Origin: an uncultured Rhizobiaceae bacterium
GTDB taxonomy: Bacteria > Pseudomonadota > Alphaproteobacteria > Rhizobiales > Rhizobiaceae
DNA length: 64,000 bases
Assembly: GCA_958296345.1 (NCBI GenBank)
Contig: CATQIJ010000013.1
Coordinates: forward strand, 558,001 to 622,000
Reading direction: 5' to 3'
Under the pieces are notes generated by a model, which saw only the letters and a list, made by a program, of their open reading frames with translations, had not been told where the DNA came from and made no database searches. This document shows, piece after piece, positions 1 through 64,000 of the stretch; the stretch's first letter is position 1; every line of letters begins with the position of its first letter. The translations under genes and the position numbers were made by a program.

Positions 1-361
1 TTATTCTACACTGGCGATAGTCCGTATTGATGGTCATTCCTTCAATGACTTTAAATCTGCACACACCAGATAGGCTTATGTGTATGCGACCATCACCCAT
101 TTCTTGAAAAGCAGAGATACAGCCAATATCACTTAAAGGTGGGGAGCCTTCGTCATTATGCGCATTATTAAAATCAGGCTGTATCATCCCTATAAGTTTT
201 TCGCCGCGTAAAGCGTTGCTCACCATTTTACGATAGCGGGGTTCGAAAATATTAAGCGGCAATTGCCCGCCAGGTAATAATAGGGCACCCGTTAATGGAA
301 ATACAGGAATTGTATCCGGTAAATCATTTTCAAAATTATACGATACGTTTCCAGCTTTCAT
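1..361 (-). CDS. LON substrate-binding domain protein, C-terminus off the window
   Basis: The ORF track misses this gene because it runs off the left edge. Read on the minus strand from the ATG at 359-361 it gives about 120 residues containing IPVFPLTGALLLPGGQLPL and NIFEPRY, the hallmark start of the LON N-terminal substrate-binding (PUA-like) domain. Stand-alone proteins of this type lack the AAA+ and protease domains of Lon; their role is not settled, substrate recognition being the usual guess. It lies downstream of the thioredoxin co-chaperone gene on the same strand with a gap of about 115 bp, a pairing I recall from other Hyphomicrobiales, so co-transcription is plausible. The family is clear; the full length cannot be judged here. 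Confidence 0.85.
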   Translation of the reverse strand, partial: MKAGNVSYNFENDLPDTIPVFPLTGALLLPGGQLPLNIFEPRYRKMVSNALRGEKLIGMIQPDFNNAHNDEGSPPLSDIGCISAFQEMGDGRIHISLSGVCRFKVIEGMTINTDYRQCRI

Positions 362-478
362 CGGTGTTCCAGTGTTTAGTTCATTACAAGTTAATCTGGT
401 ACAAAAAATTTAAGTCTCAAGTGCTAAGCGGCATGTTTTCGTGAAATGGTGTATGTATGAATGCGAGAGATACAGAAT

Positions 479-1456
479 TTACGAGAATAACAATGAGGAA
501 AGTTTACGACGTGCAGAAATAGTTATTTCATCGCTCATTCCCCACGCGTCGAAGAATTGAAGGAGTTGAACGCGTGCTGCATCGTCATTCCAGCCAGGCT
601 TTTGTTTCATTATTTCTAAAAGATGATCTGCTGCCTCTTCTTTTTGATGAGCAGCATTAAGTGCGATTGCTAAATCCAGTTTCAGTTGAGGGTCATTAGG
701 TTTGGCATCCAGCTTTGATTGTAAGTCGCTAGACGTTTTTCCTAATGCTTCGGCTTGTTCTGCAAGATCTAATGCTGACTTTAATGAGGTGATTTCTGAT
801 GAGGCTAGTTGTTCATCATCAAGATTAGCCATGACACCGCGTGCGCCATCTAGGTTACCTTCGCTTAAGTAAAGGTGCCCAACACCGGCAATTGCCTGTA
901 AGTTAGTTGGTTCGGCTGTTAAGATATGACCATATATTCTGCCGGCTTCTTGTATGTTGCCTTGTTCTGCTAATTTCTTGGCATCTTCAAGCAATGTTTC
1001 CATTTGATCGCCATCATCTAAAGGACCAGCGATTTTTCCGATGAATTCACGGATTTCTGATTCAGTCTTTGCACCCATGAATGCATCTGCTGGTTTTCCA
1101 TCTACAAAAGCCACAACAGCAGGAATAGATTGAATTCCCATTTGCCCGGCAACTTCCGGGTGCTTATCAATATCCATTTTAACAAGACGAACCTTGCCTT
1201 TTGTATCTGCGACAGCTTTTTCGAGTGCAGGTGCTAATTGTTTACATGGTTCACACCATGGCGCCCAAAAATCGACTAGCACAGGGCCTTGCATTGAGGC
1301 TTGAATTACTTGAGAAGAAAATTCAGCTGTAGAGATGTCTTTTATTGGTGTTTCTGATTTTGTACTTGGCGTTTTGTTTTCGCCAAAAGAAACATTTGCA
1401 CTTTGGTTCGTAGTATATCCACTACCGCCACCAAAACCGTATTCATCGTTACTCAT
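479..1456 (-). CDS. Thioredoxin-domain co-chaperone (YbbN/CnoX-like)
   Basis: The 325-residue protein has a thioredoxin fold at about residues 40-145 with the active-site string WAPWCEPC (cysteines near 68 and 71), followed by a helical TPR-like region typical of YbbN/CnoX. CnoX proteins protect substrates from oxidative aggregation and pass them to chaperones; many family members have a degenerate CxxC, but here both cysteines are present, so redox activity is possible. The first 35 residues are Gly/Ser/Asn-rich and probably disordered. There is no signal peptide, so the protein is cytoplasmic. Its start overlaps the stop of the upstream deacylase gene by 4 bp (ATGA), indicating translational coupling. 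Confidence 0.9.
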   Translation of the reverse strand: MSNDEYGFGGGSGYTTNQSANVSFGENKTPSTKSETPIKDISTAEFSSQVIQASMQGPVLVDFWAPWCEPCKQLAPALEKAVADTKGKVRLVKMDIDKHPEVAGQMGIQSIPAVVAFVDGKPADAFMGAKTESEIREFIGKIAGPLDDGDQMETLLEDAKKLAEQGNIQEAGRIYGHILTAEPTNLQAIAGVGHLYLSEGNLDGARGVMANLDDEQLASSEITSLKSALDLAEQAEALGKTSSDLQSKLDAKPNDPQLKLDLAIALNAAHQKEEAADHLLEIMKQKPGWNDDAARVQLLQFFDAWGMSDEITISARRKLSSLLFS

Positions 1457-1965
1457 GCTTCTTCTCCAAACTCTGAAACTTGTATAATTTGCGGCTCATG
1501 ATTTATGTGCTTTAAAAACTGCAATAAACTCTCTTTAGAAATGGTGGTTGTCATCTCATTCGTCAATGGATGGCAATTAATAAGATCGTAGCGCAGCAAA
1601 GGCTCATCAATAATAACACTGACTTTGTTTTGTGTATCATTGATAGGGGCAAAAGCCGTGACGGCCCCAGGTTTTACACCTAACAATTCCATTAAGGCTT
1701 CTGCTTTTCCAAAAGACACTCGCCCTTTTGCACCAATTAATCCATGAATTGTATTTAACTTAATTTGGGCAGAGCCTTCAGCGACGATAAGGAAAAAATT
1801 TCCTTTTTTGTCTTTTAAGAAAAGATTTTTTGTATGGCCACCTGGAATTTCTTGTTTAATCTTAGAAGATTCTTCAACTGTAAAAACTGCCTCATGTTCA
1901 TGAGTTGTTGTTTCTATGTCTAATTTGCTAAGGGTATTGAGTAAGTCTTGTGGGCTTAAAGGCAT
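1453..1965 (-). CDS. YbaK/ProXp-type aminoacyl-tRNA deacylase
   Basis: This 170-residue protein has the YbaK/prolyl-tRNA synthetase associated domain over nearly its whole length. Segments such as HTKNLFLKDKKGNFFL and the GAVTAFAPIND stretch match the ProXp/PrdX group, which hydrolyses mischarged Ala-tRNA(Pro) in trans. It therefore likely edits tRNA in the cytoplasm. It is the first gene of a minus-strand pair, overlapping the thioredoxin co-chaperone gene by 4 bp. The exact tRNA specificity (ProXp-ala or another subgroup) cannot be fixed by eye. Confidence 0.88.
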   Translation of the reverse strand: MPLSPQDLLNTLSKLDIETTTHEHEAVFTVEESSKIKQEIPGGHTKNLFLKDKKGNFFLIVAEGSAQIKLNTIHGLIGAKGRVSFGKAEALMELLGVKPGAVTAFAPINDTQNKVSVIIDEPLLRYDLINCHPLTNEMTTTISKESLLQFLKHINHEPQIIQVSEFGEEA

Positions 1966-2139
1966 ATCAAAATTCCGTGTAATTATGACAAATCATTAAG
2001 TCTTGTAGGGCGTTATATCAAGACCTCATATTAAAGCCTGTTAAGTATAAAAACCATCATTCAATTTTGATGAAAAAGGTTCTTGCAATTCAAAACGACT
2101 TGCTTCATACAACGTTCACAAGCGACAAGCTTACAGTGA

Positions 2140-2214
2140 GCGGGCGTAGCTCAGGGGTAGAGCATAACCTTGCCAAGGTTAGGGTCGTGAGTTCGAATCT
2201 CATCGCCCGCTCCA
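2140..2214 (+). tRNA. tRNA-Gly (anticodon GCC)
   Basis: The sequence folds as a cloverleaf: acceptor arm GCGGGCG pairs with CGCCCGC, the anticodon stem TAACC/GGTTA encloses the 7-base loop TTGCCAA (anticodon GCC), and the T-arm carries GTTCGAATC. The terminal CCA is encoded. A truncated integrase gene starts 174 bp downstream, so this tRNA is the likely historical attachment site of the island that follows. Confidence 0.97.
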
Positions 2215-2248
2215 ATTCAACTTCTCTTACATTCTCATAATTACTCTA

Positions 2249-2273
2249 AACCCCTTATATTATAAGGGGTTTT
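2249..2273 (+). terminator. Intrinsic terminator after tRNA-Gly
   Basis: AACCCCTTAT and ATAAGGGGTT form a perfect stem with a very short loop, followed by a T-run (GGTTTTG). It lies 35 bp after the tRNA end and is placed to end its transcript. Confidence 0.85.
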
Positions 2274-2387
2274 GTGTTATGTACGTTTTCATCGTAGAAC
2301 ATGGAATACCATAGAATTCCGTCTATTTGTTGTACATCTGTTGTACAATTTTGCAAATATTCGTAATTTTGTTGTACAAAGAGAATT

Positions 2388-2579
2388 ATGGCACTCACTG
2401 ATGCACAAATTAGAAGCTTAAAGCCTGAAGCAAAACGGTACCGAAAATCCGATAGCAGTGGCCTCTATATAGAGGTCATGACTTCAGGTGCTAAATTCTT
2501 TCGACTTGCATGCAGATTAGATGGAAAACAACGCACTTATTTCATAGGCGAATACCCCAGTCCTTGTTTTGCAAGGTAG
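2388..2579 (+). pseudogene. Truncated tyrosine-recombinase integrase, N-terminal Arm domain only
   Basis: The 63-residue frame starts MALTDAQIRSLKPEAKRYR and continues with SGLYIEVM, SGAKFFRL and YFIGEYPS, the DUF4102 Arm-DNA-binding domain at the N-terminus of P4-type integrases. Such integrases are about 400 residues; homology ends after GEYPS, a few residues of unrelated sequence follow, and the frame stops. The core-binding and catalytic (R..HxxR..Y) domains are absent downstream. Together with the tRNA-Gly just upstream this marks the scar of an integrated element. The remaining peptide cannot recombine DNA. Confidence 0.85.
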
Positions 2580-2597
2580 TCGGGCAGTGAAAAAGGA

Positions 2598-2674
2598 GAC
2601 TAAAATCTGGTCGTGATGCATCCACTTTGGTCGGGGCAGGTCTGCTTTGTCAGGGCAACGGGGAGATTTTAGTC
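2598..2674. repeat. 11-bp perfect inverted repeat after the integrase remnant
   Basis: GACTAAAATCT at 2598-2608 and AGATTTTAGTC at 2664-2674 are perfect inverted copies 55 bp apart. A second palindrome, CGCGTTTTAACGCG, abuts the right copy. No gene is visible from 2580 to 2853, so this unit and the following hairpin are the only structure seen in that gap. Confidence 0.6.
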
Positions 2675-2749
2675 GCGTTTTAACGCGTGACGGTTCCAGG
2701 GTACAATTGTTCCCAAAATGTCCTATTTTTGGCGTTTCTTATAACAATA

Positions 2750-2778
2750 AAACCGTCATGGGATCATGACGGTTTTTT
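2750..2778. terminator. Probable bidirectional terminator
   Basis: AAAACCGTCATG and CATGACGGTTTTTT form a perfect stem around a 4-base loop, with A-rich sequence on the left and a T6 run on the right. It could end the minus-strand gene at 2854-3774 and also transcription arriving from the integrase side. Confidence 0.7.
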
Positions 2779-2853
2779 GAGAAGTTATCAGTTTAGCTTT
2801 TAGACGACATTACAGGTTTATTCTGTAAATTTGTAAGATTGAGTGCTCCAATA

Positions 2854-3774
2854 TTACGATTGTAATTCCGTATTTTGCAGGTTGGGTTGAGGTTTATATT
2901 CAGCAGAAACATTTGTGTTTTTGGCTGATGGTAGTCCCATGAGTTGTTGCAAGTTTTGAATTAAAATATTGGTTTCATGATCTCGTTCCAGCATTGTGAT
3001 GATTTGTTCATCCTTAATACGCAGTTGATCATTTGCGAGGTTTAGTTGTTCTTTGAAGAATTCAAGTTGTTCATCTTTCATGGAGAGCACTTCTTTTAAG
3101 TGGGTAGCATTTTGCTCCGATGAGTCCCTCGAATAGTTCTTGATTGGTGTATTATCCAGAACCTCATCTTTACCCTTTCCAGAGGGCATAATTTGATTAT
3201 GGCGCTCTACAAATTCGTATATTGATCCTCGTTCAATCAGGTACCGAACACCATTTTCTGTTGGTACTAATCGTGCCGCAAGATCGCCATGTTTGCACAT
3301 CCTTTGTATCGTTCGGATTGTTCTCGTAATTCCTTCTTCTCGTAAGAGTTCATCTGTCGTTTCAATGTCTACCCAATCGGCGAAAGGTCGCGGTGCGTCG
3401 TTTGGCGGGTTGTCTGATTTTGAGTTAGTTTGAAGTTCATTATCCAGAGTTTAATCACGTGGGATTTCATTTGTATCCTTTACTGGCGGTTCGACTTCTT
3501 TTTGTAGGTGACGAGACATGTCGTGGCTGGTCGTGCTGTGACCAGACGCATCGGGTACAATCGCGTCCTGTCTTTGCATGTCGGGAACTGTCGTGACTGT
3601 GTCTGAATTGGTGTTGATAATTGTATTATCTGAGCTATGATGGTTGGATGATCTATTTTTAGAATGTGAGAGATTTATTTCTGATGTGTCGTGTCGCGGC
3701 AGTTCACCTATTGTCGCGTGATGACGAGACCCTTCGGTGTCGGGGTTTCGCTTATGATTGTTTATGTCGTTCAT
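2854..3774 (-). pseudogene. DNA-binding-type protein with degenerate repeats and coiled coil, interrupted by in-frame TAA
   Basis: The track shows ORFs 3451-3774 and 2854-3300, but both are in one frame, and the 50 codons between them are open except for the TAA at 3451-3453. The joined product is about 306 residues. The first third is His/Ser/Thr/Asp-rich with degenerate units of about 10 residues (GSRHHATIGE, ASGHSTTSHD, MSRHL). A helix-turn-helix-like segment follows (TTDELLREEGITRTIRTIQR, then YLIERGSI), then a heptad-like coiled coil (MKDEQLEFFKEQLNLANDQL). No catalytic motif is visible. The layout suggests a mobile-element DNA-binding protein, but I do not recognise the family. The part after TAA lacks a good ATG until MCKHGD, inside the HTH, so it is unlikely to function alone. 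Confidence 0.6.
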
Positions 3775-3812
3775 GATTTAAGTATAACAATTCATCAGCA
3801 GTGGGGAGTTGA

Positions 3813-4976
3813 GATTTTCACATATCATGCAGTCTTTTCTTTGTAGAAAAATCTTTCCCAATCGTTTTATTAGGAGACTTTAACGCTACGCTTGCTAGTA
3901 ATGATTTTGATCAGCTTACCAAAGCTGGCTTTTCTGCACTATCTGCACAAGATGAAATGAGTGGTGCTTTTACCTATTTAAAATCACCTTACAAGAGTCT
4001 AATTGATCATATTTTTCTATCTGCAAACATGAGCAAATATGCTAGCGAAGATGATTTTTTTATTGTTGCTCGCGACAAGGTTGTAAGTCGTTTTGTAAAA
4101 GATACATCCGAACATTTGCCGATTGCTATGCGACTTTCATTATCTAAAATACAGGATATGGAGAAAGGTGAGAATTTAAGTTCTGACTCTGTGATTGATG
4201 ATGAATTTTCTCAAATGTTATCTTCGGTTGGTTTGTCATCACCGAAACATAGCCATGACTCCAGTTCCTTGAGAAAGATAAGCGATCGAGTGGAAGCAGA
4301 AGGGGTCACTGAAAGAATTCCTGAATGGCCTTCACTTTCTTGGCAAGTTTCTGGCCTGACTAAGTCTCATTTTTTTACCCGAAATACTAATTCGTTTAAG
4401 AGAATAATGAACTATGTTAATGAGCAGCTAAAAGTACAATATGGTGCTGGCGCTAATATCCTTACATTAAAAGATATTGTTGTGCTTTTAATGGCGGAAG
4501 CTGGTGTTTCATCAAGCGGTATTATGGATCCAAATTTTATACACTCAAATGGTGAGTATGGGTTTTTTCCACTTCCAAATAATATTGATTATTGGGTGGG
4601 CACAGGCGCGCCTGAATACAACAAGCCGATGAGTGTAGATACGAATATTCGTTATTATCTTGCGTATCTGGGACAACTTAAAAACAAACCGGTTAGAAAT
4701 GTATCTGGTCTAGTACTTTATCCAGGTTTGTTTGAACAACATGGTATTGCAGGCAATACAGAGCGTGCCGCAAAATTACTCGCAGGCATTGTTCATGGTT
4801 ATTTTTGGGAGGGTAATTTCAGTGATAAAATTGTACCGATAAATAAGATTCTAAATGGTTACTCAGCAGATAAACCTCTTGATCAAATAATGGCAGATAC
4901 AGCTTATGCTCACGCTGGTAAAACGCTTATGGTGAATCGTCAGAAAAACATCAATTCTGGTCTAGCCTTGGTTTAG
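3813..4976 (+). pseudogene. 5'-truncated EEP-family nuclease/phosphatase with unknown C-terminal domain
   Basis: The listed ORF starts at an internal ATG (3957), but the frame is open back to a TGA at 3810 and encodes FPIVLLGDFNA, the conserved catalytic segment of endonuclease/exonuclease/phosphatase domains. IDHIFLS and SEHLPIAMRL, the final DH and SDH-type motifs, follow. The N-terminal half of the EEP domain, with its first metal-binding residues, is missing, so activity is unlikely. The last 230 or so residues form a second domain with GEYGFFPLPNNIDYW that I do not recognise. The gene lies in the island of broken genes beside tRNA-Gly. The EEP assignment is firm; the intact parent's substrate is unknown. 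Confidence 0.7.
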
Positions 4977-5036
4977 ATTGAGTATTTATATTTATCAAAA
5001 ATTAGCTTATATTATTATCTTACTTAGGAGAATGCA

Positions 5037-5878
5037 ATGAATCGGATTTTAGGAATAGTTTTCGTTTTACCTTTTTACTTATTGCAAATTTTAACATTAC
5101 ATATGCTGCTGGATATGGACTTTGTAAAGTAGGAACTACTTTGAAAGGTGGTGAGCTTCTATATTTGTCACAAGTTAATAAGAAGTATTGTTGGAATGAA
5201 GTTCCTGACAATGAAAATATGAGTTTTGAAGGTTTTTCAAAGTCAAATTACCAATTTACATATGTGTTTGGTTTCAAAGATAAGAGGATAGAATTTGATC
5301 CTATTTTTACTGTAAAGGTTAAACAACTTAAATCTGGAAATAAAAGTATTAAAGATAAAGTTTCTTTGTACCGAAAAGGGATTAGAACACTTTGTGGTAA
5401 AAGATTTGGTCGAATGGTTGATAATTTCGTAAATTTACCATTTGGTGAATGAGAAGTTGATGGGCGTTTATTCAATACCTTTCATAAAGATGATAAAAAT
5501 GATGGAGGTGCTACTTTAGCTGAATTTCATATTTGGTTTAAGAATAGCCTCGGACAATGTGCGCGGTCAGATAGCCGTAAACTAAAGAAATATTTTGTGA
5601 TAAAGGATATCGATTTTGCACCTGGCAAAAGCTTAGCACAAAGAATTGCGGAAGTATTTGGATTATCTGCGACCACAGCTTTTGCAACTGGTAAAGCTTC
5701 CGCGGTCTATGAAAAAATACGTATAGAACTTCAGAAAGGTCAATTTCGTGGTACAGAATTATCTGCACATTTTAGTCTTGAGCAAAAACACGAATACGAT
5801 GTGATCATTAAGGATTTATCAAGTTATCCAGAGGGTAGATTTTTAAGACCAGAGAAAAGTTTTGGTATTAGGGAATAG
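5037..5878 (+). pseudogene. Secreted protein gene, frameshifted near 5060 and interrupted by in-frame TGA
   Basis: AGGAG sits 6 bases before the ATG at 5037, and the first codons give MNRILGIVF. Adding one T to the following T-run would join them to FRFTFLLIANFNITYA, which makes a convincing signal peptide ahead of AGYGLCKVG. The mature frame runs to a TGA at 5450-5452 and stays open after it (EVDGRLFNTFHKDD) into ORF 5597-5878, which is in the same frame. The reconstructed protein is about 280 residues with no family I recognise. Its neighbours are a nuclease remnant upstream and a split membrane protein 50 bp downstream. The one-gene interpretation is supported by frame continuity; the function is unknown. 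Confidence 0.6.
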
Positions 5879-5927
5879 TTATAATTTAAATCAACTAAAT
5901 TTTATCATTATCATTGGATTAACCATT

Positions 5928-6582
5928 ATGCTGCAAGATTATCTTAAAAGCTTTACTGCACTTCATGTACTTGCATTAGCTGTAAAAATAGGACCTCAGC
6001 ATATGACAATTCCAGAGAATATTAAAGTCAAAAACCATACTGCATTGAACATGGCAGGATTATCTATCCTAGCTGGAATGTTTCTATTTAGTGTTAATAT
6101 ACTTTCACCTAATGAAATAACCTTCGGTGTTAGTATATTATCTTCAATTTTAGCACTCTTGATTATTGGTGTAATCGGCGTTTTCGTTAACCTTGCAACG
6201 CCTTCTCAAAATAACTTTGCTGATGCGAATATTGCAAGTAGCAACGCAAACAAATGGGGTTCATATCTAATATTATGCCTCTTTGTTGTTCTGATTTCAT
6301 TTTTCTCTATTAATGGAATAAGCGCATAATGGAATAAGCGCACTATTTTTTGATGGAATGATAGCAATACCCGCTCTTCGCGCTGGTGGGTGGGGAATAA
6401 ATCTCCCAATTTTCATAACGGTGGCTGCAAGCTCTTTTTTGGGAACGGCGGTAGTATATTATCTTTGTCGTCGCTCTGGTAAAATTTTAGACACAAGAGC
6501 TGTCGCGATCAGAGTTTTTTTAATTACAAATTTTGTGTGTGGAACAATTTTGTATGCGTTTAATTTTGTTTTATTCAGATAA
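5928..6582 (+). pseudogene. Multi-spanning membrane protein gene split by a 16-bp tandem duplication
   Basis: Two ORFs are listed (5862-6329 and 6358-6582). The sequence TAATGGAATAAGCGCA occurs twice in direct succession at 6311-6342. Deleting one copy joins the frames exactly (NGISA followed by LFFDGMIAIPALRAGG), giving about 212 residues with roughly five hydrophobic spans. The ATG at 5928 is preferred because the track start at 5862 is a TTG that overlaps the previous gene. No domain is recognised. As it stands the gene makes a protein lacking its last two spans. Confidence 0.65.
6311..6342 (+). repeat. Perfect 16-bp tandem duplication
   Basis: TAATGGAATAAGCGCA is present in two back-to-back copies (6311-6326 and 6327-6342). 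Because 16 is not a multiple of three, it shifts the frame of the surrounding gene and creates the TAA at 6327-6329. Confidence 0.95.
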
Positions 6583-6645
6583 ATATCTTTTTTTATTCTT
6601 AATAGTACTCAGTCATAGCCGATCATTATAGTAGCTTTCTTGGCT

Positions 6646-7497
6646 TTAAATTTTAGTGGATATGGATTGTGTCGTTTGCTTTGTTTTATGTGTTGAAACG
6701 ATAAACGCAGCTATAAATATTATTGTCATTACGAGCACGATTGTAGGTGCGGGTGCGCTGTCTAGGTAGAAACTTAGATATACACCTAAGAATGATGACA
6801 GAACTGCGATTGCGACTGAAACTATCAACATCGCTTCAAAGCGCTTTGTTATTAGAAATGCGATTGCACCTGGTGCAATCAGGAGTGCTATTGTTAGAAT
6901 GACACCTACAGCTTTTAGCGCAGAGACAATTGTGAGTGATAGAATAATTAGAAGGCCATAGTGAATAAGTTTCACTGAAAGGCCTGCAACCTTTGCTTGA
7001 ATTTCATCAAAGGAATGTAGCAATAAATCTCGCCATTTAAGTAAGATAATTGCTGTAACAATAAAGCCAATTACAAGTGTTGTAATGATATCATTCGTAC
7101 TAACACCAAGCATATTTCCAAATAGGATATGGTCAAGATGCACGTCTGACTGGATTTTTGTGTAAAGCACAATTCCAAATCCAAACATACCTGAGAAAAC
7201 AACACCCATAACGGTATCTTGTTTTACGCGGCTGTTATCTTTTAAAAATCCTGTAGCAAGAGCGCAGAACATGCCAGCTACAAATGCCCCTATGATGAGC
7301 GGGATGTTGATAATGTAAGCGATGACAATTCCGGGTAAAACGGCATGACTTACAGCGTCGCCCATTAAAGACCAGCCTTTTAAGACTAAATAGCAAGACA
7401 ATAGTGCAGCAGGAATAGCAATGATTACTGCAATGATCATTGCGTTCGTCATGAATGTAAATTGGAATGGTAGGATTAACTCTTCAAAGAACGTCAT
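6646..7497 (-). CDS. sitD: Metal ABC transporter permease (SitD-like)
   Basis: This is the second membrane subunit of a manganese/iron/zinc importer of the ABC-3 family. The track ORF begins 36 residues early; the ATG at 7495-7497 overlaps the stop of the preceding permease gene as ATGA and gives MTFFEELILPFQFTFM, the normal family start, for 283 residues. About eight hydrophobic helices are visible, with the family segment LKGWSLMGDAVSHAVLPG near the N-terminus. It is last in the four-gene operon on the minus strand. It is paralogous to the permease gene upstream, the two presumably forming a heterodimeric channel. Metal specificity cannot be read from the permease. Confidence 0.88.
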   Translation of the reverse strand: MTFFEELILPFQFTFMTNAMIIAVIIAIPAALLSCYLVLKGWSLMGDAVSHAVLPGIVIAYIINIPLIIGAFVAGMFCALATGFLKDNSRVKQDTVMGVVFSGMFGFGIVLYTKIQSDVHLDHILFGNMLGVSTNDIITTLVIGFIVTAIILLKWRDLLLHSFDEIQAKVAGLSVKLIHYGLLIILSLTIVSALKAVGVILTIALLIAPGAIAFLITKRFEAMLIVSVAIAVLSSFLGVYLSFYLDSAPAPTIVLVMTIIFIAAFIVSTHKTKQTTQSISTKI

Positions 7498-8357
7498 GAG
7501 GTCGTGCTTTCTTTTAGCGCATTTTTTGCTTTGCGGTTGTTGGCTAACATGCCGTGTTTTGGCGCAAAGAAAAAAGCGGCTAAGAAAATTAAAGTTTGGA
7601 AACAAACAATGATTCCGCCCGTTGCACCGTCTAAGAAGAAACTAAAATATGCACCAAGAAAACTTGTTAGAGCACCGATGATTACACTTATTATCAAGAG
7701 TTTTGGAAAGTGGTCCGTTAGCAAATAGGCGGTTGCACCAGGTGTTACGACCATAGCAATTACTAAAAATGCCCCTACTGTTTGTAGGGCAGCAACAGTA
7801 CAGGCGGCTAGAATAGCAAAAAACACAATCTTGAGTATTTCTGTATTTAAACCAATTGAACGTGCGTGAGTTTCATCAAAGAAAGTCACCATGAAGTCTT
7901 TCCATTTAATTAGTAAAACTGCGAGAGAAACAACACTAATTATCACAAGTTGTATCGTATCTTCTGGTGTGATTGCCAGAATATTGCCAAGCGTAATGGT
8001 TTGAATGTTTACAGATGTCGGTGATAGGGAAGCCATGAAAAGGCCAAGGCCAAAAAATGAAGTGAAGATTAAACCAATGATGGCGTCTTCTTTTAGCCCT
8101 GTGCGTTGGTTCAGAAAAAGCATTGCACTTGCGGCCAATCCACCAGAAAAGAAAGCACCAATTGCAAAGGGCAACCCCAGCATATATGCACCAGCAACAC
8201 CCGGAACGATGGAATGGCTTAGTGCATCTCCAATTAACGACCAACCTTTGAGCATTAGATAAACAGATAAAAATGAGCACACTGCGCCCACAAGAGTGCT
8301 CACCCACATGGCGTTTATCATGTAATTGTATTCAAAAGGGAGAAGTAGAGTTTCCAT
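7494..8357 (-). CDS. sitC: Metal ABC transporter permease (SitC-like)
   Basis: The 287-residue inner-membrane protein has eight or so hydrophobic helices and the ABC-3 signature LKGWSLIGDALSHSIVPG, closely paralleling the downstream permease. It overlaps the ATPase gene by one base (TAATG) and the next permease by four (ATGA), so the operon is tightly coupled. The C-terminal tail (KNALKESTTS) is hydrophilic and probably cytoplasmic. Two different permease genes in one operon is the SitABCD/YfeABCD arrangement rather than ZnuABC, which has one. I infer Mn(II)/Fe(II) import from that layout and from the operator-like sites upstream. Confidence 0.88.
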   Translation of the reverse strand: METLLLPFEYNYMINAMWVSTLVGAVCSFLSVYLMLKGWSLIGDALSHSIVPGVAGAYMLGLPFAIGAFFSGGLAASAMLFLNQRTGLKEDAIIGLIFTSFFGLGLFMASLSPTSVNIQTITLGNILAITPEDTIQLVIISVVSLAVLLIKWKDFMVTFFDETHARSIGLNTEILKIVFFAILAACTVAALQTVGAFLVIAMVVTPGATAYLLTDHFPKLLIISVIIGALTSFLGAYFSFFLDGATGGIIVCFQTLIFLAAFFFAPKHGMLANNRKAKNALKESTTS

Positions 8358-9205
8358 TACTTCGATTTTTCTTTTTTATCATAAATAACGAATGGGCGTT
8401 CATCATCTGTCAGGACGGTTACTTGTCTTGCGTCTTCATCATCATGAAGATCTGTGCCGCCAAGAACAAAGTGACGAAGTACACCACCAAAAGTGCGCTC
8501 TAAGTTTTCTTGTGTGAAGATTTCTGATGTTAGCCCATAAGCAAGGACGGTTTCTTTGATTAAAATAGTTCTGTCGCAGAATTCTGGTACACTCCCAAGG
8601 TTATGTGTTGAAACGAGCATGACATGGCCTTCTTCACGCATGTTGCGCAATAGCTCGATAATTGCTTCTTCAGTTTTTACATCAACGCCTGTAAAAGGCT
8701 CATCCAGTAAGATGACTTTGCTTTCTTGAGCTAGCGCGCGAGCAAGAAAGACGCGCTTTTTTTGGCCGCCAGAAAGCTCACCGATTTGACGCTTTCTAAA
8801 ATTGCTCATTCCTACTCGTTCTAATGCATCGCTTACAGCTTGTTTGTCTTTGGCACTGGCGATGCGCATGAAGTTCATATGTCCGTATCGACCCATCATG
8901 ACAACGTCTTCGACTAAAACAGGAAAGCTCCAGTCAACTTCTTCTGCTTGAGGAACGTAAGAAATCATGTTGTTTTTAAGGGCGTGTTTTACGCTTTTCC
9001 CGAAAACAGAAACACTTCCTTTAGCGGTAGGGACAAATCCCATAATAGCTTTAAATAGCGTTGACTTGCCAGAACCATTAACGCCAACAAGTGCACTGAT
9101 TGTACCTGTTGGTATTTCGAAACTTGCATCATGCAAAGCTATATTGCCATTACGATAAGTAACGGTCACATCTTCTACTTTAATGCCTGAACTAGAGGTG
9201 CTCAT
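8357..9205 (-). CDS. sitB: Metal ABC transporter ATPase (SitB-like)
   Basis: The 282-residue ATPase carries Walker [10 protein letters not shown] (about 41-49), signature LSGGQ (about 144-148) and Walker B VILLDEP (about 164-170), followed by a switch histidine in STHN. The C-terminal 40 residues ([19 protein letters not shown]) are an acidic extension. It energises the two adjacent permeases at the cytoplasmic face. It overlaps the binding-protein gene by 4 bp and the permease gene by 1 bp. All catalytic motifs are intact. Confidence 0.92.
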
Positions 9206-10095
9206 TGTTTTGCCAATCCATCAGCGATGGTTTGAGATGTTATGCGCAATAGATCAATATAGGTTGGTACTTCACCTTCTGCTTCGCTTAGAGAATCAAC
9301 GTATAGAACACCACCGTATTTCGCGTCTGTCTCACGGGTTATTTGTTTGGCTGGTGCATCTGATATGGTACTTTCAGAAAAAACAACTTTGATGTTATTT
9401 TTACGAACCGAGTCGATGACTTTGCGAACTTGTTGCGGTGTTCCTTGTTGATCTGCATTGATAGGCCAGAGATAAAGCTCTCTCATTTCAAAATCACGCG
9501 CTAAATAACTAAAGGCTCCCTCGCTTGAAACGAGCCAGCGTTCTTCTTGCGGAATGGAAAGAATTTTCTCTTTAAGAGGTTTTACAGCAGCAGTAATCTT
9601 TATCTTATAGGCTTCAGCGTTGGCTTTATAAACTTCTGCATTATCTGGGTCGTGTTTCACCAACCCATCCCGAATGTTGTTAACGTATATAATTGCAGAC
9701 TCTAACGACATCCAAGCATGTGGATTTGGTTTTCCGGTGTAAGGGCCCTCTGCTATTCCCATCGGTTCAACACCATCACTTAAGGTTACACTTGGTACCT
9801 CTTTAAGATTGCGGAAAAATTGTTCGAACCATAGTTCAAGGTTCATTCCATTCCATAAGACAAGATCAGCACCTTGTGCACGGATGATATCGCGGGGTGT
9901 TGGTTGATAGCCATGAATTTCTGCACCAGGTTTAGTGATGGATTCTACAATCGCCGCATCACCTGCAACATTGCGCGCCATGTCAGCGATGACGGTGAAG
10001 GTTGTTATGACTTTAAATTTTTCGTCCGCACTCGCATTGTTGATCAATGAAGAAAGCATAAGGAATGCTAGTATAGGTTTAAGAAGGTTATTCAT
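9202..10095 (-). CDS. sitA: Metal ABC transporter substrate-binding protein (SitA-like)
   Basis: This is the cluster A-I (ZnuA/PsaA/SitA) periplasmic metal-binding protein of 297 residues, with a signal peptide of about 23 residues ending NNASA. Expected ligands are visible: His in [11 protein letters not shown], His in NPHAWMSL, Glu in [13 protein letters not shown] and an acidic site near the C-terminus. There is no long His-rich loop of the kind common in ZnuA, which favours Mn/Fe over Zn. It is the first gene of the sitABCD-type operon and lies just downstream of two palindromic sites that look like Fur-family operators. Confidence 0.9.
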
Positions 10096-10134
10096 TTTTT
10101 ATCCGAGAAAATTTTACTTCAGAATTATTACATA

Positions 10135-10177
10135 TGCGAATGGTTCGCAAAGTCAATGCAATTGCAACTCATTCGCA
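10135..10177 (-). promoter_or_regulatory. Paired palindromic operator candidates upstream of sitA
   Basis: TGCGAA-TGG-TTCGCA at 10135-10149 is a perfect interrupted palindrome. A second site, TGCAACTCATTCGCA at 10163-10177, reads TGCGAATGAGTTGCA on the minus strand and is nearly the same word. The two centres are 28 bp apart, 50 to 80 bp before the sitA start. In rhizobia, sitABCD is controlled by the Fur homologue Mur through palindromes at this position; I infer a Mur/Fur-type operator, but the word has not been matched to a matrix. Confidence 0.6.
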
Positions 10178-10237
10178 ACTAGAAAATAAAAATGCGAATT
10201 TAGAGTTAACTTAAAAAAAGCGCTGAATGTTAGTTTA

Positions 10238-10777
10238 TTAGGTTTTCATCATGCGTTTGATCAGATTATCTTTGATGATGAACTGGTGCATGAGAGCAGC
10301 GCCTATATGCATGGCGACCAAAAGCGCAATAAATAAACCTAGCCAGTGATGCACCTCAAGAAGTTGATTGCCGAATTCTCGGTTTTTTTCTGCTATTCTT
10401 GGCAGCGTCATTCCAAAAAAGAATGGAATTTTAGCCACCCCCCAAGTGTTGGTCGCATACCACCCTAAAATTGGTTGAATGATAAGGCCAGCATATAACA
10501 AAGAATGAACTGCTCTAGCAGCTAATTGTTGAGGGCCTGCATCGCCTACATGTTTTGGAATGGGTGGTTTTGAGAGTTTGGATATAATTATTTTGAGCAC
10601 AACAAGTAGCAATAAAAGAAAGCCTGTAGCGCGGTGGTAATCATAATGTTTGCCAATTTTGAAGTCGTTACCCATAAGAATCCCTACAACAATTACATAA
10701 AGCATTAAAGCTGCCATGACCCAATGGATTATTCGCATTGGAAGGGAGTAACCGCGTGTTATTTGTGACTCACTCAT
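10238..10777 (-). CDS. Cytochrome b561 family protein
   Basis: The 179-residue inner-membrane protein has four hydrophobic helices with the di-heme b561 histidines in IIHWVMA, YDYHRATG, AVHSLLYAG and EVHHWLG. Such YodB/CybB-type proteins carry electrons across the membrane, with superoxide oxidation proposed for some. The track starts 11 residues earlier, but GGAG lies about 9 bases before the ATG at 10775-10777, giving MSESQITRGYSLPMR, so that start is preferred. The gene stands alone between the sit operon region and the divergent leuD. Confidence 0.88.
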   Translation of the reverse strand: MSESQITRGYSLPMRIIHWVMAALMLYVIVVGILMGNDFKIGKHYDYHRATGFLLLLLVVLKIIISKLSKPPIPKHVGDAGPQQLAARAVHSLLYAGLIIQPILGWYATNTWGVAKIPFFFGMTLPRIAEKNREFGNQLLEVHHWLGLFIALLVAMHIGAALMHQFIIKDNLIKRMMKT

Positions 10778-11008
10778 TCTACTAATGCTCCAATATATCT
10801 TGCTTGTCATGACTTGTTTCTAAGTTACGCGTAAATGTTGAAACCCGTCAACTGAGCGAGAAATCAAACAAGACTAATGATTATGCCTAAAAGCTTGACA
10901 AAATGCTGTTTTATGGTGTTTTTGCGTCAGATAATAACATTAGTTTGATTGCCGCATAACTGTTGCATTTATTTCAATCAAACATACTTCAGGATAGATC
11001 GAAGACAG

Positions 11009-11614
11009 ATGGAAAAATTTAATAAGCTTACTGCCGTTGCAGCACCTATGCCGATTATCAATATTGATACGGATATGATTATTCCAAAAGACTATCTTAA
11101 AACGATTAAGCGCACTGGCTTAGGCGAAGGTCTATTTGCAGAAATGCGCTATCATGAAGATGGAACAGATAATGCAGAGTTCGTATTAAACACACCTGCA
11201 TATTCTAAAGCTCAAATTTTAGTTGCTGGTGATAACTTTGGCTGTGGCTCGTCACGCGAACACGCACCTTGGGCTCTAATTGATTTTGGTATTCGCTGCG
11301 TTATTTCAACCAGCTTTGCTGATATCTTTTATAATAACTGCTTTAAGAATGGCATTTTGCCAATCGTTGTTTCTCAAGATGAGCTTGATAAATTGATGGA
11401 CGATGCAGAGCGCGGTGCAAACTCAACTATGTCAATTGATTTAGAAGCTCAAACAATTTCTGGTCCTGATGGCGGCACAATCAAGTTTGAAATTGACCAA
11501 GGCCGCAAGGATCGTTTGATAAGTGGTATCGATGATATTGGTGAAACGCTTGGTAAGGCAGCTGATATTACTAGCTTTGAAGCTAAGAATGCTGAAAATC
11601 GTCCTTGGGCGTAA
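11009..11614 (+). CDS. leuD: 3-isopropylmalate dehydratase small subunit
   Basis: LeuD pairs with LeuC to isomerise 2-isopropylmalate to 3-isopropylmalate in leucine synthesis. The protein shows [15 protein letters not shown] and [17 protein letters not shown], the swivelling-domain motifs of the family, and at 201 residues is normal length. The track start at 10949 is too early; the ATG at 11009 gives the conserved [16 protein letters not shown]. The large subunit gene leuC is 29 kb away on the minus strand, while leuB follows downstream beyond an oppositely oriented peptidase gene, a split arrangement common in alphaproteobacteria. Confidence 0.95.
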
Positions 11615-11619
11615 TTGCT

Positions 11620-12621
11620 TTATTCCAAAGTTTGTACGAATAAAATCTCTTCAATAGGCTGACCATTACGGAGTAATTCCGTCGTCAGTCTATATTCGCC
11701 TTTATCTGGTTTTGTCCGTTTCCCAGAATATCCTGAGTAATCTGCTTTGTGGCGATCTAACGGTTTTGTCGTGTTTTGAGTGATTAAGCCTTTTGGTCCT
11801 TCAAGGGTAAATCTAACTTGATCACCTTTTCTTAAATTTATGAACCATGCCCAACCAACAATCGCCTGATCTGACTCGCTCAGTTTTTTGGGAGCGCCAA
11901 TTTTTACAAGCTCTTTATGTGTGACCGCGCTACCCGTAATTCCGGAAATCATTAAACGTGATGTGTTCGCAGAGAAGTATTTAATCGTATCTTTATTGAG
12001 TAATGTATTTTTAGATTTGGTTGACGAGCAATTCTGCGATGGTTTTGCGCCTGAAATTGGATCGAGCCATTGTCCATTTTTGCGAACGGTAAGATGAACG
12101 TGCGGGAAAGCAGCAAATCCTGAATTACCTACAAAGCCAAGTATGTCGCCTTGTTTTAATTTCTGGCCTTTTTTGACTGTAATTGAATTTTTCTTGAGAT
12201 GACAAACTTGAGACTCATATCCATTTACATGTGTAATGATGATGCCATTTCCGCATTCGTTGCCTTTAATGTTCGCTTTATCTTGTGGTGTGAGCATAAG
12301 CTTATCTTCTTCTCCATCTTGAAATGCTTTTACAATACCATCAGCAGAGGCAATTACAGGAACATTGTCTTTTATGTTTTCTAGAGAGAGTAAGCGTATG
12401 TCTATTCCCTTGTGACCACCATATGTAGCGCCTTGGCAATAAGTATCGGATGCGGTTTTATTGCTTAGAACATCCGGCAAATTTTGAATGAAACAGTCTT
12501 TATTAAGCTCGCAATTAATTGGTAGGCCAAATTTTAGTTCTTCGCTATTTGCTAAATTTGTAAAGCCTAAAAGCCCTATGGTGAAAAGGCCGCGCTTCAA
12601 CAGTTGAAAAACTGCTCGCAT
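11620..12621 (-). CDS. Secreted M23-family (LytM) peptidase
   Basis: The 333-residue protein starts at the ATG at 12619-12621 ([20 protein letters not shown]), which begins a signal peptide ending near NLANS; the upstream part of the track ORF overlaps leuB and is spurious. The LytM domain carries the zinc-ligand motifs GGHKGIDI (HxxxD) and FPHVHLTVR (HxH) at about residues 90 and 190, so it should cleave peptidoglycan crosslinks or a related periplasmic substrate. A C-terminal region of about 110 residues has no recognised domain. It lies convergent to leuD (5 bp gap) and divergent from leuB (49 bp). Confidence 0.88.
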
Positions 12622-12670
12622 GGGTTTATTCACTGATGCAGATTTAACAAAAAACCTTAAAGGTATATTC

Positions 12671-13783
12671 ATGGCAACGCGCAAAGTGTTTCTCCTCCCT
12701 GGAGATGGTATTGGTCCAGAAGCGACCGCAGAAGTAACTAGGATTATCAACTGGATGAACGAAACGCTAGACGCTGGTTTCGAAGTTGAAGAAGGCCTCG
12801 TTGGCGGTGCAGCATACGATGCGCATGGCGAAGCTATTTCTGATAGTGACATGGAAAAAGCTTTAGCTGCAGATGCTGTTCTTTTTGGGGCAGTGGGCGG
12901 TCCTAAGTGGGATGATGTTCCTTATGAAGCGCGCCCTGAAGCAGGTCTTTTACGCTTGCGTAAAGATATGGAACTCTTTGCAAACTTGCGTCCAGCAATT
13001 TGTTATCCAGCTTTGGCTGATTCATCGTCACTTCGTAAAGACGTTGTTGAAGGCTTGGATATTCTAATTGTTCGTGAGCTTACGGGCGGTGTTTATTTTG
13101 GTGAACCAAAAACAATTACTGATCTTGGCAATGGCCAAAAGCGTGCGGTTGATACGCAAGTTTATGATACGTATGAAATTGAACGTATTGCAGGCGTTGC
13201 ATTTGAAATGGCACGCACACGCGATAATCGCGTATGTTCTATGGAAAAACGTAACGTTATGAAATCAGGCGTTCTTTGGAATGATGTTGTTTCAGCTACG
13301 CACAAAGAAAAATATGCTGACGTTGAATTAGATCACATGCTTGCAGATGCTGGCGGTATGCAGCTTGTACGCTGGCCAAAACAGTTTGATGTGATTGTAA
13401 CTGATAATCTCTTTGGTGATATGCTGTCAGATGTTGCAGCAATGCTCACAGGATCATTAGGTATGTTGCCTTCTGCTTCACTCGGTGCACCAGATCCGGT
13501 AACGGGTGCGCGTAAAGCGATGTATGAACCGGTTCACGGTTCTGCCCCTGATATTGCAGGTCAAGGAATTGCGAACCCAATCGCTATGATTGCGTCATTT
13601 GCAATGATGTTGCGTTATTCATTCAACATGGTTGAAGAAGCTGATAAAGTTGAAAAAGCAATTGCTAATGTATTGGATACAGGCAAGCGTACTGGTGATA
13701 TTTGGTCAGAAGGGTGTGAAAAAATCACCACTGCTCAAATGGGTGATGAAATTCTTGCTGAACTTCAAACGCTTGTGTCATAA
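12671..13783 (+). CDS. leuB: 3-isopropylmalate dehydrogenase
   Basis: LeuB oxidises and decarboxylates 3-isopropylmalate with NAD. The 370-residue protein starts [18 protein letters not shown] from the ATG at 12671, preceded by AAAGG at a good distance; the track start 51 bp earlier has no such support. The family motif [20 protein letters not shown], including the metal-binding aspartates, and [12 protein letters not shown] for NAD binding are intact. It belongs with leuD upstream and leuC near 40 kb. Confidence 0.96.
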
Positions 13784-13795
13784 GTATTGATATAC

Positions 13796-14227
13796 ATGAG
13801 CCACCAGTTTGAAACTTATTTCAAATCATTGGCTGGCTCATGGGCCTTGGAGCGCAAAATCTCTACAGGTGAAACATTAAATGGAAAAGCTGTATTTGAA
13901 CTTGTTTCGAGTACGGCTTTTTTATTGCACGAAGAAGGTGAGCTTAAATTATTGAGCGGCCTAGAAATTCCTGCTTCTAGAAATTGGTTTTGGCATTTAT
14001 CTGATAATACTGACTTGGAGATCACTTATGATGAAGCGCGATTGCAGGATTATCATTTGATAAATTTGCATAAAAGAGAAGATTACTGGATTGGCTCTGC
14101 TCAACATTTATGTGGTGCCGATCTGTATTCAGGAGAGTATTTGTTTTCGGAAGATAGGTTTGAAATAACTCAAACAGTTAAAGGTCCGCAGAAAGATTAT
14201 TTTGTGATCAGTATTTATTCAAAATAA
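13796..14227 (+). CDS. DUF6314 family protein
   Basis: The 143-residue protein has LAGSWALERKI near its start and GEYLFSEDRFEITQTVKGP near its end, a pattern I associate with DUF6314, a small beta-rich family of unknown function. The ATG at 13796 is preferred over the TTG three codons earlier. It lies 12 bp after leuB on the same strand, so it may be co-transcribed. There is no signal peptide or membrane span. Its last 13 bp overlap the end of the converging gene at 14215. Confidence 0.7.
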   Translation: MSHQFETYFKSLAGSWALERKISTGETLNGKAVFELVSSTAFLLHEEGELKLLSGLEIPASRNWFWHLSDNTDLEITYDEARLQDYHLINLHKREDYWIGSAQHLCGADLYSGEYLFSEDRFEITQTVKGPQKDYFVISIYSK

Positions 14228-14799
14228 CTTGTAGGTGTTCCTGAGTATTTGCCACGCTTACCAAAAAATTCTGGCTTATCTTTCCCGCAGATGAAAACTT
14301 CAGCTTTTGTATCTGCTAATTCTTGTGACAATTTATTGGCGTTTTTATTGGCGCGTGCATCTACATAACCTACGACGCAGGAAGTTGGCTTTTCATGATT
14401 TCCAACAGTGGAGACGACAAGTACCTGCCCTTCTAACCCCTTTTTATATTCACCGTTGTCATTGGCGTTTTCAATGAAATACCTAATAATTGCAGCATAG
14501 GGTTTGTTATCTTTTAGACGCCATTCAATCGTATCGTTGGCGCGATTGAATTGACCAAAGCTTTCCCATTGATCGCTAAGTTTTGAGATATGACCAAAAC
14601 GAACCATTTGGCGCAGGTCACCTTCTGAAAAAATAACAGGAAATCCTGTGTAACCAGCACAAGTGGCCGTTAAGCCCAGTTCATATTCTGAAATCACTGT
14701 GCAGGTATTTTTAAAATCAATCTTTGTATAGGTATTGGTTTGGGCAGTCGCAGATGATGTGGCGAAGAAGAATGCTAATACCAAAAACCGACGCCACAT
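14215..14799 (-). CDS. Secreted conserved hypothetical protein
   Basis: The 194-residue protein begins with a clear signal peptide (MWRRFLVLAFFFATSSATAQ) and should be periplasmic or exported. The mature part contains four cysteines (in NTCTVIS, TATCAGY, TSCVVGY and VFICGK), likely paired as disulfides. I do not recognise a domain. It reads convergent with the DUF6314 gene and is followed upstream, on the same strand, by the YggT gene 10 bp away, so the two probably share a transcript. Confidence 0.7.
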   Translation of the reverse strand: MWRRFLVLAFFFATSSATAQTNTYTKIDFKNTCTVISEYELGLTATCAGYTGFPVIFSEGDLRQMVRFGHISKLSDQWESFGQFNRANDTIEWRLKDNKPYAAIIRYFIENANDNGEYKKGLEGQVLVVSTVGNHEKPTSCVVGYVDARANKNANKLSQELADTKAEVFICGKDKPEFFGKRGKYSGTPTSYFE

Positions 14800-14809
14800 G
14801 ATTGCTACC

Positions 14810-15100
14810 TTAAATAAACATTGGGATGAGTGATGTTGCTATGAAGCGCTGTAGGAAGAATATGATCACCAAAACTACGATTGGAGAGAGATCTATTCCG
14901 TTTAGGTTTGGCATAAAGCGTCTGATAGGACGATAAAGCGGTTCTGTTAACTGATAGAGCATACTGCCAATTTGGCCGACAAACTGGTTTGATGAATTGA
15001 TGACATTAAAGGCAAAGAGCCAAGAAAAAATGGCTGATGCGATAATGATGAACCAGACGATATCAAGAATGAATAAAAGAGTTTGAAAAATTGCGATCAT
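14810..15100 (-). CDS. YggT family membrane protein
   Basis: This 96-residue protein has two hydrophobic segments separated by LTEPLYRPIRRFMPNLNGID, the diagnostic YggT motif (EPLYRP.RR..P...G.D). YggT proteins are small inner-membrane proteins linked to osmotic adaptation and, in some lineages, to cell-division site function. It is 10 bp upstream of the secreted hypothetical gene on the same strand. Length and motif are normal for the family. Confidence 0.92.
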   Translation of the reverse strand: MIAIFQTLLFILDIVWFIIIASAIFSWLFAFNVINSSNQFVGQIGSMLYQLTEPLYRPIRRFMPNLNGIDLSPIVVLVIIFFLQRFIATSLIPMFI

Positions 15101-15154
15101 TGAGCTGCTTTCAGTTTTAGTGTTCTTATCATTTGGCCTTTATAGCGGTCTAAA

Positions 15155-15868
15155 TCAAGTATGATTATTTGCTGGCCCTATCCAATGGTTAAGAAAATCA
15201 TCCAACCATTGTTTGACTTGAGGATCGTGTTTCGGTCTTGCTTCGAACTGTTGTTCGCGATTTTGTGCTCCTGGCAGTACAAACCGATGTGCTGCTTTGG
15301 TTGTCCATTTGTGCATCATATAGTGTGTTACTTCTGAATGAAACTGAACGCCATAGGCATTTTTACCGTATTTGTAAGCTTGGTTTGGGTATTCTTCGCC
15401 GCTTGCTAGAAGCATTGCATCTTTTGGAAGTGAGAAACCTTCTGTATGCCATTGGTAAACATGATCAGGCCATGACATTAAAGTTTCGCCTGCTTGGGTC
15501 GCTTTAATTGGATAATAGCCAACTTCAACAAATTCATCTTTGTGCGTTGAAACTTCGCCGCCCAGATGCTTGCAAAGCATTTGTGCTCCAAGGCAAATCC
15601 CGAAAAATGGTTTGTTTTCTTTGAGCGGTACTGACATCCAGTCGATTTCGCGTTTGATGTACTCATCATTATCATTGGAGCTCATTGGTCCGCCAAAAAC
15701 TACGGCGCCAGCATATTCTTCTAGTGTTTCTGGTAGCTCGTCCCCAAGTGGGGGTCGACATGCAACCAAGTGATACCCCATTTCTTCAAGCATCATGCCT
15801 ACGCGCCCTGGTGTAGACGCTTCTTGATGCATTATTGTTAGGATTTTTGGTTTTTTATGATTGGTCAT
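15155..15868 (-). CDS. Class I glutamine amidotransferase
   Basis: The 237-residue protein has the nucleophile elbow GICLGAQ and the catalytic histidine/glutamate in QFHSEVT, so glutaminase activity is likely intact. It resembles stand-alone GMP-synthase-like amidotransferases of unknown acceptor. The ATG at 15866-15868 (MTNHKKPKILTIMHQEAS) is preferred over the ORF start 26 codons earlier, which lies inside the TerB gene; the real overlap with that gene is 14 bp. Same-strand overlap suggests co-expression with the TerB-like gene. The acceptor substrate cannot be inferred. Confidence 0.85.
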   Translation of the reverse strand: MTNHKKPKILTIMHQEASTPGRVGMMLEEMGYHLVACRPPLGDELPETLEEYAGAVVFGGPMSSNDNDEYIKREIDWMSVPLKENKPFFGICLGAQMLCKHLGGEVSTHKDEFVEVGYYPIKATQAGETLMSWPDHVYQWHTEGFSLPKDAMLLASGEEYPNQAYKYGKNAYGVQFHSEVTHYMMHKWTTKAAHRFVLPGAQNREQQFEARPKHDPQVKQWLDDFLNHWIGPANNHT

Positions 15869-16346
15869 TAGGCGGATTTGGGTTCGCTTCTTTTGAATTT
15901 CTTTTCCATACTCTTTGCTTGAGTAATACGCGATTTCTGGATTCAACGCCCATCAATTCAGCGATGCGCCAAACAACATTGTCTTCTAATTCATGTAAAA
16001 CGCCATCTGCAAAGACCATTTCCCAAAGATGTTCTATGATCTTTATACGTTCTTCTTCGTTTAAGGTGCGTTTTAAGATGCTTGTAAATTTATAAAGATC
16101 AATTGCCTCTTGCTCAGCTGTTTTAGCTTCAATTGTAAGGCTTTTTGTTTCTTCTTCACTTAGATCAAATTGCTGAGATAGTAGTTCAGCCATTCGGGTT
16201 TGTTCTTCTTCGCGAATAACCCCATCAACTGCAATCACATGATACATAAGGGCAGCCTCTGCTAGCTGCATTTTATCATGGATGAAAATTTTTGGTTCTT
16301 CAGATGCAGAAAGATCTGTAACGAATTTTTTAAGGATATCAAACAT
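15855..16346 (-). CDS. TerB family protein
   Basis: The 163-residue acidic helical protein shows the TerB/DUF533-like pattern: LAEAALMYHVIAVDGVIREEE, then EERIKIIEHLWEMVFADGVLHELED. The second half repeats the first in outline, giving two sets of conserved acidic residues that may bind metal. TerB-like proteins are cytoplasmic and of uncertain function; a link to tellurite resistance applies only to the plasmid operon. It precedes the amidotransferase gene on the minus strand and overlaps it. Confidence 0.85.
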   Translation of the reverse strand: MFDILKKFVTDLSASEEPKIFIHDKMQLAEAALMYHVIAVDGVIREEEQTRMAELLSQQFDLSEEETKSLTIEAKTAEQEAIDLYKFTSILKRTLNEEERIKIIEHLWEMVFADGVLHELEDNVVWRIAELMGVESRNRVLLKQRVWKRNSKEANPNPPNDQS

Positions 16347-16418
16347 AAGCTCAACCTAATCAATTCATGCCAAGATTCAAGCCTTGGCATAATAATGTTA
16401 GGTGTGCACTTTTATATA

Positions 16419-18275
16419 CTAACCGACGATGAAAGCAGTCTCGTCAATATTTGTATTTTCAGTATTCGCTTTAATGATATCTGATAGAGATAAGTTATTG
16501 AGCCATTGTTGATCTGCTTTGCTCATTGATCTTGTATAAAAGTTTTCATCAGCTTTAGCAGTTTTAGCAAACTGCTCGGAAACAATTGTTGTGAAAGTTT
16601 CACCTAGCATTGAGTAACCTGAAGCATTTTCAGCTAAGCCGCCAACCCATAAACCAATTTCATCTGGTGATGAATAAACTGAAGCGAGTTGTTCGCCAAC
16701 ACCATCTTGGAAAATTGGATCATCGAAGCTTTCGATCTTTCTCATTCCAAGCTCTTTACGCATCTCATTATAAGTCGGAAGGTTGCGATCTCGCCCACGC
16801 TGAATATTAAGCGATGCAAGATCAAGGCCCGGCGCACCAGATCCTGGAGGGCCAAAGAGGCGGTTACGCAGGCCATCGACAATTTTATTGTCGACTTTCT
16901 CTGAAGTTTGCTCACTTTGACCAGAAAGTATGGCACCGATGCCTTCTTGTTTCGTGAAATTAGGATTGAAGAAAACATCATCAAGTGAAACTTGTTTAAT
17001 GCTTCCATCATCCTGTTTCACCGCAACCTTTTCACTCACGAGAGTGTGCCCCAGCCTATATGCGGCGGTTGCGAATTCGTTAGATACTTTTCCATCATTT
17101 GTTTTTTGGTTGATGTAGAAATTGTCAGGGTTCGCGTTTTTAGCACCAAGAAGTACTGGCAAAAACTCGTTATAAGTAATTGCTTGAACTTCAGCTGTAA
17201 CAATTTTACGGGCTTCTGTGAAAATACGCTCATCTGACATTAATGGGTTTTTGTCGGCTATTATGCTTGCCTGACGATTATGCTCGCGTACAAATAGAGT
17301 TTGTAGCGATAATAGGCCTGGTTGTTCTGCGGCACGTTTATCACCTGCTAGTACAACATTATCCGGATCTGCAAGTAAGAAACCGTCTTCACCTATTTTC
17401 ATTTGGCCACCAACATGAGAGCGTAAGTGTTCTGTTTCTTCTGGTGTTGCGCCATAAACCATAGAGGCATCAATAAGCGGTGTTTGTTCGTTTATTTGTT
17501 GGCGAACACCATTTGCATCAACTACGCCTTTAGAGCGAGTGAATGGAATAAAGCTTCGTCCTGTACCAGTTGGATCTAATCCTGGATCGCCTTTTGGTAC
17601 AGAAATCTTCGCTTTTTCTTCGCCTCCTTTTGTTAAGATCATGTCGTGGTCAATAAATTGACCCCAAGACCATAAAAGATCAGATGCGTTATTGTTATTT
17701 TTTGTCTCTTGCCCTTTTTGGTCAGCTACAGCGTTTGAAACGTCTCTTGGCGCAGGTCTATCTTTTCCTGGGAGCTCACCAGTCTTAGCTCCGTCACCTG
17801 CTGGTACGAGTCGTGAAAGAGTTTCATCTGCGAGGGGTTTAGCAAATGGACCAGGTTTTGGCTTTGGGTGAGGTTTTGAATTTCCACCACCCGAAATAGT
17901 AATTGAGAAGCCGTTATTGTGATTTTCAAAACTTGGGAAGTTTAATGTTATATTTGCATTTCCTTGGATTGAAATCTTTGAAACTTGATTTGAAAGCATA
18001 TTTTTTAGATCGAAAAAGATATTCGTTCCAAATTTATCCGCATTGATTTTAATGCTGCCTTGATTTCCTTGATTGTAACCACTTACCGCCCCTACATTAG
18101 AAGGCTTTCCTGAGGAGACAGGGTTTTGATTATGCTTGGTTCCGCAAGTTCTCACGGGATTATTTAAAGATTTTGAAACGTTTTTGAATTTCATCGACGA
18201 TTGCGCGTCTGCTTGTACTCTTTGAGTATTATTTGAAATGTTTGAGTTATGTTGAACGTTAACTTTGCTTATCAT
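16419..18275 (-). CDS. Animal-type heme peroxidase
   Basis: The 618-residue protein contains a full animal heme peroxidase domain from about residue 155: GQFIDHD with the distal histidine, LFVREHNRQA, YRLGHTLVSEK with the proximal histidine, and LNIQRGRDRNLPTYNEMR near the end. The N-terminal 150 residues are Asn/Ser/Gly-rich, low-complexity, with no signal peptide. The ATG at 18273-18275 is chosen over the upstream TTG, with GGTGA just before it. Such bacterial enzymes oxidise halides or organic substrates with peroxide. It is a single gene between the TerB gene and lpd, both on the same strand but with separate gaps of 72 and 114 bp. Location and substrate are not evident. Confidence 0.9.
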   Translation of the reverse strand: MISKVNVQHNSNISNNTQRVQADAQSSMKFKNVSKSLNNPVRTCGTKHNQNPVSSGKPSNVGAVSGYNQGNQGSIKINADKFGTNIFFDLKNMLSNQVSKISIQGNANITLNFPSFENHNNGFSITISGGGNSKPHPKPKPGPFAKPLADETLSRLVPAGDGAKTGELPGKDRPAPRDVSNAVADQKGQETKNNNNASDLLWSWGQFIDHDMILTKGGEEKAKISVPKGDPGLDPTGTGRSFIPFTRSKGVVDANGVRQQINEQTPLIDASMVYGATPEETEHLRSHVGGQMKIGEDGFLLADPDNVVLAGDKRAAEQPGLLSLQTLFVREHNRQASIIADKNPLMSDERIFTEARKIVTAEVQAITYNEFLPVLLGAKNANPDNFYINQKTNDGKVSNEFATAAYRLGHTLVSEKVAVKQDDGSIKQVSLDDVFFNPNFTKQEGIGAILSGQSEQTSEKVDNKIVDGLRNRLFGPPGSGAPGLDLASLNIQRGRDRNLPTYNEMRKELGMRKIESFDDPIFQDGVGEQLASVYSSPDEIGLWVGGLAENASGYSMLGETFTTIVSEQFAKTAKADENFYTRSMSKADQQWLNNLSLSDIIKANTENTNIDETAFIVG

Positions 18276-18389
18276 TTTAATCACCAATAGGTTTTTTCAG
18301 GCGCGGAATATTACGCTAAGAAAAAAATATCACAGTTTTGTGAGTGTAAATATTGGGATGTATTGCTGAGCAGTGACCGTAAAGACTAC

Positions 18390-19796
18390 TTAGATGTGTA
18401 GGGGTTTTCCGTGTGTAGCAAGTGCTGCTTCTCTAACAACTTCTGAGAGAGTTGGGTGCGCATGACATGTTCTGCCTAGATCTTCAGATGATCCGCCGAA
18501 CTCCATCAAGACAGCGCATTCGTGAATCATATCGCCAGCACCAAAGCCTACAATATGAACACCAAGAACACGGTCCGTCGTTTTTTCAGCTAGAAATTTT
18601 ACAAAACCCTCTGTTTGGTTCATTGCGCGTGCACGGCCATTTGCCATGAACGGGAATTGGCCTACTACATAATCTACGTCAGCAGCTTTTAATTCTTCTT
18701 CGGTTTTACCAACAGATGCTACTTCAGGCATGGTGTAAACAACGCCCGGAATAACATCGTAATTAACGTGTCCTGCTTGGCCTGCAATGGTTTCAGCTAC
18801 GGCAACACCTTCATCTTCGGCTTTGTGAGCGAGCATTGGCCCTTCGGTTACATCGCCAATTGCCCAAATGCCTTCGACGTTAGTTTTCCAATGGCTTGTT
18901 TTAACTTTGCCACGTTCGACTTCGACGCCTGCTGCCTCAAGACCAAGATTATCCGTGTAAGGGCGGCGACCTGTAGCAACTAGAACGATATCTGCATCGA
19001 GTATTTGCGTATCACCACCTGCAACAGGTTCAAAAGATACACTTGCACCTTTACCCTTTTTCTCAACGCCAGTAACTTTTGAGGAAAGATGAAATTTGAA
19101 GCCTTGCTTTTTTAACATTCTTTGGAATTGTTTAGAAACGTCATTATCCATGCCGCCTAGAATTGTATCAAGGTATTCAACAACCGTTACTTCGCTGCCT
19201 AAGCGGTTCCACACAGAGCCCATTTCAAGGCCAATAACGCCGCCGCCGACAATAACCATTTTCTTAGGAACAGATGAAAGTGCAATTGCACCGGTTGAAG
19301 AGACGATTGTCTTCTCATCGATATCAACTTCAAGGCCTGGAATACCAGCAACATCAGAGCCTGTTGCAATAACAATATTTTTAGCAGTAACTTCTTGTGC
19401 TTTACCCTTATCATCAGTGACAGTTACTTTGCCCTGCCCAGCGATTGAGCCAGTACCATGAAAGACGTCGACTTTGTTCTTTTTCATAAGATAAGCGACG
19501 CCATCAACATTAGCTTTTACGGTGTTATCTTTGTGCGCCATCATGGCTTTCAGGTTTAGCTTTGGTTTTCCAACATCAATACCTAATGCTTCCATACCGT
19601 GATTTGCTTCTGCAAACATTTCTGAGGCGTGAAGAAGTGCTTTTGATGGAATACAGCCAACATTTAAACATGTGCCACCAAGCGTTGCGCTTTTTTCGAT
19701 GATGGCTGTTTTCAAACCTAACTGTCCGCATTTAATTGCGCAGACATAACCACCCGGTCCTGAGCCAATGATTACTACGTCGTATGTGTCAGCCAT
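18390..19796 (-). CDS. lpd: Dihydrolipoyl dehydrogenase (E3)
   Basis: The 468-residue flavoenzyme reoxidises lipoyl groups of 2-oxoacid dehydrogenases with NAD. It has the FAD motif GSGPGG (11-16), the redox disulfide [12 protein letters not shown] (about 40-51), the NAD motif [11 protein letters not shown] and the C-terminal HAHPTLSE with the catalytic histidine. It closes the minus-strand series sucA, sucB, MAPEG, lpd, so it is probably the E3 of the 2-oxoglutarate dehydrogenase complex. Confidence 0.96.
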
Positions 19797-19847
19797 GATA
19801 ATTGCGAGCCTTTTAGTCTGTCTTGTTAAACGTGGATACTTTTAAGT

Positions 19848-20246
19848 TTATGTAACTTGCCCAAGCAAAGGCCAAGCAAGCATTACATTTCCTACCATTG
19901 AAACTGCCCATGCGATGGTGCGTAAAAATGGAATGCCAATGATGTATAGCGGAATATAAGCAATGCGCGCCCAAAAATAGAGTTGTACTGCAATTGCACT
20001 GGTTGAATCCCAGCTTTCAGTAACGTGAACAATTAATACGAGTGCCGCAAAGACAGGAAAGGTCTCCAACATATTGTAATAAGCTCGTTCAAAGCGGCCA
20101 CCAATACCAGTTGTAAGAACTTCATCATCCCGTGAGCCAGCAAGACCCATAAAACCGTTTGTCAAAAATCCAGCACCCGCTTGGAGCACCATTTGGATGA
20201 GTACAAGGAAGATGGCGAAAATTAGATATTGTAGTTCGATGGACAT
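19848..20246 (-). CDS. MAPEG family membrane protein
   Basis: This 132-residue protein has four hydrophobic helices with FERAYYNMLETFPVFAALV, the MAPEG pattern (ER...N..E..P.F). The track starts two codons earlier, but GGAG lies 7 bases before the second ATG at 20244-20246 (MSIELQYLIF), which is therefore preferred. MAPEG members include glutathione-dependent enzymes, though bacterial ones are mostly uncharacterised. The gene sits between sucB and lpd on the same strand; this insertion inside the OGDH gene series does not by itself imply a role in the complex. Confidence 0.88.
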   Translation of the reverse strand: MSIELQYLIFAIFLVLIQMVLQAGAGFLTNGFMGLAGSRDDEVLTTGIGGRFERAYYNMLETFPVFAALVLIVHVTESWDSTSAIAVQLYFWARIAYIPLYIIGIPFLRTIAWAVSMVGNVMLAWPLLGQVT

Positions 20247-20287
20247 ATGCATTCTCCAAAAGTTTATTCAGTACCAAGTTTACCAGA

Positions 20288-21766
20288 TTATAAATCCAAA
20301 ACCAGACGTTCTGGATCTTCTAGGCTTTCTTTTACGCGTACCAAGAATGTTACGGCCTCTTTTCCGTCAACAACTCTGTGATCGTATGATAATGCTAGAT
20401 ACATCATTGGGCGGATAACAATCTCGCCATTTACAACAACAGGGCGCTGGTCAATCTTGTGCATCCCGAGAATGCCAGATTGAGGTGAGTTTAGAATTGG
20501 TGTCGACATTAGTGAGCCGTAAACACCACCGTTAGAGATTGTAAATGTTCCACCTTGCATATCAGCCATCGAAAGATTGCCATCGCGAGCTTTGCGGCCC
20601 AGATTACCAATTTCTTTTTCAACTTCTGCAATAGACATTGCATCTGCATCGCGCACAACAGGAACAACAAGCCCTTTATCTGTTCCTACGGCTACACCAA
20701 TATGGGCAAAGTTTTTATATACGAGGTCTGTGCCATCAATCTCTGCATTAACTGCAGGAATTTCTTCTAGTGCATGGCAAACTGCTTTGGTGAAGAAACC
20801 CATGAAACCTAGTTTCACGCCATGTTTCTTTTCAAAGAGGTCTTTATATTTTTTGCGCATTTCCATAACAGCGGTCATGTCGACTTCATTGAAGGTCGTC
20901 AGCATAGCTGCTGTATTTTGTGCGTCTTTTAAGCGGCGTGCAATGGTTTGGCGAAGACGTGTCATCCGGACGCGTTCTTCACGCGGTGCATCATTAGTTG
21001 GTGCGCGCGCTGCTACGGGTGATGGAGTGCTTGATGCTTTTTGTGCATCTTCCTTTAAGACTTGTCCACGTTTGCCAGAACCTTGAACAGAAGCAGGATC
21101 AATGCCTTTTTCGGTAAGGATTTTCTGAGCAGATGGAGACGCAGGCATTTTTGAATCGCTTGCGGCGGCTGGTGCCGCAGTAGTCGTTGTCGTACCGCCA
21201 GATGCTACTGCTCCAGCAGCACCTTCTTCGATTTTGACTAATATTTCACCAACTTGAACTGTATCACCAGTTGCAGACATGATCTCTACAATTTTGCCAG
21301 AGACAGGCGACATGACTTCTTGTGCAGCTTTATCTGTTTCAAGTTCTACAATAGCTTCATCAACGGAAACACTATCGCCAACTTTTTTGTACCATTCACC
21401 AACACCAGCCTCTGTGACAGATTCACCAGCACTTGGAACTGGAACTTCGATAATTTTAGAGCCGCCGCTTGTGCCACCAATGCCATCTGCTTTGGTTGCA
21501 GCAGCAGTTGTTGGAGTAGTTGCTACCCCGCCTTCTGCAATCAAGCCGAGTAAAGCTCCGACTTCTACCGTTTCACCTTCTTTGACTGAGATATCACCAA
21601 GCACGCCAGCAGTTGGTGCTGGGACTTCAATGGAAACTTTATCTGTTTCAAGCTCTACGATAGGTTCATCAATTGCGACTGCTTCACCTGGTTTTTTCAA
21701 CCATTGACCTACAGTTGCTTCGCTTACTGATTCACCTAATGTTGGTACGCGGATTTCATTTGCCAT
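20288..21766 (-). CDS. sucB: 2-oxoglutarate dehydrogenase E2, two lipoyl domains
   Basis: The 492-residue dihydrolipoyl succinyltransferase has two lipoyl domains, each with a lipoylation motif (VELETDKV near residue 42, VELETDKA near 145), an E3-binding domain ([20 protein letters not shown]) and the catalytic acyltransferase domain ending [13 protein letters not shown]. Linkers are Ala/Thr/Gly-rich. Many SucB proteins have one lipoyl domain and about 410 residues; two are known in some alphaproteobacteria. It follows sucA on the minus strand across a 170-bp gap with a hairpin repeat array. Confidence 0.95.
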
Positions 21767-21788
21767 GCTTCAGTTTCTCTTCTTTTTT

Positions 21789-21894
21789 GCAAACAATTCA
21801 GTAGGAATTGCTTTGCTATCTTTGTTTGCGAACAAACCAAAAGGGTTTGCTTTGCTTTATTTATTGGTGAACAATTCAATTAGAATTGCTTCAT
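21789..21894 (-). repeat. Three 39-bp tandem hairpin units between sucA and sucB
   Basis: Three units with stem starts at 21794, 21833 and 21872 repeat exactly every 39 bp. Stems are CAATTC/GAATTG, CAAACC/GGTTTG and CAATTC/GAATTG, each around a 5-base loop and flanked by G(C/T)(A/G)AA on one side and CTT(T/C) on the other. The middle stem differs from the others on both sides so that pairing is kept, which points to a conserved RNA or DNA fold. The rest of the gap (21767-21936) holds no gene. Confidence 0.8.
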
Positions 21895-21936
21895 ATTGTT
21901 GCTTATGATCAACTCATAAAGAGCGCTTCATAATAT

Positions 21937-24918
21937 TTATTTTGCATCCCCTAATGCATCTTCAAGAAATGCCTCTAGTTCATGTAAATGCCTGGACATT
22001 TGACCTGTAGCAGGTGATGCCGCTGCTGCTCGACCCGTGTATCTTGCACGCTGATGTTTTGCATCGATATGTTCGAATACCCATTGCAGATATGGTTCAA
22101 TAAATGACCAAGCGCCCATGTTCTTTGGTTCTTCCTGACACCATACCATCTCTGCATTTTTAAAACGCGAGAGTTCTGTGATTAATGCTTTTGCAGGGAA
22201 TGGGTAAAGTTGCTCTAGACGTAAGAGATAGACATCATCAAGACCGCGTTTTTCACGTTCTTCAAGAAGATCAAAATAAACCTTACCTGAACACATAACT
22301 ACGCGTTTGATTTTATTGTCTTTGACTAGTTTTGTACCTTGGTAGTTTTTGTCGTCAGCATCATCCCACAGGAGGCGGTGGAAACTGCTGTCTCCATAAA
22401 ATTCTTCTAATCGTGACACGGCTCGTTTATGACGGAGCAATGATTTTGGTGTCATTAAAATCAGCGGTTTACGGAAATCACGACGAACCTGACGGCGTAA
22501 AATATGGAAGTAATTTGCTGGCGTCGTACAGTTCGCAACTTGCATGTTGTCTTGCGCACAAAGTTGTAGGAAACGCTCTAACCTTGCTGATGAGTGTTCT
22601 GGCCCCTGCCCTTCATAACCATGGGGTAGAAGCATTACGAGACCCGACATGCGTAACCATTTACTCTCGCCTGATGAAATAAACTGATCGATTACAACTT
22701 GAGCTCCATTAACAAAATCACCGAACTGCCCTTCCCATATCGTCAAAGCATTTGGGCGGGTTAGGGAGTAGCCATATTCGTAACCAAGAACAGCTTCTTC
22801 TGAAAGCATTGAGTTGATTACATCATATTCTTCTTGGTCTTTGGAAATGTTATTTAGCGGCGTATAGCGACTTTCATCTAACTGATCGTAAAGCACTGAG
22901 TGGCGTTGTGAGAAAGTACCACGTTCGCAGTCCTGACCTGATAAGCGAACGGTGTGTTTTTCATCGACCATGGCGCCAAATGCTAGTGCCTCACCCATGC
23001 CCCAATCAATACCTTCACCTGTATCAATCATCTTTCGGCGACTATCCATTAGGCGTTGTACGGTTTTGTGAATGTTGAAACTCTCTGGGACTTCGGTAAT
23101 TTTTTTACCAATATCTGAAATTTTCTTTTTTGTGATACCAGTTTTACCGCGACGTGTTTCATCTTCATTGTCAGCAATTTTTAAACCAGACCATGCACCA
23201 TCAAGCCAATCAGCTTTATTTGGTTTGTAGTTTTGCCCAGCTTCATATTCAGTTTCTAGGAAATTGCGCCATTCATCGCGCATTGTTTTATATTCTTCAG
23301 CTGTAATTAAACCTTCTGAAATGAGCTTGTTACTGTAGATGGTTGCTGTTGTTTCATGTGCACGAATGTTTTCATACATCAATGGCTGTGTAAACGCTGG
23401 CTCATCGCCTTCATTGTGCCCAAAGCGTCTGTAGCAGAACATGTCTACAACAACAGGTTTGCGGAAAAGCTGACGATATTCTGTTGCAACCTTAGCTGCA
23501 AAGGTAACCGCTTCTGGATCATCGCCATTAACATGGAAAATTGGTGCTTCAATCATTTTTGCCACATCAGATGGATAAGGTGATGAGCGAGAGAAGCGAG
23601 GATTGGTTGTAAAGCCAATCTGGTTGTTGATGATGAAGTGAACTGAACCACCTGTGCGGTGACCTTTTAGGCCTGAAAGACCAAAACATTCAGCAACAAC
23701 GCCCTGCCCCGCAAAGGCTGCATCACCATGAAGTAGCAATGGCATAACTGTATCGCGTGGACGTGAGCCTCGTTCATTTTTTGGCTCAAATTTATCTTGC
23801 TTGGCGCGTACTTTGCCCAAAACAACTGGATTTACGATTTCAAGGTGCGATGGGTTTGCTGTTAGGGATAAATGGACCTCGTTACCGTCAAACTCACGGT
23901 CAGAAGATGCGCCTAGGTGATATTTAACATCGCCTGAACCTTCAACTTCATCTGGCTTGAAAGAACCGCCTTTAAATTCGTTGAAAATCGCCCGGTGGGG
24001 TTTGCCCATCACGTTAGCAAGTACGTTCAATCGACCACGGTGCGCCATGCCAAGGATGATTTCCTTAAGGCCCATCTGACCGCCACGTTTAATGATTTGC
24101 TCAAGTGCTGGAACAAGCGCTTCGCCGCCATCAAGACCAAAGCGTTTTGTACCTTTGTATTTGATATCGATGTATTGCTCAAAGCCTTCAGCTTCTACTA
24201 ATTTACGCAGAATAGCTTTTTTACCTTCGATGGTAAAAGCAACGCCTTTGTCTGGTCCTTCGATGCGTTCTTGTAGCCAACCTTTTTCTTGTGGGTTGGA
24301 AATATGCATGAACTCAATGCCGATGGTCGAGCAATATGTTCTTTGAAGGATTTCTACCATTTCTGGTATGGTGGCAAATTCTAGACCCAACATGCCATCG
24401 ATGAATATTTTTCGGTCGTAGTCAGCTTCTGAAAAGCCATAGTTTGAAGGCAGAAGCTCGTTGTAGGCTTCTTTTTTTCCAGCAATTTTTAAAGGGTCGA
24501 GATCAGCATGTAAGTGGCCACGCATACGGTATGCGCGGATCATCATAATTGCTGAAACTGAATCGCGAGTAGAGCGCAAAACATGGTCGCCATCTGATGG
24601 CTCACCTTTTGTTGCTGCTTGGGCTTTAATTTTATCGCCTACATGTTTTTCAACAACAGGCCAGTCGCCATCTAGGGCTGAAACGAGTTCGCCGTTCGCG
24701 TGAATTGGCCAATGGGGTTTTTTCCACGAAGCGCCTTCTGCATTTTTTGTGATGTCGCCTGCATCGTCATTTAATTCTGAGAAAAAGGTCTGCCAGTCGT
24801 TGCTTACTGAACTTGGGTCCTTCTGGTATTGAGCATAAATTTCTTCAATATAACCTGCGTTACCACCGTATAAAAAAGATGTGTTAGAAAATTCTTTGTT
24901 AGAATTTTGCTCTGCCAT
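21937..24918 (-). CDS. sucA: 2-oxoglutarate dehydrogenase E1
   Basis: The 993-residue thiamine-diphosphate enzyme decarboxylates 2-oxoglutarate and loads the lipoyl groups of SucB. Its N-terminus has the OGDH-specific FLYGGNAGYIEEIY segment that tethers E1 to the complex; GMAHRGRLNVL, GDAAFAGQGV and the ThDP-binding region follow, and the C-terminal half has EGQFGDFVNGAQVVIDQF. Length and motifs are normal. It lies 87 bp after mdh on the same strand, with a strong hairpin in the gap and no sucC or sucD between. Confidence 0.96.
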   Translation of the reverse strand: MAEQNSNKEFSNTSFLYGGNAGYIEEIYAQYQKDPSSVSNDWQTFFSELNDDAGDITKNAEGASWKKPHWPIHANGELVSALDGDWPVVEKHVGDKIKAQAATKGEPSDGDHVLRSTRDSVSAIMMIRAYRMRGHLHADLDPLKIAGKKEAYNELLPSNYGFSEADYDRKIFIDGMLGLEFATIPEMVEILQRTYCSTIGIEFMHISNPQEKGWLQERIEGPDKGVAFTIEGKKAILRKLVEAEGFEQYIDIKYKGTKRFGLDGGEALVPALEQIIKRGGQMGLKEIILGMAHRGRLNVLANVMGKPHRAIFNEFKGGSFKPDEVEGSGDVKYHLGASSDREFDGNEVHLSLTANPSHLEIVNPVVLGKVRAKQDKFEPKNERGSRPRDTVMPLLLHGDAAFAGQGVVAECFGLSGLKGHRTGGSVHFIINNQIGFTTNPRFSRSSPYPSDVAKMIEAPIFHVNGDDPEAVTFAAKVATEYRQLFRKPVVVDMFCYRRFGHNEGDEPAFTQPLMYENIRAHETTATIYSNKLISEGLITAEEYKTMRDEWRNFLETEYEAGQNYKPNKADWLDGAWSGLKIADNEDETRRGKTGITKKKISDIGKKITEVPESFNIHKTVQRLMDSRRKMIDTGEGIDWGMGEALAFGAMVDEKHTVRLSGQDCERGTFSQRHSVLYDQLDESRYTPLNNISKDQEEYDVINSMLSEEAVLGYEYGYSLTRPNALTIWEGQFGDFVNGAQVVIDQFISSGESKWLRMSGLVMLLPHGYEGQGPEHSSARLERFLQLCAQDNMQVANCTTPANYFHILRRQVRRDFRKPLILMTPKSLLRHKRAVSRLEEFYGDSSFHRLLWDDADDKNYQGTKLVKDNKIKRVVMCSGKVYFDLLEEREKRGLDDVYLLRLEQLYPFPAKALITELSRFKNAEMVWCQEEPKNMGAWSFIEPYLQWVFEHIDAKHQRARYTGRAAAASPATGQMSRHLHELEAFLEDALGDAK

Positions 24919-24963
24919 TTTCCGAAGCCTTATCTCTTGTCAATATTTATTCAAAAGGTATAG

Positions 24964-24998
24964 GGCGGCTAGAAGTCTATGAGTGTCTTCTAGCCGCC
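24964..24998 (-). promoter_or_regulatory. Perfect 12-bp hairpin in the mdh-sucA gap
   Basis: GGCGGCTAGAAG and CTTCTAGCCGCC pair perfectly around an 11-base loop. Read on the minus strand the stem is followed by CCTATACCTTTTG, so the T-tract is weak and displaced. It could be a partial terminator after mdh or a 3'-end stabilising structure left after processing. Confidence 0.75.
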
Positions 24999-25005
24999 AT
25001 AAGTA

Positions 25006-26123
<1,118 letters not shown>

Positions 26124-26129
26124 GAATTT

Positions 26130-27263
26130 CTAAGCACCTATGTATTCTCGGGACTGCATTTCATGCAATCTGGAGATTGTTCTCTTGAATTCAAACGCTT
26201 CCGTACCAGATGTTGCTGTATAAAGTTTGTCTGGTTTGGCTTCGGAAGAGACAACAATACGAATATGATTATCGTAGAGTGTATCAATTAGTAAAATAAA
26301 GCGCTTTGCTGCGTTATGATCTTCGCGTTGCATGACGGGAATATCTTCCAGAAATACTGTATGATAATTTCTAGCCATTGCTAAATAATCCGCAGCGCTT
26401 CGTGGTTCTAGGCAAAGAGTGGCAAACGGAACTCTAGCTACACCGGCTGCTGATTGGGGTATTTCAAGTTTTCTACCTTTTAATTCTAAGGTTTCAGGTG
26501 AAACTTTCGTAGCTCCAGTAAGGCGTAGCCAAGTTTCATCCATAGCTTTTTTAGTATTGTTGTCTAATGGCGTGTAGTAAACAGGAGCTTGATCTAATTT
26601 TTCTAATCTGAAGTCTGTTCTTGCATCTAAGTTAAAAATACTAACGTTCTCAGTGAGTAAATCTATAAAAGGTAAGAATATTTTACGGTTTAAACCATTC
26701 GTATATAGATTTTCAGGCGCTACATTAGAGGTTGCAACAATAACTACACCTTCATCGAACATTGCCTCAAACAAACGCCCTAAAATCATTGCATCGGCTA
26801 TATCTGTAACTGTGAATTCGTCAAAACATAGAACACTTGCGTCTTCTGCTAAAGCTTCAGCAATTGTTGGGATGGGGTCTTCTTCTTTTGTTTCGCCATG
26901 TTTATAAGCTTGGCGGTGTTTATGAATTCGCTCTTGAGCATCTTGCATAAAGTCGTTGAAGTGCGCGCGGCGCTTGCGCTTATGAGGTAGAATTTCAAAA
27001 AACATATCCATCAACATGGATTTACCGCGCCCTACATCGCCCCAAATATAGATGCCTTTAATAGTTTCGGGTGCTTTTTTGCTAAATAACCATCCAAGTG
27101 AGCTAGATTTTCTAGAAAGTCGCTTTTTCTCAAGCTTGGCAAGAAGTTCATCAAACTGAGTGACAAGTATTGATTGATTTGGGTCAGATTCTATCTGACC
27201 AGCTGCTATGAGTTTTTCATAGGCTGTGTTCATTCTTTGTGGATTTAGATTTCTCGTGTCCAT
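26130..27263 (-). CDS. zapE: Cell division protein ZapE (AFG1-like ATPase)
   Basis: This 377-residue P-loop ATPase shows Walker A GDVGRGKSMLMD, Walker B VLCFDEF and the family region RRAHFNDFMQDAQERIHKH. ZapE/AFG1 proteins act at the membrane or division ring and in protein quality control. The ATG at 27261-27263 (MDTRNLN) is preferred to the TTG three codons earlier; a further ATG at 27233 is possible because no strong ribosome site is seen at either. It lies upstream of mdh on the same strand, a pairing I recall from other Hyphomicrobiales. Confidence 0.92.
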   Translation of the reverse strand: MDTRNLNPQRMNTAYEKLIAAGQIESDPNQSILVTQFDELLAKLEKKRLSRKSSSLGWLFSKKAPETIKGIYIWGDVGRGKSMLMDMFFEILPHKRKRRAHFNDFMQDAQERIHKHRQAYKHGETKEEDPIPTIAEALAEDASVLCFDEFTVTDIADAMILGRLFEAMFDEGVVIVATSNVAPENLYTNGLNRKIFLPFIDLLTENVSIFNLDARTDFRLEKLDQAPVYYTPLDNNTKKAMDETWLRLTGATKVSPETLELKGRKLEIPQSAAGVARVPFATLCLEPRSAADYLAMARNYHTVFLEDIPVMQREDHNAAKRFILLIDTLYDNHIRIVVSSEAKPDKLYTATSGTEAFEFKRTISRLHEMQSREYIGA

Positions 27264-27323
27264 GATACGCAATCATATGCAAAAGTTTACGATTGCAAAC
27301 TGAAAACTAAAGTTATGCTAAGT

Positions 27324-27890
27324 TTATCTTGAAAAAGAGATTGGCTTGCCAGAAGCTGTAGTGCCAGCGTAACGTTCGCTACCTACAGAGCCTAGGCTAG
27401 CAACTTGACTGCCATTTCCATCTACTAGGACAACTCTTGAGCCTTTAACGTCCCAAGCTGTTACAGTGCTTAGCTCTGGGGAGTTACAACGTAATGTTGT
27501 TGCGCGGTAGCCGCCAGACCATTTAGTGAAAGCAAGAATCGCCCGACATTGAGAGCTATCCGAAGCAACATTCCAAGAGCCAGCTAATGGTTCGTGGGTT
27601 AAAGGCTCTGTGTTTGCAGGATTTGTATTAAGAGAAGCAACTTCAGTATTCACTTCTTGTGAAGCATCAGTACTAGATACTTGCGGAGCAGTTGGTGCAT
27701 CTAAACTGGTTGATGCATCAGCAGTTTCTGAAATTGGATCTAATTGAGTTGTCTCAACATTTCCCGATGGTACAGAAGGTAAAGGCTGCGGCGGAGTGCG
27801 CGTACTAACATTCAAAGCATTCGTTGAGCGTGTACAACCCGCAACGGCAATTGCCATCATCAAAATTGCGAGTGAAGTTTTTAGACCCAT
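27324..27890 (-). CDS. Omp19-like lipoprotein with AprI/Inh domain
   Basis: The 188-residue protein has a lipoprotein signal (MGLKTSLAILMMAIAVAGC, lipobox VAGC, Cys 19), a Pro/Thr/Ser-rich linker and a C-terminal AprI/Inh-type beta-barrel domain (GSWNVASDSSQCRAILAF to ASGKPISFSR). The overall layout and the ending resemble Brucella Omp19, a protease-inhibitor-like outer-membrane lipoprotein. Two cysteines in the barrel (SQCRA, TLRCNS) fit the conserved disulfide. It likely sits in the outer membrane facing the periplasm or surface. This is one of the better taxonomic hints in the window. Confidence 0.85.
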   Translation of the reverse strand: MGLKTSLAILMMAIAVAGCTRSTNALNVSTRTPPQPLPSVPSGNVETTQLDPISETADASTSLDAPTAPQVSSTDASQEVNTEVASLNTNPANTEPLTHEPLAGSWNVASDSSQCRAILAFTKWSGGYRATTLRCNSPELSTVTAWDVKGSRVVLVDGNGSQVASLGSVGSERYAGTTASGKPISFSR

Positions 27891-28165
27891 AATTCATGCC
27901 CTTATATTGATAGGCGGTACTTAGTTTATATTTGTAGCCACAATATGGCCTGTAATAGCTAAAAGAAGGTTAACCAGTCCTTAATTGTGCCGTAGCGGAA
28001 GGTTAGTCACATATATAAAGAAATTTATCAAGCCAAATAATATTTTGGTCTAATAATATAAAATAGGCAAAAATAAGCCACTTTTGGGCCATGCTTGATT
28101 TAGTATCTTCTCTCGCTTAAGTAATAAGTAGTGAAATCTATGAAATTTCATTGGAGGAGATAATT

Positions 28166-29161
28166 ATGAAAATCATTAAAAAAGTCGCTTTGGCTTTTAC
28201 ATTCACAGTTGCAACAACAGTAGGTGCTTTTGCTGCATGTGATGCAGGTGAAACTGTTATCAAGTTTAGCCACGTAACAAACACAGATAAACATCCTAAA
28301 GGCATCGCTGCTTCTGTACTTCAAGAACGCGTTAATAAAGAGATGAACGGTAAAGCTTGTATGGAAGTTTTCCCGAACTCAACTTTATATGATGATAACA
28401 AAGTACTTGAAGCGCTTTTAAATGGTGATGTTCACCTAGCAGCACCGTCACTTTCCAAGTTTGAGAAATTTACCAAAAAATTCCGCATCTTTGATTTGCC
28501 GTTCATGTTTGCAAATATCGATGCAGTGGATGCTTTCCAAAACTCTGATGCGGGTAATGATTTAAAAGATTCTATGGTGAAGCGTGGACTTAAAGGCTTG
28601 GCTTTTTGGCATAATGGTATGAAGCAAATGTCTGCAAGTGTTCCCCTTGTGAACCCATCAGATGCGAAAGGCTTGAAATTCCGTGTTCAGGCTTCTGACG
28701 TGCTTGTGGCTCAGTTCGAGCAACTTGGCGCTAGCCCACAAAAAATGTCTTTCAAAGAAGTTTACGGCGGTCTTCAAACCAAGGTTATTGATGGTCAAGA
28801 AAATACTTGGTCAAACATCTATGGTAAGAAGTTCTTTGAAGTGCAGGATGGAACTACTGAAACAAACCACGGCATTATTGACTATCTAGTTGTGACATCT
28901 GATGAGTGGTTGGCTGGTCTTGAGGCTGGTACGCGTGATCAACTTCTTACAATTCTTAAAGAAGTTACTGAGAGCCGTAACAAAGAGTCTTTTGCGGTAA
29001 ACGAAGCTAACAAAGCTAAAGTTGTTGAAGCTGGCGGTGTTGTTCGCACTTTGACAGATGAGCAACGTCAAGCTTGGGTTGATGCATTGAAGCCAGTTTG
29101 GTCTAAGTTTGAAGGCGATATTGGAGCTGATCTAATCGCTGCTGCTCAAGGCACAAACTAA
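28166..29161 (+). CDS. dctP: TRAP transporter substrate-binding protein DctP
   Basis: The 331-residue periplasmic protein has a signal peptide ending VGAFA and the DctP fold, with the carboxylate-binding arginine expected in the GLKFRVQAS segment and the QENTWSNIYG signature. The ATG at 28166 follows a strong GGAGGAG; the track start 5 codons earlier is inside that site. The ligand is likely a C4-dicarboxylate or similar organic acid, but DctP specificity is not readable by eye. The upstream 275 bp contain no gene and presumably hold the promoter. Confidence 0.93.
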   Translation: MKIIKKVALAFTFTVATTVGAFAACDAGETVIKFSHVTNTDKHPKGIAASVLQERVNKEMNGKACMEVFPNSTLYDDNKVLEALLNGDVHLAAPSLSKFEKFTKKFRIFDLPFMFANIDAVDAFQNSDAGNDLKDSMVKRGLKGLAFWHNGMKQMSASVPLVNPSDAKGLKFRVQASDVLVAQFEQLGASPQKMSFKEVYGGLQTKVIDGQENTWSNIYGKKFFEVQDGTTETNHGIIDYLVVTSDEWLAGLEAGTRDQLLTILKEVTESRNKESFAVNEANKAKVVEAGGVVRTLTDEQRQAWVDALKPVWSKFEGDIGADLIAAAQGTN

Positions 29162-29180
29162 GTTCTCAAATGAAGTAATA

Positions 29181-29214
29181 CTTCTACGGCAGTGCAATTG
29201 TGCTGCCGTAGAAG
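29181..29214 (+). promoter_or_regulatory. Perfect 12-bp hairpin between dctP and dctQ
   Basis: CTTCTACGGCAG and CTGCCGTAGAAG pair perfectly around a 10-base loop, 19 bp after the dctP stop, followed by CACTTTAGG with no T-run. Such intercistronic stems commonly stabilise the upstream binding-protein message and lower expression of the membrane subunits. That role is inferred. Confidence 0.8.
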
Positions 29215-29229
29215 CACTTTAGGTAAAAA

Positions 29230-29862
29230 ATGATGCACGGCCATTCAAAACCAAAATCCACTATTGATAATATAGAAGAGACCTTCATAGCGATTACGCT
29301 TGGGCTTATGACGGTGATAACTTTCGCCAATGTTATTGCTCGCTATGTTCTCAATACGAATATCTTATGGGGGCTAGAAGCTACTGTGTTTTTATTCGCT
29401 TGGCTTGTTTTAATCGGTGCTTCTTATGGCGTGAAGCAGACGTTTCATATTGGCGTTGATGTTGTTTTGGTCATGGTGCCAAAGCCGCTTCGTAAAATTC
29501 TAACGCTTATTGCTTGTGCAGTATGTGTTTTATTTGCTGCATTAATCTTAAAAGGTGCATGGGATTACTGGTCGCCATTTATAGGCAAACGCGCCTTTTA
29601 TGAAACAGATGATTTGCCAGTGCCATTTTTTCTAACCTGGATCAGTGACGTTTTTAACGATGGTGAGGCATATGAAAAATTGCCGCGCTTTATTCCTTAC
29701 GCCGCACTCCCAATCGGTATGGCACTTTTGCTTTATCGATTTATCCAAGCAACTTATTACGTGATTACGGATCAACAAGTAGGTATTATTGCCAGCTATG
29801 AAGCTGAAGAGTTGATGGAAGAAGTTACGAATAAAAATAATAGTGCAGGGGAGCAAAACTAA
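29230..29862 (+). CDS. dctQ: TRAP transporter small permease DctQ
   Basis: The 210-residue inner-membrane protein has four hydrophobic helices, with the DctQ-type segment WGLEATVFLFAWLVLIGASYGVKQ. It includes a longer periplasmic or cytoplasmic insertion (YETDDLPVPFFLTWISDVFND) also found in other dicarboxylate TRAP systems. It ends in TAATG, overlapping dctM by one base. It forms the membrane complex with DctM. Confidence 0.9.
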   Translation: MMHGHSKPKSTIDNIEETFIAITLGLMTVITFANVIARYVLNTNILWGLEATVFLFAWLVLIGASYGVKQTFHIGVDVVLVMVPKPLRKILTLIACAVCVLFAALILKGAWDYWSPFIGKRAFYETDDLPVPFFLTWISDVFNDGEAYEKLPRFIPYAALPIGMALLLYRFIQATYYVITDQQVGIIASYEAEELMEEVTNKNNSAGEQN

Positions 29863-31238
29863 TGGAAGTTGTTCTTCTCTTTGTTCTAGTTGTCACCTTA
29901 ATGCTGATTGGTGTGCCGATTGCGGTTTCACTTGGTTTATCGAGCATGATTTTTTTGCTTGTTTATTCAGATGGATCATTAGCTTCGATTGCCCAGACAC
30001 TATTTTCAGGCTTTGATGGTCACTATACGCTTTTAGCTATTCCGTTCTTTATTTTAGCATCTAGCTTTATGTCGACGGGCGGTGTTGCCAAACGAATTAT
30101 TAGATTTGCAAATGCTTGCGTCGGGCATTTTTCTGGCGGTTTGGCCATTGCTTCCGTTTTTGCTTGTATGATGTTTGCCGCCCTTTCTGGTTCATCGCCT
30201 GCAACGGTTGTGGCCATTGGTTCAATCGTTATCGCTGGTATGCGTGAGGCTGGCTATTCAAAAGAGTTTGCTGCAGGTGTCATTTGTAATGCGGGAACGC
30301 TTGGTATTTTAATCCCGCCGTCGATCGTGATGGTTGTTTACGCAGCAGCAACGGATGTGTCCGTTGGGCGTATGTTTTTAGCTGGTGTATTCCCAGGCCT
30401 ACTTGCTGGTTTGATGTTGATGCTTGGTATTTTCGTATGGGCAAAAGTCAAGAGACTTCCATCTCAGCCATTCGCAGGTTTTAAAGAAATCCTTTCATCT
30501 GGCAAAGATGCTTTTTGGGGCTTGTTCTTAATCATCATTATTCTCGGTGGTATTTACGGCGGTATATTTACGCCAACAGAAGCTGCTGCTGTTGCGGCTA
30601 TCTATGCATTTGTCATCGCTAACTTTGTTTATCGTGATATGGGGCCACTTGCTATCACGGGTGATGAGTTAAACACGTCACTGTTTAGAAAACCGCAAGC
30701 ACTTATCAGCGCTTGGTTTCATCCTGATACGAAGAACACGCTTTTTGAAGCTGGTAAACTTACCATCATGCTTTTGTTTATTATCGCTAATGCATTGATC
30801 TTGAAGCATGTGCTAACGGAAGAACAAATTCCTCAATCAATTACCCAAGCTATGTTGGCTGCAGGCCTTGGACCAATAATGTTCTTGATTGTTGTCAATA
30901 TTATTTTGTTGATTGGTGGTCAATTTATGGAGCCATCGGGCTTGCTGATTATCGTGGCTCCGCTTGTATTCCCAATAGCTATGGAGCTTGGTATCGATCC
31001 AATTCACCTTGGTATTATCATGGTGGTAAACATGGAAATTGGTATGATTACGCCGCCCGTTGGCCTGAATTTATTCGTAACCGCTGGTGTCGCCCAAATG
31101 TCGGTCACCAATGTGGTGAAAGCAGCGCTTCCTTGGGTGGGTATCATGTTTATCTTCTTGATAATGGTGACTTACATACCGATCATTTCAACATGGCTAC
31201 CAACCACGATGATGGGGCCTGAAATTATTACGAGGTAA
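29862..31238 (+). CDS. dctM: TRAP transporter large permease DctM
   Basis: The 458-residue membrane protein has about twelve hydrophobic spans and the DctM family motifs FFILASSFMSTGGVAKRI, AALSGSSPATVVAIGS and GMITPPVGLNLFV. It is the sodium-coupled channel subunit that receives substrate from DctP. A 30-residue hydrophilic insertion (DELNTSLFRKPQALISAW) interrupts the middle, as in some DctM subgroups. The operon dctPQM is complete. Confidence 0.93.
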   Translation: MEVVLLFVLVVTLMLIGVPIAVSLGLSSMIFLLVYSDGSLASIAQTLFSGFDGHYTLLAIPFFILASSFMSTGGVAKRIIRFANACVGHFSGGLAIASVFACMMFAALSGSSPATVVAIGSIVIAGMREAGYSKEFAAGVICNAGTLGILIPPSIVMVVYAAATDVSVGRMFLAGVFPGLLAGLMLMLGIFVWAKVKRLPSQPFAGFKEILSSGKDAFWGLFLIIIILGGIYGGIFTPTEAAAVAAIYAFVIANFVYRDMGPLAITGDELNTSLFRKPQALISAWFHPDTKNTLFEAGKLTIMLLFIIANALILKHVLTEEQIPQSITQAMLAAGLGPIMFLIVVNIILLIGGQFMEPSGLLIIVAPLVFPIAMELGIDPIHLGIIMVVNMEIGMITPPVGLNLFVTAGVAQMSVTNVVKAALPWVGIMFIFLIMVTYIPIISTWLPTTMMGPEIITR

Positions 31239-31244
31239 GAAAAA

Positions 31245-31675
31245 ATGCTTAAGAAAGCTTTTCATTTTAGTCTACTTGCAACAGTTTTTGTACTTTCCCG
31301 GCCCAAGCATTTGAAGTAAAGAGTGTTTCAGTTGGTACACCAACGATTGCACATTTATGCAAGCAACTTGGCGGCAAAGGCGCTGACCCGATTATCACAA
31401 TCAAACATGATCCTGTTGCAGGTGAGAGAATTAAAGTACGCATGTATGATGTTTTAATAGGGCCAGGAAGAGGGCTTTTTGAACATCGTAAAAAAAGCAT
31501 AAAGTCCGACGCAAGTGGAACCACTATTTTAAAGGCTAATTTTTTGCCTCCCTGTAATACAACCAACGGAAGGAAAAATTCTTCTTATCGGTTTGATATT
31601 AAGGTTAAAGGTGGCAAGCCTGTAACAAAAAAATGGTTTAAATTTAATAGCAAGACCAAAAATATATCCAGGTAA
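31245..31675 (+). CDS. Secreted protein of unknown family, frameshifted in signal peptide
   Basis: The ATG at 31245, 6 bp after dctM, gives MLKKAFHFSLLATVFVLS and then leaves frame at TTTCCCGG. Adding one C to that run continues as PAQAFEVKSVSVGTP, making a normal signal peptide cleaved after AQA, then runs open through ORF 31442-31675. The mature protein would be about 122 residues with three cysteines (HLCKQ, PPCNTT and none paired obviously). I recognise no domain; phrases such as ITIKHDPVAGERIKVRMYD suggest a beta-rich fold. Position directly after dctM suggests co-transcription with the transporter. A single missing base in a C-run suggests sequence error. Confidence 0.55.
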
Positions 31676-31746
31676 ATGTAGATTTTGCTTATTAGAACTG
31701 TCTAAAATAACTGATATATTTGCCTCAAAATGCTGGAATATAAGCG

Positions 31747-32266
31747 CTATGACAAAAGCCTAATTCGCATCTGACGAACAATCTCTTTTTGCTCAGCATT
31801 AGCTTCACCGTCGTGACTTGCAACACGTTGAACCATGTCGATGAACTCTGACATTTGAGTGGGGTTTAGATTGCTCATCCAGAGAGATTTATATTGGCGA
31901 ATGATATCGTTCGGGCTTGCAATTTGGTTTGATACCCATTCAGAGAAGGGGACGACTTCGTCACTATCTTCCATACCAATTTCATCTTTGATAATTGCTT
32001 TAATCATATCGCGGGATTCGTCTGTCATGATGCCTTTGCATTCAGCTGTTTTGACCATGATGATTGCGGCAGCGGTGCCAGGGTCTTCTACGGCAGTAAG
32101 GACGGAGCCATCGGCTTTTTTTACGGAAAGCATTACGTCTAATTTTCCCTCGTATTGTTTGTGCCATATCGATGGCTTGTCCTGCTGCATTTGCACCGCG
32201 TTTAATAATAAAGAAATAGTATGATGCGGCGGCAATAGCGCCATGTATACCAAGTATAATATGCAA
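31747..32266 (-). CDS. TerB-like membrane-anchored protein, frameshifted at an A7 run
   Basis: The N-terminal part is read in the frame of ORF 32042-32287: from a TTG at 32264-32266, preceded by AGGGGAAG, it gives HIILGIHGAIAAASYYFFIIKR, a membrane anchor. At the T7 run 32116-32122 (A7 on the coding strand) the frame changes; removing one base joins NAFRKK to ADGSVLTAVEDPGTAAAIIM and on to the end. The C-terminal domain (MTDESRDMIKAIIKDEIGM, FIDMVQRVASHDGEANAEQ) matches TerB-like helical proteins. About 172 residues result. The frame break lies in a homopolymer and is probably a sequence error. Confidence 0.6.
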
Positions 32267-32270
32267 GAAA

Positions 32271-32298
32271 CTTCCCCTAATATGCAAACTAGGGGAAG
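32271..32298 (-). promoter_or_regulatory. Hairpin covering the ribosome binding site of the TerB-like gene
   Basis: On the minus strand CTTCCCCTA pairs perfectly with TAGGGGAAG around a 10-base loop. The right arm contains the purine-rich AGGGGAAG that would serve as ribosome binding site for the TTG start 5 bases later. The fold would block initiation unless opened, as in RNA thermometers or attenuators. Inferred from sequence only. Confidence 0.6.
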
Positions 32299-32341
32299 CT
32301 TAGCTTAAACTCTTAAATTTTCCAATAATATTGGAGAAGTT

Positions 32342-32797
32342 TTACTTGGCTGCGCCGTCGGTCATTTTAGTGATAGCGCCCGACATGCCAGCAAATGATT
32401 TTTTCAGCACCATTGATTGAGTAGCGCGCTTTTAGTGCTTCAGGATCAAGGTAGCCGATTTTTGTTTGACTAGCATCGTCCCAAATTAAAACGCGGATTG
32501 GTAGGTCTAAACCTGCAAGGATGTTTTCTTGCATAATAGGTGTACCAATTTGCGGTGCGCCAAAGATGATAAGCGTAGCGTCTGCTAATTCCATATCAAT
32601 GGATTTTGCGCCCGCTGCGTGGTCAATGCGTGCGAAGAGTTTTGGCGGTGCGTTTTCGATGATACCAACAAGTTGTCCGCCGTGTCAGAAACAGAGTTGT
32701 TACTGTTTTTAATAACCCAACCTTCTTGAGCATTCGCAGTTGTCATAAATAAAAATCCAGTCATAAAAAGTGTAATTGCTGAAACCAAAATACGCAT
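32342..32797 (-). CDS. DUF302 family secreted protein, two frameshifts
   Basis: Three frames make one protein: ORF 32585-32797 supplies a signal peptide (MRILVSAITLFMTGFLFMTT, cut after ANA); after one missing base near 32680 the frame of ORF 32367-32594 continues with IIENAPPKLFARIDHAAGA and ELADATLIIFGAPQIGTP; after one surplus base in the T6 run 32399-32404 the end reads SFAGMSGAITKMTDGAAK. The joined protein of about 150 residues is a standard DUF302 domain, function unknown, exported to the periplasm. Both breaks look like single-base sequence errors. It precedes the TerB-like gene on the same strand. Confidence 0.75.
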
Positions 32798-32983
32798 GGG
32801 TGGGACGCTCCTAAAAAATTATAGATAAGTTTTAGTAGAGCCATATGGCAATTGAAAGGCTTCAGTCTTTCACTTTATTTTTATGCTTGCGTGAGAGCGG
32901 GCGCTAAGAATTTACAAATTTATATAAAAAAATGGCATAAAGGATGCCCATTCTTGTTTGTGCGTTTCTTAGTCAGGAAAAAA

Positions 32984-33239
32984 TTAGCCCTTACGAACGT
33001 GATGCAATGGCCAGTGACGGTGTCTGTGACACGTTTTTAATTAGCTTATGATTACGAATGCCCGTGTGGCAGTGCCTATGATTACGTTTCTTTTTCTTTA
33101 AGTGTGCTGTTTCATAGCTTTCTGAACTTATAGTAATTGTATTTTTTACAGTATTACTAGAAGCAAAACTTGATGCCACACCAAGGCTCATACCAAGTGC
33201 AATGGATAGCGATAAACATGTAATTTTAAGCATACTCAT
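32984..33239 (-). CDS. Small secreted His-rich protein, probable frameshift near the C-terminus
   Basis: From the ATG at 33237-33239 (MSMLKITCLSLSIALGM) there is a signal peptide followed by a short mature region with HLKKKKRNHRHCHTGIRNHK. In the listed frame it ends NVSQTPSLAIASRS, but removing one base from the run at 33034-33038 gives TCHRHRHWPLHHVRKG before a TAA at 32984-32986, which extends the His-rich character. The His and Cys content suggests metal binding, without a known family. No gene lies from 32798 to 32983. Confidence 0.5.
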
Positions 33240-33303
33240 TCCTTTCGTGATTTGATTGCTCAAGGGTAGCACGAAAATTGAATATCCAAAATATAGAAGT
33301 TAC

Positions 33304-34082
33304 TTAAACTCGACGCTCAACCATCATCTTCTTAATCTCAGCGATTGCTTTTGCCGGATTTAGATCTTTTGGACAGGCTTGCGCACAGTTTCATGATGGT
33401 GTGACAGCGGTATAGGCGGAATGGATCTTCCAAATCATCCAGACGTTCGCCAGTTGCTTCATCGCGTGAATCGATCAACCAGCGGTACGCTTGTAATAGA
33501 ACAGCTGGACCTAAGTAACGATCGCCGTTCCACCAGTAAGACGGGCAAGAGGTTGAGCAACATGCGCATAAGATACACTCATAAAGACCATCAAGCTTTT
33601 CACGGTCTTCTTCTGATTGAAGCCATTCAGTACGCGGCTGATTGCTTTCTGTTTTCAACCAAGGCTGAATGGAGCGGTGTGCGCGTAGAAATTATTCATG
33701 TCCGGAATAAGGTCTTTAACAACTTTCATGTGTGGCAGTGGGTAAACTTTAACCGAGCCAGCAACTTCGTCCATGCCTTTCGTACAAGCAAGGGTATTCG
33801 TGCCGTCAATGTTCATTGCGCATGAACCACAAATGCCTTCACGACAAGAACGGCGAAGTGTTAGCGTTGGGTCGATATTGTTTTTAATCCACAAAAGGCC
33901 ATCCAAAACCATAGGGCCGCAATCGTCCATATCGACGAAATAGGTATCAATCGATGGGTTTTGACCATCATCAGGTGACCAGCGATAAATACGGAACTCA
34001 CGTAGGTTCGAAGAAGCTTGCGGCTTTGGCCAGGTCTTGCCTTCGTTAATAGTAGAGTTCTTGGAAGTGCGAGTTCAACCAT
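33304..34082 (-). CDS. sdhB: Succinate dehydrogenase iron-sulfur subunit, three single-base frameshifts
   Basis: The product is spread over three ORFs. Start MVELALP (34082) breaks near 34061; the next frame reads [19 protein letters not shown], then [15 protein letters not shown] for the 2Fe-2S cluster; it breaks near 33682 and resumes with [11 protein letters not shown] and [17 protein letters not shown] for the 4Fe-4S/3Fe-4S clusters; the last break, an extra T in 33389-33391, precedes [20 protein letters not shown]. Restoring three bases yields a normal 259-residue SdhB ending at 33304. SdhB carries electrons from SdhA to quinone. Because the protein is complete apart from the indels, sequence error is likelier than gene loss. 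Confidence 0.85.
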
Positions 34083-34086
34083 TTGT

Positions 34087-34382
34087 TTAAACCTTGCTGT
34101 TTTCTACTGCTTCAACTTGTTTTTCTAGCGCTTTATCACGCAGATAAAAGTGAAGCTGTACTGTAATCATAAAAAATAAGAAGCCAGTGATGAGCGTAAC
34201 TGCCCAAGCTGACATGCTGGCGATACTTTGGATGCCAAAATATTCACCGGTAATAATTTCTAGCACTTTAAATAAAATCACAAGGCCAGCCACCATCCAT
34301 AGGTTTTTAGAAACCTTGGCGATGCCAAAGGCAATAACGCATTGATGATAAGACCGGCTGTAATTGCGATTATTGTGTTCAC
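34087..34382 (-). CDS. Small membrane protein between sdhA and sdhB, frameshifted
   Basis: A GTG at 34380-34382, preceded by AGGAG, gives NTIIAITAGLIINAL; one missing base near 34334 leads into AFGIAKVSKNLWMVAGLV and ORF 34087-34296 (ITGFLFFMITVQLHFYLRDK). The joined protein has about 98 residues and three hydrophobic segments. I do not recognise a family. Its position inside sdhCDAB, with gaps of 10 and 4 bp, says it is co-transcribed with the complex; whether it assists assembly is unknown. Confidence 0.55.
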
Positions 34383-34392
34383 TAATTTTCTC

Positions 34393-36245
34393 CTAGTAAA
34401 CCCGTGCTTTAGGCAGGATTTTCTTTGGATCAATGCCACCATCTTTTTGGGCTAGAAGCGGTTTGGTATTTACGCCGCGATAGGTAAGTTTGACTTTACC
34501 TTTGTCATCAACGGTTGCCAGTGAGTGCTTGCGCCATTTCTTATCATCACGATCTTTATAGTCTTCGTGTGCATGAGCGCCGCGACTTTCTTTGCGAGCT
34601 TCCGCACCATAAACTGTCGTAATTGCTGAGGGCATAAGATTATCAAGTTCAAGCGTTTCAACCAGATCTGAGTCCAGATCATTGAGCGGTCTGTTACTTT
34701 AATATCCGTAAGTTTTTTGTAAGCTGCATCCATACGCTTACAACCCTGCTTCAAAGTTTCATCCGTACGGAATACGGCTGCATCTTCTTGCATGATGTGT
34801 TGCATTTCATCGCGAAGCACGGCTGTTGGTGTGCCGCCGTCTGCATAACGCCTTGCATCGAAACGGGCCATAATTTTATCACATGCTTTTGGATTTGGCA
34901 TTGCGATTGGCGCATCACGATCAATGCTTTTACCAGCTCTAATTGCTGCGGCACGACCAAAGACAACCAAGTCAATCAACGAGTTTGAACCCAAACGGTT
35001 TGCACCATGAACAGAGGCACATGCTGCTTCACCAACCGCCATAAGGCCTGGAACTGTTGCGTCTTTATCTTTTGCCGTTGGGTTTAGAACCTCACCCCAA
35101 TAGTTGGTTGGAACGCCGCCCATGTTGTAATGCACGGTTGGGATAACTGGAATTGGCTCTTTATTAAGATCAACGCCTGCAAAAATACGTGCTGATTCAG
35201 AAATACCTGGCAAACGTTGTGCCAGTGTTTCTGGCGGCAGGTGGTTCAAGTGTAAGTGAATGTGATCGCCTTTTGCGCCAACGCCGCGACCTTCGCGGAT
35301 TTCCATCGTCATACAACGAGAAACCACATCACGCGATGCAAGGTCTTTATAGGTTGGGGCATAACGCTCCATGAAGCGCTCGCCTTCGGAGTTGGTTAGA
35401 TAACCACCTTCACCGCGTGCACCTTCTGTAATCAGGCAGCCAGCACCATAAATGCCAGTTGGGTGGAATTGTACGAACTCCATGTCTTGCAGTGGAAGAC
35501 CTGCACGCGCAACCATACCATTGCCATCACCTGTACAGGTGTGGGCAGAAGTTGCTGAGAAATATGCGCGACCATAGCCGCCTGTTGCAAGCACTACCAT
35601 CTTCGCGTTGAAGCGGTGGATTGTGCCGTCATCTAAATTCCAAGCAATAATGCCTGTGCAGACACCATCATCAGACATGATGAGGTCCATCGCGAAATAT
35701 TCGATGTAAAATTCAGCGTTGTGTCTTAGTGATTGGCCATAAAGCGTGTGCAGAATTGCGTGACCTGTACGGTCAGCTGCGGCACAGGTACGTTGTACGG
35801 GCGGGCCTTCACCATATTCTGTTGTGTGACCACCGAATGGACGCTGATAGATTTTACCTTCTTCTGTACGAGAGAAGGGTACGCCGTAATGCTCTAATTC
35901 ATAAACAGCTTGCGGTGCTTCTTGCGTTAGGTATTCCATCGCATCCACATCGCCTAACCAGTCTGAGCCTTTGACTGTGTCATACAAATGCCATTGCCAG
36001 CTGTCAGGGCCCATGTTGCCAAGAGACGCTGCGATGCCGCCTTGTGCTGCAACGGTGTGCGAGCGGGTAGGGAATACTTTTGTGACACAAGCGGTCGATA
36101 AACCTTGTTCTGCCATGCCGAGTGTTGCGCGTAAGCCAGCGCCACCAGCGCCAACGACAACAACATCGTGATAGTGATCAACAAACTCATAGGCTTTGCC
36201 GTTATGAGTACCTTTAGTTTTTTTGCTTTTTTGTGTGGTTGCCAT
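34393..36245 (-). CDS. sdhA: Succinate dehydrogenase flavoprotein subunit, one frameshift
   Basis: SdhA oxidises succinate to fumarate with covalent FAD. ORF 34470-36245 contains [17 protein letters not shown], the FAD-linking [30 protein letters not shown] and [16 protein letters not shown]. Near 34673 the frame is lost after DRSMIW; adding one base continues [13 protein letters not shown] into ORF 34393-34635, which ends [10 protein letters not shown], the normal C-terminus. The restored length, about 617 residues, is typical. Catalytic residues all lie before the break. A single-base sequence error is the likely cause. Confidence 0.9.
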
Positions 36246-36253
36246 CTTTAAGA

Positions 36254-36637
36254 TTAGCCTCCGAAACCGAGTTTAAGAACTGCAAATGCGCTAGCGATGC
36301 CAATCGCAGAGCAGAAGAAAATGTTGAGCATGACGCATAAAACTTTTGCGCCTTCTGAGTGGATATAGTCTTCAATGATGACTTGCATACCCAATTTCAT
36401 GTGGATGCATACCGATAAAATTACGCCGAGCATAACAAAGGCAATGAAGGGTTGCGAAAGTCTCTCTGCTACTTCTGCATGTGGTGCGCCGTTTAGTGAG
36501 ACAACAATCCAGATGAAAAATAATAAAAGCGGGATGTTTGCTACAGCGGTTACTCGTTGACGCCAAAAATGATCCGTTCCTTCCTTGGCAGAACCAAGGC
36601 CGCGAACTTTACCCAAAGGAGTGCGCATATCTGTCAT
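36254..36637 (-). CDS. sdhD: Succinate dehydrogenase membrane anchor subunit
   Basis: The 127-residue protein has three hydrophobic helices and the heme-ligand region [17 protein letters not shown], characteristic of SdhD. It anchors the SdhAB dimer and helps form the quinone site with SdhC. It sits 8 bp upstream of sdhA and 10 bp after sdhC on the same strand, in the standard order C-D-A. No anomaly seen. Confidence 0.92.
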
Positions 36638-36647
36638 AATCTTCTCC

Positions 36648-37046
36648 TTATCGAACTGAATAGCCGATGACCCAAATCAGGATCGTCGCTGCAATTGAAA
36701 ATACCCAAGATAGCTTAGCGATTTTGGTGGTGAAATGTTTGTCAAAGCCCTTGCCCAGATCCCACATCAAATGGCGAAGCCCGCCAATCATGTGGTGCAT
36801 CAGTGCCCAAGTGTAGCCAAAAAGAATGATGCGTCCGAAAATCGAACCAAAAAATGCGTTCACCCACTCAAAATAAGCAGGTGACGTTGCCGCTGCAAAA
36901 AGCCACCAAGCCACAAGCAAAGTGCCAAAATATAAAGCAGCGCCCGTAATACGGTTGACAATGGATGCAACCATCGTTGGAATCGGTTTGTAAATGGACA
37001 AATGAGGAGAAAGCGGCCGCTTGTCCTGCAGCTCAGTATTTGACAT
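36648..37046 (-). CDS. sdhC: Succinate dehydrogenase cytochrome b556 subunit
   Basis: The 132-residue protein starts with RPLSPHLSIYKPIPTMVASI, the SdhC signature (RP.SPHL..Y), and has the heme-ligand histidine in HHMIGGLRHLMWD. Three hydrophobic helices are visible. It is the first gene of the sdh operon; its promoter must lie in the 300 bp upstream. Confidence 0.95.
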   Translation of the reverse strand: MSNTELQDKRPLSPHLSIYKPIPTMVASIVNRITGAALYFGTLLVAWWLFAAATSPAYFEWVNAFFGSIFGRIILFGYTWALMHHMIGGLRHLMWDLGKGFDKHFTTKIAKLSWVFSIAATILIWVIGYSVR

Positions 37047-37360
37047 AAATCTTGCCTTTGTGGTGCCTAGTGTGTCTGGCTAAAATGCGTTACGGGGCAA
37101 ACCCCTAACCTTCTGCTACCCTTTTAATGCGAGTTGCCTAACAGAGTCAAAACATACAATGGTAGTAGGAGGGGATTAGATGCTTTTTATTGCCGCGGGG
37201 GAGATTTACTGACTTTGCTATGATTACTAGTCATTATTTTGCAAGGACCGCTCCTGACCCAGAGCGGACGTTCAGTTTTGGTGTCCAATGTCAGCTTTGA
37301 GACATTCAGGCATTGTCACAAAAGAGTTGTTTTCGCTACGTTAACGCGCCTCCTTCGAGA
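37047..37360. other. Gene-free stretch upstream of sdhC
   Basis: About 310 bases without a credible gene. GGGGCAAACCCC at about 37091-37102 is a short palindrome upstream of sdhC. The rest probably holds the sdh promoter and the 3' end of the broken membrane gene; I see no terminator with a clear T-run. Confidence 0.5.
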
Positions 37361-37822
37361 TCACGTCAAAATAAAAGCAATCCAAATAAGTAAGAATGTA
37401 ACAAGAACCAAATACGAAGTTCCAGCTACTAATAGATGCAGGAGCTTGCGATTAGGGCGTCCCAACATGCGGCTAACAAACGCTTTTGAATGCTCCTTTC
37501 CCAATATGGATAGCTCAATCTCATGCATCCTTTGAGCCATTGTGACGATTCGAGATAAATGTCCTGTAAGCATTACTATTGCTCACATAGTTGTTATGAT
37601 ACCGAACAAAGCAAGGAAATCCCATACTTGAAAATCAGAATACAAAATTTGTATTTGTATTTTATTTTGAGCGGCAAATCCTAAACTTAAGTTCAATCCA
37701 GTGAATAATGCAGCCTGAAACACTAAATAGATTGATACAAAAGTGGCAGAGTATGCGTCTGCGCTCGCGACGCGCTGAGATAATATTTCGTATTCTTTTG
37801 CGATGAATTCAGTTCTGTTCAT
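37361..37822 (-). pseudogene. Two-helix membrane protein gene with in-frame TGA
   Basis: ORFs 37583-37822 and 37361-37573 are in one frame, separated by TGA at 37583-37585 and three codons. Read through, the product is about 153 residues: an amphipathic N-terminus (MNRTEFIAKEYEILSQRVAS), a hydrophobic segment, a second helix spanning the stop (FLALFGIITTM-x-AIVML), a helical middle and a C-terminal hydrophobic segment (YLVLVTFLLIWIAFILT). A TGG-to-TGA change at a membrane helix is the simplest cause. No family is recognised with confidence. It is oriented like sdh but about 315 bp upstream. Confidence 0.55.
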
Positions 37823-38176
37823 AAAACTTATTATTGATATTTATGTACAATAGTTCAAGTAGCAAATTATCTACCAAACAGTTAGTCTTTTTGCAGTAGA
37901 TACGTCGAAATTTGATTGTTCAGGGCGAGTCATCAAGTGAAAGAAGTTCGCAAAGCAGTCATTCAACAAATCTCTAAGACTGGTCGCTTCTGGCACACAC
38001 CTGCCGTTGAGAAAAATAAATATTATTCACAAAATAGTTTTCCCCGCCTTAAATACCTCCTGCATAATCATTTTCATCAGCAAGGTGCACAACGGTAGAA
38101 CGTACGACCATCGTTTTATATCTTACTGACAGCGGAGCGGCGGTAACCATATCTATCACTTGGATTGATATTTATT

Positions 38177-38500
38177 ATATATCAAAGGGTGGCGGGACTT
38201 GGGTCGCTTACGGATGCGAAATCATCTAAGAGGCTTTGTCGGAACGGTGTGCCTGAGTAGTCCGATACTGACATCAAATCTCCGCGTGAGGGCTGTATGC
38301 TCAGCACATAGGGTCTTTTTAGGTTATCAGCCCTCGCAGTTGTGCAAGACAAGCGAAGCGACGTCGCTGCTCGACAAACAAGCGCAGCGCCGTTGAGAGA
38401 GCTTTGTTTCTTTTCCGTCGGTGCATCCGCACCGACGTCCGTTCACGCACTGGCATTTTGGCTTCTCAACGGCGGCTGCGCTTGTTTGCCAGCCGGCGGC
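38177..38500. repeat. GC-rich palindromic block
   Basis: This block is visibly richer in G and C than its surroundings. AACAAGCGCAGCGCCGTTGAGA (38377-38398) pairs with TCTCAACGGCGGCTGCGCTTGTT (38464-38486) with one bulge; inside lies the perfect hairpin CGTCGGTGC-ATCC-GCACCGACG (38416-38437). AGCGACGTCGCT just upstream is a palindrome, and AGGGCTG/CAGCCCT bracket 38290-38336. The listed ORF 38199-38396 looks spurious. The whole stretch 37823-38590 has no credible gene; it may encode a structured RNA or be a repeat element. Confidence 0.55.
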
Positions 38501-38590
38501 TAGTCGCCAAAGCCTTGTGCTGCCACGGAGGGAATGTGTATATAACGCCGTTCAGTTGTGGGCGAGTGGGTAAATAGGTTTGTGTGATGG

Positions 38591-38760
38591 TCTGCCTCCT
38601 CCTTGTGGGGAGGCTAGTGAGCCAAGGCAAAGCCGCAGGGGAACTGGTGGGGGTAATGTACCTGAGTGTAATTTACGGAATCTACTAACAACTGCATTAC
38701 CCCCACCCGCTCTGTCGCTTCGCGCCAATCACGTGCCTCCCCACAAGGAGGAGGCAGGCT
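38591..38760. repeat. Hyphomicrobiales-type palindromic intergenic element, copy 1
   Basis: The outer arms at 38592-38614 and 38735-38757 (CTGCCTCCTCCTTGTGGGGA and on, and its exact complement) form a 23-bp perfect inverted repeat. Inside it GGTGGGGGTAATG (38646-38658) pairs with CATTACCCCCACC (38695-38707). The phrase CCCACCCGCTCTGTCGCTTC before the right arm resembles the CCCCCTCTGTCCTGCCGGAC intergenic repeats I recall from rhizobia. A shorter relative lies at 43000-43143. Confidence 0.8.
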
Positions 38761-38843
38761 ACCACACGCACCTAGTGGTGTGTGGGTAATTTCCCTTCTT
38801 CAATTTCCATGTTACTTATTGTTGGTAACAAGGACCTTCAAAA

Positions 38844-39782
38844 TTGCTTTCTGTATTTCTTACCGTACTGCCAGTTTTTCTTATTCTTGGCGCTGGTTAT
38901 TTTCTTGGGCGTGTAAAATATCTTCCTGATGGGATAGCGGATGCGCTTAATGTCTATGCGCTTAAGGTTGGGGTTCCGTGTTTGCTTTTCATGGCGATGT
39001 ATAATCTTGATTTTGGTGAAGCATTTCAATTACCGATGCTGGTTAGCTTTTATACGGGTGCTATTACGTGTTTTGTGTTTGGGATTATATTGTCACGGAC
39101 TTTTTGGAAGCGCAGGCCGGGTGAGGGGGTCGCGGTTGGATTTTGTGCGGTATTTTCCAATACGGTTTTAATTGGTATTCCGATTGTGCAATTGGCATTT
39201 GGTGATGCAGCACTGACGCCGGCTTTTGGGATAATCGCCTTTCACGCTTCTACACTTTATACGGTTGGTATGACCACGATGGAGTTTTCCAAGCAGGGTG
39301 GGCGTAGACTGGGTGAAACCTTAAAGGCTGCTTTTTCTTCGGTGATTGCCAACCCGTTGATGATCGGGATTTTAACAGGGATTGCCTTTAACTTAAGCGG
39401 ATTGAATTTATTTGCGCCGCTTGAGCAAGCTCTCGATATGGTGCGTGTTACGGCTATTCCGGTTTCTCTAGTGGGAATTGGTATTGTGCTTACGCGCTAT
39501 AAGATTAGTTCTGAATTTACCGAGACGCTTATGGTCTCCGTACTCTCGCTGGGCTTGCATCCGCTGATTGCATTTGTTCTGAGCTATTATGTATTTGAGC
39601 TTGAGTTGATTTATGTTCAGGTTGCCGTGATCATTGCGGCGATGCCGCCAGGTATGAATGTTTATATTTTCGCAAACCTATATCAAAGAGCGATTGGCCT
39701 ATCGGCTTCAGTGTTAGTGATAGCAAATATTTTATCAGTCTTTACGATTACGGGCTGGTTGCTGTTTTTGCAGAGTCTTTAA
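38844..39782 (+). CDS. AEC family transporter
   Basis: The 312-residue protein has about ten hydrophobic helices in two halves and reads as an auxin efflux carrier (AEC) family permease: VLPVFLILGAGYFLG at the start, FCAVFSNTVLIGIPIV and GMNVYIFANLY. The first helix begins directly after the TTG at 38844, and AAGGA lies about 9 bases before it, so TTG is the likely start; the next ATG is 49 codons in and would delete a helix. Bacterial AEC proteins export or exchange organic acids such as malonate or malate; the substrate is not known here. Confidence 0.85.
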   Translation: MLSVFLTVLPVFLILGAGYFLGRVKYLPDGIADALNVYALKVGVPCLLFMAMYNLDFGEAFQLPMLVSFYTGAITCFVFGIILSRTFWKRRPGEGVAVGFCAVFSNTVLIGIPIVQLAFGDAALTPAFGIIAFHASTLYTVGMTTMEFSKQGGRRLGETLKAAFSSVIANPLMIGILTGIAFNLSGLNLFAPLEQALDMVRVTAIPVSLVGIGIVLTRYKISSEFTETLMVSVLSLGLHPLIAFVLSYYVFELELIYVQVAVIIAAMPPGMNVYIFANLYQRAIGLSASVLVIANILSVFTITGWLLFLQSL

Positions 39783-39783
39783 A

Positions 39784-39814
39784 TAAAAAAGGCCTCGCAA
39801 ATAAATGCGAAGCC
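39784..39814 (-). terminator. Intrinsic terminator of leuC
   Basis: On the minus strand GGCTTCGCA and TGCGAGGCC pair around a 6-base loop and are followed by TTTTTTATTT. It lies about 30 bp after the leuC stop. Confidence 0.85.
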
Positions 39815-39843
39815 TGATCTTTGGAATCTGATATTAGAAGTGA

Positions 39844-41247
39844 TTACTTCCAGTCGCGGATGTCTACGAAGTGACCTGCAATTGCTGCAGCGCCTGCCAT
39901 AGCTGGTGACACAAGGTGCGTGCGACCTTTAAAACCCTGACGACCTTCGAAGTTACGGTTCGAAGTAGATGCGCAACGCTCTTCTGGCTTTAGACGATCA
40001 TCATTCATCGCCAAGCACATAGAGCAACCCGGCTCGCGCCAGTCAAAGCCTGCCTCGATGAAGATTTTGTCTAGGCCTTCGGCTTCGGCTTGCTCTTTAA
40101 CAAGACCAGAACCTGGAACAATCATGGCGTCGACTGTGTCAGCTACTTTTTTGCCTTCAACTACTGCGGCTACAGCGCGAAGGTCTTCGATACGGCCATT
40201 GGTGCATGAGCCAATGAAAACGCGATCCAGTTTGATATCTGTCATCGGTGTACCAGCAGTCAGGCCCATATAGTCAAGTGCACGTTGTTTAGACGTGCGC
40301 TGTGTTTCTTCTCCTAGATCGGCTGGGTTTGGTACAACACCGTTGATTGAAATGACATCTTCAGGAGATGAACCCCAAGATACGATTGGAGGAAGGTTTG
40401 CCGCATCCAATTCAACAACTTTATCGAAATGTGCTCCTTCATCGGTCTTAAGTGTTTTCCAATATTCAAGCGCCATGTCGTATGCAGCACCTGATGGTGA
40501 TTTTGGTTTGTCTTTGATGTACTCAAAGGTTTTTTCATCTGGTGCGATGAGGCCAGCGCGGGCGCCGCCTTCGATGGTCATGTTACAAACCGTCATGCGG
40601 CCTTCCATAGAAAGTGCTTCAATGGCTTCGCCAGCAAATTCGATCACGTGTCCAGTGCCGCCAGCTGTGCCTATTTCACCGATGATGGCTAGGATGATGT
40701 CTTTTGCAGTTACACCTTCTGGTAAAGTGTTGTTGACCTTAACCAGCATATTTTTGGCTTTACTCTGAATGAGCGTTTGCGTTGCAAGAACGTGCTCAAC
40801 TTCAGATGTGCCAATACCATGCGCTAATGCACCGAATGCACCGTGCGTTGAAGTATGACTGTCACCACAAACAATCGTCATGCCTGGAAGTGTGAAACCT
40901 TGCTCAGGGCCGATTATGTGAACGATGCCTTGGCGCTTGTCGTGCTCTGAATAGTATTCAATACCGAAGTCTTTTGCATTTTGTGCAAGCGCTTCAACCT
41001 GAATGCGGCTTTCTTCATTGGCAATGCCGTTTACGCGGTCAGGGGTTGTTGGAACATTGTGATCCACTACAGCCAGAGTTTTTTCTGGCTGACGAACTTT
41101 GCGACCTGCAATTCGAAGGCCTTCGAAGGCTTGTGGACTGGTTACTTCGTGAACAAGATGGCGATCGATATAAAGAAGCGATGTTCCATCAGCTTCAGTT
41201 GATACAAGGTGGTCATCCCAGATTTTGTCGTAAAGCGTTTTAGCCAT
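39844..41247 (-). CDS. leuC: 3-isopropylmalate dehydratase large subunit
   Basis: The 467-residue aconitase-family subunit carries the 4Fe-4S ligand motifs [13 protein letters not shown] and GCSMCLAMN, plus [16 protein letters not shown]. The ATG at 41245-41247 ([15 protein letters not shown]) is preferred to the one five codons earlier, since GGA sits about 10 bases before it and this is the conserved start. It works with LeuD (11 kb). It ends the translation-gene cluster on the minus strand, separated from rplS by a terminator, so it has its own promoter. Confidence 0.96.
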
Positions 41248-41339
41248 TTTTGTGTCCGTCATGTGTTATGAAATATATTGAGACTTGATATGCACCGATC
41301 AAGCAGTTTCGTCAAGATTTTGGGCGATTGTCATTAAAA

Positions 41340-41365
41340 CAAAAAAGGCGACTGAAACAGCCGCC
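41340..41365 (-). terminator. Intrinsic terminator of rplS
   Basis: On the minus strand GGCGGCTG and CAGTCGCC pair around TTT and are followed by TTTTTTG. It begins about 25 bp after the rplS stop. Confidence 0.88.
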
Positions 41366-41390
41366 TTTGAATTTGTGTGCTTGAAGTGAA

Positions 41391-41957
41391 TTACTCTTTT
41401 GGAGCTTCTTCAGCTGGGGCTTCTGCTGCCGCTGCTTCTTCAGCCGCTTTTGCTTCCGCTGCAGCTTTCTCAGCTGCCGCATCTTCTGCTGCTTTTTCTT
41501 TAGCTAGCGCTTCTGCTGATGCAATTTTTTCCGCTTCTAGGCGTGCTTTTTCATCAAGCATTGCTTGACGCTCAGCATCGTTAAGCTTTTTAGCACGAGT
41601 ACCAGTGTTTTCTGTAATACGCGCTGATTTACCACGTAGTTCACGAAGGTAGTAAAGTTTCGCGCGACGTACTTTACCGCGACGTACAACTTCAACACCT
41701 TCAACCAGTGGAGAATAAATTGGGAATGAGCGTTCAACGCCTTCACCGTATGAAATTTTACGAACTGTAAAGTTCTCTTGGAAGCCAGCACCCTGACGAC
41801 CAATACAAACACCTTCAAAAGCCTGTACACGAGTACGTTGACCTTCTGTTACACGTACTAGGACGCGAACTGTATCACCTGGTTCAAAATTTGGGAGTGT
41901 GCGCTTTTCAGAAATGCGAGCGGCTTCTTCAGCGTTAAGCTGTTCAATAATATTCAT
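41391..41957 (-). CDS. rplS: Ribosomal protein bL19 with Ala/Glu-rich tail
   Basis: Residues 1-130 are a standard bL19 ([38 protein letters not shown]). The last 55 residues are an acidic Ala/Glu-rich tail ([20 protein letters not shown]), helical and probably disordered at the end. bL19 sits at the 30S-50S interface. The total of 188 residues is longer than the usual 115-150. A 323-bp gap separates it from trmD upstream. Confidence 0.95.
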
Positions 41958-42280
41958 CGTTCAAACCTTTTGTTATCGTAGAGCCAGGGACAAACCTTGT
42001 TGCCTTTGCCAGACGTATTTTTCTTAATTCAAAAATGCCAGAGCGACTACTTATTCAATAAAGGAAGCGGCTATCCGCACTTATCGAACGAGACGGTTTA
42101 AAACCATGTCGATGCACAATTCCCGGTTTTTTCGGAAAGTTGGCGTTTCCTTAGAGTAAAATGGATAGTTTGTCGAGTGTTACAGAGATTCTTTTTTAGC
42201 ATAAATTGACGTTGCAGCGATTTAATTGAATTACACACGCTTAGTGTTATTTTTCAGCTTCTTGACCTATCCAGTAGAAT
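41958..42280. other. Gene-free stretch between rplS and trmD
   Basis: About 320 bases with no credible gene on either strand. It must hold the rplS leader and perhaps a promoter for it. I see no strong hairpin with a T-run and no repeat shared with other gaps. Confidence 0.5.
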
Positions 42281-42964
42281 TTACACATCTTTCAATAAAT
42301 CAGGCCGTCGCTTCTTGGTGAGTTCGACGGATTTTTCATGTCGCCAACTGTCTACTTTACCATGGTTGCCAGAGGTGAGGACTTCTGGAATGGTTTTACC
42401 TTCAAATATTGCTGGGCGCGTATAATGCGGGTGCTCTAGTAGATTGTTTTCAAAGCTTTCGGTCTCGCCACTTGTCTCATTTCCCATAACGCCGGGGAGT
42501 AAGCGCACGATAGCATCTAGTAATATCGTTGCTGCTGGTTCGCCGCCAGATAGAATGTAGTCACCAATTGAAACTTCTTCCAGCTCGCGTGTTTCAATGA
42601 CGCGTTCGTCAACGCCTTCGAACCGACCACAAACGATAACTACACCTTCTGCTTGGACAAGTTCTCGTACTCGTTCTTGGGTCAGCGGTTTGCCTCGTGG
42701 GGACATCAGCAGGCGAGGGCGCGTGTCTTCTGTATTGCTTGTTGCATCTATGGCATCTACCAATACATCTGCGCGCAATACCATGCCAGCACCGCCGCCA
42801 GCAGGGGTATCATCTACATTTGAATGCTTGCCCTTGCCGAAGTCACGTAAGTTCGTGGTCTCAAGTTGCCAAGTACCTTTTTCAAGAGCGTTGCCTGCTA
42901 GAGACATTCCGAGCGAACCAGGGAACATTTCTGGGTAGAGGGTTATGATGGAGGCTTTGAACAT
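42281..42964 (-). CDS. trmD: tRNA (guanine37-N1)-methyltransferase
   Basis: The 227-residue SPOUT methyltransferase carries [10 protein letters not shown] at its start, the knot segment [13 protein letters not shown] and the [17 protein letters not shown]/tRNA region. It methylates G37 next to the anticodon, preventing frameshifting. It follows rimM on the minus strand across a repeat element, in the usual rpsP-rimM-trmD-rplS order. Confidence 0.96.
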
Positions 42965-42999
42965 GGGGTATGTTTATTTGGAAAAGGAGTATGGGGCAA

Positions 43000-43143
43000 G
43001 GGTTTGCCTCCCCTTTGAGGGGAAGCGCGTGATTGATAATGCAAAAGCATTATCAGAGTGGGTGGGGGGTGAGCTAATGGTGTTGAATATTTATCCCCCA
43101 CCGGCTCAGCTTCGCTTCACCAACCTGCCCTCAAGGGGCAGGT
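43000..43143. repeat. Palindromic intergenic element, copy 2
   Basis: It occupies the rimM-trmD gap. Outer arms TGCCTCCCCTTTGAGGGG and CTGCCCTCAAGGGGCAGG pair imperfectly; inner GGTGGGGG (43061-43068) pairs with CCCCCACC (43095-43102). CGGCTCAGCTTCGCTTCAC parallels CCGCTCTGTCGCTTCGCG of copy 1. Being transcribed inside the operon, it could also affect trmD expression. Confidence 0.7.
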
Positions 43144-43145
43144 AG

Positions 43146-43685
43146 TTATTTTACATCCTCATCACGTTCACTTACCTCAACAGGAGGAATAACTGTTAGG
43201 CTGTGTTTTTCGAAATCGAGCGTAGGAACAACTTCTTTTGTGAAGGGAAGAAAATAAGTATTTGCTGAAAAGCCGCCACTTTTCATGAGGGGTGAAATTT
43301 CCAACATATCGCCTGCGCCGAAGTTTGGTACTGTCATCACTGTGCCAATGTGCTCCCCAGCCTCATTCAATACATCCATGCCGATTAAGTCTTGGATATA
43401 AAATTCATCATCTTCTTCAAGTTGAGGTAATTTTGCGCGATCAACAAAAAGTTCTACGCGGTTTAATGCTTCTGCTTCCTCGCGGGTATTAACACCCTCA
43501 AATTTGACGACCATCACAGTTTTTTGCTGGCGCATTCGTTTGATTTTGAACTTTTGCCCGTCTTTAGTTTCCAGCTTGCCGTATTGATTGAGCATATCTG
43601 GATCACCAAAAGGCTTAACGCGCACTTCACCTTTGATGCCGTGAGCAGCGCCTATTTGAGCTAAGAGGATTTTTATATCAGTCAT
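43146..43685 (-). CDS. rimM: Ribosome maturation factor RimM
   Basis: The 179-residue protein has the N-terminal RimM beta-barrel (LLAQIGAAHGIKGEVRVKPF) and the C-terminal PRC-barrel (DEFYIQDLIGMDVLNEAGEHIG). It binds uS19 and helps assemble the 30S head. It lies 72 bp after rpsP with a strong terminator in the gap, and ahead of trmD. Confidence 0.95.
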   Translation of the reverse strand: MTDIKILLAQIGAAHGIKGEVRVKPFGDPDMLNQYGKLETKDGQKFKIKRMRQQKTVMVVKFEGVNTREEAEALNRVELFVDRAKLPQLEEDDEFYIQDLIGMDVLNEAGEHIGTVMTVPNFGAGDMLEISPLMKSGGFSANTYFLPFTKEVVPTLDFEKHSLTVIPPVEVSERDEDVK

Positions 43686-43699
43686 GCAGGCCTTTCAAA

Positions 43700-43729
43700 C
43701 AAAAACGGGCGGCAATGAATTGCCACCCG
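43700..43729 (-). terminator. Intrinsic terminator between rpsP and rimM
   Basis: On the minus strand CGGGTGGCAA and TTGCCGCCCG pair around TTCA with one G-T pair and are followed by TTTTTG. It would uncouple rpsP from rimM-trmD, or act as a partial attenuator allowing more S16 than RimM. Confidence 0.88.
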
Positions 43730-43757
43730 CTTAATAGCATAATTATTAAAAAAGCAA

Positions 43758-44165
43758 TTACTCAGATTTTGCTTCTTCTGCAGGTGCCTCAGCTTCAGGA
43801 GCTTCCTCAGCTGGTGCATTTTTAGCATCTTCTTCTTTTTGTGCTTTTTCAGCAATGCGCTCTTGAGCTTTTTTGCCAGGTTTTGCTTTGTTAGGATTGT
43901 TGCGAGCTTCACGTTTTAGGATACCAGCTTCGTCAAGGAAACGTAGTACTTTGTCTGTTGGCTGTGCGCCTTCGCCTAACCAGTGTTTAGCACGGTCAAG
44001 GTCCATTACAACGCGCTGGTCGTTGTCTTTTGCAAGTAGCGGGTTGAATGTACCGATTTTTTCGATGAAACGGCCATCACGTGGAGAGCGAACGTCTGCG
44101 ATCACGATTGAGTAGAAAGGACGCTTTTTTGAGCCGCCACGGGCCAGTCTGATTTTAGTTGCCAT
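43758..44165 (-). CDS. rpsP: Ribosomal protein bS16 with acidic tail
   Basis: Residues 1-85 are standard bS16 ([36 protein letters not shown]). The remaining 50 residues form a basic then acidic tail ending [18 protein letters not shown]16 helps fold 16S rRNA during 30S assembly. The total of 135 residues is on the long side, as is common in Hyphomicrobiales. It lies between the chorismate mutase gene and rimM. Confidence 0.95.
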
Positions 44166-44202
44166 TGTTAGTATTCTCCTTAAGAATTTTGTTTATTTCG
44201 CT

Positions 44203-44484
44203 CTATTTGCGAGCTTGTTTGTGATGTTGAATAACTTCTGAGATTACGAAATTCAGAAGCTTTTCAGCGAAGTCTGGATCAAGATTTGCGTCTGTTGCGA
44301 GTTTGCGCAAACGCTCGACCTGTCTTTTTTCCCTGTCTGGATCAGACGGGGGGAAATCGTTTTCGGCCTTTAGAACGCCAACCGCTTTGGTTACGCGGAA
44401 GCGCTCAGCCATGATGTTTATGAGTGCGGCATCAAGATTATCAATCGAGCCACGGTGCTGATTTAGTTTTTCTTGAGGTGTCAT
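44203..44484 (-). CDS. Chorismate mutase (AroQ class)
   Basis: The 93-residue all-helical domain matches AroQ chorismate mutases (HRGSIDNLDAALINIMAERF, then KAVGVLKAEN, DPDREKRQVERLRK). It converts chorismate to prephenate for phenylalanine/tyrosine synthesis. Its start overlaps the ffh stop by one base (TAATG). The location between ffh and rpsP is typical of Hyphomicrobiales. Confidence 0.9.
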   Translation of the reverse strand: MTPQEKLNQHRGSIDNLDAALINIMAERFRVTKAVGVLKAENDFPPSDPDREKRQVERLRKLATDANLDPDFAEKLLNFVISEVIQHHKQARK

Positions 44485-46043
44485 TATTTCTTACCTCCAA
44501 ATGGGCCTTTGCCGCCAGGCGCTTTTATGCCCATCTCTTGCGCCATTTTTTGGATTTCTTGTGGGCTCATTTTTGAGAGATCTGGCATTCCTGCGCCGCC
44601 GGGCATTCCGCCCATGCCACCCAATGGATTGCCGCCGCCAGTGAGTTTGTTCATCATTCCGCCCATGGCAGCTTTGCCCATGCCGCCCATCATGCCACCG
44701 AGACCACCGCCGCCGCCCATAGCACCCATCATACCGCCCATACCAGCTTTGCCCATCTTCTTCATCATGTCGCCCATTTGGCGATGCATTTTGAGAAGTT
44801 GATTTACTTCTTGAACAGAAGAACCAGAGCCTGATGCGATACGTTTTTTACGGCTGGCGTTTAGCACTTTTGGTGCTTTACGCTCTTTGCGTGTCATCGA
44901 TGAGATGATTGCTTGCTGACGTTTGAAGATTGAATCATCAAGACCTGCTTCATCAATCTGTTTCTTCATTTTGCCGATACCTGGAAGCATCGACATAATG
45001 CCGCCCATACCGCCAAGGTTTTTCATTTGGTCAAGCTGCTCAGATAAGTCGTTTAAATCAAACTCACCCTTCTGCATACGCTTAGCCATTGCAGCGGCTT
45101 TTTCTTGGTCGATGTTCTCTGAGGCTTTTTCAACCAGAGACACCACATCGCCCATGCCGAGAATACGGTCTGCGATACGGTTTGGGTGAAAATCTTCTAA
45201 CTCATCGAGTTTTTCACCCGTACCAATCAGCTTAATCGGTTTGCCTGTAACCGCTCGCATAGAAAGAGCTGCGCCACCACGCCCATCACCGTCAATACGA
45301 GTTAGAACAAGACCTGTAATGCCAACGCGCTCATCAAAGTTTTGTGCAAGATTGACGGCATCTTGGCCTGTCAGCGAATCTACAACGAGTAGAATTTCAT
45401 GTGGGTTACCAGCTTTTTTGATGTCTGCCATTTCAACCATGAGTGGCTCATCAATATGTGTGCGACCTGCGGTATCTAGAATGACAACATCATAGCCGCC
45501 AAGTTTTGCGGCTTGTTGTGCGCGGCCTGCAATATCTACCGGTGATTGGTCAGCTACGATTGGGAGTGTATCAACATTGATTTGCTCACCTAATTGGCGA
45601 AGCTGTTCTTGAGCGGCTGGACGCTTCACATCAAGCGACGCCATCAACACTTTTTTCTTTTGCTTCTCTGTAAGGCGTTTGGCAACTTTAGCGGTTGTGG
45701 TTGTTTTACCAGAACCTTGCAGACCAACCATCATCAAGGTGACGGGAGGCGTAGAGGCTAAGCTAATAGGATCTGCATCAGAACCCAACATCTCGACGAT
45801 TTCATCATGAACGATTTTGATGACCATTTGGCCAGGTGTTACGGATTTAACAACTTCTGCGCCAACGGCTTTTTCACGAACTTTTTCAGTGAAGTCACGA
45901 ACAACTTCAAGCGCTACGTCAGCCTCAATCAGTGCACGGCGAATTTCGCGTAATGCTGCTGACACGTCTTTATCGGACAGAGCACCACGCCGGGTAAGTC
46001 CGTCAAATATGCCGCTCAAGCGATCGGATAAAGATTCAAACAT
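44484..46043 (-). CDS. ffh: Signal recognition particle protein Ffh
   Basis: The 519-residue SRP54 GTPase has the N domain, the G domain with GLQGSGKTTTTAK, DTAGRTHIDE and TRIDGDGRGGAAL, and the Met-rich M domain with GSGSSVQEVNQLL for SRP RNA binding. The C-terminus has a long Gly/Met tail (GGMMGGMGKAAMGGMMNKL). It targets nascent membrane proteins together with FtsY (49.7 kb). It heads the ffh-rplS operon; the leader carries a pair of hairpin repeats. Confidence 0.96.
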   Translation of the reverse strand: MFESLSDRLSGIFDGLTRRGALSDKDVSAALREIRRALIEADVALEVVRDFTEKVREKAVGAEVVKSVTPGQMVIKIVHDEIVEMLGSDADPISLASTPPVTLMMVGLQGSGKTTTTAKVAKRLTEKQKKKVLMASLDVKRPAAQEQLRQLGEQINVDTLPIVADQSPVDIAGRAQQAAKLGGYDVVILDTAGRTHIDEPLMVEMADIKKAGNPHEILLVVDSLTGQDAVNLAQNFDERVGITGLVLTRIDGDGRGGAALSMRAVTGKPIKLIGTGEKLDELEDFHPNRIADRILGMGDVVSLVEKASENIDQEKAAAMAKRMQKGEFDLNDLSEQLDQMKNLGGMGGIMSMLPGIGKMKKQIDEAGLDDSIFKRQQAIISSMTRKERKAPKVLNASRKKRIASGSGSSVQEVNQLLKMHRQMGDMMKKMGKAGMGGMMGAMGGGGGLGGMMGGMGKAAMGGMMNKLTGGGNPLGGMGGMPGGAGMPDLSKMSPQEIQKMAQEMGIKAPGGKGPFGGKK

Positions 46044-46053
46044 GCTTTTACCT

Positions 46054-46165
46054 TGTCGGATTTCCTTATCTTTTTCGCTAATAGCTCAAAAGGGAAAGCC
46101 TTTTCTCTTTTTCTGTCGGGCTTTCTTATCTTTCTCGCTAGTCGCTCGAAAGGAAAGACCTTGGT
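46054..46165 (-). repeat. Two 60-bp tandem hairpin units upstream of ffh
   Basis: Units starting TGTCGG at 46054 and 46114 align with a 60-bp period. Unit 1 pairs TTTCC/GGAAA (46061/46093) and CTTTT/AAAAG (46070/46088); unit 2 pairs CTTTC/GAAAG at both equivalent places (46121/46153, 46130/46148). Three base pairs differ between units with both partners changed. They lie 10-120 bp before the ffh start, in its presumed leader. The rest of the gap (46166-46411) shows no gene. Confidence 0.75.
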
Positions 46166-46411
46166 TGCTGTCACATACTTTCAATATGAGGTCAGCATAC
46201 CTCAAACACAAACCAAAACAAAAAAATCACCCGAGGGCGCAACGCGCTGTCGGATGTTTGCCTGAAGGAGCTCTTTATACCTTTTCGGGTCCCTAATAGC
46301 ATTTTCAAATCTGGTCTCTGTATGAGATGAACTGTATAAACAGTGAAAGGGACAATAAGTCAAGCTTAGTGTTGATTCATAGATGATTGCCATTAATGTA
46401 GATATTAAATA

Positions 46412-47494
46412 ATGGAGTTCTTAATTTTGAAGCGGCGTGGGTTTTTAAAGTGGTTAGGTTTAGGGGCAATTGGCATTTTGGGTGGCGGGGCGACATTTGC
46501 AGCTTGGAAGCCCTCTAATTTTTATTATAAAGGCCCCAAGTCCAAACATTTTAACGGGGTGAATTTTTTCAATTCGGGTGGTGTTGAGCCTGGTGGATTT
46601 TCAGATTTATTGAAATGGCAGATGGGCGGTGGTAAGGCAAAATGGCCTGCTGAGTACCCTAGTCCATTTGATAAATCGAAACCTGATGAACGTGTTGAGC
46701 GTGACGTTATCAAAATTACCATGATTGGACATGCAAGTTTGCTGATTCAGGTTGCCGGGCTGAACTTTATTACTGACCCTGTTTTTGTCGAACGGGCCAG
46801 TCCGGTGCAATTTGCCGGGCCAAAACGAGTTAATCCGCCTGGTATTCGTTTTGAAGACTTGCCACCGATTGATTACGTACTGCTATCTCATAATCATTAT
46901 GATCATCTTGATTTGGAAACGCTTGATCGATTGGTCAAAGAACACAACGCAGAAATTATATGTCCGCTTGGAAATGATGCGATTGTTGCCAAGAAAAATG
47001 ATAAGGCGCAATTTATCACTGGCGATTGGGGTGATGTTATTGAGTTGAAAAATGATACGCGAGTGCATTTTGAGCCTGCACATCACTGGTCTGCACGTTG
47101 GATTAAAGATCGCCGTATGGCCTTATGGGCGGCTTTTGTTTTGGAAGCGCCACAGGGCAAGATTTATCATGTAGGTGATACAGGTTTTCATGACGGGATT
47201 AATTACAAGGCACTCTTTGAAAAGCATGGTGAGATGCGCGTTTCAATTCTGCCGATTGGTGCTTATGAACCGCGCTGGTTTATGAAAGGTCAGCATCAAA
47301 ACCCTGATGAAGCGGTTCAAGGTCATTTGCTATGTAAATCACAAACGACAATTGCGCATCATTGGGGAACATTTCAGCTTACTAATGAAGCTATTGAAGC
47401 GCCTTTGGAAGCATTGGCAGAAGCTAAACAAAAGCATGGCGTTATAGATGAGGCTTTTGTGGTGGCAAGGTCTGGTGAAACAACAATCACCTAA
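46412..47494 (+). CDS. MBL-fold hydrolase, NAPE-PLD-like, with Tat-type leader
   Basis: The 360-residue protein has the metallo-beta-lactamase motif LLSHNHYDHLD (about residues 158-168), ITDPVF, and later HHW motifs (EPAHHWSARW, IAHHWGTF) and HVGDTGFHDG for the binuclear metal site, as in N-acyl-PE phospholipase D-like and UlaG-like proteins. The N-terminus KRRGFLKWLGLGAIGILGGG resembles a Tat signal, so it may be exported or anchored. It lies 40 bp upstream of dapF on the same strand. The substrate is unknown; a lipid is possible. Confidence 0.85.
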   Translation: MEFLILKRRGFLKWLGLGAIGILGGGATFAAWKPSNFYYKGPKSKHFNGVNFFNSGGVEPGGFSDLLKWQMGGGKAKWPAEYPSPFDKSKPDERVERDVIKITMIGHASLLIQVAGLNFITDPVFVERASPVQFAGPKRVNPPGIRFEDLPPIDYVLLSHNHYDHLDLETLDRLVKEHNAEIICPLGNDAIVAKKNDKAQFITGDWGDVIELKNDTRVHFEPAHHWSARWIKDRRMALWAAFVLEAPQGKIYHVGDTGFHDGINYKALFEKHGEMRVSILPIGAYEPRWFMKGQHQNPDEAVQGHLLCKSQTTIAHHWGTFQLTNEAIEAPLEALAEAKQKHGVIDEAFVVARSGETTIT

Positions 47495-47534
47495 CCCTTT
47501 GCAATTCGTGACAAAGAGGACTATTTGAAGTCTT

Positions 47535-48410
47535 ATGAGTGATATGAATGTACCCTTTGTTAAAATGAACGGCCTTGGCAATCAAATTATTATTGCCGAT
47601 GTGCGAGAAACTGCGGTTAAAATTACGGAAAGTGCGGCGGTTGCGCTGGACGGTGTAAGTGAAACCAAGTTCGATCAGATCATGGAAATTCATAAAAGCA
47701 GCAACGAGCAGATTGATGCGGGCATTCGGATTTTAAACTCTGATGGTAGTGAAGCGGGCGCTTGTGGCAATGGTACGCGCTGTGTTGTTTCATGGTTGAA
47801 CAAAGAAACCTCAAAGGATTCTTTTACTTTTAAAACTAAAGCTGGAATTTTGACGGCTAAATATGAGAGTGACGCACTTATCACAATTGATATGGGTGTG
47901 CCAAAATTTGGTTGGGAAGACATTCCACTTGAAGAAGAGTTTTACGATACAACTGGTATTGAACTTCAAGTTGGCCCAATTGATGCACCCGTATTACATA
48001 CGCCTAGTGTTGCAAATGTTGGTAATCCACATTGTATATTTTGGGCGCCTGAAGATGTTTGGAGCTATGATTTAAAGCAGATTGGTTCATTACTTGAATT
48101 CCACCCTGTATTTGCAGATCGCGTGAATATTTCATTGGCTAATGTTGTAAGCCGTGACCACATAATTCTTCGTACCTGGGAACGTGGTGCTGGCATTACT
48201 GAGGCCTGTGGTTCTGCTGCATGTGCGGCGGCTGTTTGTGCAGTTCGAAAAGACCTAACGGATCGCAAAGTTAAAATTACTGTTCCGGGCGGCGATCTTC
48301 ATATTGAATGGACGGACGCCGGTCGTATTTTAATGACGGGTCCAGCAGAATATGAGTTTTCGGGTATGTTTAATCCGCTTACAGGCGAGTTTAGTGTTGA
48401 TGGTACCTAA
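47535..48410 (+). CDS. dapF: Diaminopimelate epimerase
   Basis: The 291-residue enzyme interconverts LL- and meso-diaminopimelate for lysine and peptidoglycan. Both catalytic cysteines are present, in ACGNGTRC and [10 protein letters not shown], with the N-terminal MNGLGNQI replacing the more usual GLGNDF. It ends in TAATG, overlapping mtaB by one base. No anomaly apart from the N-terminal variant, which I think occurs in related bacteria. Confidence 0.95.
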
Positions 48411-49720
48411 TGGATTTTGAAGACGAAACAGGCGATGAAAATCTAAAAGTCCTGACCTTCGGGTGTAGGCTTAACGCTTATGAATCTGAGGTTATGTTAC
48501 GCAAGGCACGAGACGCGGGTTTGCAAGATTTAGATGGCGGTGCTGTTTTGGTAAATACCTGTGCTGTGACAGGCACTGCCGTTAAAAGTGCGCAGACTGC
48601 TATTCGTCGTGCAAGACGTGAAAATCCAAATGCTAGAATTATCGTCTCGGGATGTGCAGCCCAAACTGAAGCACAAACATTTGGGGATATGGGTGAAGTA
48701 GATCTTGTGATTGGTAATGAAGAAAAACTCCATTCTCAATCTTATAAAGCGTTGCCAGACTTTGGTGTGAATGACACGGAGAAGGTTCGCGTCAATGATA
48801 TTATGGCGGTGACTGAGACTGCACCGCACATGGTTGATTGTATTGGCGGTCAGACACGGGCTTTTGTTCAGGTTCAAAATGGTTGTGACCATCGCTGTAC
48901 GTTTTGCATTATTCCTTATGGCCGTGGTAATTCGCGCTCGGCTCCGATGGGTTCTGTTGTTGATCAGGTGAAAAAGCTGGTTGATAATGGCTATCTCGAA
49001 GTTGTGCTAACGGGTGTTGATACAACCTCTTATGGGGCTGATTTACCTGGTCGACCAACACTTGGGACGCTTGTCCAAAATACTTTAAAACAAGTACCGG
49101 AGCTTCCTCGCCTTAGACTTTCTTCAATTGACTCGATTGAGGTTGATGAGCCGTTGATGGAAGCGATTGTAAGCGAAACTCGTTTCATGCCGCATTTGCA
49201 TTTATCGTTGCAGCATGGCGATGATATGATTTTAAAGCGTATGAAGCGCAGGCATTTGCGCGATCATTCAATTGAGTTTTGTAATCATATTCGGGATATA
49301 CGGCCTGATATGGTTTTTGGCGCGGATATGATTGCTGGTTTTCCGACTGAAACAGATGAGATGTTTGCGAGCTCGATTTCTATCATTGATGAATGTGGTT
49401 TGGATTTTCTGCATGTTTTTCCATTTTCGCCGAGGCCAGAAACACCAGCTGCAAAAATGCCCCAGCTTGATCGCGGATTGATTAAGCAACGTGCAAGCAC
49501 CTTGCGGACTAAGGGGGAAGAAGCATTTCAAAAACATCTGAATAGTGTTTCAGGCATTCATTCTGTTTTGGTTGAGCATGGCGGACTTGGGCGAACACCG
49601 CAATTTACAACAGTTCAAACGGGTGACCTTCCACAGGGACAGATTGTTGATATGGCCATTTCAGGCCATAACGGGAAACATCTTATCGGCGAAGCGATTC
49701 GCGAACAAAAAATAGGTTAA
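48410..49720 (+). CDS. mtaB: tRNA t6A37 methylthiotransferase MtaB
   Basis: The 436-residue radical-SAM enzyme has the N-terminal UPF0004 domain (TFGCRLNAYESEVM, NTCAVTG, SGCAAQ) and the SAM cluster motif CDHRCTFCIIPYGRG. The C-terminal region resembles a TRAM domain. It adds methylthio to t6A37 in tRNA. The gene overlaps dapF and is 6 bp from ftsY, so dapF-mtaB-ftsY is a unit. Confidence 0.93.
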   Translation: MDFEDETGDENLKVLTFGCRLNAYESEVMLRKARDAGLQDLDGGAVLVNTCAVTGTAVKSAQTAIRRARRENPNARIIVSGCAAQTEAQTFGDMGEVDLVIGNEEKLHSQSYKALPDFGVNDTEKVRVNDIMAVTETAPHMVDCIGGQTRAFVQVQNGCDHRCTFCIIPYGRGNSRSAPMGSVVDQVKKLVDNGYLEVVLTGVDTTSYGADLPGRPTLGTLVQNTLKQVPELPRLRLSSIDSIEVDEPLMEAIVSETRFMPHLHLSLQHGDDMILKRMKRRHLRDHSIEFCNHIRDIRPDMVFGADMIAGFPTETDEMFASSISIIDECGLDFLHVFPFSPRPETPAAKMPQLDRGLIKQRASTLRTKGEEAFQKHLNSVSGIHSVLVEHGGLGRTPQFTTVQTGDLPQGQIVDMAISGHNGKHLIGEAIREQKIG

Positions 49721-49726
49721 TCAAAC

Positions 49727-51481
49727 GTGGTAGACGAAAAGAAACCTGGTCTTTTAAAGAGAATATTTTCCTTTGGTTTTGGTAAGAAAAAAGCTGAATC
49801 TGAAGTTGAAGATAATTTTGCTGCGGAAGCTGAAGCGGAGCGTATTGCAGCTGAAAAAGTTGAGCAAGAGCGACTTCAGGCAATTAAGCAGGCCGAAGAG
49901 GATGCGCTTGAAGCCTCACGTTTAGCCAATGAAAAAGCGGAAGCTGAGAGCAAAGCTAAAGAAGCCGAGCGAGTTGCTGCGGAAGAGGTTAAAGCTGCCG
50001 AGAAAGAAAGACTTGAAAAAGAAGCAGAGGCTAAGCGCATTGCTGAGGAAGAGGCTTCGCGTTTAGAAATTGAAAGACTTGAAGCAGAGCGCATTAAAGC
50101 TGAGGAGTTAGCTGTTGAACAAAAAGCTGCAGAGGAAAAATTAGAGCAAGCAAAGCTTGCTGCTGAAAAAGCAGATGCGGAAAATGCGGCGCGTCTTGAA
50201 TTGGAAGCTGCAAGAGAAGTAGAGAGGCTAGAAGCTGAACGCGAAGCGGTAGCCCTTCAAAAAGCTCAAGATGAGGCCACTGAAAAGACAAGGCAAGAAG
50301 CGCTAGCTATTCAAGCTGCAGAAGAAGAGCGCTTGGAGGCTGAGAAAGCTGAAATAGGACGCGTTGAAGCTGAACAATTGGCTGCGGAAGTAACTGCTCA
50401 GGCTGAGGCGGAAAAATTAGCTACAGAGCAACAAGCTCAGGAAGAAGCGGAAGAGGCTCTTCTTCGACAAGCACAAGATGATGAGGGCTCTGAGTTTGAA
50501 GAGACAGGGGTTGAGGAGCTAGTTTCTGAACCTGATGAAGATGAAGAACCAGAGGGAGAACGTAAGGTTGGTTGGTTTAAGCGTCTTACAAAAGGTTTAG
50601 CTCGTTCATCTAATGCTTTAACTGAAAATATTACTTCGGTTTTCACCAAGAAAAAGCTGGATGAAGACACGCTTCAAGAACTTGAAGATATTCTTATTCA
50701 AGCTGACCTTGGTGTTGAAACTGCTATGAACATTACGGACACGCTTGCCTCACAGCGTATGGGCAAGGATGTAACGGATGAAGAAGTGCGCCAGATTATG
50801 GCGGATGAGATTGAGAAGGTTTTAGAGCCTGTTGCACAGCCGCTTGAACTTGATTTAGACCATCAACCACATGTGATTTTGGTGGTGGGTGTAAATGGTT
50901 CTGGTAAGACAACAACCATCGGCAAAATTTCTCAAAAGCTTTATAATGCTGGTTTTTCTACTTTGCTGGTGGCAGGTGATACATTCCGTGCAGCCGCTGT
51001 TGAGCAATTGCATATTTGGGGTGATCGGACGCAGGCGCCTGTGATGTCTCGCCCGAATGGTTCTGATGCGGCAGGCTTAGCGTTTGATGCGTATTCGGAA
51101 GCGGTCGAACAAAAGCGCGATGTAATGTTAATGGACACCGCTGGTCGTTTGCAGAACAAAAAAGAATTGATGGATGAGCTTGAAAAAATCATTCGTGTTT
51201 TGAAGAAACAAGATGAAACTGCACCCCATACGGTTTTGCTGACGCTGGATGCGACTACAGGGCAAAATGCACTTAATCAGGTTGAGATTTTTAAGGATGT
51301 TGCAGGCGTAAATGGTTTGGTACTGACAAAATTAGATGGTACGGCTCGCGGCGGGATACTTGTTTTCATCTCCGCGAAGCATAAGTTACCTGTATATTTC
51401 ATTGGCGTTGGTGAGCAGGTTGAAGATCTTGAGCCATTTGAAGCTGATGTATTCGCAAAAGCAATCGCAGGAATTGAGTAG
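49727..51481 (+). CDS. ftsY: SRP receptor FtsY with long acidic coiled-coil N-domain
   Basis: The 584-residue protein starts at GTG (49727) with a basic stretch (LLKRIFSFGFGKKKAE) that may bind membrane. Residues 30-265 are an Ala/Glu/Lys coiled-coil, much longer than the acidic region of most FtsY proteins. The NG domain follows with GVNGSGKTTTIGK, DTAGRLQNKKELM and TKLDGTARGGIL. It docks Ffh-ribosome complexes at the membrane. The coiled coil has many imperfect A-E-K repeats. Confidence 0.95.
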   Translation: MVDEKKPGLLKRIFSFGFGKKKAESEVEDNFAAEAEAERIAAEKVEQERLQAIKQAEEDALEASRLANEKAEAESKAKEAERVAAEEVKAAEKERLEKEAEAKRIAEEEASRLEIERLEAERIKAEELAVEQKAAEEKLEQAKLAAEKADAENAARLELEAAREVERLEAEREAVALQKAQDEATEKTRQEALAIQAAEEERLEAEKAEIGRVEAEQLAAEVTAQAEAEKLATEQQAQEEAEEALLRQAQDDEGSEFEETGVEELVSEPDEDEEPEGERKVGWFKRLTKGLARSSNALTENITSVFTKKKLDEDTLQELEDILIQADLGVETAMNITDTLASQRMGKDVTDEEVRQIMADEIEKVLEPVAQPLELDLDHQPHVILVVGVNGSGKTTTIGKISQKLYNAGFSTLLVAGDTFRAAAVEQLHIWGDRTQAPVMSRPNGSDAAGLAFDAYSEAVEQKRDVMLMDTAGRLQNKKELMDELEKIIRVLKKQDETAPHTVLLTLDATTGQNALNQVEIFKDVAGVNGLVLTKLDGTARGGILVFISAKHKLPVYFIGVGEQVEDLEPFEADVFAKAIAGIE

Positions 51482-51539
51482 TACAGCCCAAAAAGTGGTA
51501 GTCGGTTTTTGGGATAAGCTGTGCGATAAGGAAAAAGTA

Positions 51540-52175
51540 ATGAGTGAAATGCAAACTGAACGTAAACCTTTGGGCCAATGGCAAAAGCTTGCTTTAGAGG
51601 TTGGCCCGATTGTGGTTTTCATTCTTGCTAATAAATATGGGGACCGGCTTGCGGAAAACTGCCCAGCCTTAGCAGCGCTTGGCGGTAAAATTTTTATTGC
51701 TACGGCTTTTTTTATGGTTGCAATGACCATTTCTCTTGCGCTGACTTGGATTTTTGAACGCCGTATCGCGATCATGCCGCTTGTTACATTTGTGATGGTG
51801 GTAATTTTTGGCGGGCTGACGCTTTATTTACAAGATGAGTGGTTTATCAAGGTAAAGCCAACGATTATTAATTGTATGTTCGGTTCAACGATATTGGGCA
51901 TGTTATATTTCTTTAAATATCCGGTCATGAAAGTATTGTTTGATGGCCCATTCAAGCTGGATGATATCGGTTGGAGAAAATTATCCTATCGTTGGGGTTG
52001 TTTCTTCTTCGTCCTTGCGCTGGTTAACGAAATCGTATGGCGAAATTTCTCAACGGATTTCTGGGTGAATTTCAAACTCTACGGCACCATGCCTATTACG
52101 TTTGCCTTCATGATGTTCCAAATGCCAGTGCTGAAACAGCACGGGTTGGAGCAGGATGAAGATGCAGATGGGTAA
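51540..52175 (+). CDS. yciB: Inner-membrane-spanning protein YciB (septation protein A)
   Basis: The 211-residue protein starts at the ATG at 51540, with AAGGA nine bases earlier; the track start lies inside ftsY. It has five to six hydrophobic spans and the family segments PIVVFILANKYGD and DDIGWRKLSYRWGCFFF with NEIVWRNFSTDFWVNFK. YciB contributes to cell-envelope integrity and division. It is 58 bp after ftsY on the same strand. Confidence 0.92.
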   Translation: MSEMQTERKPLGQWQKLALEVGPIVVFILANKYGDRLAENCPALAALGGKIFIATAFFMVAMTISLALTWIFERRIAIMPLVTFVMVVIFGGLTLYLQDEWFIKVKPTIINCMFGSTILGMLYFFKYPVMKVLFDGPFKLDDIGWRKLSYRWGCFFFVLALVNEIVWRNFSTDFWVNFKLYGTMPITFAFMMFQMPVLKQHGLEQDEDADG

Positions 52176-52270
52176 GTGGTTTGGTTGCTTGTGACTCACT
52201 GTGGACATTCAATTAATCTTCGACATGAATCTGCTAATGGTATAAAGTTACCTTACTTTCATCAATTGCT

Positions 52271-52582
52271 ATGCAATGCATAGCTAATATTATGCACGAA
52301 TTCATTCAAATTACCCGACACCGATATGAAGAGCCTTACGCAATAAACCTTGTAATACTAGCTAGCAATGGCATGACAAGTGGTGGACTAGAACTACATA
52401 TAAATCCAGATCGGATTTTAGAACTAGGCCAAGGCTTAATTGACTTTCCAGGCAACCAAACATCACGCTATCTTTTCCAGTATGGCTCTGAATATCCCGA
52501 AGATCGATTTGCTTGTTATTTTCGACTTCATGCTTATGCATTGAATAGCTTGGAAAGTTATTTGTTGAGTTTAGTGAATTAA
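52271..52582 (+). CDS. Hypothetical protein
   Basis: The 103-residue protein is acidic, without signal peptide or membrane span. The piece RHRYEEPYAINLVILASNGM, then GGLELHINPD and YGSEYPEDRFACYFRLHAY, reads like a small compact cytoplasmic domain, of the kind found in orphan or immunity-like proteins, but I cannot name a family. Start is uncertain: an ATG at 52292 (MHEFIQITRH) fits the folded part as well as 52271, and neither has a clear ribosome site. It stands alone between yciB and a broken NUDIX gene. Confidence 0.5.
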   Translation: MQCIANIMHEFIQITRHRYEEPYAINLVILASNGMTSGGLELHINPDRILELGQGLIDFPGNQTSRYLFQYGSEYPEDRFACYFRLHAYALNSLESYLLSLVN

Positions 52583-52769
52583 AACACAGAAGAATATATT
52601 GGAGTTCTACAGAAAGTATAATTGATAATGGCGTATTACCACGAAATAAAAAAAATCAAGATAACATAAGAGCGGCGTTAACCGCAGTACATAACACTAG
52701 CTCAAGTCTAATTTCTACTTCCCTCACGAGACGAGATAAATAATACAATGTCCGTTTCATGGCACAAAG

Positions 52770-53311
52770 CTACCCCTTACAAATCAGCAACCTGTCCTGC
52801 AGGGTTTTCAACGGTTCCTTTGCCTCTTCTGCTTCCACTTGACGGTCATGTTCTAGTGCCCAATGAACCGTCGGAAACGCTATGTCTTTCCATGGTATTT
52901 CGTCCCAGCTGAAGAGTTCTACTTCTATGCTTTCTTAGCCAGCGGAAAAATCTGGGCTGTTCATGGTTGCGCGGTAGATGAGTTGGACTTGGCTTAGGCG
53001 TTCTACGGTGTAAACGGCTAGAAGTCCGCTTAGGTGCAAATCTGCATTGGCTTCTTCCATGGCTTCTCGTTTTGCGCCTTGTTGCGGGTTTTCACCTAGT
53101 TCCATATAATCGGCGGGAATGGTCCAATAGCCTTTGCGTGGTTCAATGGCTCGTTTGCAGAGGAGGATTTTGCCTTCGTGGCGAACGACTGAACCGACGA
53201 CTATTTTTGGATTTTCGTAATTTATAAACTCGCAATGGTCGCAGATATCTCTGCCGTGCGTATCGCCAGCTGGGGTGCGTTTAGAAAATGAAGGTTTTAA
53301 AAATCATTCAT
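52770..53311 (-). pseudogene. NUDIX hydrolase with frameshift and in-frame TAA
   Basis: Not in the ORF track. On the minus strand the ATG at 53309-53311 gives MNDF and, after adding one base, LKPSFSKRTPAGDTHGRD, then a zinc-ribbon-like CDHCEFINYENP, then IVVGSVVRHEGKILLCKRAI and a NUDIX box ELGENPQQGAKREAMEEANA. TAA at 52935-52937 interrupts the frame after DFSAG; it continues ESIEVELFSWDEIPWKDIAF to a TAG at 52770-52772. The protein would be about 180 residues, a typical zinc-ribbon NUDIX hydrolase acting on nucleotide derivatives. With both a nonsense codon and an indel it is likely non-functional unless the sequence is wrong. Confidence 0.75.
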
Positions 53312-53316
53312 AAGAG

Positions 53317-53901
53317 TTAATTAGAGTTTTGAATCGCATCTTCAATAATAGGCATTAGGCTTTCTGATAGATCTCTTGGGTTCACAGGCCCTACATGTTT
53401 GAAAATAATTTTGCCTTCATGGTTGACGATGAAGGTTTCTGGAATACCGTAAACACCCCATTCAATTGATGCGCGACCAGAACGATCTACGCCAACTACG
53501 TCGTAGGGATTGCCAAGCTCGCTTAAAAACTCAAGTGCGTTTTTGTTGCCGTCTTTATGATTGATGCCTACCATTTGTAGGCGCTTATCTTTGGCTAGCT
53601 TTAATATTTGGGGATGCTCTTGTCTACATGGAACACACCAAGAAGCGAATACGTTGACGATAGAGGTTTTGTCCTTAAACATATCCTGCGTCATGCCTGG
53701 AATTTGAATGTTATCTTGGATTAATCCTTTAAGCGGGGGCACACCTAGGTTAGGGGCAGGCTTGTCCAATAGTGCGGAGGGGAGTGCAGATACATTACGT
53801 CCTTCAGTTGAGAGTAAAGAGTAACTTGCGCCCGCAATACCAAGAAAAATAAACAACGGTAGGATTGAAGTCCATATGTGATTTTTTGGTTTATCATCCA
53901 T
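53317..53901 (-). CDS. ccmG: Thiol:disulfide oxidoreductase CcmG (DsbE)
   Basis: The 194-residue membrane-anchored thioredoxin has an N-terminal anchor (WTSILPLFIFLGIAGASYSL) and the active site ASWCVPCRQEHP; GVYGIPETFIVNHEG contains the cis-proline. It reduces apocytochrome c or CcmH before heme attachment. The ATG at 53899-53901 (MDDKPKNHIW) is preferred, overlapping ccmD by 8 bp. It is last in ccmABCDG. Confidence 0.92.
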   Translation of the reverse strand: MDDKPKNHIWTSILPLFIFLGIAGASYSLLSTEGRNVSALPSALLDKPAPNLGVPPLKGLIQDNIQIPGMTQDMFKDKTSIVNVFASWCVPCRQEHPQILKLAKDKRLQMVGINHKDGNKNALEFLSELGNPYDVVGVDRSGRASIEWGVYGIPETFIVNHEGKIIFKHVGPVNPRDLSESLMPIIEDAIQNSN

Positions 53902-54055
53902 TGTCAGCTCTACGTTTAATGCCAGATTCCTCAAGACGCTTTAATTCTGCCTTACGCAATTTGTGTTGCGCGATGATGTAGATTGTCATGCCAACAATAG
54001 CCACGAAACTAATGATGTAAGAAGGGATGATGAAGCTTGCGTGTTCACCAAACAT
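53894..54055 (-). CDS. ccmD: Heme exporter protein CcmD
   Basis: Too short for the ORF track. The 53-residue frame MFGEHASFIIPSYIISFVAI has one membrane helix followed by a basic tail (QHKLRKAELKRLEESGIKRR), the CcmD pattern. It overlaps ccmC by one base (TAATG) and ccmG by 8 bp. CcmD helps release holo-CcmE from CcmABC. Confidence 0.88.
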   Translation of the reverse strand: MFGEHASFIIPSYIISFVAIVGMTIYIIAQHKLRKAELKRLEESGIKRRADNG

Positions 54056-54819
54056 TATGCGGCTCCCTTACTTGACTGTTTGCGTGCTGCTTGCATTTTC
54101 ATTGTGCGAATTCTGCGGCTAAGGATTTCATTGCGCATGGCCATCATATGAAGCGTGAAGAAAATCGCTGTATAGGCCAATGCCATGATAAGGAGCGGAT
54201 ATAAAAATTCTGCGCTCATTGCTGGACGGTCAAAACGTGAAACGCTTGCAGGTTGGTGAAGCGTATTCCACCAATCAACTGAGAACTTAATAATAGGCAA
54301 AAGAGGCGCACCAGTTAATGTCATCACCGCTAAAGGAAGCGCTGCTTCTGAAGGTTCATCAAATGCTTTTGAAAGGGCAATTAGACCTAGATAAATAATG
54401 AGAAGTACAAGCACAGAGGTCATACGCGCATCCCATTCCCACCAAGTACCCCACATCGGCTTTCCCCAAAGTGAGCCTGTTGCAAGGGCAAGGATTGTAA
54501 ACATTGCTCCCAAAGGGGCAGCGGATCTTAGCGATACATTAGCAAGTGGGTGACGCCAGACGATGGTGCCGATGGCAGAGGCGCTCATGACTGCATAGCT
54601 CATCATTGCAAGCCAAGCGGCTGGTACGTGGATGAACATGATGAGCACTGTATAGCCCTGTTGATAATCTTCGGGCGCGTTGAATGACATCCAAAGGCCA
54701 ACTGCTAGAAGTGCAAACGTAATTATAGCAAGCACAGGAATTGCTTTACTAGCAAAAGTATTAAAGCGGGTTGGGTTTGCAAAAGCCCATATGGATGGTT
54801 TGATCGTTTCAGTAGTCAT
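54055..54819 (-). CDS. ccmC: Heme exporter protein CcmC
   Basis: The 254-residue protein has six helices with the WWD-type heme-handling segment WGKPMWGTWWEWDARMTS and conserved histidines (IHVPAAW, LHQPAS). It transfers heme to CcmE in the cytochrome c maturation pathway. It overlaps ccmD and follows ccmB by 32 bp. Confidence 0.95.
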   Translation of the reverse strand: MTTETIKPSIWAFANPTRFNTFASKAIPVLAIITFALLAVGLWMSFNAPEDYQQGYTVLIMFIHVPAAWLAMMSYAVMSASAIGTIVWRHPLANVSLRSAAPLGAMFTILALATGSLWGKPMWGTWWEWDARMTSVLVLLIIYLGLIALSKAFDEPSEAALPLAVMTLTGAPLLPIIKFSVDWWNTLHQPASVSRFDRPAMSAEFLYPLLIMALAYTAIFFTLHMMAMRNEILSRRIRTMKMQAARKQSSKGAA

Positions 54820-54851
54820 AGAGCGTATCTAAACTTTCGATGGTTCAAGTT

Positions 54852-55511
54852 TTAGTCGGCAGAATGCCGCAGCATGATGCTTGCCGCAAGAGGACCTAGC
54901 ACAGATGTGAAAAGAGTTATGGCACAAACAAAAAGAAATGGCGCCGTGAAAGGTGCAGGATCTTCCAGTGCGCCAGTTATTGCAGCGACACCAAAAATCA
55001 AGATTGGAATAACAAGCGGCAAGACAAGAACTGAGATTAACATGCTACCGCGTGGAAGTTTAACGGAGACTGCAGCACCCACAGCGCCGATAAAGGATAT
55101 TGCTGGCGTTCCTGCTAGTAGTGTTATCATGGTTGCACCAATTCCAAGTGGTGAGAGGTTGAGCATGATACCAAACATGGGTGTGGCAACGACTAGAGGT
55201 AGGCCAGTCATGGTCCAATGCGCCAGTGCTTTTATAAAAATAGTAATTGCAAGTGGGTGCGGTTGCATAACAAGTAGATCAAGCGATCCATCTTCACGCT
55301 CTTGCGCAAATAGTTTGTCGAGACCGAGTAGACTTGCAAGAAGTGCACCTATCCAAAGGATTGCAGGGGCTAGGTGAGACAATAGTTTTGTGTCTGGCCC
55401 AACGGCAAATGGGAAAACGCTAACAACTGCTAGAAAAAATAAAACGCCTGTTAATGCACCACCACCTGCTCGGATGCTTAGGAGGATTTCGCGTTTTAGG
55501 AGGGCTAGCAT
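54852..55511 (-). CDS. ccmB: Heme exporter protein CcmB
   Basis: The 219-residue permease has six hydrophobic helices and the CcmB features FAQEREDGSLDLLVMQPHPL and LPLVIPILIFG. It forms the CcmAB ABC module that releases holo-CcmE. It overlaps ccmA by one base. Confidence 0.94.
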   Translation of the reverse strand: MLALLKREILLSIRAGGGALTGVLFFLAVVSVFPFAVGPDTKLLSHLAPAILWIGALLASLLGLDKLFAQEREDGSLDLLVMQPHPLAITIFIKALAHWTMTGLPLVVATPMFGIMLNLSPLGIGATMITLLAGTPAISFIGAVGAAVSVKLPRGSMLISVLVLPLVIPILIFGVAAITGALEDPAPFTAPFLFVCAITLFTSVLGPLAASIMLRHSAD

Positions 55512-56125
55512 TAATTGGATGCCTTAATCTCTAGTGTTCTTTCAGTTTCAATACCCAAGGGTAAATGTGTTGCAGCAATTAAAATTCCGCCACCTTCACA
55601 AAAGTTTTTACAAAGTTCCGTAAACATTTTGACCGATTGCGCATCCAGCCCAGCCGTGGGTTCATCCAATATCCATATGGGTCTGTCGGAAACCAAAAGC
55701 CTTGCAATTGAAACGCGTCGTTTCATACCCGCTGATAAATAGCTGAATGGCAGGTCGATTGTATGCGCGAGATCAACTTCATCTAGCGCTTCTTCAATGC
55801 TGAGATCGGGTTCGCCACAAAACTTTTGCCAGAAATCTAAATTTTCTCTAACGGTAAGTGCTGGCTTCATGCCATTTTGATGACCAAGGTAATGACAATA
55901 TTCGCGGACCTCACCTTCAAATTGTTTGCCAGTTTCATCGAGCAACCGGATCGAGCCATCGTTTAAGGGCATAAGCCCAGCAATTCCGCGCAGGGTTGTG
56001 GATTTACCAGAACCATTTTCACCCGTCACAATAAGAGCTTCCCCTGCTGATAGCTCAAACGAGATATTAGAGACGATTTCTTGGCTAGCGCGGTTTAGGT
56101 TCAGTTTTTCAATAATTAATTTCAT
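55511..56125 (-). CDS. ccmA: Heme exporter ATP-binding protein CcmA
   Basis: The 204-residue ABC ATPase carries [18 protein letters not shown] as signature and WILDEPTAGLD as Walker B. The preferred start is the ATG about 57 bases inside the track ORF (MKLIIEKLNLNRAS), since the earlier TTG adds residues not found in the family. It opens the ccmABCDG cluster and is divergent from acnA. Confidence 0.93.
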   Translation of the reverse strand: MKLIIEKLNLNRASQEIVSNISFELSAGEALIVTGENGSGKSTTLRGIAGLMPLNDGSIRLLDETGKQFEGEVREYCHYLGHQNGMKPALTVRENLDFWQKFCGEPDLSIEEALDEVDLAHTIDLPFSYLSAGMKRRVSIARLLVSDRPIWILDEPTAGLDAQSVKMFTELCKNFCEGGGILIAATHLPLGIETERTLEIKASN

Positions 56126-56316
56126 AAGGTTGGTTCTAGCGAGATTATGGTCAGTAGAAAACCCTTGAATTATTACAATCAACGTTAGTCTTATACTTTT
56201 GAGCTCAATGGCCTATTCACAATTTATATATATGGATTTATAATGAACTGATGAGTGTGGCGCATCTTTATGATGCTGCCCTTATAATTTTTCACAAACT
56301 TCAAGAAAGACGCTTT

Positions 56317-59016
56317 ATGTTGAACTCGATTGATAGTTTCAAATGTAAATCAACCATGACCGTTAACGGTAAGGAATTTACATATTACTCCCTCGCAAAA
56401 GCAGAAGAAAATGGCCTTACGGGTATTTCTAAACTGCCTTTCTCTTTGAAAGTACTTCTAGAGAACCTACTTCGTTTTGAAGATGGTCGCTCAGTTACTA
56501 AAGAAAATATTTCAGCGGTTGCTAATTGGCTGAACGCAAAAGGTTCCGCTGAAACCGAAATTGCTTACCGTCCTGCACGTGTTTTGATGCAAGACTTTAC
56601 GGGTGTTCCAGCTGTTGTTGATTTGGCCGCGATGCGTGATGCAACAAAGATCCTTGGCGGTGATACGGCTGCAATTAACCCGCAAGTTCCTTGCGATCTT
56701 GTAATTGACCACTCTGTGATGGTTGATTACTTCGCAAATGAAAAAGCTTTCACTATGAATGTTGACCGTGAATACGAGCGCAATGGTGAGCGCTATACAT
56801 TCCTTAAATGGGGGCAGGAAGCATTTGAAAATTTCCGCGTTGTTCCCCCAGGCACTGGTATTTGTCACCAGGTAAATCTTGAAAACTTGGCACAAACCGT
56901 TTGGACAAAAGAAATTGACGGTAAAACTGTTGCTTATCCTGATACGTTAGTGGGTACAGATTCGCACACAACGATGGTTAATGGCCTTTCTGTTCTTGGT
57001 TGGGGTGTTGGCGGTATTGAGGCTGAAGCTGCGATGCTTGGTCAACCAATTACAATGCTTGTTCCTGAAGTTATTGGTTTTGAACTAACAGGTTCTTTAA
57101 CAGATGGCACAACAGCAACAGATTTGGTTCTAACCGTTGTTGAAATGCTTCGTCAAAAAGGCGTTGTCGGAAAATTTGTTGAATTTTATGGTTCAGGCCT
57201 TTCAAATCTTTCTTTGGAAGATCAAGCAACAATCGCAAATATGGCTCCTGAATATGGCGCAACGTGCGGCTTCTTCCCAGTTGATGTTGATTCACTCAAA
57301 TATTTAAAAGCTACAGGCCGTGAAGTTGATCGTGTAGCGCTTGTTGAAGCTTATGCAAAAGAGCAGGGCATGTGGCGTGCAGATGATACGCCAGATCCAG
57401 TATTCTCTTCGACAATTTCATTGGCGATGGGCGATGTTGTTCCATCAATCTCTGGCCCTAAGCGTCCACAAGACCGCATAGCACTTGCTGGCGCTGATGT
57501 TGCATTCGCAGAAGCTGCTAAGACGATTAAGTTAGGTGACATTGCAAAAAAAGGCGATGAGAAGCGCTATGACGTAGAAGGTACAAACTATAAAATTGAT
57601 GACGGCGATGTTGCTATTGCTGCGATCACATCTTGTACAAATACTTCAAACCCATCTGTGATGATTGGTGCTGGCCTTTTGGCTCGTAATGCACGCGAAA
57701 AAGGCCTTGCGGTTAAGCCTTGGGTTAAAACCTCTCTTGCTCCTGGTTCGCAAATCGTGACGGATTACCTTGAAAAGGCAAATCTTCAAGATGATCTAGA
57801 TGCGATGGGCTTTAACCTAGTGGGTTACGGTTGTACGACTTGTATTGGTAACTCTGGCCCATTGCCTAAGCCAATTTCTAATGCGATTAATAACAATGAC
57901 GTACTGGCTACTTCGGTTCTTTCTGGCAACCGTAATTTTGAAGGCCGTGTTAGTCCTGATTGCCGCGCTAACTACTTAGCTTCGCCGCCATTGGTTGTTG
58001 CATACGCAATTGCTGGTTCAATGCACATCGACATTACAAAAGAAGCGCTTGGTCAAGACCAAGATGGCAATGACGTATTCTTAAAAGACATTTGGCCTTC
58101 AACGAAGGAAATTGCGGATCTTATTCGTACTTCTATCAATGAAGAAATGTTCCATACGCGTTATGGTACTGCTTTTACGGGTGATGCAGGCTGGCAGGAA
58201 ATTGAAGTTTCTGGCGGCGAGACATATAATTGGTCTGAAAATTCAACATACGTGCAAAATCCGCCGTATTTTGAAGGCATGACCATGGAGCCTGATGTAA
58301 TTGAAGATATTAGTTCTGCTCGTATTTTGGGTCTGTTTGCAGATTCAATTACTACGGATCATATTTCTCCTGCTGGTTCGTTTAAAGCGGATACGCCTGC
58401 TGGTGGTTATTTGACAGACCGCCAGGTTCGTCCAATCGACTTTAACTCATATGGTTCTCGCCGTGGCAACCATGAGATTATGATGCGTGGTACTTTTGCT
58501 AACATACGTATCAAAAACCAAATGTTGAACGATGTTGAAGGTGGTTTTTCTAAGCATTACCCATCTGGCGATCAAGCACCAATGTATGATGTTGCGATGC
58601 GCTATAAAGAAGAAGGCACACCGCTGGTTATCTTTGCTGGTAAAGAATACGGCACTGGTTCATCACGTGACTGGGCAGCTAAGGGTACGCGCCTTCTGGG
58701 TGTAAAAGCAGTTGTAACGGAAAGTTTTGAGCGTATTCACCGCTCTAACTTGATAGGTATGGGTGTTCTTCCGCTTGTATTCACAAACGGTGATTCATGG
58801 GAAGGTCTTGGAATGAAAGGCGATGAACAAGTTTCTATTGCTGGTCTTGCAGATCTGAAGCCGCGTCAAACACTAACTGCTGACATTACGTTTGCAGATG
58901 GATCGAAGAAATCAATCGAACTTCTTGTTCGTGTGGATACAGAAGATGAGCTTGATTATTATAAAGCAGGCGGCATTCTTCATTATGTATTGCGCAACCT
59001 AAATCGCTCTGCGTAA
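56317..59016 (+). CDS. acnA: Aconitate hydratase
   Basis: The 899-residue enzyme isomerises citrate to isocitrate. 4Fe-4S ligands appear in ITSCTNTSNP and GYGCTTCIGNSG, and KEYGTGSSRDWAAKG marks the swivelling domain. The ATG at 56317 (MLNSIDSFKCKSTM) gives normal length; the track start adds 22 residues. A terminator follows. It is divergent from the ccm cluster, as in other Hyphomicrobiales. Confidence 0.96.
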   Translation: MLNSIDSFKCKSTMTVNGKEFTYYSLAKAEENGLTGISKLPFSLKVLLENLLRFEDGRSVTKENISAVANWLNAKGSAETEIAYRPARVLMQDFTGVPAVVDLAAMRDATKILGGDTAAINPQVPCDLVIDHSVMVDYFANEKAFTMNVDREYERNGERYTFLKWGQEAFENFRVVPPGTGICHQVNLENLAQTVWTKEIDGKTVAYPDTLVGTDSHTTMVNGLSVLGWGVGGIEAEAAMLGQPITMLVPEVIGFELTGSLTDGTTATDLVLTVVEMLRQKGVVGKFVEFYGSGLSNLSLEDQATIANMAPEYGATCGFFPVDVDSLKYLKATGREVDRVALVEAYAKEQGMWRADDTPDPVFSSTISLAMGDVVPSISGPKRPQDRIALAGADVAFAEAAKTIKLGDIAKKGDEKRYDVEGTNYKIDDGDVAIAAITSCTNTSNPSVMIGAGLLARNAREKGLAVKPWVKTSLAPGSQIVTDYLEKANLQDDLDAMGFNLVGYGCTTCIGNSGPLPKPISNAINNNDVLATSVLSGNRNFEGRVSPDCRANYLASPPLVVAYAIAGSMHIDITKEALGQDQDGNDVFLKDIWPSTKEIADLIRTSINEEMFHTRYGTAFTGDAGWQEIEVSGGETYNWSENSTYVQNPPYFEGMTMEPDVIEDISSARILGLFADSITTDHISPAGSFKADTPAGGYLTDRQVRPIDFNSYGSRRGNHEIMMRGTFANIRIKNQMLNDVEGGFSKHYPSGDQAPMYDVAMRYKEEGTPLVIFAGKEYGTGSSRDWAAKGTRLLGVKAVVTESFERIHRSNLIGMGVLPLVFTNGDSWEGLGMKGDEQVSIAGLADLKPRQTLTADITFADGSKKSIELLVRVDTEDELDYYKAGGILHYVLRNLNRSA

Positions 59017-59040
59017 CGTTAAAGTTATTTAATCATTAGA

Positions 59041-59077
59041 AAAGCCGCGTTTTCATACGAATAAGCGGCTTTTTTGT
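59041..59077 (+). terminator. Intrinsic terminator of acnA
   Basis: AAAGCCGC and GCGGCTTT pair around a 16-base loop and are followed by a T-run (CTTTTTTG). It begins 25 bp after the acnA stop. Confidence 0.85.
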
Positions 59078-59211
59078 ATCAATTTGCATGATCAAGCTAG
59101 ATTTCACTGACTTGTGAGTCGCATTTGAGGAGTTTTTTCCATACAAAAACTCTAACGAAATTTATTATTCTGTGTGAAAAGAACTTTAGCAGAATTGATG
59201 GAGTATGTTTT

Positions 59212-59960
59212 TTGCGTAAATTATTGCTATCCATGATGTTTACTACGACAGCATTTAGTGCAGGGATTTCGCATTTGAATGCTGCTGAAATTACCACCCA
59301 AAGGGCGTTGTTGAGTCGTTCACAAGCCAAGGGTGCTATTCCTGCCCACCTGCAGACAAGCTTATGGGCGAGTTTGCAAAAGGCGCTGAGCTTTTGGCTT
59401 TATCTTGGCACGTTGATTATTGGGATTATCTTGGTTGGAAAGATATTTTTGCCTCGCAAGCAAACACGAAACGTCAGTATGATTATGCTAGGGCATTGAA
59501 AGAACGTCAGGTTTATACACCTCAAGCCGTAATTAATGGTAGAGTACATGCCGTTGGATCAAATAAAGACGATATTGAGGGAAATTTACTGAAATTTGCT
59601 ACGAGCAATCGAGGTATGATTGTTCCAATCGACGCTAAAACGACCAGTGAAAGCATAAAAATTAACATTGCCAATAGCCTAGAGGCCGCTGATGCAACGC
59701 TTTACATGGTTTTTTTCAATAAAGAGCAAAGAGTAGAAATCATACGAGGCGAGGACGGCGGTAAAACGCTTTCATATCATAATGTTGTTCATGATATTCA
59801 GGCGCTTGGTATGGTCAAAGCGAATGGATTAGAAATGGAATTCCCTGTTGCAGAAATGAAACGCCAGGGTTTTGATGGGTGTGCTTTGATTTTGCAAAAG
59901 ACTGACACAGCAGGAAACCCATCTGCCATTATTGGCGCGACCATTATTACTGATTTATAA
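59212..59960 (+). CDS. DUF1223 thioredoxin-like secreted protein, one frameshift
   Basis: A TTG at 59212, preceded by GGAG, gives RKLLLSMMFTTTAFSAGISH, a signal peptide cut near LNA. After AAEITT, one base is missing at the CCC run 59297-59299; the next frame reads KGVVESFTSQGCYSCPPADK, with a CxxC typical of DUF1223, and continues as ORF 59364-59960 (SWHVDYWDYLGWKDIFAS, YTPQAVINGR). The restored protein is about 249 residues, the normal length. It is exported and likely redox-active, function unknown. The break lies in a short homopolymer and could be a sequence error. Confidence 0.8.
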
Positions 59961-59982
59961 ATTTACTAGCTTATTTTAAAGC

Positions 59983-60165
59983 AAAAAAAGACCGACTTAC
60001 TATTTACTAGATGTCGGTCGCTTAGGTATGGGGATTTTGGGTTGTTGTATCTCAGTGTGGTCCAGTTTAATGACGTCCGGGGGCTGGGGGGCTGAAAACC
60101 GGTGGGTCTTCAAACTGGACCGTCTGAGGCAACAACTTAAATTTGCTTTCAAATCTAGGTGATAT
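59983..60165 (-). ncRNA. Candidate structured ncRNA (possibly 6S RNA)
   Basis: On the minus strand GTTGTTG-CTCAG-GGTCCAGTTT pairs with AAACTGGACC-CTGAG-CAACAAC across an internal region GAAGACCCACCGG...CCCGGACGTC, giving a long irregular hairpin. It is followed by a classic terminator, GACCGAC/GTCGGTC (59990-60019) with a T7 run at 59983-59989. The unit is about 180 nt, the right size for 6S RNA, and sits between DUF1223 and DUF2794 genes. ORF 60000-60236 in the same place is unconvincing. The 5' end is approximate; the identity as 6S is a guess. Confidence 0.6.
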
Positions 60166-60313
60166 CTAGGAGAGATTTTGGCAAGAATGTGGTATTTTTT
60201 AAATACATTATTGGCAGTATCAATTAATGAGACCAAAAATCCCAGCTATAATCACTTTTTGCTAAACACGATTATTGCTTGCAAACAATCATATTCAGTT
60301 TCATGATTGCCAT

Positions 60314-60667
60314 ATGACAATTGAGAATAACATAGTTTCACTTAAATCCTCTAAGCCGCAAAAACCTATTGAGATGGTTTCTTTTAATCGTCGCGATATA
60401 GATGCGCTTATGCAGTTTTATAGTAAACGGGTTGGAACAGGCGAATGGCGAGATTATGCAATGGATATGCTTAAGGATCGTGCCGTATTTTCGGTTTTTG
60501 CCCGAGCAAGTGAAGTGCCTATCTATACAGTTCACAAGACACCAAAGCTTGCAAATCGACAAGGTGAGTGGTCTTTGCTGAATGCCAATGGTCTTATTTT
60601 GAAGCGAGGCCGTGATCTAAAGCAAGTTTTAAAAGTTCTTGATAAGAAGCCCAAACTTATTTCTTAA
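60314..60667 (+). CDS. DUF2794 family protein
   Basis: The 117-residue protein (ATG at 60314, MTIENNIVSL) contains EMVSFNRRDIDALMQFYSKR and TVHKTPKLANRQGEWSLLN, matching DUF2794, a family conserved in Hyphomicrobiales with unknown function. No signal peptide or membrane helix; the many basic residues may indicate nucleic-acid binding but that is a guess. The track starts 13 codons earlier at TTG. Confidence 0.85.
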   Translation: MTIENNIVSLKSSKPQKPIEMVSFNRRDIDALMQFYSKRVGTGEWRDYAMDMLKDRAVFSVFARASEVPIYTVHKTPKLANRQGEWSLLNANGLILKRGRDLKQVLKVLDKKPKLIS

Positions 60668-60692
60668 TAGTTGCCTAGAATGTCTTTGGCAT

Positions 60693-60722
60693 AAAAAAAA
60701 CGGCGCCCTGTTGGACGCCGTT
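60693..60722 (-). terminator. Terminator between DUF2794 and the BI-1 gene
   Basis: AACGGCG and CGCCGTT pair around a 10-base loop. On the minus strand it is followed by a T8 run, so it ends the Bax inhibitor-1 gene; on the plus strand the tail CTTAAATTTT is weaker but may serve DUF2794. Confidence 0.85.
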
Positions 60723-60748
60723 CTTAAATTTTAAAATAGGCTTAGAAC

Positions 60749-61480
60749 TTAGTCATCGCCGCCCATGATACCCAAAATGTTGAGTACGTGGATGAACATT
60801 GAGATAAAGCTTCCGTATAAAATGAATGCACCGAAGATTGGCTTACGGCTAGCAACGCTTGAATGGTCATTTTCGCTATACATATTTTTGACTGTTTGAG
60901 TTTCCCAAGCAGTAATTGCCGAAATTAACAGCACATATGCACATGAGATAATCAGGCTAAACATTGTGCTAGCAAGGAAGTAGTTCACGACCATTGCAAT
61001 CAAGACGCCAATCATTACCATAGCAGCAAATTGACCAATTCCTGAAAGGTTTTTCTTGGTTGTGTAACCTAGAACACTCATGGAGCCGAAAAGCAGAGAC
61101 GTGATACCAAAAGCTTGAATTAGAAGTTCTGGGCGAATGTTTAGGTAAGCATAGATCATTGGTGCGATTGCTACGCCCCAAAGTGCTGCATAGCCCCAGA
61201 AGGCTACATGAGCCATTGTTGTGCTTCTTGCGTTCATGATCATGCTCGGGCCAAACATGCTGGCACCGATAAGAAGAACGAAGAATAACCACGGCACTCC
61301 AGCAACAAAGCTTAAGAATGCAGGGCTGCTCATAGTTGCGAATGTGACAATTGCTGTTCCAGCAATGCCAAGTGACATGTAGTTATAAACACCCAGCATG
61401 TAAGAACGCAGGCCAGCATCGTATTCAACGCCAGCGCGACCTGTTGCTTGGTCCATTTGATTTTGTCTAAAGTCAGCCAT
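60749..61480 (-). CDS. Bax inhibitor-1/YccA family membrane protein
   Basis: The 243-residue protein has seven hydrophobic helices and ends with NILGIMGGDD, matching the BI-1/YbhL family, including FLASTMFSLIISCAYVLLIS and the acidic C-terminus. Members are pH-sensitive calcium leak channels in some bacteria. The first 25 residues (MADFRQNQMDQATGRAGVEY) are hydrophilic. It is a single gene with its own terminator; the leader 61481-61620 includes GACTTTTAGGAG as ribosome site. Confidence 0.92.
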   Translation of the reverse strand: MADFRQNQMDQATGRAGVEYDAGLRSYMLGVYNYMSLGIAGTAIVTFATMSSPAFLSFVAGVPWLFFVLLIGASMFGPSMIMNARSTTMAHVAFWGYAALWGVAIAPMIYAYLNIRPELLIQAFGITSLLFGSMSVLGYTTKKNLSGIGQFAAMVMIGVLIAMVVNYFLASTMFSLIISCAYVLLISAITAWETQTVKNMYSENDHSSVASRKPIFGAFILYGSFISMFIHVLNILGIMGGDD

Positions 61481-61620
61481 TAAATTTTCTCCTAAAAGTC
61501 TGACGAAATTTATCCCCTCGGATATGTACCGTAATATGAGTATTAATTGTGACGTTCACAAGACCTAATCTTGCTTTAAAGTGTCAAAAAAGCATAAATC
61601 TTGAGTTATATAGTTAAGTT

Positions 61621-64000
61621 TTATAGTTCTCGAAGGATGGGAGCTGCTTTTTGACCTAAAATTCGCCAAGTTCCGATTAAACCTAGAACAATTGTAAAGC
61701 CCAGGGCTGCAAGAATAGTTCCTGCTGCAACACCAGGTAGTATTACGAACTGGAACTTCATGATTACTGAAATAACAAACCATGCAGCTAGGCTACCTGC
61801 AAGAATAGCAAATATTGCTGTCGCAAGACCTAAAAGAGCGTATTCTAAAACCAGCATTTTAATTAGAGTTGGCCTTGTGGCGCCAAGAGTTTTTAGAACT
61901 ACAGCATCATGGACGCGCTCTCTATTGCCCGCAGCTAATGCGCCTGAAAGCACTAGAATTGAAGAGATAAGCGCAATTGAAGCAGCCGCCCTGATGGCAG
62001 TTGAAAGTTGGCTTATCAATGTGTTGACGGTTGTCAAAACATCTCGAATGCGCACTGCTGTTACAGCTGGATATTCTTTTGATAGGCGTTTTAGTAGTTT
62101 ACCATCAAATCCTTCTTCAATCTGGCCGCCTGAAGTAAGTGTTGAAAGATAAGAATGAGGTGCGCCGGCGAATGTATTGGGTGAGAAGACAAAGACAAAA
62201 TTAATTCCCAAAGTTTCCCATTGAACATCACGAAAGTTTGCGACTTCGGCTGAAATATTGCGCCCTAAAACGTTGACCGTAATACTATCGCCAATTGATA
62301 GGTTTAATTCACCAGCTTCTTCTCGTGCCACAGATACAAGAGGTTTCCCAGTGTAGTCTTCTGGCCACCATTTACCTTTTGATAGTGTCGAGTTTTCTGG
62401 AGTGCGTTTTGCATAAGTAATCCCACGATCCCCATTGAGCACCCATGCACCACTAGGTGCTACAGGGTAATTTTCTGCATCAATCCCGCGTAAAGAAATT
62501 ATGCGTCCGCGTAACATTGGAACAGCAATTGTTTTTCCGTTGGGCGAAATTTCTGCCAAGGTTGAGCGGAATGCATCAATTTCATTATTTTGTATATCAA
62601 CAAAGAAAAAATCAGGTGCGTCTTTTGGAATATTATTTGAAATCTGACTTCTTAAATTTCCATCGATACTTGCTAGCGCTACAAGAAGTGCCAATCCAAG
62701 ACCCAAAGATAAAATAATGGATGATGTTAGTGAGCCTGGGCGGTGTATGTTAGCAATAGCCATTCGCAATGCTGGTGATTTAGAGGAAGGTGATTTTTTG
62801 GCAATAAATTGAATGAGAATTGATACAGCTTGCAAAAGCAAAAATGAGCAGGCAATAGCGCCCGTAAATACAATTGCGATGTAACGGCTTTGAGAGAAGT
62901 AAACTGCAAATCCGACAAGAGCGGCTATACAAATTAACAATACTAAGATGTAGCTTAGTCTTGGAAATTTGCGTTTCTGCCCATAACTACTTGCGCGAAA
63001 TAGGTCTGTTGGTTGAATGTCTCTTGAAAGTGCTAAAGGCCAAATTGCAAAAATAAGCGCTGTTAAAAACCCATATAAAATTCCAGGTAAAAGCGCTACT
63101 GGGAAAAATAATGCGCCACTAGAAATGGGCAGAATATCACCCATAAAATATCTTGCTAGATAAGGCATAGCCATGCCCAGCAAAAGGCCGATGAAAATTC
63201 CAATGGTTGCCATAATCAGGATTTGAATAAGGTATAATTGGAATACAAATGCACCAGGTGCGCCTAAGCTTTTGAGTGTGGCGATTACTGAGCGTTTGGT
63301 TTCAAGATAAGCCCGGGTGGCATTGGCAACGCCTACACCGCCAACAATGAGCGAGGTTAATCCAACTAGGGTTAAGAATTCAGTGAACCGTTGAATACTT
63401 CTAGATAAAGCTGGCGCTGCATTTTTTTGCGACCTTATGCGCCAGCCAACATCTGGAAAGCTTTTGTTTGCTTCTTCAATGATATTTTCAAGATTTGAAA
63501 TTGAAGGGTCATTTAATTTAACGCGATAGTGATATCGTAGAAGTGAGCCTGGCTGAATAAGCCCTGTGCGCTCCATACCTTCTAGGGATATAAGTGTTTT
63601 TGGCCCAAAGCCGATGTTTAAACCAAGCTTGTCAGGCTCATTTACGATCAAATCTTTAATCACAAAAAGCGCTGAGCCAATTTCCAGTGTCTCGCCTCGT
63701 TTAACACCCAGGCGTTCCATTAATAAGGGTTCAACTAGGATTTCATTGTCTTTAAGCTTTTCGGGTGCCGTATTTTCTAATGTGAAGTCCCCATAAAGTG
63801 GGTAAGCATTATCTATCGCTTTTAGTTCTACAAGCGTTTGTTCTTCTGCCGCTTTATTTCTCGTCATTGCACGCATGGTGATGATTTTACTTATTTCACC
63901 TTTTGGGGCTAGAAACTCTAGTTGAGCTTGGTTGATTTCTCGCTGAACAAGAGAAAACGAAAGATCCCCACCAAGGATTGCTTGGCTTTCAGATGCTATG
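61621..64000 (-). CDS. FtsX-like ABC transporter permease (YbbP-like), N-terminus off the window
   Basis: The track ORF begins at an internal ATG, but the frame is open to the right edge (SQAILGGDLSFSLVQREINQ precedes it), so the gene continues outside. About 793 residues are visible, with large periplasmic domains alternating with FtsX-type membrane segments (LTSLIVGGVGVANATRAYLE, LKTLGATRPTLIKMLVLEYA, typical of MacB/FtsX permeases). It resembles YbbP/COG3127, whose ATPase partner YbbA is often adjacent; that would lie beyond the window. Transport substrate is unknown. Confidence 0.88.
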   Translation of the reverse strand, partial: IASESQAILGGDLSFSLVQREINQAQLEFLAPKGEISKIITMRAMTRNKAAEEQTLVELKAIDNAYPLYGDFTLENTAPEKLKDNEILVEPLLMERLGVKRGETLEIGSALFVIKDLIVNEPDKLGLNIGFGPKTLISLEGMERTGLIQPGSLLRYHYRVKLNDPSISNLENIIEEANKSFPDVGWRIRSQKNAAPALSRSIQRFTEFLTLVGLTSLIVGGVGVANATRAYLETKRSVIATLKSLGAPGAFVFQLYLIQILIMATIGIFIGLLLGMAMPYLARYFMGDILPISSGALFFPVALLPGILYGFLTALIFAIWPLALSRDIQPTDLFRASSYGQKRKFPRLSYILVLLICIAALVGFAVYFSQSRYIAIVFTGAIACSFLLLQAVSILIQFIAKKSPSSKSPALRMAIANIHRPGSLTSSIILSLGLGLALLVALASIDGNLRSQISNNIPKDAPDFFFVDIQNNEIDAFRSTLAEISPNGKTIAVPMLRGRIISLRGIDAENYPVAPSGAWVLNGDRGITYAKRTPENSTLSKGKWWPEDYTGKPLVSVAREEAGELNLSIGDSITVNVLGRNISAEVANFRDVQWETLGINFVFVFSPNTFAGAPHSYLSTLTSGGQIEEGFDGKLLKRLSKEYPAVTAVRIRDVLTTVNTLISQLSTAIRAAASIALISSILVLSGALAAGNRERVHDAVVLKTLGATRPTLIKMLVLEYALLGLATAIFAILAGSLAAWFVISVIMKFQFVILPGVAAGTILAALGFTIVLGLIGTWRILGQKAAPILREL

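Follow-up and report, generated by a model that had tools for sequence, protein, structure and literature searches.

Tandem hairpins upstream of ffh in a Rhizobiaceae genome as probable copies of a short mobile relative of rhizobial palindromic repeats

REPs of the GTAG and CGTC types are short palindromes that lie outside genes, mostly on their downstream side, with stems of 5-13 bp (8-9 bp in CGTC REPs), a terminal unpaired tag and a predominant arrangement as head-to-head dimers (PMC3733652). The CGTC type is common in alphaproteobacteria, with no known associated transposase (PMC3733652). Ribosomes can be stalled by REPs that lie no more than 15 nt from a stop codon (PMC5082802). Among rhizobial repeats, one report names the types RIME, Sm and A/B/C (PMC2573895), and another names RIME and Sm (PMC2245857). 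The ffh motif and the rpsB motif have likewise been described (PMC2704228). Here we analyse two tandem hairpin units located immediately upstream of ffh in a window of 64,000 nucleotides, which belongs to a draft genome from the Rhizobiaceae group (2.94 Mb, 23 contigs, 83% complete). With a probability of about 0.9, both units represent a short, non-autonomous mobile element of one Rhizobiaceae genus, a divergent single-hairpin relative of the bulged-hairpin repeats of rhizobia.

Since ffh is encoded on the minus strand, its leader is the minus strand as well (Table 1). Read in this direction, the ffh-proximal unit is AAGGCTTTCCCTTTTGAGCTATTAGCGAAAAAGATAAGGAAATCCGACA (46102-46054) and the distal one AAGGTCTTTCCTTTCGAGCGACTAGCGAGAAAGATAAGAAAGCCCGACA (46162-46114), and the units end 10 nt ahead of the ffh ATG. 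They form a direct repeat with a period of 60 and 80% identity, each unit alone comprising 2 bp, a mismatch, 5 bp, a 4-nt ATAA bulge on the 3' side, at least 5 bp and a loop. The outer and inner arms occupy the positions given for them in the original prediction, shifted by 60 in unit 2, and the alignment bears out its count of exactly three pairs that differ between the units, each time with both partners changed (T-A/C-G, C-G/T-A and T-A/C-G in the seed alignment). Folded singly in the ffh sense, the units reach -11.8 and -13.9 kcal/mol (z about -2), and the consensus hairpin was obtained both times, its inner part consisting of 5 bp followed by a small inner helix. The antisense strand folds similarly, and when a 137-nt stretch was folded whole, pairing between the two units was preferred. 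A scan of the 64-kb window with the arms and the bulge alone returned 10 matches, about as many as in shuffled sequence, among which the ffh pair are the only family members. The signal beyond chance is the recurrence of the hairpin elsewhere, with its covariation, and not the architecture scan of the window.

Table 1. Features at and upstream of ffh (positions in the window)
Feature	Position	Strand	Evidence
ffh (signal recognition particle GTPase), 519 aa	44484-46043	minus	
Likely Shine-Dalgarno AAGG of ffh, adjoining unit 1	46051-46054	minus	sequence, inference
Unit 1, ffh-proximal, 49-nt bulged hairpin	46054-46102	minus	covariance model 72.5 bits, E 2.2e-16
Unit 1, pairs	46099-46100/46058-46059, 46093-46097/46061-46065, 46088-46092/46070-46074		
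Unit 1, mismatch	46098 vs 46060		
Unit 1, bulge ATAA	46066-46069		
Unit 1, loop	46075-46087		
A-rich linker GAAAAAGAGAA separating the two units	46103-46113	minus	sequence
Unit 2, ffh-distal, hairpin of unit 1 moved by 60 nt	46114-46162	minus	71.7 bits, E 3.9e-16
Unit 2, bulge ATAA	46126-46129	minus	
Rfam RF01793 'ffh' leader motif	46220-46271	minus	43.2 bits, above gathering score
Promoter-like TTGACT-16-TTTATA, upstream of RF01793	46336-46363	minus	found by eye

The linker between the units resembles what relatives have just ahead of their ffh ATG (GAAAGAGAATAG for G011 and CAAAGAGAATTG for G010), and AAGG likewise precedes this ATG in G001, a genome without units. Upstream of both units lies RF01793, the ffh motif (PMC2704228), whose sequence is kept in relatives without units; it shares the leader with the units but is a separate conserved hairpin, located at least 58 nt upstream of them and present in relatives that lack them. 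A T run (CGGGTGATTTTTTT) after RF01793 gives the region before ffh an intrinsic terminator- or attenuator-like appearance (46213-46271, minus strand). A sequence similar to the promoter-like element further upstream is also present in relatives, and a consensus promoter scan did not report this element; if functional, it would place the units in the ffh leader. As for the earlier view that the units directly precede the ffh start and would be part of its leader RNA, the location stands, and it is compatible with a leader.

The same window contains a second array of AT-rich tandem hairpins between sucA and sucB (21781-21891), for which kinship with the ffh units had been proposed, partly on the strength of a shared TATCTTT. 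This proposal fails. The array repeats every 39 bp, its hairpin is another one, GCAAAGCAAACC..GGTTTGTTCGC, and the covariance model R1 described below finds no match in it, so that a common family is ruled out, the array belongs to a separate family, and the shared TATCTTT is fortuitous. This second hairpin family, AAGCAA(4-24)TTGTTCGC, has 24 exact matches in the source genome and 20 in G007, and its copies often occur as tandem or opposed pairs. The window further holds a 15-bp imperfect tandem repeat (TTCTTCAGCTGCTGT, 6.7 copies, 41406-41505) within or at the end of an ORF.

BLAST with the ffh units detected two weak further places, and the pattern CTTATCTTN{4,28}AAGRRAA added four new copies that are convincing by their surroundings, a match at C6:191859 being taken as chance. 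The covariance model R1, built from nine copies (a seed aligned by sequence, its members having been gathered with the hairpin as a guide), detects 12 copies in the source genome with E values from 2e-16 to 2e-3, spread over about ten places, and about 40 copies in 8 of 12 congeners. Thus, further copies exist in the genome, and the suggestion of a family of structured repeats with compensatory changes is upheld, its covariation lying above every shuffle and above slid controls. In the seed alignment, 6 of the 12 pairs are changed on both sides. In an alignment of 31 copies, which was fitted to the model and so leans towards the structure, 98.1% of cells are paired, compared with 79.5% in shuffles and 40-59% with the partner slid; both-sided changes affect 8 of the 12 pairs (66 double-changed cells in total), and 360 cells are Watson-Crick pairs versus 4 that are G-U. 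That G-U pairs are so scarce speaks for selection on, or copying of, the DNA itself. The bulge reads ATAA or ACAA in 28 of the 31 copies, and position 5 is mismatched with its opposite in all 31, a regularity that is suggestive only, given that independence would leave about 11% paired at the base composition of the two columns.

The units are insertions and not ancestral structures, because congeners show clean empty sites. These were recovered by searching the congeners with the flanks of seven copies and aligning the retrieved regions. In the gap between two ketoacyl-synthase genes, the hairpin is absent in 8 of 8 congeners, and in seven of these CTT or CAT is directly followed by an AGGAG-type Shine-Dalgarno sequence and ATG, at a place where the source genome has 56 additional bases (CTT then AGGAGATA..ATG in an empty site versus CTT, 56 nt and AGAGATAGACATG in the filled one). 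Clean empty sites occur at four loci in all (L111, L112, L114 and L120), in 3-8 congeners each; beyond the ketoacyl-synthase gap, they concern the copies C1:15822, C13:366433 and C6:132732. A further copy, C18:78614, is common to the source genome and G007 and missing from the other congeners compared. The empty sites carry no duplication, and a target-site duplication of fixed length, as in a MITE, was not found, most copies having none at all. Flanking direct repeats beyond those in shuffles were seen at three loci, with lengths of 14 nt (L123), about 40 nt (L136) and 25-51 nt (tRNA-Ser). A 12-nt direct repeat at L115 was discarded as a target duplication; it probably pre-existed, a similar sequence being present in the empty site of G009. 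Because the units are inserted palindromes, their compensatory pattern need not imply a selected RNA.

With genes taken as ORFs picked by length, without curation, four copies have the final base of a stop codon as their first position (C6:132732, C3:68159, C13:366433 and C1:15822), two congener copies are at most 1 nt away from a stop codon, and seven copies (one of them weak) are separated by 5-12 nt from an opposing gene's stop. Inside operons, the far end of a copy is often 7-25 nt ahead of the next start. A position just 3' of stop codons is frequent, perhaps in part through selection removing insertions elsewhere. Other copies occupy leaders and flanks of RNA genes: in six species of the genus, the rpsB-leader copy lies inside the variable part of RF01815 (L117:1447-1619), and copies adjoin tRNA-Ser in two species. 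The idea that the rpsB and tRNA-Ser copies are rRNA inserts was dropped, as Rfam shows an rpsB leader and a tRNA instead. Two species carry, ahead of tRNA-Ser(GGA), a duplication of the 5' portion of this tRNA gene that encloses the hairpin (L116:1400-1560; L141:90-300). A dispersed repeat of G003, about 310 bp long and 79-95% identical between copies (L125, L130, L133, L137 and L142), contains the hairpin, which is here captured by, or part of, a larger element.

A second covariance model, R2, built from 31 copies, was run on 249 genomes of the family. Its matches outside the genus are hairpins of larger repeats, including a Sinorhizobium repeat of 108 bp that comprises two palindromes, and hairpins with GATAACGACATGC at their end. 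The 108-bp repeat is presumably RIME1 (Rhizobium-specific intergenic mosaic element). The matches in G055, G147, G211, G163 and S. meliloti pSymB score 24-34 bits and share the plan of the first palindrome. The Sinorhizobium repeat is intergenic and present in many copies, and the outer stem, inner stem and 3' ACAA bulge of the family recur in its first palindrome, GCATGTCTCC..GGACAAAGACATGC. It differs in having a second palindrome, in the high identity between its copies, and in an A-T pair at the third outer position, which is never paired in ffh-type copies; no second palindrome follows the copies of the source genome in the flanks checked. Among plasmids, blastn in distant mode gave no match to the ffh units, whereas the Sinorhizobium repeat was found at 238 places (near mode) and a repeat of Rhizobium at 1193. 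The latter, the Rhizobium leguminosarum repeat CTAAAGCATGTCGCGCAAAAGTGTGCAGCGGTTTTGCGATAACGACATGCGTAAAAACAAAGA, occurs in 452 plasmid records and scores 17-25 bits with R2. It shows the same plan, an ATAA bulge and an A-rich tail, and in two of its three annotated examples (L224 and L227) the repeat begins with the final base of a stop codon. Unlike in ffh-type copies, its third outer position pairs, and in L223 and L227 a second short palindrome, CTAAAGCG..CGCTTTAG, follows, which was unseen in ffh-type copies. We regard the ffh-type units as a divergent branch of the palindromic repeats of rhizobia; what the two have in common is their plan, at low sequence similarity, which suggests homology of that plan and common descent.

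The number of units at ffh varies, with two in the source genome and G011, one in G009 and G010, and none in G001, G005, G004, G003 and G002; in the source genome and G011, moreover, the two units stand in opposite order of type. In the ffh tree, unit-less species fall within both the well-supported clade of the source genome, G011, G009 and G001 and the well-supported pair G010/G005. Conservation ahead of ffh was not found across the clade, G001 and G005 having 0 units versus 1-2 in their sister species. This bears on the proposal of a cis-regulatory RNA dedicated to ffh, in which the tandem hairpins would bind protein or RNA, be selected in the leader and act with RF01793. Their place between RF01793 and the Shine-Dalgarno sequence, their occurrence at the ffh leader position in four species and their compensatory changes would all suit such a role, as would the GAGCNNNNAGCGA loop of the ffh copies, with two possible sheared G.A pairs, which the rpsB-leader copies have too. 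However, the same hairpin follows unrelated genes, G001 and G005 lack units despite belonging to the same clades, more distant relatives have RF01793 only, and the number or order of units differs between the source genome and G011, which makes dedicated cis-regulation quite improbable. For the ffh copies, we think tolerance or a modest effect on expression likelier than a dedicated switch. The location of copies just after stops, convergent genes included, could also be read as a sign of intrinsic terminators or 3' mRNA stabilisers with separate origins behind each gene, but this reading is extremely improbable: no U-tract follows the stem, the bulge, arm and end sequences that the copies share demonstrate their common descent, some insertions are clean and recent, and copies occur within operons just ahead of the next start codon.

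We consider it unlikely that the compensatory changes are a mutational by-product of template switching between arms (quasi-palindrome correction), with no selection for RNA or protein binding. The excess of double changes over G-U intermediates (66 vs 4) is what would be expected if the arms change together, yet such correction would be expected to remove the mismatch and the bulge as well, and these persist in 31/31 and 28/31 copies. It explains matched arms, not dispersal or insertion, and since it accounts for the arms only, it could act together with a mobile element. Movement as REPs of the GTAG or CGTC super-family by a RAYT transposase is very unlikely. The units are of similar size, extragenic and near stop codons, and Y1/RAYT-like transposase genes are confined to G000, G007 and G009, the genomes with most copies (such genes were noted at L117:3-605, L147 and L146). 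Against this, G003 has copies and no detectable Y1 gene, and neither of the two RAYT genes inspected, in the source genome and G007, is bordered by a unit, their flanks holding GGGACAGTTTACTTA-type or other sequence; one weak match (20 bits) lies about 1 kb from the gene in the source genome. RAYT was thus rejected as the cognate enzyme, its association with copy number in three genomes notwithstanding. The source-genome gene (L117:3-605, C16) has GGGACAGTTTACTTA-type repeats on both sides and may form another repeat-transposase pair. The ffh-type units also differ from GTAG and CGTC REPs in their longer, bulged stem of about 12 bp or more and in lacking a tag at a fixed place, and the ffh pair is a head-to-tail tandem. 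An unpaired GTAG or CGTC/TGTC/CCTC end tag is not conserved among the 31 copies, although TGTC stands at the tag place in the two ffh units and a few others. Identity with CGTC REPs was rejected, as the features described for these (PMC3733652) do not fit.

The mobile-element reading is supported directly by family membership, conserved architecture, insertion as seen from filled and empty sites, and variable copy number at ffh. The element would consist of a 49-nt imperfect palindrome with a short A-rich tail and would spread within one genus of Rhizobiaceae, inserting for the most part into the intergenic space directly 3' of stop codons, and also into a small number of leaders (ffh, rpsB and the 5' flank of tRNA-Ser). 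As the arms vary together while the bulge and the mismatch stay, it may be mobilised in trans by a putative enzyme that recognises folded single-stranded DNA. The ffh copies would be transcribed and fold as leader hairpins between RF01793 and the Shine-Dalgarno sequence, where they may be tolerated or modestly alter the stability or translation of the ffh mRNA. A bolder version is distinctly unlikely: that an undescribed mechanism recognises the bulged, mismatched hairpin and inserts it with its A-rich tail beside stops, occasionally with long variable direct repeats, the ffh and rpsB leader copies having been co-opted for regulation.

These results carry the warning that covarying leader hairpins may be mobile DNA and not regulatory RNA. 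Through one plan, with its fixed ATAA bulge and its start on the stop codon, the low-identity hairpins of an uncultured genus are joined to the classical repeats of rhizobia, and the recent insertions with their empty sites make the mobilising activity of these repeats testable.
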